From Desulfuromonadales bacterium (GTDB taxonomy: Bacteria > Desulfobacterota > Desulfuromonadia > Desulfuromonadales > Syntrophotaleaceae): a DNA stretch of 33,319 bases. Location: positions 1-33,319 of the forward strand of contig JABXKU010000022.1 in the NCBI GenBank assembly GCA_013619105.1, written 5' to 3'. The notes under the pieces are model-generated. The model had not been told where the DNA came from, ran no database searches, and saw only the letters and a list, made by a program, of their open reading frames with translations. The number at the start of each line of letters is the position of its first letter. Position 1 is the stretch's first letter. A program made the translations under genes and the position numbers. Below, in pieces: positions 1 through 33,319 of this stretch.

Positions 1-151
1 ATCTATAACCTAAAGCTACTACTACTGGCATAGCGAAGCCCAGGGGGAGAGACCACAAATCCTGCATGGACCTCCGAGAAGAGTCATCAAAACAGCTGTG
101 CTTCCCTGAATCCCAATAACGGAAGCCCCAAGAGCTTGCCTTAAAGGGAAC

Positions 152-179
152 AAAAAAAGCCGACCCCTTAGGGGCCGGC
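152..179 (-). terminator. Rho-independent terminator, minus strand
   Basis: Read on the minus strand, a 9-bp stem (GCCGGCCCC / GGGGTCGGC, one G-T pair, loop TAA) is followed directly by seven Ts. On the plus strand the wobble becomes an A-C mismatch and no T-run follows, so the element is directional. No gene was found on the minus strand immediately to its right, so it may end an unannotated small RNA or a transcript read through from elsewhere. Confidence 0.75.
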
Positions 180-231
180 CAGGCGGTCGTAAGCAACGAC
201 CTTATCACAGTGAGGAGGAGAAAGGCCATAT

Positions 232-327
232 ATGGGTAGTGGGATGGCCATGGTGGGTTATCTATTGTCGGTATACATATCATTGTTACCGATTTTAGGT
301 CAACCACTAACCGACGACAACCCATAA
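232..327 (+). CDS. Possible 31-aa small membrane peptide
   Basis: An ATG is preceded, 11 bases upstream, by a strong GGAGGAG ribosome-binding sequence (214-220) and followed by 31 codons ending in TAA. The peptide begins MGSGMAMVGYLLSVY, has a hydrophobic centre (about residues 5-23) and ends in a polar QPLTDDNP tail, as a single-pass small membrane protein would. A perfect 6-bp hairpin (GGTCGT/ACGACC, 185-201) lies just upstream. No family is recognised. It could be chance: the frame is short and the spacing somewhat long. The call rests only on the ribosome-binding site and the hydrophobic pattern. Confidence 0.3.
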   Translation: MGSGMAMVGYLLSVYISLLPILGQPLTDDNP

Positions 328-809
328 AGGAGCAAAACTAACCACAAATAACAGCTGAAACCAATATCTCTCCACAAAATCAATTTCGTCCAGAGGCCAC
401 CTCCGCAGACCAGCCCAACCTGAAAGGAAGGCCACCCAAAGCAGAACGATATTTTAAAACCGCCAAAACACTCAGCAAGCCACTAACAAGACACCAATCA
501 CAAGGGGAGCTGGTCCGGAATAACAACATTCTAGAAAAGCTAAACTCACAAAGAAACAGGGTTAATTTGCCCTACAAAAAAAACTATGTTATGGTCTGAT
601 AAATAAACAAAAACCCTAAAAAGGCGGCACGCGAAGAGTTGCGCTCTTCAGTGAGGGCCATCAGCGGCCTCAATCAGACACGAACAGACTACGAGCCTCA
701 CCTTCATTAGCACGACCAACAACACCTCCCCGCCGGGCCCCAAGATCTACATACTGCCCAATCTTTTTAACCGAAGACCGGCCGACCAAACCACAAGCCT
801 GCGCTAAGA

Positions 810-862
810 AAGGCCTCGTCTCGGAAAAACTGAGAGGCTTGGTACTGCTGCCCCGTTTTTTT
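810..862 (+). promoter_or_regulatory. Possible leader hairpin with T-run before kamA-like gene
   Basis: An imperfect inverted repeat (left arm 810-825, right arm 830-840 CTGAGAGGCTT, loop of As) is followed 15 bases later by seven Ts (856-862). The T-run ends about 20 bases before the ribosome-binding site of the radical SAM gene. The layout resembles an attenuator, but the T-run is not adjacent to the stem and no leader peptide or riboswitch core was recognised. Confidence 0.25.
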
Positions 863-895
863 ACCTCACACGGGCAGGCAAGAAAGGAGCAAATC

Positions 896-2017
896 GTGAC
901 CAAAAACAAATACCTAAACAAGCTGAGCCAGGTTTCGCAACTTGCAGACCTACCCGCCAGCGAGCTCTACAAACTACAAGAAGTAGAACAACGCTATGCT
1001 TTTCGCAGCAACGAATACTACCACTCCCTCATCGACTGGAACGATCCAAAAGACCCGATTCGTCGCATCGTTATACCCCATCAAGACGAATTGGAACATT
1101 GGGGGCAACTCGACCCTTCCGGGGAACACAACTATGCCAAGACCCGCGGATTGTCACACAAATATCCCGACACAGCCTTGCTGCTAACCAGCGACGTCTG
1201 TGGCGGCCTATGCCGTTTCTGCTTTCGAAAGCGGCTCTTCATGGCTGACAACAACGAGGTCAACCGTGATGTCTCGGCCGGGCTCGAATACATTCGCAAC
1301 CATCCGGAGATCAACAATGTGCTGCTAACAGGCGGCGACCCGCTGTTGCTTTCGACCCGCAACCTGGAAACAATCATTGCCGAGCTTCGCTCAATCGACC
1401 ATGTTAAAATTATCCGCATCGGCAGCAAACTGCCGGCCTTCAACCCCTTTCGCATACTAGATGACCCCGACTTGTTGCGAATGCTCAAAAAGTACAGCTT
1501 GCCCGAACGCCGAATCTACCTGATGGCTCAATTCAACCATCCCCGGGAACTGACTCCCCAAGCAATTCAAGCCTTGACGCAAATCCAGGAAGCCGGAGTT
1601 GCCATCATGAACCAAACGCCATTGATCCGTGGGGTGAATGACGACTCAGAGGTTTTGGCCGAACTGCTTAACCGGTTATCATATATGGGCATTTCTCCCT
1701 ATTATGTATTTCAGTGCCGCCCCACCGAGGGAAACAGCGCCTATACCATTCCCATCGAGGAAGGCTACCAGATTTTTTCTGAAGCGATCAGTAAATGCTC
1801 CGGCCTGGCTAGGCGCTGCCGCTACAGCATGTCCCATGTCACCGGCAAAATAGAAGTAGTCGGAATGACCAATGAGCAAATATTCTTCCGCTACCACCGC
1901 CCCGCCGACCCTACACAGAACCCGGGAGAGATAATGGCTTGCACACGGAACCCGGATAGCTATTGGCTTGACGACTACCTTGACGATGACCCTGTAGCCG
2001 TTGCCAATAGTCGCTAA
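896..2017 (+). CDS. KamA-family radical SAM aminomutase (lysine 2,3-aminomutase-like)
   Basis: This 373-residue protein belongs to the lysine 2,3-aminomutase family, which uses a [4Fe-4S] cluster, S-adenosylmethionine and PLP to move an alpha-amino group to the beta carbon. The radical SAM cluster motif CGGLCRFC (CxxxCxxC) lies near residue 105, followed by the SAM-binding LLTGGDPLLL motif. Conserved family stretches such as LYxMAQFNHPRE and MNQTPLIRGVND are present. The start is the GTG at 896, which follows AAAGGAG by 6 bases; the frame runs on upstream to 839 but without a ribosome-binding site. Free lysine (beta-lysine osmolyte or catabolism) and EF-P lysine (EpmB) are alternative substrates. 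No acetyltransferase (ablB), efp or epmA gene is nearby to decide between them. A strong terminator follows, so it appears monocistronic. Confidence 0.88.
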   Translation: MTKNKYLNKLSQVSQLADLPASELYKLQEVEQRYAFRSNEYYHSLIDWNDPKDPIRRIVIPHQDELEHWGQLDPSGEHNYAKTRGLSHKYPDTALLLTSDVCGGLCRFCFRKRLFMADNNEVNRDVSAGLEYIRNHPEINNVLLTGGDPLLLSTRNLETIIAELRSIDHVKIIRIGSKLPAFNPFRILDDPDLLRMLKKYSLPERRIYLMAQFNHPRELTPQAIQALTQIQEAGVAIMNQTPLIRGVNDDSEVLAELLNRLSYMGISPYYVFQCRPTEGNSAYTIPIEEGYQIFSEAISKCSGLARRCRYSMSHVTGKIEVVGMTNEQIFFRYHRPADPTQNPGEIMACTRNPDSYWLDDYLDDDPVAVANSR

Positions 2018-2046
2018 CAGATCACAACGGCTCAGCTAAAAGCACT

Positions 2047-2083
2047 AACACCCCGCGCGTCTAAAGACGGCGGGGTGTTTTTA
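2047..2083 (+). terminator. Rho-independent terminator of kamA-like gene
   Basis: A 9-bp GC-rich stem (ACACCCCGC / GCGGGGTGT) with a 12-base loop is followed by TTTTATT. It begins about 30 bases after the kamA-like stop codon on the same strand. Confidence 0.93.
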
Positions 2084-2172
2084 TTGGCGCGCGGATAGTT
2101 AAGTGGCCAGACAGAGGTAACACCCCGCAGCATCCCCAGAGGTGACCGTTGACTTCCAGCATCGACCGCACC

Positions 2173-2463
2173 TTAAGCGACCACGTCCCTTAATTGCTCA
2201 ACGAGAAAGTCGAAGATATCCTCACGCCTCGGCTTATAACCGGCGGGAATACTGTTGACTATCTCCTCCAACTCATTCAGCAGCTTCCCGTCGTCGACCC
2301 TTAGCTCATTCATCACCGCCTCGAACATGGGGATCACCTCGTAAAGGTCATCACTGTCAAAAGGACGTGAATCCGGCTTGCCTTGAAATTTAGGCTCATC
2401 ACGAACATCTTTTTTGCGGCGGTATTTAAACTGCAAATCGGACGGTTTTATCGTTACACCCAC
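2173..2463 (-). CDS. Conserved-looking hypothetical protein, 96 aa
   Basis: I do not recognise a family. The protein is soluble and charged, with a basic N-terminal part (KYRRKKDVRDEPK) and an acidic helical C-terminal half (about residues 35-96) that could form a small helical bundle. It has no cysteines or membrane segment. The GTG start is supported by an AAGGAGG sequence 5 bases upstream. It lies 39 bases downstream of the HTH-protein stop codon on the same strand, so the two may be cotranscribed. The good ribosome-binding site and balanced coding composition argue that it is real. Confidence 0.65.
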   Translation of the reverse strand: MGVTIKPSDLQFKYRRKKDVRDEPKFQGKPDSRPFDSDDLYEVIPMFEAVMNELRVDDGKLLNELEEIVNSIPAGYKPRREDIFDFLVEQLRDVVA

Positions 2464-2502
2464 AGCGGCCTCCTTGTTTTTCTGCCTGCATTTTAGGCAT
2501 TT

Positions 2503-2751
2503 TCATTCACAACTGCCGCAACCTCCGGCCTTACTGCAAGCCGACCGACAGGTGGCACGTCCGACCCGCCCGGCTTCGCTTGCGCGAAACGCAGCGTAAC
2601 TTTCTAAACCGACCACCCAGCCGCCTTCAGTCTCCACACCTTGCAACAGACCACGCTTGATAAAGAGCAGCACGTTAACGGGGGTGGTTCCCAGCGCTTC
2701 GGCCACTTCAGCCACTGTCTTATCAGTTGACCCTGATTGCTTGCTTGCCAT
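2503..2751 (-). CDS. Small MerR/excisionase-like HTH protein with Cys-rich tail
   Basis: The 82-residue protein has a helix-turn-helix-like segment (TVAEVAEALGTTPVNVLLF, then KRGLLQGVETEGGWVV) resembling the winged-helix part of MerR or excisionase-type DNA-binding proteins. The C-terminus is rich in cysteine: four in the last 18 residues (CRSACSKAGGCGSC), a possible metal or cluster site. The start chosen is the ATG at 2751, 9 bases after GGAG; in-frame ATGs at 2757 and 2766 and a longer frame to 2778 are less well placed. It sits just beyond the terminator of the DUF5320 gene. A DNA-binding role is inferred only from the fold pattern; a small structural or metal-binding protein is possible. 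Confidence 0.6.
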   Translation of the reverse strand: MASKQSGSTDKTVAEVAEALGTTPVNVLLFIKRGLLQGVETEGGWVVGLESYAAFRASEAGRVGRATCRSACSKAGGCGSCE

Positions 2752-2856
2752 GTTCATATTCTCCATTGCCTGCCCCATTCACGCCATTGAATCGACGTTC
2801 ACCGTTACCTCGGATACGACCAACACACTCTTGGATTTTGCAGGGATCGGGCCAGA

Positions 2857-2896
2857 TAAAAAAAAGCGGACAAGGCAACAGCCTGGTCCGCTTTAT
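2857..2896 (-). terminator. Terminator after DUF5320 gene
   Basis: Read on the minus strand, the stem AAAGCGGAC-AGGC / GCCT-GTCCGCTTT closes a short loop and runs into eight Ts. The A/T flanks make it potentially bidirectional, but the T-run is longer on the minus strand, directly after the DUF5320 stop codon. Confidence 0.9.
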
Positions 2897-2914
2897 TCTC
2901 AACAAAAAATCAGT

Positions 2915-3247
2915 TTAATCTTTCACCTCGCCCCCCAAAGTCTCGAGGCGCTGCTTAAGGGCCCCCAGCGCTCTTTCCAACCGACCAATCCGACCCTTGA
3001 GTTGTACGGCCTCATTGGCCGGCGGACCCGCTGACACTCCCATTGCAGAGCCCTGTAGTCCATCACCGCGCCTAGCACCGCGACGGAAAGCCCTGCCCTG
3101 ACCACCCTGGGCCAGCCCACGACCATGACTACACCCGTAGAATCCGTCCTGCGCAAAGCCGGGAGCGTCGTATCCGGCGCAATACCCCATCTGCCGGCCT
3201 GCCAACTCGCCCTGACCCAACGGTCCAGATCTGTCACCTCTAGGCAT
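2915..3247 (-). CDS. DUF5320 family protein
   Basis: The 110-residue protein begins MPRGDRSGPLGQGELAGR followed by GYCAGYDAPGF, the typical start of DUF5320 proteins. A Gly/Arg-rich middle (RGLAQGGQGRAFRRGARRG) and a C-terminal coiled coil (about residues 82-105, LKGRIGRLERALGALKQRLE) complete the family layout. The function is unknown. In other anaerobes such genes often sit beside MTH1175/NifX-type dinitrogenase cofactor proteins and Mrp/ParA-type ATPases, which are not present here. The ATG follows AAAGGAGGAG by 4-5 bases. A good sigma-70 promoter lies 100 bases upstream and a strong terminator directly downstream, so it forms a single-gene transcript. Confidence 0.85.
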   Translation of the reverse strand: MPRGDRSGPLGQGELAGRQMGYCAGYDAPGFAQDGFYGCSHGRGLAQGGQGRAFRRGARRGDGLQGSAMGVSAGPPANEAVQLKGRIGRLERALGALKQRLETLGGEVKD

Positions 3248-3346
3248 TTACTCCTCCTTTCAACCATCCTGCGATGGCTCGTTTTTTTTTGTTGACCCAC
3301 ACAAGGCCAAACCGAACAAAAAAATCTAGATGCTTTTTACACCTAG

Positions 3347-3375
3347 AGCATAAACCCACAAAATGGTCCTGTCAA
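3347..3375 (-). promoter_or_regulatory. Sigma-70 promoter for DUF5320 gene
   Basis: Reading the minus strand, a perfect -35 box TTGACA (3370-3375) is separated by 17 bases from TATGCT (3347-3352, 4 of 6 matches). It points towards the DUF5320 gene about 100 bases away. Confidence 0.7.
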
Positions 3376-3407
3376 GGGTGCCTACCTTAACAGCCCGCCA
3401 TCATTTA

Positions 3408-3446
3408 AAAACAAAACGGCAGGCCACTCCAAGAGCGACCTGCCGT
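3408..3446 (-). terminator. Terminator of fba
   Basis: On the minus strand the stem ACGGCAGG / CCTGCCGT (8 bp, extended by weaker pairs into the loop) is followed by TTTGTTTTT. It starts about 40 bases after the aldolase stop codon. Confidence 0.85.
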
Positions 3447-3484
3447 ACATATCGAAACTATTGTCCTTAATTCTACTGCGGGCC

Positions 3485-4465
3485 TTAGGCCTGTCCAGCG
3501 CTGCCGAGCACTGTTTCATTTTTATGCTTGATAAGCCGCACCAACTCGCTGCGGGCGGCTCCGATATATTTTCTAGGGTCAAATTCGGCCGGATTCTGGG
3601 CCAGATATTCGCGGACCTTGGCGGTCATCGCCAGCCGACCGTCTGAGTCGATATTTATCTTGCACACCGAACTGGCCGCGGCCTGACGCAGCTGCTCCTC
3701 GGAGACGCCGACCGCGCCGTCCAACCTGCCGCCGTACTGGTTGATCAGCTCGATGTATTCAGGTACCACGCTCGACGAACCGTGCAACACAATGGGAAAA
3801 CCAGGGATGCGTTGTTCGATTTCATGCAGAATATCAAAACGCAGCGGCGGCGGCTCTTCGCCGGGACCAACCTTGAACTTAAAGGCGCCGTGACTGGTGC
3901 CAATGGAGATGGCCAAAGAATCGACCCCGGTGCGAGAGACAAAGTCCTCGACCTCATCAGGCTTGGTATAGGTGGAATGATCAGATTGAACTTCGTCCTC
4001 AATACCTGCCAGCACTCCGAGCTCACCCTCGACGGTCACGTCGTGCTCATGGGCATACTCGACCACCTTGCGGGTCAAGGCCACATTGTCATCGTACGCA
4101 AGGTGAGACCCGTCGATCATCACCGACGAAAAACCCGACTCGATGCAAGCCTGGCACAGCTCAAAAGAATCGCCGTGGTCAAGATGCAGAGCAATGGGGA
4201 TTTGGGAACCCATTGCTCGGGCCATTTTGACCGCCCCCATAGCCATGTAGCGCAGCATGATTTCGTTGGCGTAGGTGCGAGCCCCCTTGCTGACCTGCAC
4301 GATAACCGGCGAGTCCGTCTCCACACAAGCGGTGACGATAGCCTGAAGTTGCTCGAGATTATTAAAATTGTAAGCCGGAATGGCATAACCGCCGTTAACA
4401 GCTTTCAGAAACATCTCCCGAGTATTGGCTACCCCCAGTTCCTGATAATATATTCGCTTGCTCAT
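3485..4465 (-). CDS. fba: Class II fructose-1,6-bisphosphate aldolase
   Basis: This is a 326-residue zinc-dependent aldolase, which interconverts fructose-1,6-bisphosphate with dihydroxyacetone phosphate and glyceraldehyde-3-phosphate in glycolysis and gluconeogenesis. Family marks include AYNFNNLEQLQA near the N-terminus, the catalytic-Asp/zinc-His motif HLDHGD (Asp near residue 96, His 97), VEGELGVLAGIEDEV near 150, and the phosphate/zinc loop HGSSSVVP near 235. The C-terminal part VCKINIDSD is also typical. The ATG at 4465 is chosen because GGAGGT lies 7 bases upstream; the open frame continues nine codons further without a site. It is transcribed divergently from the GAPDH gene, so the two central-carbon genes share a 287-bp control region. 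Confidence 0.95.
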   Translation of the reverse strand: MSKRIYYQELGVANTREMFLKAVNGGYAIPAYNFNNLEQLQAIVTACVETDSPVIVQVSKGARTYANEIMLRYMAMGAVKMARAMGSQIPIALHLDHGDSFELCQACIESGFSSVMIDGSHLAYDDNVALTRKVVEYAHEHDVTVEGELGVLAGIEDEVQSDHSTYTKPDEVEDFVSRTGVDSLAISIGTSHGAFKFKVGPGEEPPPLRFDILHEIEQRIPGFPIVLHGSSSVVPEYIELINQYGGRLDGAVGVSEEQLRQAAASSVCKINIDSDGRLAMTAKVREYLAQNPAEFDPRKYIGAARSELVRLIKHKNETVLGSAGQA

Positions 4466-4656
4466 CTTTGTACCTCCGCTATAGTAATGCAACGCTACCT
4501 CAGCGTCTCAATTGCATCAACCCCCACTGGCCGCGATGCCGGCACTATCGAACACCAAAAAATTCGCAACCGATTACCGGCCCATCATGGAATAATTAAT
4601 AACAGATTAACCAATTAAGTCCAGCCAAAAGTCATGCCACGACCGAGCGATTTGGG

Positions 4657-4685
4657 TTGAATATTAAGCTATACCCGTATACAAT
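4657..4685 (+). promoter_or_regulatory. Sigma-70 promoter of gap
   Basis: TTGAAT (4657-4662) and TACAAT (4680-4685) are spaced by 17 bases, five and four-to-five matches to consensus. The predicted start lies about 60 bases before the GAPDH ATG. A palindrome GGCCGTTTGGCC follows at about 4690, near the predicted transcript start. Confidence 0.7.
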
Positions 4686-4752
4686 ATGGGCCGTTTGGCC
4701 GCCCGAAAAGGTCATTAACGGTCGATAAAACAGACACCGAAAGGGAGTAACC

Positions 4753-6198
4753 ATGAGCATGGACAAGTACCAAAAATACCTCAACGACTGGATGGGTCAG
4801 GACGAAGCCGCCCAGACGATGCTGCCCTTGATTGGGCAGCTCTATCGTAGCCGCGGAGTCAACACCAACGTCTACGGCCAATCACTCGTCAACAAAACGG
4901 TGATTGATATCCTTAATGCTCACGGCTTTGCCCAACAAGTCCTTGGCAGCAAGTTGTCGATTCTCGACACCTTTCCGGTTCTGCAAGCCATCAGCAAACT
5001 CGACCTGTCTCCCTCACGGATCGACATTGGCAAACTAACAGTCAAGTACCGCTCCCAGCAGGGCCAACAATCAATCGATGAGTTTGTAGCTCAGGAACTG
5101 GCCGATGTTAACAACGGCCGCGGCTCCCTACTCAGCGAACCGCGGGACGTGGTCCTGTATGGATTCGGTCGGATCGGCCGCCTACTGGCCCGGGTGCTGG
5201 TAGAAAAGACCGGCAGTGGAGACAAACTGCGCTTGCGAGCCATTGTGGTACGCAAGGGCACCGACGAGGACCTGATGAAACGCGCCAGCCTGCTGGAACG
5301 CGACTCGGTCCATGGTCCCTTTAATGGCGTGATTGACTTTGATGAAGAAGAAAATGCCATCATTGTCAACGGCAACATGATTCGTCTGATCTATGCCAAC
5401 GCCCCAGAAAGCGTCGACTACACGGCCTACGGCATCAATGACGCCATCGTCATTGACAACACCGGACTGTGGCGCGACCGGGCTGGCCTGGGCAAGCACC
5501 TTCAAGCCAAAGGGGTTTCAAAAGTCATTCTTACCGCCCCTGGAAAAGACGATATTCCAAACATCGTATTCGGCATTAACGACAATCAGGTCGACACCAA
5601 GGAGACAATATTCTCTGCGGCCAGCTGCACCACCAACGCCGTAGTACCCATACTCAAAGCCATCAACGATCGATTCGGCATCAACAGCGGTCATCTCGAA
5701 ACATGCCACTCTTACACTAACGACCAGAACCTGATCGACAACTACCACAAGAAAGAGCGTCGCGGACGGGCCGCCGCCCTCAATATGGTTATCACCGAAA
5801 CCGGCGCCGCCAAAGCATCGGCTAAAGCCCTGCCCGAGCTAGCAGGCAAACTGACGGGCAACGCTATCCGCGTGCCGGTGGCCAACGTCTCTCTGGCGGT
5901 TCTCAACCTGAACCTTAAGAAAGAAACCAGCGTCGACGAACTAAACGACTACATACGCGACCTGGCCCTTCATTCGCCACTACAGAATCAGGTCGCCTTC
6001 GCCAACTCGCCTGAGCTGGTTTCCAGTGACTTCATCGGCTCTCGTCATGCCAGCATATTCGATTCACTAGCGACTATCGTCGATGGTGACCGCTGCGTTC
6101 TCTACGTCTGGTACGACAATGAATTTGGCTACACCTGCCAAGTAGTGCGCCTGCTGCAGAAAGTAGCCGGAATCGAACTGCCCGCCCTGCCGGCCTGA
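4753..6198 (+). CDS. gap: Glyceraldehyde-3-phosphate dehydrogenase, long form
   Basis: The 481-residue protein carries the full GAPDH domains after an N-terminal extension of about 130 residues; the usual enzyme is about 335. The NAD(P)-binding loop is YGFGRIGR (residues 136-143), the catalytic cysteine is in SAASCTTNAV (Cys 292), and the catalytic histidine follows in CHSYTNDQ (His 319). The C-terminal YDNEFGY is intact. The extension (mostly helical, starting MSMDKYQKYLNDWMGQ) matches the long GAPDH type known from several proteobacteria and has no assigned catalytic role. The ATG has GGGAG 7 bases upstream. It catalyses glyceraldehyde-3-phosphate to 1,3-bisphosphoglycerate conversion; direction and cofactor cannot be read from the sequence. 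Confidence 0.95.
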   Translation: MSMDKYQKYLNDWMGQDEAAQTMLPLIGQLYRSRGVNTNVYGQSLVNKTVIDILNAHGFAQQVLGSKLSILDTFPVLQAISKLDLSPSRIDIGKLTVKYRSQQGQQSIDEFVAQELADVNNGRGSLLSEPRDVVLYGFGRIGRLLARVLVEKTGSGDKLRLRAIVVRKGTDEDLMKRASLLERDSVHGPFNGVIDFDEEENAIIVNGNMIRLIYANAPESVDYTAYGINDAIVIDNTGLWRDRAGLGKHLQAKGVSKVILTAPGKDDIPNIVFGINDNQVDTKETIFSAASCTTNAVVPILKAINDRFGINSGHLETCHSYTNDQNLIDNYHKKERRGRAAALNMVITETGAAKASAKALPELAGKLTGNAIRVPVANVSLAVLNLNLKKETSVDELNDYIRDLALHSPLQNQVAFANSPELVSSDFIGSRHASIFDSLATIVDGDRCVLYVWYDNEFGYTCQVVRLLQKVAGIELPALPA

Positions 6199-6220
6199 TT
6201 GGCAACAAGCTGAGCAGCAC

Positions 6221-6262
6221 AAAAAAAGAGGGTCGATCCTAAGGATCGGCCCTCTTTTTTTG
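6221..6262. terminator. Bidirectional terminator between gap and rpsU
   Basis: A near-perfect palindrome with arms AGAGGG-T-CGATCC / GGATCG-G-CCCTCT and a TA loop is flanked by seven As on the left and seven Ts on the right. It can end both the gap transcript (+) and the convergent rpsU transcript (-). Confidence 0.95.
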
Positions 6263-6285
6263 TTTATCACTTAGACAGCGAGGCT

Positions 6286-6480
6286 TTAGAATTTCTTCAT
6301 AAGCCGCATTTTTTTACGTAGCCGGCGCTGGGCTTCTTTCTCTTTGCGCTTGCGCTTAACGCTCGGTTTTTCGTAGAACTTACGCTGCTTCATTTCCCGA
6401 AACAGCCCCTCCTGTTGCAACTTACGCTTGAGTACCCGAATGGCTTTTTCGACGTTGTTGTCGACCACTTGGATTTCCAA
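6286..6480 (-). CDS. rpsU: 30S ribosomal protein S21
   Basis: Small-subunit protein S21, 64 residues, very basic, ending in KRKEKEAQRRLRKKMRLMKKF. The sequence MEIQVVDNNVEKAIRVLKRK is the form I recall from Desulfuromonadales. The start is taken as TTG at 6480: the GAGGTGA ribosome-binding sequence lies 6-9 bases upstream, and this gives the MEIQ N-terminus expected for the family. A TTG two codons earlier sits directly against the ribosome-binding sequence and is less likely. A non-ATG start is notable for a ribosomal protein. It has its own promoter in the 112-bp gap to the upstream methyltransferase gene. Confidence 0.95.
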   Translation of the reverse strand: MEIQVVDNNVEKAIRVLKRKLQQEGLFREMKQRKFYEKPSVKRKRKEKEAQRRLRKKMRLMKKF

Positions 6481-6544
6481 AGACAATCACCTCGCTTTCA
6501 CTTTTCTATATACTTGAGCCCTCAACAGGTGAAGGCATCAGAAG

Positions 6545-6573
6545 ATATTAGGCAAATAGTGCAAAAAGATCAA
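6545..6573 (-). promoter_or_regulatory. Sigma-70 promoter of rpsU
   Basis: On the minus strand TTGATC (6568-6573) and TAATAT (6545-6550) are spaced by 17 bases, each with four matches to consensus. They sit about 65 bases upstream of the rpsU start, between the methyltransferase stop and rpsU. Confidence 0.55.
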
Positions 6574-6592
6574 GAAAAAATAGCTCCGCTAA

Positions 6593-7702
6593 TTACTTCA
6601 CTACAAACAAACCGATACGAATTCCGCCATTCTGCAAGTTAGCGGCCTGAGTTAGAGGCAAGCCGACCGTTTTGGCAAGACGCGGTTCAGGGCATAAAAA
6701 GGCCCGTTGCCACCCGGGCAATATCTGCCGATAAACCCTGCCAAGATCACGATAGATATCGTCCAACTCTCCACGGCCAAGACGAGCCCCATAGGGCGGG
6801 TTGGACAGAGCCAATCCGGGCACTGACGGGGAAGACGTTTGTTGACTTAATTCCAGAGGCTGTAATGACAGATAATCGGCCACCCCGGCCCGCTGGGCGT
6901 TTTGCCGCGCAGCATCCAGCACGTCTGCATCACGGTCGGCTCCTGCCAACAGTGGACAACTATCCTTCTCCAGCTTAGCGGATTCCAGCAAAAGAGAATT
7001 CCAAAGCCCCTGGCGGTAGTGCGGCCAACCCATGAAAGCGAATTTTCGCCCTGCACCAGGGGGCCGATTAAGAGCCAACAGAGCCCCTTCAATGAGAAAA
7101 GTGCCTGAACCGCACATAGGATCAAATAGTGGCCGATCCCCCTGCCAGCCAAGGAGCATAAGGATTCCGGCGGCCAGGGTTTCACGCAAAGGAGCCGCGC
7201 CGACATGCTGTCGATAACCGCGACGGTGAAGCAATTCGCCAGAACTATCGAGGGACATTCGGCACAGATCATCTTCCAAAGAAACAATCAATAGCTGCGT
7301 CGGCCCATTCTCCTCAGAAGCCGTTCCTCCCAGCGCCCGGGTCATGGCTTTTTGCAGGGTATCGGCTATGCGTTCGGTATGTTGCAACCGGGAACGGCGG
7401 CAGGTCGCTCGAACCTGCAGGCGCGTACCTGGCTTAACATAGCGCCCCCAGGGAAGCTGCAAAGCTTTTCGATAAAGGGTTGGAAAATCCCGGCATCGGA
7501 ACTCACTGAACCGGACCACAACTCGGCTGGCGGTGCGCAGCCAAAGGTTGGCTAGGTACAGCTCCCGCAAGGCACCACAAAACTCAACTCCGCCCGCAAC
7601 AGCCTTAACTCCAGCCATTCCTAGCGCGGTCAATTCTGCGGCACAAACTGCTTCCAAACCTGGTGCTGTTGCTGCGAATAGTTGTTCCGCTTGCTTTTTC
7701 AC
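6593..7702 (-). CDS. THUMP-domain RNA (guanine-N2) methyltransferase, RlmL/YpsC type
   Basis: This 369-residue protein is a SAM-dependent N2-guanine methyltransferase of the family that includes the RlmL N-terminal half and YpsC, acting on 23S rRNA. An N-terminal ferredoxin-like/THUMP region spans about residues 1-150. The Rossmann methyltransferase follows, with SAM-binding FDPMCGSGTF (about 193-202) and catalytic SNPPYG (about 300-305). It lacks the second methyltransferase domain of E. coli RlmKL. The start chosen is GTG at 7702, 8 bases after GAGG; the frame extends nine codons further to a GTG at 7729 with a poorer site. Exact target base is not decidable from sequence. It is upstream of rpsU on the same strand but rpsU has its own promoter. 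Confidence 0.88.
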   Translation of the reverse strand: MKKQAEQLFAATAPGLEAVCAAELTALGMAGVKAVAGGVEFCGALRELYLANLWLRTASRVVVRFSEFRCRDFPTLYRKALQLPWGRYVKPGTRLQVRATCRRSRLQHTERIADTLQKAMTRALGGTASEENGPTQLLIVSLEDDLCRMSLDSSGELLHRRGYRQHVGAAPLRETLAAGILMLLGWQGDRPLFDPMCGSGTFLIEGALLALNRPPGAGRKFAFMGWPHYRQGLWNSLLLESAKLEKDSCPLLAGADRDADVLDAARQNAQRAGVADYLSLQPLELSQQTSSPSVPGLALSNPPYGARLGRGELDDIYRDLGRVYRQILPGWQRAFLCPEPRLAKTVGLPLTQAANLQNGGIRIGLFVVK

Positions 7703-7950
7703 TTCTAAATCCTCTATCTGGCCGCGCACAGAAATCTCACCATGAAACAGAGTGGCGGCGAAGCCAGGAAATCGAAAGATCCTGTTCAGACCGACAGGGA
7801 CTTCCCATGCGATCCTAAATGGGCAGCGATCCTAACACAGGGGGCACGCCCTGGCAATCCAACTCCAGCAAGACGTGCAGGCGACAGCTGAGTCTGTTAT
7901 CATTTTACATAGAATAGCGCAAATACACAGGGAATCCCCGGAAAGGCAAT

Positions 7951-8862
7951 ATGATGGATATTGAGCCGCTGGAAATAGACTGGGACTATGTTGTCGAACG
8001 CCTTGACCGAATTCTCGATTTAGGTGAGGAATGCCTGACCCGTCGGCTCGCTGAATACCAGCTTGACCCGGCCATATTTCGCGACTACATCGCTTTTCGC
8101 TGGATTCAGTACCAGGAAGATGGCTACCTGGCTGAGGTGGCCAACCCCAACCAGGTCGACCACGGCGAACTTTTCGGCATTGACCGCATCCTCGAAACAT
8201 TGCGACGTAACACCGCCCAGTTCGTCCAGCGCTATCCGGCCAACAACGTTCTGCTGTGGGGCGAACGGGGCAGTGGCAAATCATCGGCCATCAAGGGATT
8301 GCTTAACCTTTTCTTCCAAGACGGACTGCGATTGATCGAGATCCACAAAGAAGATCTATTACAACTGCCGCAAATCACAAGCCTGCTGAGAGAACAACCC
8401 TATCGCTTCATACTGTTTTGCGACGACCTATCATTCGGCGAGCAAGACCCGGGCTACCGGGAACTCAAAGCACTGCTCGACGGCGGAATCGAAGAGCCCT
8501 CCGAAAACATCCTGTTCTACGCGACCAGTAATCGTCGCCATTTGCTTGCTGAACATTTCAGCGACAACTTGGACGGCCAAGAGATCCATCCCGAAGAGGC
8601 TCTGGCGGACAAACTTTCCCTGACCGACTGTTTCGGCATCAGTCTCGGCTTTTGCCCCGTCAGCCAACCGGTCTATCTGGAGATCGTCCATTACCTGGCC
8701 CAACAGCGAAGATTGATTATTGATGACGAAGAACTTAACCAGGCGGCTCTGAACTGGTCAAAGGAACGGGACAGTCACTCTGGTCGAGTGGCTAAACAGT
8801 TCATCGACGACCTCAGCGGCCGCCTGGCGATGGCCGGTAAAGTTGCTCCCCTCTCTCAGTGA
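7951..8862 (+). CDS. DUF815 family AAA-like ATPase
   Basis: The 303-residue protein belongs to the DUF815 P-loop ATPases, a broadly distributed family without an assigned role. A helical N-terminal part (about 1-70) precedes the nucleotide-binding core: Walker A GERGSGKSS at 104-112, Walker B FILFCDDLSF at 153-162, and an ATSNRRHL sensor-like stretch near 190. The C-terminal helices (about 240-300) resemble an AAA lid. There is no signal peptide or membrane segment. The first of two adjacent ATGs is used, with a GGAAAGG sequence upstream. A PilZ-type gene follows 72 bases downstream on the same strand and may be cotranscribed. Confidence 0.88.
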   Translation: MMDIEPLEIDWDYVVERLDRILDLGEECLTRRLAEYQLDPAIFRDYIAFRWIQYQEDGYLAEVANPNQVDHGELFGIDRILETLRRNTAQFVQRYPANNVLLWGERGSGKSSAIKGLLNLFFQDGLRLIEIHKEDLLQLPQITSLLREQPYRFILFCDDLSFGEQDPGYRELKALLDGGIEEPSENILFYATSNRRHLLAEHFSDNLDGQEIHPEEALADKLSLTDCFGISLGFCPVSQPVYLEIVHYLAQQRRLIIDDEELNQAALNWSKERDSHSGRVAKQFIDDLSGRLAMAGKVAPLSQ

Positions 8863-8934
8863 ATACTGGAACGCTAATTGCTACTTCCTTGTCTGCAATG
8901 TATTTTCCCAGTAGAGAAAGGGTGCTTGACACAA

Positions 8935-9654
8935 ATGTATAGCCGCTATTTCACGCCAGGACAGAGACTTCAGGTTAACACCCTGTGCGAAGACAAACTG
9001 CCGGCCCGACGCGAATCGATGAACGTCCTGTTCACCAATTATGAACTCGATCATTTCGACGTGGCCATCCCCCATACCTGGCCCGCCAAGGAAGGGAGTC
9101 CCTTCCCGGAAGGACGGCCCCTAGAAATAATTTCGGAAAGATACGGTCTTTGGCTCAAATCGACGGCTTCATTCCACAGCCAGCCATCGGATAAAGTGAT
9201 CCGACTGCGCATGAACAACGATCTCTGCATCTTCCACCATCGCCCCCAACTTCGGGTCGAAACCAGCGTTGGCTTGCGCTATAGCGCCCAAAGAGGAAAC
9301 TTGCCAGCCTTTCATCGACAATGGCGGCAGCAGATCTCTAAACTAACCACCACCGCTACAGCCCTGACCGCTCCAACCTTTGCCCACGGTCAGGTCAACC
9401 TGAGCGCAAGCGGCATTCGCATGCCGATCCAGACAGCGGTGCAAAAGAACGATCTCTGCCTTTTGATGCTCGCCCTGAACGAAGCGAGCGAACCGATCTG
9501 CACCCTGACCGAGGTTATCTGGACAGCGCCACGGGCGGAGGGCGAGGGCACCATCGCCGGCATGCAGTTTCTCAATATCCTGAACCAGGACCAACAGCAA
9601 ATCGAACAGTTTGTGAACCAGCGGCAGTCAAAAAATGCTGGAACTACTATCTAG
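8935..9654 (+). CDS. PilZ-domain protein, probable c-di-GMP receptor
   Basis: The 239-residue protein has the two c-di-GMP contact motifs of PilZ domains: RPQLR (RxxxR, residues 103-107) and NLSASG (NxSxxG, 155-160). They are about 47 residues apart, longer than usual, with a helical insert between. The N-terminal 100 residues look like a YcgR-type or PilZN-like beta domain, and the C-terminal QQQIEQFVNQRQ helix is typical of the end of PilZ domains. Predicted cytoplasmic. The start is uncertain: ATG at 8935 is chosen, but a TTG nine bases earlier is closer to AAAGGG, and the frame is open to 8878. The likely role is as an effector reading the c-di-GMP pool that the EAL proteins to the right would change. 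Confidence 0.72.
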   Translation: MYSRYFTPGQRLQVNTLCEDKLPARRESMNVLFTNYELDHFDVAIPHTWPAKEGSPFPEGRPLEIISERYGLWLKSTASFHSQPSDKVIRLRMNNDLCIFHHRPQLRVETSVGLRYSAQRGNLPAFHRQWRQQISKLTTTATALTAPTFAHGQVNLSASGIRMPIQTAVQKNDLCLLMLALNEASEPICTLTEVIWTAPRAEGEGTIAGMQFLNILNQDQQQIEQFVNQRQSKNAGTTI

Positions 9655-10047
9655 ACCTGGCCGCAAAAAAGACGTTTTTTGCCAACCCGGTCGGTCATTT
9701 CCCCTAGACACCGCAACCGCGCCCCCCACCGGTAATCGCCATAGGGCAAGGCGCCCGGTGGTTGCGAGCAAAGGGCCTTGCAACGCCACCCATCCACAAC
9801 ACCCCAACGCGTAACCCCTCGGTTAACAATGGCTTTTTTGCTCCATCCACAGGTTAGTGGAAAACCCTGTGGGGAACCTACGGATAGGGCAGTGACAGTC
9901 CCCATGCCGTGGGCCATACTAGCCGTTTGCCTATTTTTTAGGCACCCATAGACGAACCACCGGGACAGAAGCAATCCCACCCTTCGCAGCGAACCTCAAG
10001 GTGGTAGATACTGCCACTCTCAACGGCTGAACAGACAGGATCTTAAT
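9655..10047. other. Structured intergenic region with DnaA-box-like sites
   Basis: No protein gene is supported in this 393-bp gap. It holds a palindrome GCAAAAAA-GACG-TTTTTTGC just after the PilZ gene, which could end transcription. A long imperfect inverted repeat lies at about 9707-9765 (CGCAACC ... GGTTGCG and CCACCGG ... CCGGTGG). Four sequences related to the DnaA box (TTWTNCACA) occur within 90 bases: CCATCCACA at 9790 and 9843 (+), TTTTCCACT at 9856-9864 (-) and TTCCCCACA at 9868-9876 (-). A perfect 7-bp inverted repeat CCACAGG/CCTGTGG spans 9848-9872. A further hairpin TGCCTA/TAGGCA sits near 9926-9942. Confidence 0.5.
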
Positions 10048-10737
10048 TCACAAGTTTACAGGAAAAAGCCCAGCAACAGGTCGGCCCGGCGTCACCCCGC
10101 CGTTCACCAAGCGCTGCAGAAACTCACGGCGTGGCAGACTGCGGGCACCGAAGGAAGTGAGATGATCAGAGGGAAGCTGACAGTCGACAAGCGTATACCC
10201 TTGCTCTCGCAGGTGTCGCACAAAGGTCACAAAAGCAACTTTGGAAGCGTTTGCAACCCGAAAAAACATCGATTCACCAAAAAAACAGCGCCCCAAACAG
10301 ACACCGTATAGCCCCCCGACCAAAGCACCATCCAGCCAAGCCTCTACCGAGTGGGCATAACCTAGCTCATGCAGCCGACAGTAGGCTGCGCGCATTTCAT
10401 CGGTTATCCAAGTGCCGCCATTCGCCTCGCGCAGGGCAGCACAGTTGTCAATCACTTGGGCAAAAGATCGATTACTCGTTACGTGAAAGGTATTTCGTCG
10501 TAGAACCTTGCTGAGACTGCGGCTAACCTTTAATTCGGCGGGAAAAAGCACGCAACGGGGGTCCGGACACCACCAAAGTGGCGGCTCGCCTTCATTGAAC
10601 CAGGGAAAGACACCGAGCGAATAAGCCAGCAATAAGCGGTGGGGGGAGAGGTCCCCCCCCACCGCCAACAAACCTTCAGGCTCAGCCAACTCCGGATTGG
10701 GAAATGCGAGCTGTTCAGTGAGACGATAGATTGTCAT
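10048..10737 (-). CDS. aat: Leucyl/phenylalanyl-tRNA--protein transferase
   Basis: The 229-residue enzyme transfers Leu or Phe from aminoacyl-tRNA to N-terminal Lys or Arg of proteins, marking them for ClpS/ClpAP. Family marks are [19 protein letters not shown] near the N-terminus, [21 protein letters not shown], and the central [25 protein letters not shown]. The core [18 protein letters not shown] is followed by [14 protein letters not shown]. All parts of the GNAT-like fold appear present. The ATG at 10737 is chosen over a TTG one codon upstream; only a weak ribosome-binding site is visible, and the gene lies 22 bases after clpA, so translation may be coupled. It is third in a clpS-clpA-aat operon. 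Confidence 0.96.
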
Positions 10738-10759
10738 CAACGGTTACCGGCACCAAGTC

Positions 10760-13000
10760 TCATTGGTAGCGGAAGGTCAGGCGATTCTGCCGGCAGCCGA
10801 CCTTAACCGTGCCACCGTCGGCCAGCTCTCCGAACAGGACTTCGTGAGCAATGACGTCGCTTATCTCGCTCTGAATAAGCCGAGCCAGGGGCCGAGCCCC
10901 GTAGATCGGATCGTACCCTCGACGGGCCATTAAAGAACGCGCTGCAGGTGACATTTTCAGAGTCACCTTCCGATCCTGAAGGCGCTGGCGCAATTCGTTA
11001 ACAAACTTATCGACGATACGCAGCATGGTTTCCTCGCCAAGGGACATGAATGGTACGATGGCATCCAGGCGATTACGAAACTCCGGCGAGAAGGCTCGCT
11101 CCACAGCGGAGGTAGCGCTGCCCGGCGAACCACCGCCAAAACCGATGGATTTAGCGCTCAGATCCCGAGCGCCAGCGTTGCTGGTCATAATCAGCACCAC
11201 GTTGCGGAAATCCGCCTGCTTGCCGTTATTGTCGGTCAAGTGGCCGTGATCCATGACCTGCAACAGAATGTTAAACAGGTCGGGATGCGCCTTTTCGATT
11301 TCATCGAGCAACAACACCGCATAGGGGTGTTTAACAACACTTTCCGTCAGCAGGCCGCCCTGTTCAAACCCGACATAACCGGGAGGCGCGCCGATCAGGC
11401 GAGCAACCGAATGCTTCTCCATGTACTCGCTCATATCAAAGCGCAGGAACTCGACCCCCAACTGCAGAGCCAACTGTTTGGCCACTTCGGTCTTACCGAC
11501 CCCTGTCGGCCCGGTAAACAAGAACGATCCGGTCGGTTTCTCCGGATGACTGAGACCGGCGCGAGCCCGCAGCACCGATCTGCAGAGCAAATCGATAGCC
11601 TCTTCCTGGCCGAAAACCTGCCTATTAAGATCGCGGCCCAGATACTTGAGTCGCTTGCGATCGGAACTGGAAACGGTCCTTTCCGGAATCCGGGCGATAG
11701 AAGCCACCACCTTCTCCACCTCGGGCACTCCGATGATATGGCCGGTCTTATCTGTCAGACGACAGGCAGCTCCGGCTTCATCGATAACATCGATGGCCTT
11801 GTCCGGCAAATGACGATAATTAATGTGACGGGTAGAGAGTTCTGCCGCAGCCTTCAAAGCTTCGTCGGTGTAGGTAACTTGATGGTGACTTTCGTAGTGC
11901 TCACGCAGACCTTGCAATATAGCCACGGTCTCCTCGATGGTCGGCTCGACCACATCGATCTTTTGGAAACGCCGCGATAGAGCCCGATCCTTGTCGAACA
12001 GGTTCTTGTACTCTTCATAGGTGGTTGATCCGATACAACGCAGGGCACCGGAAGCCAGAACAGGCTTAAGGAGATTAGACGCATCGAGAGAGCCGCCGCT
12101 GGTCGCACCGGCGCCGACGATGGTGTGGATTTCGTCGATAAACAAAATGGCATCGGTGCGATCTTCAAGAGCCTTGAGCACCCCTTTGAGGCGCTCTTCG
12201 AAATCGCCTCGAAACTTGGTGCCAGCGAGCAGCGCCCCCATGTCGAGCAGGTAGATATGCACCCCCTGCAAAACCTTCGGCACCCGATCCTCGTAAATCA
12301 TCAATGCCAGGCCTTCGGCCATGGCTGTTTTACCGACCCCCGGCTCACCGACATAAATGGGATTATTCTTACGCCGTCGGCAGAGCACCTGCACGGTACG
12401 CCGCAATTCCTTTTCTCGGCCGATCAGAGGATCGATACGGCCTTCGATGGCTCGCTGCAAATAATCGACAGTGTAAGCTTCCAGCGGATCGTTTTCGCCC
12501 TCGCTCTGCCCTTCTTTGGACGGCCTCCTACCACCATCAGGGAAGGGCTTGCCACCTTCCTCTCTTGGCACCTTGCTGACCCCATGACTGATGTAATTGA
12601 GCACATCAAGTCGTGAGACTCCCTGTTGCTCCAGCAACTGCACAGAATGAGACTGCTCCTCTTCAAGCAGAGAAGCCAGTACGTCGCCGATAGTGATCTC
12701 TTTTTTTCCCGCCGAATGAAGATGCAGCACTGCCCGCTGCAAAACTCGCTGCAGGCCAACGGTCTGTTCGGGTACAATTTCCTTGCCCGAAGGCATGCTC
12801 TCAAGCTGGTCGGCAAGAAAGTTTTCCAACAGGGTCTTTAACCCTTCCGGGTCTCCACCACAGGCCTCAATGATCTCCTGGCTAAGCTCTTCAAAGAGCA
12901 AGGCATAGAGGACATGTTCCGTGGTCAGGTACTCATGATGGCGCTTCTGCGCCTCCCGTACCGCTAGGGAAAAGGCAATCTGAACTTCTTGAGTGAACAT
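10760..13000 (-). CDS. clpA: ATP-dependent Clp protease ATP-binding subunit ClpA
   Basis: The 746-residue Clp/Hsp100 unfoldase feeds substrates to the ClpP peptidase. It has an N-terminal Clp_N repeat domain (about 1-145) that docks ClpS, a short charged linker, and two AAA+ modules. Module 1 has Walker A GEPGVGKT (218-225) and Walker B ILFIDE (285-290). Module 2 has GPTGVGKT (497-504) and LLLDE (563-567). The ClpP-docking loop IGFGG (619-623) is present, and the long ClpB-type middle coiled coil is absent, which together identify ClpA. The ATG at 13000 follows AAGGGAAA. It starts 11 bases after the clpS stop codon. No clpP gene is in the window. Confidence 0.97.
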
Positions 13001-13011
13001 AGGCTTTCCCT

Positions 13012-13326
13012 TCAGGCCCTCTCAAGGCTGCATTTCAGGGGGTAGCCGGACTGGTGGGCCAAGCCATGCACCCGAGCCACTTTGGTCTCGGCAATTTCAT
13101 AGGGATAGGTACCACAAACCCCGACCCCCTGCGTGTGAATATTCAGCATGACACGATGAGCTTCAGCAGGTGAAAGATGGAAAATTGTTTCCAAGGCATT
13201 AACCACAAATTCCATGGTGGTGTAATCGTCGTTGTGCATCAGCACCTTGAACATAGAGGGCAGCCCGCTCTTGCTTCGACTCTTCTTTTCGAACTGGATA
13301 TTACCGTTTGGAAGATGATCACTCAC
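13012..13326 (-). CDS. clpS: ClpS adaptor
   Basis: The 104-residue adaptor binds N-degron residues (Leu, Phe, Tyr, Trp) and delivers the protein to the ClpA N-domain. The fold motifs FKVLMHNDDYTTMEFVV and EAHRVMLNIHTQGVGVCG are intact and include the Asn-Asp/His pocket residues that bind the substrate amino group. The GTG at 13326 is taken as the start because AAGGAGG lies 6 bases upstream; the frame runs seven codons further, but that would place the ribosome-binding sequence inside the gene. The N-terminal tail before the core is the flexible part that engages ClpA. It is first gene of the clpS-clpA-aat operon. Confidence 0.96.
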   Translation of the reverse strand: MSDHLPNGNIQFEKKSRSKSGLPSMFKVLMHNDDYTTMEFVVNALETIFHLSPAEAHRVMLNIHTQGVGVCGTYPYEIAETKVARVHGLAHQSGYPLKCSLERA

Positions 13327-13442
13327 GGTCCGCCTCCTTCGTGTCATAACATTTGATATGTATTACAATCCTAGCACAACTTTCCACTACCTTCCAAGGT
13401 TCAGTCCAATAAGAATATTCGCCAATCAACGACCGTCCATGT

Positions 13443-13450
13443 GCTATAAT
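13443..13450 (+). promoter_or_regulatory. Extended -10 promoter of hflK
   Basis: A perfect TATAAT (13445-13450) is preceded by TG one base upstream, an extended -10 element. No clear -35 box is seen. It lies about 50 bases upstream of hflK, in the 174-bp region divergent with clpS. Confidence 0.6.
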
Positions 13451-13500
13451 TATTTTTTTTAGAAACATCTCGATAGACATATTTTTGCAAGGGAGGCGCA

Positions 13501-14520
13501 ATGCAATACCATCAGGGGGGACGTACCCCCAAACCCATCGACCGTCAGGTCGCCGAACTGGCCGACCGCCTGAAAAAGGGGGGGGGAGGCAAGATCATCT
13601 CCATCGCCTTGACTCTGGTGTTGATTTTCGCTGTGACCAGCAGCCTTTACAAAGTTAACACCGAAGAGACCGGCGTTGTGCTTCGTTTCGGCCAATTCAA
13701 CAGCTTTGCCGAGCCGGGCCTGCATGTCAAAATCCCCTTCGGTATCGACCGAGTGTACAAAGCCAAAACCGGCCGCGTTGAAAAAGAAGAGTTCGGCTTT
13801 CGCACCATCAAGGCCGGGGTCCGCACCACCTATACCAAGCGCGCCTTAGAAGGTGAATCGTTGACCCTGACCGGCGATCTCAACGTCAGCGATGTCGAAT
13901 GGATCGTTCAGTATCAGATCGCCGACCCCTTTAAATTTTTGTTTCGTATTCGCGACCCCAAATCGACCATTCGGGACATTGTCGAAGCGATGGTCCGCCA
14001 GGTGGTGGGCAACGCTAACGTTACCGAGGTTCTAACCACCGAGCGAGCGGTGCTGGCCACTGCCATCGAGGAGAATCTGCAGCAGATTCTCAACAGCTAC
14101 GATATCGGCGTGCGCATCGTCACCGTCAAGTTTCAGGACGTAAACCCGCCCGATGCGGTCAAGGCCGCCTTTAACGAGGTCAACGAGGCCGAACAACAGA
14201 AGGAAAGCCTGATCTTCCAGGCCCGCGAACAGTACAACCGCGAGGTGCCAAAGGCCCGCGGAGTCGGGCTGCGCACTATTCAAGAAGCCGAAGGCTACGC
14301 GATCGAGCGGATCAACAAGGCCCGCGGTGAAACCAGTCGCTACCTGGACCTGCTCAAGGAATACCGCAAGGCGCCAGTAGTCACCCGCCAGCGCATCTAC
14401 CTCGAGACTCTGGAGCAAGTGCTTCCGAACCTGGCTGAAATCTACATCATGGACGGCAAAGGCACCGCCGCCCTGCCCCTGCTGCAATTACGCACTCAGG
14501 GCCAAGGAGGTAAACAATGA
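13501..14520 (+). CDS. hflK: FtsH modulator HflK (SPFH/band 7 protein)
   Basis: The 339-residue membrane protein forms with HflC a large periplasm-facing complex around FtsH and modulates its proteolysis of membrane proteins. A short Gly-rich cytoplasmic N-terminus is followed by one membrane segment (about 32-51), then the band-7/SPFH domain starting VNTEETGVVLRFGQF (about 57-230), then a coiled coil rich in Glu/Arg (about 230-300). The ATG follows GGGAGG by 4 bases. The stop codon overlaps the hflC start (ATGA), which shows translational coupling. It is shorter than E. coli HflK (about 419 residues), mainly by missing the long Gly/Pro-rich N-terminal part. Confidence 0.94.
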   Translation: MQYHQGGRTPKPIDRQVAELADRLKKGGGGKIISIALTLVLIFAVTSSLYKVNTEETGVVLRFGQFNSFAEPGLHVKIPFGIDRVYKAKTGRVEKEEFGFRTIKAGVRTTYTKRALEGESLTLTGDLNVSDVEWIVQYQIADPFKFLFRIRDPKSTIRDIVEAMVRQVVGNANVTEVLTTERAVLATAIEENLQQILNSYDIGVRIVTVKFQDVNPPDAVKAAFNEVNEAEQQKESLIFQAREQYNREVPKARGVGLRTIQEAEGYAIERINKARGETSRYLDLLKEYRKAPVVTRQRIYLETLEQVLPNLAEIYIMDGKGTAALPLLQLRTQGQGGKQ

Positions 14521-15449
14521 AACGCTTTCTGCCGTTAATCATCATCGCTCTGCTAGTGTTTGTCTTCGCACAAAATCCGCTGTTCGTGGTCAGTGAGGGC
14601 GAACAGGCTCTGGTCACTGAGTTCGGTAAACCGGTGGGTGGCATCCTTAGCCCTGGCCTGCACTTCCGTATTCCTTTCATCCAGACCGTGCACCGTTTTG
14701 AAAGCCGCATTCTCAAATGGGACGGTGACCCGAACCAGATTCCGACCAAGGACAAACGCTACATCTTCCTCGACACCACCGCCCGCTGGCGCATCTCTGA
14801 TCCGCTGCTGTTTTTCAAGACCGTGGCCACCGAACGGGGCGCTCAGGGCCGCCTCGACGACATCATCGACTCGGTAGTACGCGACGCCGTCTCCGGCCAC
14901 CTGCTGGTGGAACTGGTCCGCGGCAGTGACTACCAGGCCCCCGGCAGTGTTGTGGAGGAGATCCAGCTCGAAGGGGTTGTCATCGCCCCCGAACAGTTGG
15001 TTGGCCGCGAGGAGATTCTCGCCACCCTGCTCGAGAAAGCCCGCGCCAGCACCCCCGAATACGGCATCGATCTTATCGACGTGCAAATCAAGCGCATCAA
15101 CTATGTTGAGCAGGTCCGGCAACGGGTCTACGAGCGGATGATCTCGGAACGGAAGAAGGTCGCCGCCCAGTTCCGCTCTGAGGGAGAAGGTGAAAAAGCC
15201 GACATCCTTGGACAGATGGACAAGGAACTCAAGGGCATCACCTCTTCAGCCTACCGCAAATCGGTGGAACTCCGAGGCAAGGCTGATGCCGAAGCCGCCG
15301 GCATCTACTCTGCAGCCTACGGCAGTGACCGGGAGTTTTACGCCTTTTTGCGCAGCCTCGAAGCCTACCGTAAGGCCGATGGCAAAAATGCCAAGCTGGT
15401 TTTGTCCACCGACAGCGACTTCTACCGTTTTCTGCAGAAGATGAAATAA
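14517..15449 (+). CDS. hflC: FtsH modulator HflC (SPFH/band 7 protein)
   Basis: The 310-residue partner of HflK has an N-terminal membrane anchor (about residues 4-21, LPLIIIALLVFVFAQNPLF), the band-7 domain beginning VVSEGEQALVTEFGKPV, and a C-terminal coiled coil and helical tail ending FLQKMK. The arrangement anchor-SPFH-RSEGEGEKADI matches HflC. It overlaps hflK by 4 bases and is closed by a very strong terminator, so the operon is hflKC only; ftsH is not linked here. Confidence 0.95.
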   Translation: MKRFLPLIIIALLVFVFAQNPLFVVSEGEQALVTEFGKPVGGILSPGLHFRIPFIQTVHRFESRILKWDGDPNQIPTKDKRYIFLDTTARWRISDPLLFFKTVATERGAQGRLDDIIDSVVRDAVSGHLLVELVRGSDYQAPGSVVEEIQLEGVVIAPEQLVGREEILATLLEKARASTPEYGIDLIDVQIKRINYVEQVRQRVYERMISERKKVAAQFRSEGEGEKADILGQMDKELKGITSSAYRKSVELRGKADAEAAGIYSAAYGSDREFYAFLRSLEAYRKADGKNAKLVLSTDSDFYRFLQKMK

Positions 15450-15474
15450 AGTCAGAAAACAGCACCATCGCAGA

Positions 15475-15516
15475 CAAAAAGCGGGGCAGTGAATTCACTG
15501 CCCCGCTTTTCTTTTG
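15475..15516 (+). terminator. Terminator of hflKC
   Basis: A perfect 17-bp palindrome with arms AAAAGCGGGGCAGTGAA / TTCACTGCCCCGCTTTT is followed by CTTTTG, 25 bases after the hflC stop codon. Its symmetry and flanking A/T runs let it also work on the minus strand, where it would stop any read-through from the EAL gene. Confidence 0.95.
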
Positions 15517-15821
15517 TCTCGATAGAAACTGATCTAAAATCCAGGGGTTTGTCACCGGCCCATCAACTCCTCAGGAGCAAAACCCAGGTGCGCTAAAATT
15601 GCCAGGTGCGATGCCTGCGTCTTGAGTCTCACATCGTTTCTCTATTTTTGACAGGGCAACCTATTCCCATGCAAAGGGCTGCACCTTTTCCGACTGTTTG
15701 GAAACAGGTGCGACTCTTTGGCTACAATCGAAGCATTGGCGATATTGTCCGTCAAGTCAACAACACACCAGTCATCGCAGTGCTGATGGCTGAGCCTTTT
15801 ACTCGCGAGCGGTACTTTAAC
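15517..15821. other. Intergenic region without a supported gene
   Basis: Between the hflC terminator and the EAL gene no credible gene is found. The heptamer AGGTGCG occurs three times (about 15588, 15603 and 15707), and an imperfect hairpin (GCACCT ... AGGTGC) lies at about 15680-15710. A short minus-strand frame ending AHLGFAPEELMGR near 15557 and a 73-codon plus-strand frame at 15606-15827 have no ribosome-binding site and no family I know. They could be decayed gene remnants. Confidence 0.4.
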
Positions 15822-17420
15822 TTATGAACAAACCGCTGGCATCCCAATAGGCCTATAACAAAAATTCGGGAGATCGCCGTCACAACACTCCTGCTGTAGC
15901 GCCCGATTGTCCTCTAAGTATTCTGTGAATTTCTGTACGTCCAGAGGTCGGCTAAAGAAATATCCCTGCAGGTCAGTACATCCGTTGCTAGCCAGGAATG
16001 TCGCTTGCTCTTCCGTCTCCACCCCTTCGGCAATAACGCCCAGCCTGAGTTGTTGGGCCATGCAGATGATCGCCTGCACAATCCCCGTGCTGTCTGGGCA
16101 CCGTTCGAGGTCCTGAACAAAAGAGCGGTCAATTTTCAGGCAGTCAATGGGCAACTTTTTCAAATAACTTAAAGAAGAGTAACCCGTTCCAAAATCATCC
16201 ACGGATATTTTTATCCCCATGCTCCTTAGCTTATTGAGCTTTTCTGTTGCTTCCAGAATATCTAGCATGAGTATATTTTCAGTAACTTCCATCTCCAGCC
16301 AGCAGGAATCTAATCTCTGTTCCCACAACGCTCGATAGACCATCCCTTCAAAATTGGGATTAAATAATTGCCGTGGGGAGAGATTTATCGCAACCCGAAA
16401 GGGTTCAAATCCCGCGTCCTGCCATTGCTTGACTTGGGCACAGACCGTTCGGAGAACCCATTCTCCAATCTGTTCAATCATCCCTGTTGTTTCGGCAATT
16501 GGAATGAATTCCACAGGTGAAACATTGCCTAACTCAGGGTTTTTCCAACGGAGCAGTGCTTCGCAACCGATCATTTGACTAGAAACATGCTCATGCAGCA
16601 GACCGGACCTGTCAATAGCATTGCAGAAAGACATCTTATACTGGGGCTGGTAATGCAGAGAGAACTCATTTCTTTCCAAGGCCTTGCGCAACAGATTTTC
16701 CACTTGCAGATGGCGTGATGCTTCAGCATTTAGCGCATCACAAAAAAACTTATAGGTGTTCCGGCCCGATTCTTTGGCCTTATTCATCGCCGCATCGGCG
16801 TTCTTTAATAGGCTTACAGCATCGTTTCCCCCTTGAGGATAGCGGGTAATACCGACGCTAATAGTCAAAAACACCTCCTGCCCTTCGACATGAAAAGGTT
16901 TCCGCAGAACGGTCATCATACTCGCCACGACTGTTTCCACCTCTTTATCATCTGCGGCCGTCGGCAAAAGCAGGAAAAAACGATCACCGCCTTTCCTAGA
17001 GAGAATGGCGTCGGAGGCAAGTGCTCCACAAATTCTTTTGGCAAACAAGCTGAGCAGACGATCCCCAGCCTCATGACCAAAGGCGTAATTGACGTTACGA
17101 AAACGATCGATGTCGAAAAACAGAACGGCAAAGGAAGAGCTCGACTGTTTGGCACTTTCCAAAACAACGTCGAGCTGCTGATTAAACAATTTCCAGCTGG
17201 GCAGATTGGTCAGGGGATCATATAAAATAAAACTCCTGAGGCTATGCACCATATTCTTGCAGGCTAGAACTTGTTGATGAAGGGGCATGTCAGCCTGCAG
17301 CAGGTCACTGATATTTGCGGTTAAAAGGTCCTCTCGAAAAGCCGCGTCACTCCAATCCGTAGCACCATCCATTTGACTACACATCACTCTGCCAGGATTC
17401 ACCTTAATATCTTGGTTCAT
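15822..17420 (-). CDS. GGDEF (degenerate)-EAL protein, probable c-di-GMP phosphodiesterase
   Basis: The 532-residue cytoplasmic protein has an uncharacterised N-terminal part (about 1-60), a GGDEF domain (about 61-228) and an EAL domain (about 240-505). The cyclase signature is GGDRF (144-148) in place of GGDEF, losing the key Glu, so synthesis of c-di-GMP is unlikely. The EAL domain keeps catalytic marks: EAL at 287-289, NLS, the EMEVTEN glutamate, VDDFGTGYS, LKIDRSF, AEGVETE and QGYFFSRP. An extra segment of about 15 residues lies between YQPQ and EAL. No membrane segment is seen. The ATG at 17420, after GGGA, is chosen over a TTG four codons upstream. It follows the chemoreceptor gene on the same strand after a 189-bp gap. 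Confidence 0.9.
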   Translation of the reverse strand: MNQDIKVNPGRVMCSQMDGATDWSDAAFREDLLTANISDLLQADMPLHQQVLACKNMVHSLRSFILYDPLTNLPSWKLFNQQLDVVLESAKQSSSSFAVLFFDIDRFRNVNYAFGHEAGDRLLSLFAKRICGALASDAILSRKGGDRFFLLLPTAADDKEVETVVASMMTVLRKPFHVEGQEVFLTISVGITRYPQGGNDAVSLLKNADAAMNKAKESGRNTYKFFCDALNAEASRHLQVENLLRKALERNEFSLHYQPQYKMSFCNAIDRSGLLHEHVSSQMIGCEALLRWKNPELGNVSPVEFIPIAETTGMIEQIGEWVLRTVCAQVKQWQDAGFEPFRVAINLSPRQLFNPNFEGMVYRALWEQRLDSCWLEMEVTENILMLDILEATEKLNKLRSMGIKISVDDFGTGYSSLSYLKKLPIDCLKIDRSFVQDLERCPDSTGIVQAIICMAQQLRLGVIAEGVETEEQATFLASNGCTDLQGYFFSRPLDVQKFTEYLEDNRALQQECCDGDLPNFCYRPIGMPAVCS

Positions 17421-17572
17421 AGTATTTCCCAACCTTTTCTAGGCCGCCAACCCCATCGTCTTCATTCATTCGGAGAATTAAGGGTGTCATCTCTTCAACG
17501 AGGGGTGAAACCTCCACCGGAAACAAGACAGTTCACGACAACTTGATCTAAATGCAAAAGGACTTTTAGAGA

Positions 17573-17596
17573 CGGGCCACCATCCATGGTGACCCG
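17573..17596 (-). terminator. Probable terminator of the chemoreceptor gene
   Basis: On the minus strand CGGGTCACCA / TGGTGGCCCG form a 10-bp stem (one T-G pair) with a 4-base loop, starting 13 bases after the stop codon. The following run is TCTCT rather than a T-run, so termination may be partial. Confidence 0.5.
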
Positions 17597-17609
17597 CCAC
17601 CTTATCATC

Positions 17610-19718
17610 TCAGTATCTTCCAAACTCCGCACTATCCAATGCAATCATTTCGTTGGCTTCTACGGGTTCGGGACGCATCGTTCGGGCCGCGACCGACAAA
17701 GGAACCTCCGGTCCGTTGTTCTGCCAGGCAGCTGATCCCCGCCGCATAGGCAAGGTTGAACCAGTGCCCGATTGCGTCAATTTGAAACGCCCCAGCATGC
17801 CTCGCAACTGCTCGGCCTGGGCGGAAAGTTCTTCGGACGCTGCAGCACTTTCCTCAGCGTTGGCCGTGTTTTGCTGAGTCACCTGATCGATCTGATTAAG
17901 TCCCTGATTGATTTGACCGATGCCCTCGGACTGCTCATGGGAGGCTGCGGCAATCTCGCTGACCAGATCCGTAACCTTCGTTATTTCAGTGACAATCCCC
18001 TGCAACGAAGCAGCGGTCTCATCGGCCACAGCAGCTCCGCCCTTCGCCTTGGCTACCGAGCCGTCTATTAGTTCTTCAGTTTCTTTGGCCGCTTGGGCAC
18101 TGCGCGCCGCCAGGTTACGCACCTCTTCCGCCACCACCGCAAAGCCTTTGCCATGCTGACCGGCACGCGCAGCCTCGACGGCCGCGTTAAGAGCCAGCAG
18201 ATTGGTCTGGAAGGCAATTTCATCGATCACCTTGATGATTTTCGAAATATTCTGCCCTGCCTCATTGATCTCTGCCATAGCCTGGACCATTCCCTGCATC
18301 TGTTGATTGCCCTGCTCGGCAACCATTCTGGCACTGCAGACCAACTGATTGGCCTGGGTAGAATTTTCTGCATTGAGCTTCGTCTGGGAAGCCAGCTCGG
18401 TCATGGAAGCGGCGATCTCCTCCAAGGAGGCGGCCGATTCAGTCGCCCCTTGGGAGAGGCTCTGGCTGGAGTCGGAGACCTGCACGGAACCGGAGGCGAT
18501 CTGCTCTGCGGACAGCTGGGTCTGTCCGATCAAGTCTGACAGGTTGGCAACCATCTTTTGCAAGGCCCGGCCCAACACATCCTTTTCAGAAGCAAGGGTA
18601 ACCTGCACCGTCAGGTCGCCGCCGGCAATGGTCTCAGCCAACTGCGCCTTCTGGTTCAAGCCTTCGACCATTGAATCCAGGGCCAGAGCCAATTGGCCGA
18701 TTTCATCGCCACGCTGCAGATTCAATCGCTGGGAAAGGTCCCCGGCACGAACAGTTTCTGCAAACGCAACCCCACGCTGCAAATTCCTGACAATGGGATT
18801 GACTACCAGTACAATCACCAGGGTAGCGACCAGAATGATAATCAACGCTATCAGGATACTTTGGTTACGGATTTTCGTCGCCACGGAAAAAATGTCATGG
18901 GTCGATGCCCCGACGCCCACCGTCCAACCGGTCAAATCATCAGTGCTGAAGGCGACCAATTTTTCCAAATCATTGAAGGTATAGGTCAGCAGACCGGTCT
19001 TCATCTCAGCTATTTTTTTGCCCCAATCTAAATCCTGAAAATTGGTAGCGAGAATGGCATTCTTGTCCGGATGGGCAGCGACCAGACCACTTCGCGCCAT
19101 CAGGTAGGCGTATCCTTCCCGGCCTACCTTCACCGGGTCGATAACTCTTGCTGAAAAACTGGTTAGATCCACCGCGCCGTATAAAACCCCAAGGACCTTG
19201 CCAGATTTTTCAACCGGAAACGCCAGAACACAAATCGGTTTGCCACTGACTTTGCTCGCCAGGACATCCGATATCGCCGAGTCTCCGTCCATTGATTTTT
19301 TGAAATAGTCCCGATCAGCAATATTCAACTGTCCAACGAGGCCCGGATCTGAAGCCGCGACCGCCTGGCCACTAGCATCAGCCAGGGCAAGAAATTCGTA
19401 ATGCTTATATTTTTGGGTAAAGTCCCGCAGGCCCTTGTTGGAGAGTTGCGAAGCGTCAATATTATGGTCCACAACGGAAGCTATCAATGAAGGCTCATAG
19501 GCTATTCTCAAGGACTCCATGTCGACCTGCAAATCGCCGATATACGCCTCAAGCTGATTACTTATACTGGCTGCAATTTGCACAATCTGGCCGGTCATAG
19601 CGTCCTGGATGGCGTTTTTTGACGACCGGTAAGAAATGACCGTGGACACCAGCATGCCAACCGCAATCACGGCCAAAGTTGGCACCAGAAAACGTCCACG
19701 CAATTTCAGTTTAAACAT
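17610..19718 (-). CDS. Methyl-accepting chemotaxis protein with dCache sensor
   Basis: The 702-residue transmembrane chemoreceptor has TM1 (about 9-30), a periplasmic dCache-type sensor (about 35-280, with [14 protein letters not shown] near 132), and TM2 (about 287-309). A HAMP domain follows, with a second HAMP-like repeat (about 363-395), and then the long signalling coiled coil. The highly conserved hairpin tip [22 protein letters not shown] (about 499-520) binds CheW/CheA. Methylatable Glu/Gln sites flank it. The C-terminus does not end in a CheR-docking pentapeptide. The ATG follows AAAGGAGGG. A cheW gene lies 80 bases upstream on the same strand, but no cheA, cheR or cheB is present in the window. 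The ligand is not predictable. Confidence 0.95.
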
Positions 19719-19798
19719 AGGCTTACCCTCCTTTAGAAGTCTCGTTTGCTCTTAGAAAATCTACGTTAAATTGGTTTCGCCTGTTCCCAAACCGCTCT

Positions 19799-20284
19799 CT
19801 ACCAATCGAACAAGTGGGCCACATCCAGCAGCACTTTGACGCTGTCACCAACCTTGCCAAGGCCAGAGACATAGCTCTCTGAACCACCGCCGTTTGCAGC
19901 AGCCGGCGATTCCACCTGTGCGGCAGGGATTTCCAGAACCTCGTTAACCCGGTCGACAATTAATCCCGTGATCTGGCCTGCGACATCGGTCACGATCACA
20001 CAGGTCCGGTCATCATAGGCTTCTTCCGGCAACCCGAATCGGATTCGGCCATCCATCAAGGGGATGATTTTGCCCCGCAGATTGATCACCCCCTTCATAA
20101 AGGAAGGTTGATCGGGAACCGCGGTTATTTTCTGCAGGCCCACGATTTCAACCACATGACAAATCGCTATGCCGTAATCTTCCCGCCCCAGCCTGAAGGT
20201 CAGATAACGTCCTTCCTGGCTATCCTCGGTCTCGGCCATGGAAGCGGTTTCTTCATCCTCGAGATGATTTCTGCTCTGTTCCAT
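19799..20284 (-). CDS. cheW: Chemotaxis coupling protein CheW
   Basis: The 161-residue protein is a CheW-like beta-barrel scaffold linking chemoreceptors to the CheA kinase. The core runs from YLTFRLGREDYGIAI (about residue 28) through EIVGLQKITAVPDQP and FMKGVINLRGKIIPLMDGR to the TGLIVDRVNEVLEI motif. A 25-residue acidic N-terminal tail precedes it. The ATG is preceded by GGGGAG 8 bases upstream. It lies between a degenerate receiver gene and the chemoreceptor gene, so it is probably dedicated to that receptor. Confidence 0.95.
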   Translation of the reverse strand: MEQSRNHLEDEETASMAETEDSQEGRYLTFRLGREDYGIAICHVVEIVGLQKITAVPDQPSFMKGVINLRGKIIPLMDGRIRFGLPEEAYDDRTCVIVTDVAGQITGLIVDRVNEVLEIPAAQVESPAAANGGGSESYVSGLGKVGDSVKVLLDVAHLFDW

Positions 20285-20321
20285 GTTCTTTACTCCCCTA
20301 AAGTTTAGTTTTTCGAAAAAA

Positions 20322-20699
20322 CTAGATTCTCCCGAATATCTTTTTTGCAGCTACTGTAATATTGGTTGTATCGCAGAAGTAGATGTCTTCCCCTCGATAA
20401 AGGTTGTCAAAAGAATCCTGATGGGGGGGGAGATCGTGTTTCCTCTCCGCGATAAGTATCTTTACTTGACGTGGAATCTTTTTTAAAAAGTCAAAGCCCT
20501 TTCGTGTCGCCTCTAAAAGCTCGGCGCCTGAAATCACCAACATATCGAAGCTGGAAGTAAAGCACCGGTGGATATCATTCAAGTTGATCGCTTCTTCAAG
20601 GTTTTGGACCAAACTCACTTCGAAACCGGCCAATTGCAACACAAAGCAAATGTTTTCATTTAAGTTATTAGTGCTCCCTACCAACAAAATTCTTTCCAT
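20322..20699 (-). CDS. Degenerate (pseudo-)receiver domain protein
   Basis: The 125-residue protein has the alternating strand/helix pattern of a CheY-like receiver: RILLVGSTNNLNENICFVLQLAGFEV, then DMLVISGAELL, then VKILIAERK. The acidic pair that binds Mg2+ after the first strand is replaced by Ser-Thr, and the phospho-acceptor Asp after the third strand is replaced by Ser (VIS). Phosphorylation is therefore unlikely. The ATG at 20699, 7 bases after GGAGG, is used; the longer frame to 20798 adds 33 residues without a site. It is the first gene of the set with cheW and the chemoreceptor. A role as a protein-protein switch or scaffold is inference. Confidence 0.7.
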   Translation of the reverse strand: MERILLVGSTNNLNENICFVLQLAGFEVSLVQNLEEAINLNDIHRCFTSSFDMLVISGAELLEATRKGFDFLKKIPRQVKILIAERKHDLPPHQDSFDNLYRGEDIYFCDTTNITVAAKKIFGRI

Positions 20700-20755
20700 T
20701 GGCAACCTCCGCTCTACAAACACAAAGTAAACGTTCAAATACAACTGGGCTTTCG

Positions 20756-20784
20756 GGTATATGCTAGAGCAAGCTCGATGCCAA
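20756..20784 (-). promoter_or_regulatory. Sigma-70 promoter for pseudo-receiver/cheW/chemoreceptor genes
   Basis: On the minus strand TTGGCA (20779-20784, 5 of 6) and TATACC (20756-20761, 4 of 6) are spaced by 17 bases, about 60 bases before the pseudo-receiver start. It separates this set from the sigma-54 regulator transcript. Confidence 0.55.
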
Positions 20785-20853
20785 CAATCAAAAAACACTA
20801 CAAATAGTTGATTTTATAGGATTTTTACGGAAGACTTCAGAAATCAAACGACT

Positions 20854-20883
20854 AAATCCCCGCAACCAAAGTTGCGGGGATTT
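20854..20883. terminator. Hairpin, possible terminator
   Basis: A perfect 13-bp stem (AAATCCCCGCAAC / GTTGCGGGGATTT) with a 4-base loop, followed by TG on the plus strand after four Ts. It lies 70 bases beyond a second large hairpin downstream of the sigma-54 regulator gene. Confidence 0.6.
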
Positions 20884-20921
20884 TGTCCTAAACAGTAGGG
20901 AACGGGTAAAAAGCAGGGGGG

Positions 20922-20969
20922 AAAAGGGAGCAACCAAGGTTGCCTGCGCAACTTTGGTTGCTCCCTTTC
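20922..20969 (-). terminator. Terminator of kinase/sigma-54 regulator operon
   Basis: On the minus strand the stem GGGAGCAACCAA / TTGGTTGCTCCC is extended inward by GTTGC/GCAAC to about 18 bp and followed by TTTT and a C-run. It starts about 15 bases after the regulator stop codon. Confidence 0.75.
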
Positions 20970-20982
20970 AAACAGGCAAAAC

Positions 20983-22407
20983 TTAGTTACTTAGTTTTTT
21001 TAGTCGTTTACTCAAACCCTGACGGGTTATACCGAGCAACCCCGCGGCAATGGTCTGGTTTCCCTGGGCGCGTTTCATCGCTTCGGTAACCAACGCCTCG
21101 GCATTCTCAATCAGGGTCGGCAAGCGTTCCGCAAATAAAACTCCAGCCGTTGCTACCGAACCCGTATTTGCGGAACATGACCCGCCACCTTCCGGGACGG
21201 CCTCACTCAACACCCTTTTAAAAGAATCCATGGACAGGATTCCCATTTCATGGAGGGATACGGCATCATAAACCATGGCTCGCAATTCTCGGAGGTTTCC
21301 TGGAAAGTGGTAAGTTGCCAAAAGAACCGGCAATTCGCTGGGCGGGGTCGGTATTTTCTTACCCATCGCCTGAGCAGCCTCCTCGAAAAAATGCTCGAGG
21401 AGTAAGGGTAGGTCTTCCCGGCGTTCCTGCAGCGGCGGGATATGGACATGGTGAGCACAGAGTCGATAATAAAGGTCTTTACGGAATTTTCCCGTCACCT
21501 GACTTGCCGCAAGGTCTACATTGGTAGCTACCACAATACGAGCCCGCAGTTTCTGCGGATAGTCACTTCCAAGGGGATAATATTCCCCCTCTTGCAACAG
21601 CCGCAGCAATTTCACCTGCGAGGCCGCACTTAGATCGCCGATTTCATCCAGAAACAGAGTTCCCGAACCGGCCTTGGCGATCATCCCGCCGCGGGTCTGC
21701 TCGGCTCCTGTAAAGGCCCCCTTGGCATGACCGAACAGCGTATCGGCAAAGACATTGTCATCCAGCCCGGCGACATTGACCGCAACCCAGGGCTCGTCTG
21801 CCCCGCGCAGGTCATGAACGGCTCTTGCGACCAACTCTTTGCCGACGCCGCTCTCCCCGGTGACCAGCAACGGCTCGGGGCTGCGGGCGACGGCCTCCAG
21901 GTACTGAAAAAGGGCCTGCATCCGCCTGTTGCGGGTAATGATCCCGGCAAAAACTGCGGGATTATTCAATCGGTCCTGCAGAACGCACTCCTTCAGACGG
22001 ACATTCTCCTGCTGCAGGCGCTGGTACTCGAGGGTGCGCTGGACTGTGGCAATCAGTCTCTCGGTGTCGTCGGACTTAATAAAATAGTCCCGCGCTCCGT
22101 AACGCATGCATCGCACCGCTGTCTCAATCTGGTTAACACCGCTAACAACAATCACCGGGATCTCCGGATAATCCCTGACGATCAACGACAGTAGCTCCTC
22201 TCCCGACAGGTGTGGCATGGTCAAGTCAAGCAGTATCAAACTGACTTGAACGGACGCCAGCAACTCCATGACTTCGCGGCTATCCTCGCACCGAAGGACA
22301 TTGTTAATTCCTGCATCCTTTTTCAAAATCAGAGAGAGGCTGCGCAGCCAGGCGGCTTCATCGTCCACCGAAAGCAGGGGGATGTCCGGAAACAGTTTTG
22401 AACTCAT
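20983..22407 (-). CDS. Sigma-54-dependent response regulator (NtrC family)
   Basis: The 474-residue regulator has an N-terminal receiver (acidic pair Asp 15-16, phospho-acceptor Asp 61 in LLDLTMP, Lys 111) and a central AAA+ sigma-54 activation domain. That domain has Walker A GESGVGK at 184-190, the sigma-54 contact loop GAFTGA at 230-235, and Walker B LFLDEIGD near 251-258. A Fis-type helix-turn-helix ends the protein (TIAAGLLGITRQGLSKRLKKL). All functional motifs are intact, so it should activate sigma-54 promoters when phosphorylated. The ATG follows AAGGAG, and its first bases overlap the end of the kinase gene (ATGA), showing it is the cognate partner. No sigma-54 promoter was recognised in the window. 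Confidence 0.96.
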   Translation of the reverse strand: MSSKLFPDIPLLSVDDEAAWLRSLSLILKKDAGINNVLRCEDSREVMELLASVQVSLILLDLTMPHLSGEELLSLIVRDYPEIPVIVVSGVNQIETAVRCMRYGARDYFIKSDDTERLIATVQRTLEYQRLQQENVRLKECVLQDRLNNPAVFAGIITRNRRMQALFQYLEAVARSPEPLLVTGESGVGKELVARAVHDLRGADEPWVAVNVAGLDDNVFADTLFGHAKGAFTGAEQTRGGMIAKAGSGTLFLDEIGDLSAASQVKLLRLLQEGEYYPLGSDYPQKLRARIVVATNVDLAASQVTGKFRKDLYYRLCAHHVHIPPLQERREDLPLLLEHFFEEAAQAMGKKIPTPPSELPVLLATYHFPGNLRELRAMVYDAVSLHEMGILSMDSFKRVLSEAVPEGGGSCSANTGSVATAGVLFAERLPTLIENAEALVTEAMKRAQGNQTIAAGLLGITRQGLSKRLKKLSN

Positions 22408-25400
22408 GGGTTTTCTCCTTCGTTGACAGATGGCAGAGCTAAACGCACGGTCGTTCCCTGACCCGGCAAGGAGAAAAACTCGAGATTCCCGCCATGCTCT
22501 CTAACGATACGGGCCGAAACCGAAAGACCAAGACCGGTACCGCCATTTTGACGTTTGGTGGTGAAAAACGGCTCGGTGATATGGGGCAGAACTTTCGGGT
22601 CGATACCCTTACCCTCGTCCCGAACTTCGACAACACAGTGCCCGTGAGTTTCATCAAAATAGGTGCTTACAAAAATGCGCCCCTTTTTATCGCTGAGTGC
22701 CTGACAGGCGTTGATGATCAGATTGACAATCACCTGTTCAATTTGCTGAAAAATACCCTTGACCTTAGGCAGGTCAGGCGCAAGACAAACCTCGTAACTG
22801 GGAGCGAACTGCTTGAGCGTACTGCCCGTGAGCCGCACGGCAATTCCTACAACTTCGTTCAAATCTACCAATCCAAAGAATGGCTTCGATTCCGACTGCA
22901 CAAACTGCTTCAAGTCCTTGACAATACGGTTGATACGCTTGCTACTATCCTGCATATCCGTAATCATCTGAGGTATTTCCGTGTCCATTTCGCAAGAGTC
23001 CAGGCCGGCCAGGCTTTCTATGCCCTGCTCCTGCAGAAAGTGGGGCAAGACCGGCAAGATCTCCGTGAAGAAATCCGCCAGAACCTTGGAGTTGAGCATC
23101 AGTACGCCGTTAGGGTTGTTGATTTCATGGGCCACACCGGCCGCCAGTTCGCCTAGTGATGCCAATCGAGCCGATCGCTCCGCGTCATCGCGCAACTTAA
23201 CTTTTTCGGTGATATCGACGGCCATTTTAATAACATTTTCCACCTTTCCCTGAGCGTTTTTCAGAGGAAAGGCCTTTACTCCCCAGATTCTGCCGTCGGG
23301 GAAGGTAATCGGTTGCTCCTCAGCCTTGCCGCTATGAAAGCATCTCGCTACCGGGCAGTCCGGACAGACCTCTGTATGTTCAAACCACAGACTGCAACAG
23401 AACTTTCCAGGCAGTTCTCTGACATTCAACTCCAGATGACGGGCGGCGCCTTCATTGCCCCAGACAATGTTCCTATCGGGCGTCAGCAAAAAAATCGCAT
23501 CGGGAATATTGTCAAGAAGAGCCTGAAATTGCCGAAATAATCTTTTGTACTCCTGTTGGCTTTCCCGTAACCCCTGTTCAATCCGTTTCGATTCAATTAA
23601 ATGGACGAGGCCCTGGCCTAGCAGGCTCAGCTGGCGAACGTCAGCATCAGTGTATTTTTCAGCCTTGTTGCCTACCCCGATAACGGCCACCACTTTGTCC
23701 TGTTCCAGCAGTGGCACGCCCAAGAACCGCTTGATCGGGGTATGCCCTCCCGGCAGGCCTTTTTTGACCAGAGCTGGCAACGCATAGTCGTTGATGATGA
23801 TCGGCTTTTTATGGCGTACCGCTTCTGCCCAAAGCCCCGCCTTCTCAATCGGATAACCGGCGGATGCTTTCTTCATGGTACATTCCTGCAACACCCCGCG
23901 AGTCCAGCCGTGCTTGATCAGGGTCCCTTCCGCTTCATTAACGAACGCCAGGTACCCGATCTTGCTCTTGGTAAGGCTGGTCACCGAGGAAACGATAAAG
24001 TTGATAATCTTTTCAACCGGCGCATCCGCCATCAGGTTGAGAGCCACCAAGGCTTCCAGGCGGGCCTCGTCCAGACGTAGGGCCGCTTCGGCAGCCTTAC
24101 GCTCAGTCACATCCTGAACGATGGAAACAATGCGGTCAATCCGACCATCAGGGAGGCGCAAACCCCTTGATGAAATCGCCACGTGAACTAAGGTGCCGTC
24201 CTTGCAAATATATCGTTTATCGTGAGTGTAGACATCGGTTTCTCCCGCACACAGGACTTCAAACTTTTCATAAGAGTCGTTAAGATCATCGGGGTGGGTT
24301 AAATCGATCCAGCTTTTTTTCTGCAACTCATCCCAGGAATATTTAATTATTTTGCAAAATTGGTCGTTCACTTCCAGCCATTTACCTGATGCCGAAAGGG
24401 TCATCATCCCCACCAAGCTAAGATCAAAATAGCCACGAAAATGCGCTTCAGATTCGCGCAGCGCCTTTTCTGCGCGATAGCGTGAATCGAAGTTCTTCAA
24501 CAAAAACAGGCCGCCTAATGCCAAACCGGCCAAAAGAATCAGTCCCTTTAGGAATTTCCCTTTAGGAATTGCATAAACGGGCAAATTCCCGTCAATGACC
24601 ACGCTTCCAGCAGGCAAAATGCTGCGTTGGATAGCAAAACGCTGCAGCTCTTTGCCATCGAACATAAATACGCCGGCATCCTGATCCACAATGGGAATGG
24701 TATCGGCTCTTTCACCGGCGAGAATACGCAAAGCTATTTCAGCAGCCAATCGGCCTTGTTCGCTGCCAGAGATCAACTTGCCACCGACAATCCCTCGGCC
24801 TAGAAAAAAGTCCCACATCCCGTATATGGGCACTGGACAATATTGGCGTAGCCGCTTACAGCTTTCTTCAAAGGACAGAACCCCAAGCGTTTCATCCTCT
24901 ATGACATCGGTCAAGAAAACCAATTGCCCAGGCACTACCTCGGCGAGGCGTTTTTGCACCTCACTCCAGGGCAGGTCACTCCAGAAACGAAATTGGACCT
25001 GATCCTTAAACAGGGAAATATCCTTGGCCAATAAAGCTTTATTGGCCTCGCCTGTTAAAGATTTCGTCCGATTGATCACTACAATCTCGCGAGTTCCCGT
25101 ATGCAACTGTAAAGCTAATTTGATTGTCTCAGCGTAGGCTGGGGTCTCTTTAATACCGGTAATTGCCGGCAACCCATTGATCATGGCAGGGCGAAACCGG
25201 TTCACACCGCAGAAAACGATGGGAATCTCAGAAAACAAGCTCTTGCGATGATTCAGTACAAACTGGAAGGCGTGGTCATCAGAAACCAGCACAAGGTCGT
25301 AGCTTCTAATAGTTAGCTTTAACTCCAATAGCCTAGCGGTCTGTTCCTCGAACGCTTTAATACCGTAGCGTTTAGCGTCCAGATACTCGACCTGGATATG

Positions 25401-25637
25401 GACCGGTGTTTTTGAGAAAGCAAATTGCTGATTTATGGCCTTATGGATATCATCCGTCCACTTCAACCCGGAATGATAGGAATGGATCACCAACACTTCT
25501 TTGGCGTCGATAGCCTCTTGGGCAGAGGCATATTGCCAACCACAAATAAGCAGCAGTAAAAAACCGATCATACTAAGCAATACGGTCTGTTTTACCAACG
25601 CGATACGATTCATAAACATTGGACAAAAGCACTTCAT
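22404..25637 (-). CDS. Hybrid-input sensor histidine kinase with fused substrate-binding domain
   Basis: The 1077-residue kinase has a signal/anchor helix (about 14-33), a periplasmic ABC-substrate-binding-like domain (about 45-350) and TM2 (about 362-381). A PAS/PAC (394-513), a GAF (526-685) and a second PAS (698-813) follow. The kinase core has the phospho-accepting His 837 in AHEINNPNG, N-box NLIINACQAL, G1 DEGKGID and G2 NGGTGLGLS. The second PAS has a cysteine cluster (Cys 747, 748, 758, 761, 766, with CPDCP), a possible metal, Fe-S or redox site. The ectodomain shares SYxSxxxW, DxKR, SDDxA and VFCGVN motifs with the two stand-alone binding proteins at the right end. The start is ATG 25637 after GGTGAAG; the frame runs 27 codons further without a site. 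Confidence 0.9.
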   Translation of the reverse strand: MKCFCPMFMNRIALVKQTVLLSMIGFLLLLICGWQYASAQEAIDAKEVLVIHSYHSGLKWTDDIHKAINQQFAFSKTPVHIQVEYLDAKRYGIKAFEEQTARLLELKLTIRSYDLVLVSDDHAFQFVLNHRKSLFSEIPIVFCGVNRFRPAMINGLPAITGIKETPAYAETIKLALQLHTGTREIVVINRTKSLTGEANKALLAKDISLFKDQVQFRFWSDLPWSEVQKRLAEVVPGQLVFLTDVIEDETLGVLSFEESCKRLRQYCPVPIYGMWDFFLGRGIVGGKLISGSEQGRLAAEIALRILAGERADTIPIVDQDAGVFMFDGKELQRFAIQRSILPAGSVVIDGNLPVYAIPKGKFLKGLILLAGLALGGLFLLKNFDSRYRAEKALRESEAHFRGYFDLSLVGMMTLSASGKWLEVNDQFCKIIKYSWDELQKKSWIDLTHPDDLNDSYEKFEVLCAGETDVYTHDKRYICKDGTLVHVAISSRGLRLPDGRIDRIVSIVQDVTERKAAEAALRLDEARLEALVALNLMADAPVEKIINFIVSSVTSLTKSKIGYLAFVNEAEGTLIKHGWTRGVLQECTMKKASAGYPIEKAGLWAEAVRHKKPIIINDYALPALVKKGLPGGHTPIKRFLGVPLLEQDKVVAVIGVGNKAEKYTDADVRQLSLLGQGLVHLIESKRIEQGLRESQQEYKRLFRQFQALLDNIPDAIFLLTPDRNIVWGNEGAARHLELNVRELPGKFCCSLWFEHTEVCPDCPVARCFHSGKAEEQPITFPDGRIWGVKAFPLKNAQGKVENVIKMAVDITEKVKLRDDAERSARLASLGELAAGVAHEINNPNGVLMLNSKVLADFFTEILPVLPHFLQEQGIESLAGLDSCEMDTEIPQMITDMQDSSKRINRIVKDLKQFVQSESKPFFGLVDLNEVVGIAVRLTGSTLKQFAPSYEVCLAPDLPKVKGIFQQIEQVIVNLIINACQALSDKKGRIFVSTYFDETHGHCVVEVRDEGKGIDPKVLPHITEPFFTTKRQNGGTGLGLSVSARIVREHGGNLEFFSLPGQGTTVRLALPSVNEGENP

Positions 25638-26103
25638 CAAAACTTCACCATGACCGACCGGTATCCATCCCCAGATATATCCCAGTGGAACCAAATAAAA
25701 AAAAAGAAAACAACTCAACCCGCTTCAAGTAGAAATAAACCAGATTAGATTGAAACCTACCATCGGGCAAAGAGATTTGACAACCCAAAACTGCCCGCAA
25801 ATAGCACACTTAGCCCAAACTAACCATATAATTCAAATCTGTTTTCTTGCCAACAACTACCCCGAGCATCTAGAAGCCATCAATCCACAGGGAAAGTAAG
25901 CCCACCAAGAACCTTTGCCGTGCTCAATAACTCGCCCGTATCTAAATCAGAACAAAGTAGATGACACGATACTTTGCTATCACAGCGACCCTTCGGTAAC
26001 AAAAACAGGTTTTCAATATCTATTTCGTTTTGCCTGTTGAGCTTTGAGCCCGTAGATGATACCTAAAGAGAAACTTACTGTATTAACCAGCGGGAAAGGG
26101 TCG
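25638..26103. other. Divergent intergenic region, kinase gene and Crp/Fnr gene
   Basis: This AT-rich 466-bp stretch must contain the promoters of the kinase operon (-) and the Crp/Fnr gene (+). I found no convincing sigma-70 or sigma-54 pair. An inverted repeat AACAGG-N23-CCTGTT lies at 26004-26038, about 70 bases before the Crp/Fnr start; it is not an FNR (TTGAT-N4-ATCAA) or CRP box. No coding frame with a ribosome-binding site is seen. Confidence 0.4.
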
Positions 26104-26790
26104 ATGATGGAGAGAAACAAAGCCATAGAACTATTTCTCAAGCGTTTTTTCGGCAGGACTTCCGAAGATCTGTACACGCTGATTGATGATATCAGCGTCA
26201 TGCAGAAACGCAGCAAAAAGGAAGTGCTGTTTCTGGAAGGGGAAGAAGGAAGCGCACTGCACTTTCTCGTCTCGGGTCGAGTTAAGCTCTATCGATCCAA
26301 CGAAGAAGGCAAGGAAGCGGTGATCCGTTTTGTACAACAGGGGGAGTTTTTTGCCGAGATTCTCTTGGAACTGCGCAACCGCTATCCGGTCAACGCCATA
26401 GCCCTTGAGGATTGCACGCTACTGCTGATCGATGTCCACCGGCTTTTCGATAAGGTTCAAAAGACTCCGGGACTGGCCATGGCCTTGATAGGCGCACTCT
26501 CCCAGCGCATCAGTTATCTGCTCAACCGGGTGGAGCAATTGGCCATCGCCGATGTTCGAGAACGATTCGTCCGCTATCTGCACCTTCTGGACCAGACCCA
26601 CCGCACCGGGGTGGTCTTTCTGCCCGCGCCGAAGCGGGAAATCGCTCTCTTGCTCGGTACCACCCCCGAAACTTTTTCACGACTTTTGAAAAAACTTTCT
26701 GAAGAAGGGCTTATTCAGGCTAGCGGCAAGACGATTCAACTGTTAGCGGGGTTCAAAGAACTGACAGATCATTCGCCCGAAGGGCTGTAG
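26104..26790 (+). CDS. Crp/Fnr family transcriptional regulator
   Basis: The 228-residue protein has an N-terminal cyclic-nucleotide-binding-type beta-barrel (about 20-120, with VLFLEGEEGSALHFLVSGRVKL and FFAEILLELRNRYPVNA), a dimerisation helix (LAMALIGALSQRISYLLNRVE), and a C-terminal winged helix (EIALLLGTTPETFSRLLKKL). It lacks the FNR-type cysteines, so it does not carry a [4Fe-4S] oxygen sensor of that kind; haem/NO (Dnr-like) or other ligands are possible. The start is ATG 26104 after AAAGGG, with an adjacent ATG at 26107; the frame is open to 26056. It is a single gene ended by a terminator, divergent from the kinase operon. The target genes are unknown. Confidence 0.9.
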   Translation: MMERNKAIELFLKRFFGRTSEDLYTLIDDISVMQKRSKKEVLFLEGEEGSALHFLVSGRVKLYRSNEEGKEAVIRFVQQGEFFAEILLELRNRYPVNAIALEDCTLLLIDVHRLFDKVQKTPGLAMALIGALSQRISYLLNRVEQLAIADVRERFVRYLHLLDQTHRTGVVFLPAPKREIALLLGTTPETFSRLLKKLSEEGLIQASGKTIQLLAGFKELTDHSPEGL

Positions 26791-26858
26791 AACAATCGCC
26801 CCTTTTCTGCCACCCGCTTGCCGCCTGAATGCCAACCCATTAACGCAGACTTGAAAAC

Positions 26859-26893
26859 AAAAAGGGAGGGACCAACAGGTCCCTCCCTTTTTA
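26859..26893. terminator. Bidirectional terminator between Crp/Fnr gene and the five-gene operon
   Basis: A perfect 15-bp stem, AAAAAGGGAGGGACC / GGTCCCTCCCTTTTT, with a 4-5-base loop and A/T flanks on both sides. It can end the Crp/Fnr transcript (+) and the convergent REC-PAS-GGDEF-EAL operon (-). Confidence 0.95.
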
Positions 26894-26920
26894 TGCAGCG
26901 CATCCGCTGGAATCAAAACG

Positions 26921-29044
26921 TTACTTGGAATTGTCGGCAAAATGGCGGCTCAAAAAAAGCTCTGCCCGGTCAACGGGATGGGGACGGCTGAAGTAATAAC
27001 CCTGTACTTCCTCGCAACCGCAACGCCGCAAAAATTCAAGCTGTTCCTCGGTTTCAACCCCTTCGGCAACGACCTTCAGCTTGAGGCTATGGGCCATAAC
27101 GACAATAGCCTCGGTGATGGCCGCGTCATCCGAGTCGGTGGTGATGTCCCGCACAAAGCTGCGATCGATCTTAATGCGATCGATAGGGAAATACTTGAGA
27201 TAGCTGAGCATACTGTAACCGGTACCGAAATCATCAATAGCCAGCTTGATGCCGCGCACCTTCAGGTCGGTCAAGGTCAGCAAGGTCTCTTCGGAGCGCT
27301 CCATGACGATACTCTCGGTCAGTTCGATTTCCAGACACCGGGGGTCGAGGCCGGTCGCTTGCAAGATACGGTCAATCCGGTCGACAAAATCAGGCTGTTT
27401 AAACTGGCAGGCGGAGATGTTGACCGCTATGCGCAAACGATCAAAACCAGCCTGGTGCCATTCTTGGGCCTGCTTGCAGGCCGTCTCCAGTACCCATTCG
27501 CCGATAGGCAGGATCAACCCTGTCTCTTCTGCCAAAGGAATAAATCGGACCGGCGAAATACTGCCAAGAGCAGAAGAATCCCAGCGCAACAGGGCTTCCA
27601 TACCGATAACCCGGCCACTTGCCAGATCAATCTGCGGCTGGTAATGGAGACTGAGTTCTTGTCGCTCTAATGCCTGCCGCAAGTGTGTCTCCATGGCTAG
27701 GCGCTGAGAGGTGGCAAGGTTCATCTCCGGCGAATAGAACCTATAACTACCCACCCCCTGTTCCTTAGATTGGTGCAGGGCGACACCGGCATGTTTGACC
27801 AGGGTATCGACATTGCCACCATCCGTTGGATACAGGGCCAAACCGATGCTCGCCGAACAGTACAAGGGTTGGTCATTCAATTCGATCGGCACGGCCAGGG
27901 CAATCAGAATTTTCTCAGCAAGAAAAGAAAGACTTTCCGGGCTGTCGATATCGGGCAGGGCCACAGCGAACTCATCGGGGCCCAGTCGAGCAAGAATCGC
28001 CCTTTTTTCCAAACAATCCGTCAAACGTTCGCTGACTTCTTGCAGAAGCTGGTCGCCTATATCATGACCGAAGGTATCGTTAATACCCTTGAATCGATCG
28101 AGATCAAGGATAATTAAACCGACGGGATTCTTTCCTGCCTGGGCCAACAAATCGGCGCAACGTTCCCGAAACAGCTGCCGATTGGGCAGACCGGTCAGGG
28201 TGTCAAAATAAGCCAGCTGACGGATCTCCTGCTGGGCCTGTAGGTGCGGCGTAATATCGTGCACCAAGCTAATAGCGTAGGTCACCTGCCGCTGATCATC
28301 GAACAGCCAGCAGGTTGAGACATGAACCCAAAGGGTGTCACCATTTTTGCATACAAAACGTTTTTCATAATCAACGGACTGACGCTGGCTGAGCTCCGCC
28401 TCATTAAACAAACGACGGGTCAGAGCAATATCAGAGGGGTGGGTAAAGTCATAGGTGCTTTTACCGACCAGTTCAGCCTCTGAACACTGCAACATCTTGC
28501 AAAAGGCAGGATTGACCTGTAGGAAACAACCATCCCCAGAAAGGGTCACCATACCGGTAATGGCATTAAGGAAAATGGAACGAAAACGCTGTTCGCTCTC
28601 CAGCAAGGTCTCTTCTGCACGACGACGCTGGCGGCGACTGGCCGCTTCACGAAGCTCACGGTCTATCGCCGGGAGCAGGCGGGCGGTGTTCCCTTTCATG
28701 ACATAATCGTGGGCGCCAGCACGCATGGATTCAACGGCGGTTTCCTCGCCAATATTTCCGGAAAGAACGATAAAGGGGATATCGAACCCACTCTGTTTCA
28801 GGACCTGCAGGGCCTCCAGAGCGCTGAAACTGGGCATAGAATAGTCGGAGACGACCAGATCCCAGGCCTGCTCGGCCAGGGCGGCGGCCATGGCCTCGGC
28901 GGTATCGACCTGTTGAAAAGTCAGATCGTAGCCGGCCCGCCGCAGACTGCGCACCAGTAACAGGGCATCGTCCTCGGCATCCTCGACGATAAGGGCCCGC
29001 AGAGGCAATAAGTCTGGAGAGTTTTTATTTATAGGACTGCTCAT
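26921..29044 (-). CDS. REC-PAS-GGDEF-EAL response regulator (c-di-GMP output)
   Basis: The 707-residue cytoplasmic protein has a receiver (Glu 21/Asp 22, phospho-acceptor Asp 67, Lys 117), PAS/PAC (about 150-268), GGDEF (about 278-435) and EAL (about 450-700). The cyclase signature is GPDEF (355-359): the second Gly is Pro, which may impair synthesis or leave a GTP-binding regulatory site. The EAL domain is complete: EAL at 483-485, ELTES, IDDFGTGYS, KIDRSF, AEGVETE, QGYYFSRP. The net activity predicted is phosphodiesterase controlled by phosphorylation. It is the last gene of a five-gene operon; its ATG lies 20 bases inside the end of the preceding receiver gene in another frame, so the two are translationally coupled. 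Confidence 0.94.
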   Translation of the reverse strand: MSSPINKNSPDLLPLRALIVEDAEDDALLLVRSLRRAGYDLTFQQVDTAEAMAAALAEQAWDLVVSDYSMPSFSALEALQVLKQSGFDIPFIVLSGNIGEETAVESMRAGAHDYVMKGNTARLLPAIDRELREAASRRQRRRAEETLLESEQRFRSIFLNAITGMVTLSGDGCFLQVNPAFCKMLQCSEAELVGKSTYDFTHPSDIALTRRLFNEAELSQRQSVDYEKRFVCKNGDTLWVHVSTCWLFDDQRQVTYAISLVHDITPHLQAQQEIRQLAYFDTLTGLPNRQLFRERCADLLAQAGKNPVGLIILDLDRFKGINDTFGHDIGDQLLQEVSERLTDCLEKRAILARLGPDEFAVALPDIDSPESLSFLAEKILIALAVPIELNDQPLYCSASIGLALYPTDGGNVDTLVKHAGVALHQSKEQGVGSYRFYSPEMNLATSQRLAMETHLRQALERQELSLHYQPQIDLASGRVIGMEALLRWDSSALGSISPVRFIPLAEETGLILPIGEWVLETACKQAQEWHQAGFDRLRIAVNISACQFKQPDFVDRIDRILQATGLDPRCLEIELTESIVMERSEETLLTLTDLKVRGIKLAIDDFGTGYSMLSYLKYFPIDRIKIDRSFVRDITTDSDDAAITEAIVVMAHSLKLKVVAEGVETEEQLEFLRRCGCEEVQGYYFSRPHPVDRAELFLSRHFADNSK

Positions 29045-29465
29045 TTAGATTCAACCAATAGTTTCCAACCTGGCCAACGGCATTGAGAAAACAATTAAAA
29101 TCAACCGGCTTGCGAATGTAGCTGTTGGCTCCACGTATATAGGCCTCTTGAACATCTTGCTCTTCACGGGAGGTGGTCAACACCACCACCGGCAGCAGAC
29201 GAGTACGTTGATCGAGACGCAAACGCTCCAGCACTTCGAGACCGCCTATTTTAGGCAATTTAAGATCCAGCAATACAACTCCCGGCAGTTCCGATTCGCT
29301 GCAATCGGCGTAGGAGCCACGGCCGAAGAGATAATCGAGGGCTTCGGCCCCATCGCGGACCACCACCACCCGATTGGTGATACGGTTGATGCGCAACGCC
29401 CGCAGGGTCAAAACCTCATCATCAGAATTGTCTTCTACAAGTAAAATACTTTTCTTATTTATCAT
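29025..29465 (-). CDS. Stand-alone response regulator receiver (Rcp1/CheY-like)
   Basis: The 146-residue single-domain receiver has the acidic pair Glu 11/Asp 12, phospho-acceptor Asp 67 (VLLDLKLPKIGG), Thr 97-98 and Lys 119 (IRKPVDF). All are intact. The insert between strands 2 and 3 (LFGRGSYADCSESELP) is typical of Rcp1-type receivers paired with phytochrome-like or Cache kinases. It has no output domain and so must act by protein contact or as a phosphate shuttle. Its end overlaps the GGDEF/EAL gene by 20 bases, and the kinase gene ends 12 bases before its start, so all three are co-translated. Confidence 0.95.
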   Translation of the reverse strand: MINKKSILLVEDNSDDEVLTLRALRINRITNRVVVVRDGAEALDYLFGRGSYADCSESELPGVVLLDLKLPKIGGLEVLERLRLDQRTRLLPVVVLTTSREEQDVQEAYIRGANSYIRKPVDFNCFLNAVGQVGNYWLNLNEQSYK

Positions 29466-29477
29466 TCCATTTGTCCA

Positions 29478-31058
29478 TTACAAAGTAAAGAAGAAGGTCG
29501 CACCTTTTTCCACTTCGCCATCGGCCCAGACCTGGCCTCCGTGGCGATGAATAATACGTTGCACTGTGGCTAGGCCGATACCGGTACCGGGAAATTCGTC
29601 AATCCGGTGCAAACGCTGAAAGACGCCGAATAATTTTTCAGAGTAAGCAGGATCGAACCCTGCGCCATTGTCCCGCACATAATAAACCAACTCCACAGGA
29701 GGTGCATCCTCTGTTGTGGACCGGTTCCTTTCCATACCGAATTCGATTCTACCCTGCTTACGACGGCCAGTAAACTTCCAGGCATTGCTGAGCAGATTTT
29801 CCAGAACAACTCTCAATAACCGAGGGTCGCCGTCAGCCTTAACCTCGGGCTGGACCACCATCTCTACCTGACGCTGAGGATTGTTTTTCTGCAGCTCTTT
29901 AGAAACGAGGTCTGCCAAACTACTAAGATCAACCGGTTGCCGAATCATCTCTCCGCGGGTTATACGGGATAGATAGAGCAAGTCGTCGATAAGCTGGGCC
30001 ATGCGTTGGGAAGCACCTCGCACCCGTTGCAGAAACTCCTGACCTTCCTCGTCGAGTTGCTCGCCATAATCATCCAGTAAAGCCTGGCTGAAACCATCAA
30101 TGCTGCGCAGCGGCGCCCTTAAATCGTGAGAAACCGAATAGGCAAAAGCCTCCAGTTCCTGATTGGCTACTTTGAGTTGAGCGGTACGCTGGAGTACCCG
30201 TTGCTCAAGCTCCTGGTTAAGGTGAAAAATTTCCTGCTGAGTCTGCTGATGTTCTGTTATCTCTAGATGCAATCGGGTATTGGTATTCTGTAAAGCTTTG
30301 GCTTGCTTAGCTAGGTCGCCATGAGCGGCCGAGAGATGTTCGGACATTTGGCTAAAAGCCCGTGTCAGGTCACCGACCTCATCTACCGCATTTGACTGGG
30401 GCAGGTTCTTTTTCCAGTCGCCTTGGCTGATGGCCAGAGCCGCCTCGGAGAGCTGCTGTACCGGGGCGACAATCGTCCTGGCGAACCAGGCAAATATCAG
30501 CAGGCCAACGACCAGACCAAGCAACAAAATCCACGTAACCTGGTTGAGAAAAGCATTGCGCTCGGCAAGCATTTCTTCGACGTCCACTGACATAAGCACA
30601 ACCCAGTTCCAGGCAGGGAACCCTGCATGATAGTGAAACTGTTCCTTTTTGCCATGGGCGTGTTCCCAAAACCCTTGGGCTCCCTGAGCCACAATTTCAT
30701 CGTAAATGATATCAGGATTCTGCTGTTTCGCCAATTGGGGCAACAGCTGCCTGGAGCTCGGCTCGGCGACAATCTGTATGCGACCGGTTCGGCCAAAACG
30801 GAAATCTCGATATTTATCCAGAATGTCGGCCTGAGCCCTGCGCACATAGCTGTCGACGGCAGCCACACCGCTCTCGGTCAGCACCTTATGGGCACTGCGA
30901 ATATCTTCCAGGACTTTGACAACCTCCGCCTCCATCAGCTTGCGATTCATGCGGTAGGCCAACCGCTCGATGGTAAATACACCGGCGATGCTGATGGCGA
31001 TACCGACCGGGAGCAGGACGCCGAGGGCAAGCAGATTGAATTTGTATCTGAGTTTCAT
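29478..31058 (-). CDS. Sensor histidine kinase (sCache-HAMP-HisKA-HATPase)
   Basis: The 526-residue membrane kinase has TM1 (about 9-30), a periplasmic single-Cache domain (about 35-170, with HYHAGFPAWNWVVLMSVDVEEM), TM2 (about 175-193), HAMP (about 194-246) and a Gln/Leu-rich coiled coil. The HisKA domain has His 311 in SVSHDLRAPLRS, and the ATPase has N-box NLLSNAWKF, G1 DNGAGFDP and G2 GTGIGLAT. The SHDLRAPL box is of the phytochrome-like subtype that pairs with Rcp1-type receivers, matching the next gene. The ATG at 31058 lies 4 bases after the stop of the upstream binding-protein gene, with GAGGG upstream; the frame runs ten codons further into that gene. The sensor domain may contact the binding proteins in the periplasm, an inference from the operon. 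Confidence 0.94.
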   Translation of the reverse strand: MKLRYKFNLLALGVLLPVGIAISIAGVFTIERLAYRMNRKLMEAEVVKVLEDIRSAHKVLTESGVAAVDSYVRRAQADILDKYRDFRFGRTGRIQIVAEPSSRQLLPQLAKQQNPDIIYDEIVAQGAQGFWEHAHGKKEQFHYHAGFPAWNWVVLMSVDVEEMLAERNAFLNQVTWILLLGLVVGLLIFAWFARTIVAPVQQLSEAALAISQGDWKKNLPQSNAVDEVGDLTRAFSQMSEHLSAAHGDLAKQAKALQNTNTRLHLEITEHQQTQQEIFHLNQELEQRVLQRTAQLKVANQELEAFAYSVSHDLRAPLRSIDGFSQALLDDYGEQLDEEGQEFLQRVRGASQRMAQLIDDLLYLSRITRGEMIRQPVDLSSLADLVSKELQKNNPQRQVEMVVQPEVKADGDPRLLRVVLENLLSNAWKFTGRRKQGRIEFGMERNRSTTEDAPPVELVYYVRDNGAGFDPAYSEKLFGVFQRLHRIDEFPGTGIGLATVQRIIHRHGGQVWADGEVEKGATFFFTL

Positions 31059-31062
31059 AAAT

Positions 31063-32100
31063 CTATCGTCCCTCGGGCAAGGGAGCAACGGCCTCTTTGT
31101 AAACTTCCTTACCGATGACCTCCGCCGTCTGTAGCAGCGAGACCGGCAGTACCAGATCGGCGGCCTTGGCCATCTTCAGATTAACCACCATATGGGCCAA
31201 ACGGTTGCGGACCACGGGCAGGTCCGCAGGCCGCGCGCCGGCGAAAATTCGCAAGGCGGTGGTGCCGGCATATTGCCCCTGCTCCTCGGGAATCTTGGCG
31301 ATTGTCAACAAGTTATAGGGTTTCATCCAGGGCAGCACCGAACCGGTCGGCACGGTGGTATGCTCTGCCACAAAGGCTTCCGCCGCGGCGGCATCCCACC
31401 CGGTGATGCCGGAATTGTTTCTAAACAGCAACATATCGACTTCCTGCTGGGCCCGCAGAAAAGCCTCCTTGAATTCGGCGAAGGAGCGCACCAGATAGTA
31501 CCGCAACTGGCCGTCGAAAAACTGTTTATTGTATTGGTCCGCAACAACCCGCATGGTATGTACGTCCGCGCCCATTATGCCGGCATGGGCGCCTTTGGCC
31601 AAACGCCGCAGATGCATAACCAGCCCCTCGGCCATTTCGTCTTCGATCATGCCTGTCACATTGCTGCAGGGATAACCATAATTGTCGAGATCTTCATTCA
31701 CGCCGCAGAATATCACCGGCAGGTCTGTATCCTTGAGATAGGGCACCACCAAATGACGCTGGGCATTATCGTCGGAAGCGATGACCACATCGGGGCGAAA
31801 CTCCTCAATAATCTTTCTCGCCCGCTGGCCGGCCTGGCGATGAAAATCCTCTTCGAGGTGGCGTTTGGTGTCCATGTGAAAGACTCTCAGCTCCACACCG
31901 CTTCCGTGCAACGCGTCCCGAAGCCCCTTTTCAATACCGGAGCTCCATTCGTAATCGGAGTTGTAGGAATCAACCCAAAGAATTTTTTTACCACGATAGG
32001 GAAACTGCAAATCCTTGGCGCTGTCTTCGGCCATTGCCGTCGTAACGATACCGGTCAAGAAGATCACCAGCAGCAGACCGTTCACAATACGCAACCCCAT
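31063..32100 (-). CDS. Periplasmic substrate-binding protein 1 (ABC_sub_bind-like)
   Basis: The 345-residue protein has a Sec signal peptide (MGLRIVNG, a hydrophobic core, cleavage after AMA near residue 24). A two-lobe substrate-binding fold follows, of the kind seen in uncharacterised ABC-type binding proteins (PF04392-like). Diagnostic stretches are KKILWVDSYNSDYEW, HMDTKRHL, DVVIASDDNAQRHLVVPYL, PVIFCGVN and YPCSNVTGM, followed by a second lobe (about 165-320). It is a close paralogue of the next gene upstream. The start at 32100 follows AGAGGAG by 8 bases; the frame is open ten codons further. No permease or ATPase is in the operon, and it lies directly before a kinase gene, so a sensory role is favoured over transport. 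The ligand is unknown. Confidence 0.85.
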   Translation of the reverse strand: MGLRIVNGLLLVIFLTGIVTTAMAEDSAKDLQFPYRGKKILWVDSYNSDYEWSSGIEKGLRDALHGSGVELRVFHMDTKRHLEEDFHRQAGQRARKIIEEFRPDVVIASDDNAQRHLVVPYLKDTDLPVIFCGVNEDLDNYGYPCSNVTGMIEDEMAEGLVMHLRRLAKGAHAGIMGADVHTMRVVADQYNKQFFDGQLRYYLVRSFAEFKEAFLRAQQEVDMLLFRNNSGITGWDAAAAEAFVAEHTTVPTGSVLPWMKPYNLLTIAKIPEEQGQYAGTTALRIFAGARPADLPVVRNRLAHMVVNLKMAKAADLVLPVSLLQTAEVIGKEVYKEAVAPLPEGR

Positions 32101-32160
32101 CAAACTGGCTCCTCTTACAGCTCCAATCATACAAATCCCTTATAACTTATATACCATAGT

Positions 32161-33201
32161 CTACTTTTGCAGTGCCTCTTGACCGATGACTTCCGCCGTT
32201 TCTAACAGAGATACCGGCAGTAATACACCGGCGGCCTGGGCCATCTTCAGGTTGACGGTCAGATGCGCACGGCGGTTTTGGGTGACAGGAATCTCCTCGG
32301 GCCGGGTGCCGGCGAGAATGCGTAGTGCCGCCGTGGCAGCGAAGCTTCCCTGTTCTTCGGGAAAACTGGCTAGGTTGAAGATCACGAATTTCTTCATCCA
32401 GGGGTTGATCGAGCCGGTGGGGATACGGGTTTGCTCAGCGAGAAAGATTTCCGCCGCGGCGTCCTCCCAATCCTGGATAGCAGCATTGTTGCGCAGGCAC
32501 AGAATGTCGACCTCGTGCTGAGCTTGCAGAAAGGCCTCCTTAAATTCGGCCCAGGTACGCACCGTGTAGACCGTCAACCGGTCGCCAAATACCTGACGGT
32601 AGTGGTCATTTACAATTCGCATCGTCTCCGTATTGCCAGCGAGCATGCCGATGCGTTCGCCGCCGGCAAAATCGCGCATTGCCCCCGTCAGGGCATCGGC
32701 AAAATTGACCTCGCGCATGCCGGTCACGTTTTGGCAGGGGTAACCATATTCTACTGGGTCGCGATTAACCCCACAAAAGACCACTGGCAGGTTGCGCCCT
32801 CTGAGATAGGGCACCACTAGATGTTTCTGGGCATTATCGTCGGAAGCGATGACCAAGTCTGGGCGATACTCCTCGATGATCTGTTTCGCCCGGCGGCCGG
32901 CCTGGCGATGAAAATCTTCGTCGAGGTGGCGCTTGGTGTCCATGTGAAATATTTTCAGCTCCACGCCACTTTCGTACAGCGCGAGGCGAAGCCCCTTTTC
33001 AATACTCGCACTCCATTCGTAATCGGAGTGGTAAGAATCGACCCAAAGAATCTTTTTACCCGAAAACGGACCACGGACCGAAGAAGCTAATTCACCGGCT
33101 TGGGACACGCCACAAAGTAGTACCGTCACCAGGCAGGCCCACAAAAGCAACCTTATCCGGAACGGCTGTCTCACCAATCTGCCGTACCTCTTCCAAAGCA
33201 T
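32161..33201 (-). CDS. Periplasmic substrate-binding protein 2 (ABC_sub_bind-like)
   Basis: The 346-residue paralogue of the preceding protein has a signal peptide (basic MLWKRYGRLVRQPFRIR, hydrophobic core, cleavage near SQA). The same motif series follows: KKILWVDSYHSDYEW, HMDTKRHL, DLVIASDDNAQKHLVVPYL, PVVFCGVN and YPCQNVTGM. The VLLC in the signal peptide is not a good lipobox, so a soluble periplasmic protein is expected. The lobes are nearly colinear with protein 1, and stretches of the DNA are nearly identical, showing tandem duplication. The start is uncertain: ATG 33201 is chosen (GGGGTGG upstream), while GTG near 33174 and TTG/GTG upstream to 33216 are possible. It is the first gene of the five-gene operon; 60 bases separate it from protein 1. 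Confidence 0.85.
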   Translation of the reverse strand: MLWKRYGRLVRQPFRIRLLLWACLVTVLLCGVSQAGELASSVRGPFSGKKILWVDSYHSDYEWSASIEKGLRLALYESGVELKIFHMDTKRHLDEDFHRQAGRRAKQIIEEYRPDLVIASDDNAQKHLVVPYLRGRNLPVVFCGVNRDPVEYGYPCQNVTGMREVNFADALTGAMRDFAGGERIGMLAGNTETMRIVNDHYRQVFGDRLTVYTVRTWAEFKEAFLQAQHEVDILCLRNNAAIQDWEDAAAEIFLAEQTRIPTGSINPWMKKFVIFNLASFPEEQGSFAATAALRILAGTRPEEIPVTQNRRAHLTVNLKMAQAAGVLLPVSLLETAEVIGQEALQK

Positions 33202-33319
33202 AGGCCACCCCACCAACTAGGTTTTGCTGTCCTTCATGAAAAATCGGGAAACACCATTTTGAGCCACCCACAGGGTGTAGTTTGTCACAGAGTATAAAGA
33301 GGAATTGATGCTTTTGTTT
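33202..33319 (-). promoter_or_regulatory. Upstream region of the five-gene operon (possible -10)
   Basis: On the minus strand a TATACT (5 of 6) lies about 80 bases upstream of the first binding-protein gene, but the window edge prevents a clear -35 assignment. An imperfect repeat around CCACCCACAGGGTGTAG lies between. No GEMM riboswitch core was recognised. Confidence 0.3.

Follow-up and report, generated by a model that had tools for sequence, protein, structure and literature searches.

Free and kinase-fused PF04392 binding proteins in two putative sensing systems of a Desulfuromonadales bacterium

The window, by which we mean the whole 33,319-nucleotide stretch of contig JABXKU010000022.1 that was analysed, holds two neighbouring gene clusters (20983-25637 and 26921-33216) in which relatives of the substrate-binding protein (SBP) family PF04392 (ABC_sub_bind) are encoded beside a histidine kinase or as part of one. 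The features are as follows.

20983..22407, (-): sigma-54 response regulator (REC, Sigma54_activat, HTH_8); 4-bp overlap with the P0001 gene
22404..25637, (-): fused sensor kinase P0001, an open ORF of 1077 aa
24570..25514, (-): SBP ectodomain of P0001, residues about 42-356, with a PF04392-like periplasmic binding fold
26921..29044, (-): REC-PAS-GGDEF-EAL protein, 707 aa; its gene overlaps that of the response regulator by 20 bp
29025..29465, (-): single-domain response regulator, encoded 12 bp downstream of the kinase gene
29478..31088, (-): operon histidine kinase with a transmembrane (TM) helix at 25, an ectodomain of ~145 aa, a TM helix at 188, HAMP, HisKA and HATPase
31063..32130, (-): stand-alone SBP P0002, 355 aa, PF04392 at 35.8 bits
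32161..33216, (-): stand-alone SBP P0003, 351 aa, PF04392 at 41.8 bits

Pfam matches and hydropathy place the SBP domain of P0001 between two TM helices and ahead of a cytoplasmic kinase, in the order TM (centre at residue 20), SBP ectodomain, TM (centre at residue 370), PAS, GAF, PAS, HisKA and HATPase. The HisKA match is weak (25.4 bits, under the cut-off of 26.9) and HATPase_c scores 86.3 bits; an upstream TTG start would lengthen the product to 1104 aa. The sigma-54 response regulator is the likely partner of this kinase. In the second cluster P0002 and P0003, which are 59% identical, both pass the PF04392 gathering score of 25.9 bits in Pfam, and each has a hydrophobic segment at the N-terminus without a later TM helix, so that by hydropathy alone they are predicted to be soluble, exported SBPs. 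They adjoin a membrane receptor with a periplasmic domain, namely the kinase at 29478..31088, the gene of which overlaps that of P0002 by 26 bp and the ectodomain of which gives a weak Cache_3-Cache_2 match in Pfam (E 0.0036). The REC-PAS-GGDEF-EAL protein has its EAL motifs and a degenerate GGDEF motif (GPDEF). Downstream in this operon there is no TrpY-type permease or ATPase; upstream of P0003 the window ends.

The first-pass annotation had matched four motifs of the P0001 ectodomain with the two stand-alone proteins and had read the fusion as a Rosetta-stone argument that the latter also signal through a kinase. The motifs are borne out: SYHSGLKW, EYLDAKR, VSDDHAFQ and PIVFCGVN stand at residues 53, 84, 118 and 139 of P0001, with the counterparts SYNSDYEW/SYHSDYEW, HMDTKR, ASDDNAQ and PVIFCGVN/PVVFCGVN in P0002 and P0003. 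BLASTP aligned P0001 with P0003 at 3e-18 (26% over 336 columns) and with P0002 at 2e-10, and the local alignment score was 175, against 58 for the best of 500 shuffles. Taken by itself, the ectodomain scores 17.2 bits against PF04392 in Pfam, below the gathering score, as would be expected if unrelated groups had converged on a common fold and come to share these motifs. Such convergence is scarcely credible given the profile comparisons, in which hhalign aligned the fused profile with the stand-alone profile at a probability of 99.9 and an E of 6.4e-32 over 282 columns, and the fused profile recovered stand-alone genes at 3e-33 in a whole-genome search. The comparison that might have sent the ectodomain to an unrelated fold thus places it in one family with P0002 and P0003, and we regard the homology of the three as confirmed.

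To PF04392 at large the ectodomain appears to be a remote relative only, as judged by profile-profile comparison and by searches of PDB sequences, in which the fused profile alone found PF04392 structures; phmmer with P0003 against PDB sequences gave nothing significant, and profile searches did match. The structural check suggested earlier agrees, in that the nearest solved folds for both the predicted ectodomain model and P0003 are TrpX (SP1069, 3lft), VC_1101 (3lkv) and CD0873 (6hni/6hnj), PF04392 binding proteins for aromatic amino acids. Confidence in the ectodomain model is moderate (pLDDT 65.5). Five of the six rows in its alignment were stand-alone relatives, which makes the fold match dependent on the homology. 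P0002 had no match to phage records, and a search of the genome contigs for related loci returned two relatives only.

The Rosetta-stone argument itself stood in part. Signalling through a kinase is supported, by inference from adjacency; fusion of strict orthologues is rejected, as the kinase modules of P0001 and of the 29478..31088 protein share 26% over 182 residues and the SBP domains fall in sister clades. In our tree all sampled fused copies group together, and the sister clade of this group holds the window pair. This was a quick tree with long-branch warnings, and a single origin of the fusion is tentative because the fused copies in the tree come from one order. The receptor-linked clades carry the motifs D[DN][ND]A and F[CS]GxN; the TrpX-type rows have ATPTA and FAAVTDP. 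Other kinases with the same ectodomain do exist, and in all 39 fused forms a TM helix is predicted at the SBP end. The strongest evidence is nevertheless not the fusion but the operon adjacency of the stand-alone pair to the separate kinase at 29478-31088, which the first-pass annotation missed.

This adjacency recurs among relatives. A receptor gene lies directly downstream, on the same strand, of 65 of the 79 stand-alone arrays that could be assessed, a count that, like those related to it, comes from loci that share ancestry and are not independent. The receptors comprise 58 histidine kinases, two GGDEF-EAL proteins, two chemoreceptors and three proteins without a found output domain. In the order and named set 26 of 29 arrays precede a receptor (22 HisKA, two GGDEF+EAL and two MCP in Pfam), as do 39 of 50 in the phylum set (36 HATPase_c and three PAS/Cache without a found output domain); as background, of the 701 remaining genes at these loci 23 encode kinases. 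Both sets were selected by similarity to the window stand-alones (E 1e-10 and 1e-20). The arrays were drawn from 94 rows (36 order and named, window included, and 58 phylum), short fragments in G011, G362 and G383 having been left out. Fifteen rows were dropped: seven with the SBP at a contig end (L045, L052, L063, L064, L072, L199 and L206), seven whose next gene is truncated (L067, L153, L165, L170, L174, L178 and L203) and L050:1973, which is a split gene belonging to the fused clade. L055 was retained even though the kinase there extends past the contig end.

Fourteen arrays are without a receptor directly downstream (L011, L062, L065, L151, L152, L155, L156, L158, L160, L164, L167, L171, L172 and L204), their next genes having been judged by phmmer with a custom query set and by TM count, and in some cases by Pfam as well. 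Two of these, L062 and L065, adjoin a protein of 12-13 TM helices, which in L065 is a Na/sulphate-type transporter. At least two TM helices are predicted in 63 of the 65 receptors, the first two being 100-360 residues apart. None of 80 stand-alone proteins has a TM helix after residue 120, and lipoprotein anchoring was rejected as a rule for them, since a lipobox-like motif occurs in three of the 80. Receptor and SBP genes frequently overlap, five loci (L010, L049, L149, L150 and L154) encode a double SBP within a single protein upstream of a kinase, and at L050 and L054 the SBP is arranged directly with GGDEF/EAL.

Both the family name and the fact that TrpX-type members of PF04392 are importers would suit stand-alone proteins that are ordinary ABC importer parts feeding an unlinked permease. 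A TrpY-type permease is indeed encoded elsewhere in ten of 30 order genomes, the window's own (G000, C185) among them; these 30 are the chosen set with stand-alone loci fetched, less G132, which was cut. In the other 20, which likewise have stand-alone copies, there is no strong TrpY-type permease match (E below 1e-80). Several of the 20, many of which are drafts, have weak matches (1e-9 to 1e-5), which we take to be LivH-like, and the single-contig genomes G119, G114 and G035, in which stand-alone genes are present, have no permease match at 1e-5. Among the picked ORFs, and as far as contig ends allow a view, no stand-alone gene was found to have a TrpY-type permease within three genes, and ATPase matches near these genes occur only at L011 (on the opposite strand) and L173. 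ORF picking can miss genes, as it did an ATPase or permease at control loci L213, L214 and L215. In seven of the 20 control loci (L209-L228) the SBP scores above 300 bits with PF04392 (L209-L215), and all seven have a permease and/or an ATPase next door; of the 13 below 300 bits, none has a TrpY-type permease there. The window pair reaches 19.6 and 19.2 bits with the NCBIfam TrpX model NF041285, the cut-off of which is 390, and its ligand-loop motifs are unlike those of TrpX. We reject the importer reading and consider it very improbable in a comparison that covers TrpY-type permeases only: no permease was found nearby, the three single-contig genomes lack a match and the TrpX-type control has its permease. 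Nor did the family prove to occur mainly in ABC operons, an outcome that the first pass had named as contrary to its view. Separately, some low-scoring controls have neighbours of other kinds: L216 adjoins a kinase, L224, L225 and L228 adjoin a chemoreceptor, and at L226 an ABC ATPase lies one gene from the SBP.

Adjacency need not mean contact. The receptors next to SBPs possess ectodomains of their own, so the kinase might sense through that domain while the SBPs act as co-regulated scavengers or periplasmic buffers. There is a precedent in P. aeruginosa, where, according to the available passages of PMC11113362, the SBPs encoded beside AgtS and AruS failed to bind those sensor domains; the same passages give ten of 11 characterised SBP-kinase pairs as neighbours or nearly so. 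The pairing also holds across kinases, GGDEF-EAL proteins and chemoreceptors, often with overlapping genes, and the same family is fused to a receptor in the sister clade. We consider adjacency without contact unlikely.

In our view the sequence data probably describe two sensing systems that both draw on a single branch of PF04392, whose SBPs either dock on a kinase or form its sensor domain. P0002 and P0003 are most likely receptor-partner SBPs of a three-component system that probably ends in c-di-GMP turnover. In this system (26921-33216) the two exported SBPs would capture a small molecule in the periplasm and dock onto the adjoining HAMP histidine kinase at its periplasmic domain, altering the activity of the kinase in a presumably ligand-dependent manner; both the small response regulator and the REC-PAS-GGDEF-EAL protein would then receive phosphate, with c-di-GMP probably lowered as a result. 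In the other (20983-25637) the homologous domain is part of the kinase itself, flanked by two membrane helices, and its closure on the ligand may act directly on the PAS/GAF and kinase core, with the sigma-54 response regulator as the output.

TorT-TorS and XylFII-LytS are histidine kinase systems in which an exported SBP stimulates the kinase through its periplasmic domain. Entries for both (PDB 3o1h and 3o1i; 5xsd) are among the fold matches of P0003; the present systems differ from them in belonging to the PF04392 branch, in sometimes having two to four SBPs for one kinase, and in the several output types of their receptors. NspS belongs to an SBP family other than PF04392. In what is available on NspS-MbaA, a polyamine SBP with a c-di-GMP receptor, an SBP is likewise tied to c-di-GMP turnover, whereas the link in the window passes through a kinase and response regulators. 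The passages available from PMC1592074, in which PF04392 is not named, describe PBP-I type ectodomain sensors that likewise use a binding-protein fold as a built-in extracellular sensor; unlike these, the built-in form here has kinase-adjacent stand-alone sisters.

SBP-receptor systems are already known in principle. A 2021 review of SBPs in signalling is cited, in the text available, for 13 interacting SBP families, and PF04392 may already be among them. Within open-licence PubMed Central titles and starts of abstracts we found no description of PF04392 in a sensor-input role, and no open-licence paper there was found to combine 'ABC_sub_bind' with 'histidine kinase'. The comparisons suggest that this branch of PF04392 usually serves sensors rather than importers, and genes of the branch can be annotated 'ABC transporter substrate binding protein' while their neighbours point to sensors. 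If so, a known kind of input could be assigned to many sensor kinases, as well as to some chemoreceptors and c-di-GMP enzymes, and their signals could be sought by ligand screens with soluble protein, a simpler task than screening a membrane receptor. The occurrence of both fused and free members in one family would also offer a natural comparison of how an SBP was turned into a sensor domain. More speculatively, the branch could have left transport to become an interchangeable input module, with one to four free SBPs per receptor (kinases, chemoreceptors and c-di-GMP enzymes), and then have been fused to the receptor in one lineage whose members now span several phyla. The acidic D[DN][ND]A loop of the branch hints that its proteins have a class of ligand in common, one different from the aromatic amino acids that TrpX binds.

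A related arrangement is seen in Nitratidesulfovibrio vulgaris DP4, where the gene order is SBP, dCache kinase, response regulator and REC-HD-GYP protein; the annotated order in strain RCH1 is the same. The available text of PMC4114195 gives DVUA0086, a REC-HD-GYP protein of strain Hildenborough, as a proven c-di-GMP phosphodiesterase, and its length matches that of the REC-HD-GYP protein of the N. vulgaris SBP-kinase locus.

The fused sensor kinase P0001 is homologous in its ectodomain (residues about 42-356) to two stand-alone solute-binding proteins (SBPs) near the window end, P0002 and P0003. The first-pass annotation had claimed this from shared motifs in the 1077-residue kinase at 22404-25637, and all of its motifs and coordinates were confirmed. 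The kinase aligns with P0003 at 3e-18 and with P0002 at 2e-10 (BLASTP), and the real alignment scores 175 against a maximum of 58 for shuffled ectodomains (n = 500). Profile-profile alignment of four fused ectodomains of the window's genome with five stand-alone domains (two from the window, two from locus L010 and one from locus L011) gave a probability of 99.9 and an E value of 6.4e-32. In our view, the stand-alone SBPs are probably receptor partners of a three-component system and the fused SBP a built-in sensor domain.

P0002 and P0003 exceed the gathering score of PF04392 (ABC_sub_bind), and the P0001 ectodomain falls under it. Against PDB sequences, the stand-alone profile matched 3lft at 1.6e-9 and the fused-ectodomain profile matched 6hni (3.4e-6) and 3lft (2.5e-5). 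Predicted models of the ectodomain (pLDDT 65.5) and of P0003 (pLDDT 87.5) share 3lft, 6hni, 6hnj and 3lkv as top structure matches; the ligands in these solved structures are Tyr, Phe or Trp (PMC6816091). A second structure alignment placed the ectodomain model on 6hnj with Z 18.2, rmsd 4.8 and 280 aligned residues (next other entry 14.8), and gave the P0003 model Z 24.0, 3.4 and 276 aligned (next other entry 17.1). The fold match of the ectodomain is not an independent test, because five of the six rows in the alignment behind its model are stand-alones; the sequence profiles do provide one.

The stand-alone pair opens an apparent minus-strand operon, with genes in the order P0003, P0002, histidine kinase, response regulator and REC-PAS-GGDEF-EAL protein.

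Features of the operon and of the fused kinase
32161-33216, minus strand, P0003, stand-alone SBP
31063-32130, minus strand, P0002, stand-alone SBP
Minus strand, 26-bp overlap with P0002, operon histidine kinase: two TM helices flanking an ectodomain of ~145 residues, then HAMP, HisKA and HATPase
Minus strand, 12 bp past the operon kinase, response regulator
26921-29044, minus strand, 20-bp overlap with the response regulator gene, REC-PAS-GGDEF-EAL protein
22404-25637, minus strand, P0001, fused sensor kinase, its gene in 4-bp overlap with a sigma-54 response regulator gene

In the REC-PAS-GGDEF-EAL protein and its same-genus copies at L042 and L043, the GGDEF motif is degenerate (GPDEF) and the EAL motifs are present; from these motifs, net c-di-GMP hydrolysis would be a plausible output of the window operon. 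At L042 (genome G119, same genus) four SBPs precede a kinase, a regulator and a REC-GGDEF-EAL protein, and a fused kinase is nearby here too.

The pairing of SBP and receptor is conserved. With fused copies counted in, the stand-alone profile had matches at 1e-10 in 47 of the order's 136 genomes, and a five-domain profile had matches at 1e-20 in 62 of 395 genomes of the phylum. The next gene was inspected for 94 arrays of stand-alone SBP genes, 15 of which were not assessable; in 65 of the remaining 79 a receptor gene lies directly downstream on the same strand. The 15 left out comprise seven whose SBP lies at a contig end (L045, L052, L063, L064, L072, L199, L206), seven whose next gene is truncated (L067, L153, L165, L170, L174, L178, L203) and L050:1973, a fused-clade gene in split form. 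The order and named set contributed 26/29 (HisKA 22; GGDEF and EAL 2; chemoreceptor 2) and the phylum set 39/50 (HATPase_c 36; PAS/Cache receptors in which no output domain was found, 3). Among other genes of the same loci kinases number 23/701, and Fisher's test of 58/79 against this background gave 1e-50, which overstates the evidence because the loci are related. At least two TM helices, the first two separated by 100-360 residues, occur in 63 of the 65 receptors, and this is the topology that a docking partner requires.

The SBP would dock on the receptor, whose signalling would depend on ligand, and in the window operon c-di-GMP would probably fall. Of 11 characterised SBP-kinase pairs, 10 are encoded by genes that adjoin or almost adjoin each other (PMC11113362). 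That the SBPs do not dock on the adjacent kinase at all is improbable in our judgement, but it has a precedent in P. aeruginosa, where two kinases have three SBPs encoded nearby that bound none of the sensor domains tested (PMC11113362). SBP-stimulated receptors (PMC9602780) and PBP-type sensor domains (PMC1592074) are already known, and what differs here is the family, PF04392, in free and fused forms. Of the 22 SBP families identified in PMC9602780, 13 are reported to interact with receptors, and PF04392 may be among the 13. In our searches of open-licence papers we found no report of PF04392 in a receptor-partner role or of the free-to-fused series; both look new.

The 14 arrays without a receptor directly downstream are at L011, L062, L065, L151, L152, L155, L156, L158, L160, L164, L167, L171, L172 and L204. 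At L156 a chemoreceptor is directly upstream of the SBP; at L062 and L065 the SBP gene follows that of a 12-13-TM protein, in L065 a Na/sulphate-type transporter (cNMP_binding and Na_sulph_symp); and at L155 and L158 it follows an FG-GAP repeat protein gene. A stand-alone PF04392 SBP at L165:2-2017 adjoins a receptor that itself has a binding protein of the Phosphonate-bd type as ectodomain, a domain also present in one further receptor of the phylum set.

The megaplasmid of Nitratidesulfovibrio vulgaris DP4 has an SBP gene followed by genes for a dCache-PAS kinase, a response regulator and a REC-HD-GYP protein, and the annotated order in strain RCH1 is the same. We infer that the DP4 REC-HD-GYP protein is DVUA0086, because its 363 residues equal the length of that protein. 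DVUA0086 of strain Hildenborough is an HD-GYP regulator that hydrolyses c-di-GMP, and its 1092-bp gene is missing when pDV1 is lost (PMC4114195). Vibrio cyclitrophicus has a 352-aa relative followed by an EAL protein. Among plasmid records (tblastn), P0003 matched 8 and the ectodomain 100, including Ilyobacter, Acaryochloris, Sinorhizobium, Parabacteroides and Azospirillum. Six of the ectodomain loci were inspected and the proteins of three domain-scanned: HisKA and HATPase_c are present in the Sinorhizobium and Parabacteroides proteins, GGDEF and EAL in the Azospirillum protein.

No TrpY-type permease (that of PF04392-type aromatic amino acid importers, whose SBP is TrpX) was found within three genes of any stand-alone gene, and ABC ATPases matched nearby only at L011 (opposite strand) and L173. 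Among 20 control loci of other PF04392 members, the seven scoring above 300 bits (L209-L215) all have a permease and/or ATPase next door; the other 13 showed no TrpY-type permease there. Over the order, the permease profile matched strongly (E <1e-80) in 23 genomes. Delivery by the stand-alones, as ABC importer parts, to an unlinked permease would be feasible in 10 of the 30 genomes with fetched stand-alone genes, the window's included, which hold a strong match, but the other 20 hold none and single-contig G119, G114 and G035 have no match even at 1e-5, and we regard it as very unlikely. Within the order, the PF04392 members with importer surroundings thus appear to be those of the TrpX branch, together with the L077 and L207 multi-domain proteins.

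At L077:6696-10442 (contig C185 of the window's genome) a single 1248-aa protein contains four tandem PF04392 domains. Its operon also encodes a dCache-HAMP-SpoIIE-HATPase receptor, upstream of it, and a permease and an ABC ATPase, downstream of it. Gene order is the same for the G118 copy, where a STAS protein is interposed, and L208 has a three-domain version. Among the controls, a PF04392 SBP gene at L216:4366-7649 is followed directly by a kinase-REC gene, and a chemoreceptor adjoins the SBP at L224, L225 and L228. Another PF04392 branch (L217-L225, L228) adjoins a ~660-740-aa protein, which in L222 lacks a Pfam match and is preceded by a multihaem cytochrome c and an MlaD protein.

The fused-ectodomain profile matched 87 of 136 genomes, stand-alone matches counted in. 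Each of the 39 fused proteins inspected shows a TM helix at the end of the SBP; among their outputs are kinase, kinase-REC, GGDEF and GGDEF-EAL. A tree built from 170 domains places all 41 fused ones within one clade of 50 (SH-aLRT 100), the nine others being contig-cut (4), near a contig end (L110) or in separate frames just before a kinase core (L050, L109, L112, L113). Its sister comprises 51 stand-alones, the window pair included, and the TrpX-type importers (n = 8) form a separate clade. The receptor-linked clades share, to varying degrees, SY-, TKR-, D[DN][ND]A- and F[CS]GxN-type motifs; at the last two positions TrpX-type rows read ATPTA and FAAVTDP. In sequence alignment, DDNA and FCGVN lie opposite the TrpX ATPAA and the loop after it. 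These positions may line the ligand pocket, and the ligand of the receptor-linked clades would in that case not be an aromatic amino acid.

At L127:1055-8121 a fused SBP kinase of 1343 aa comes directly after a TrpX-like SBP-permease-ATPase operon, and the two may have a ligand in common. In L117 and L118, two SBP domains precede a GGDEF domain in one protein (Pfam for L117).
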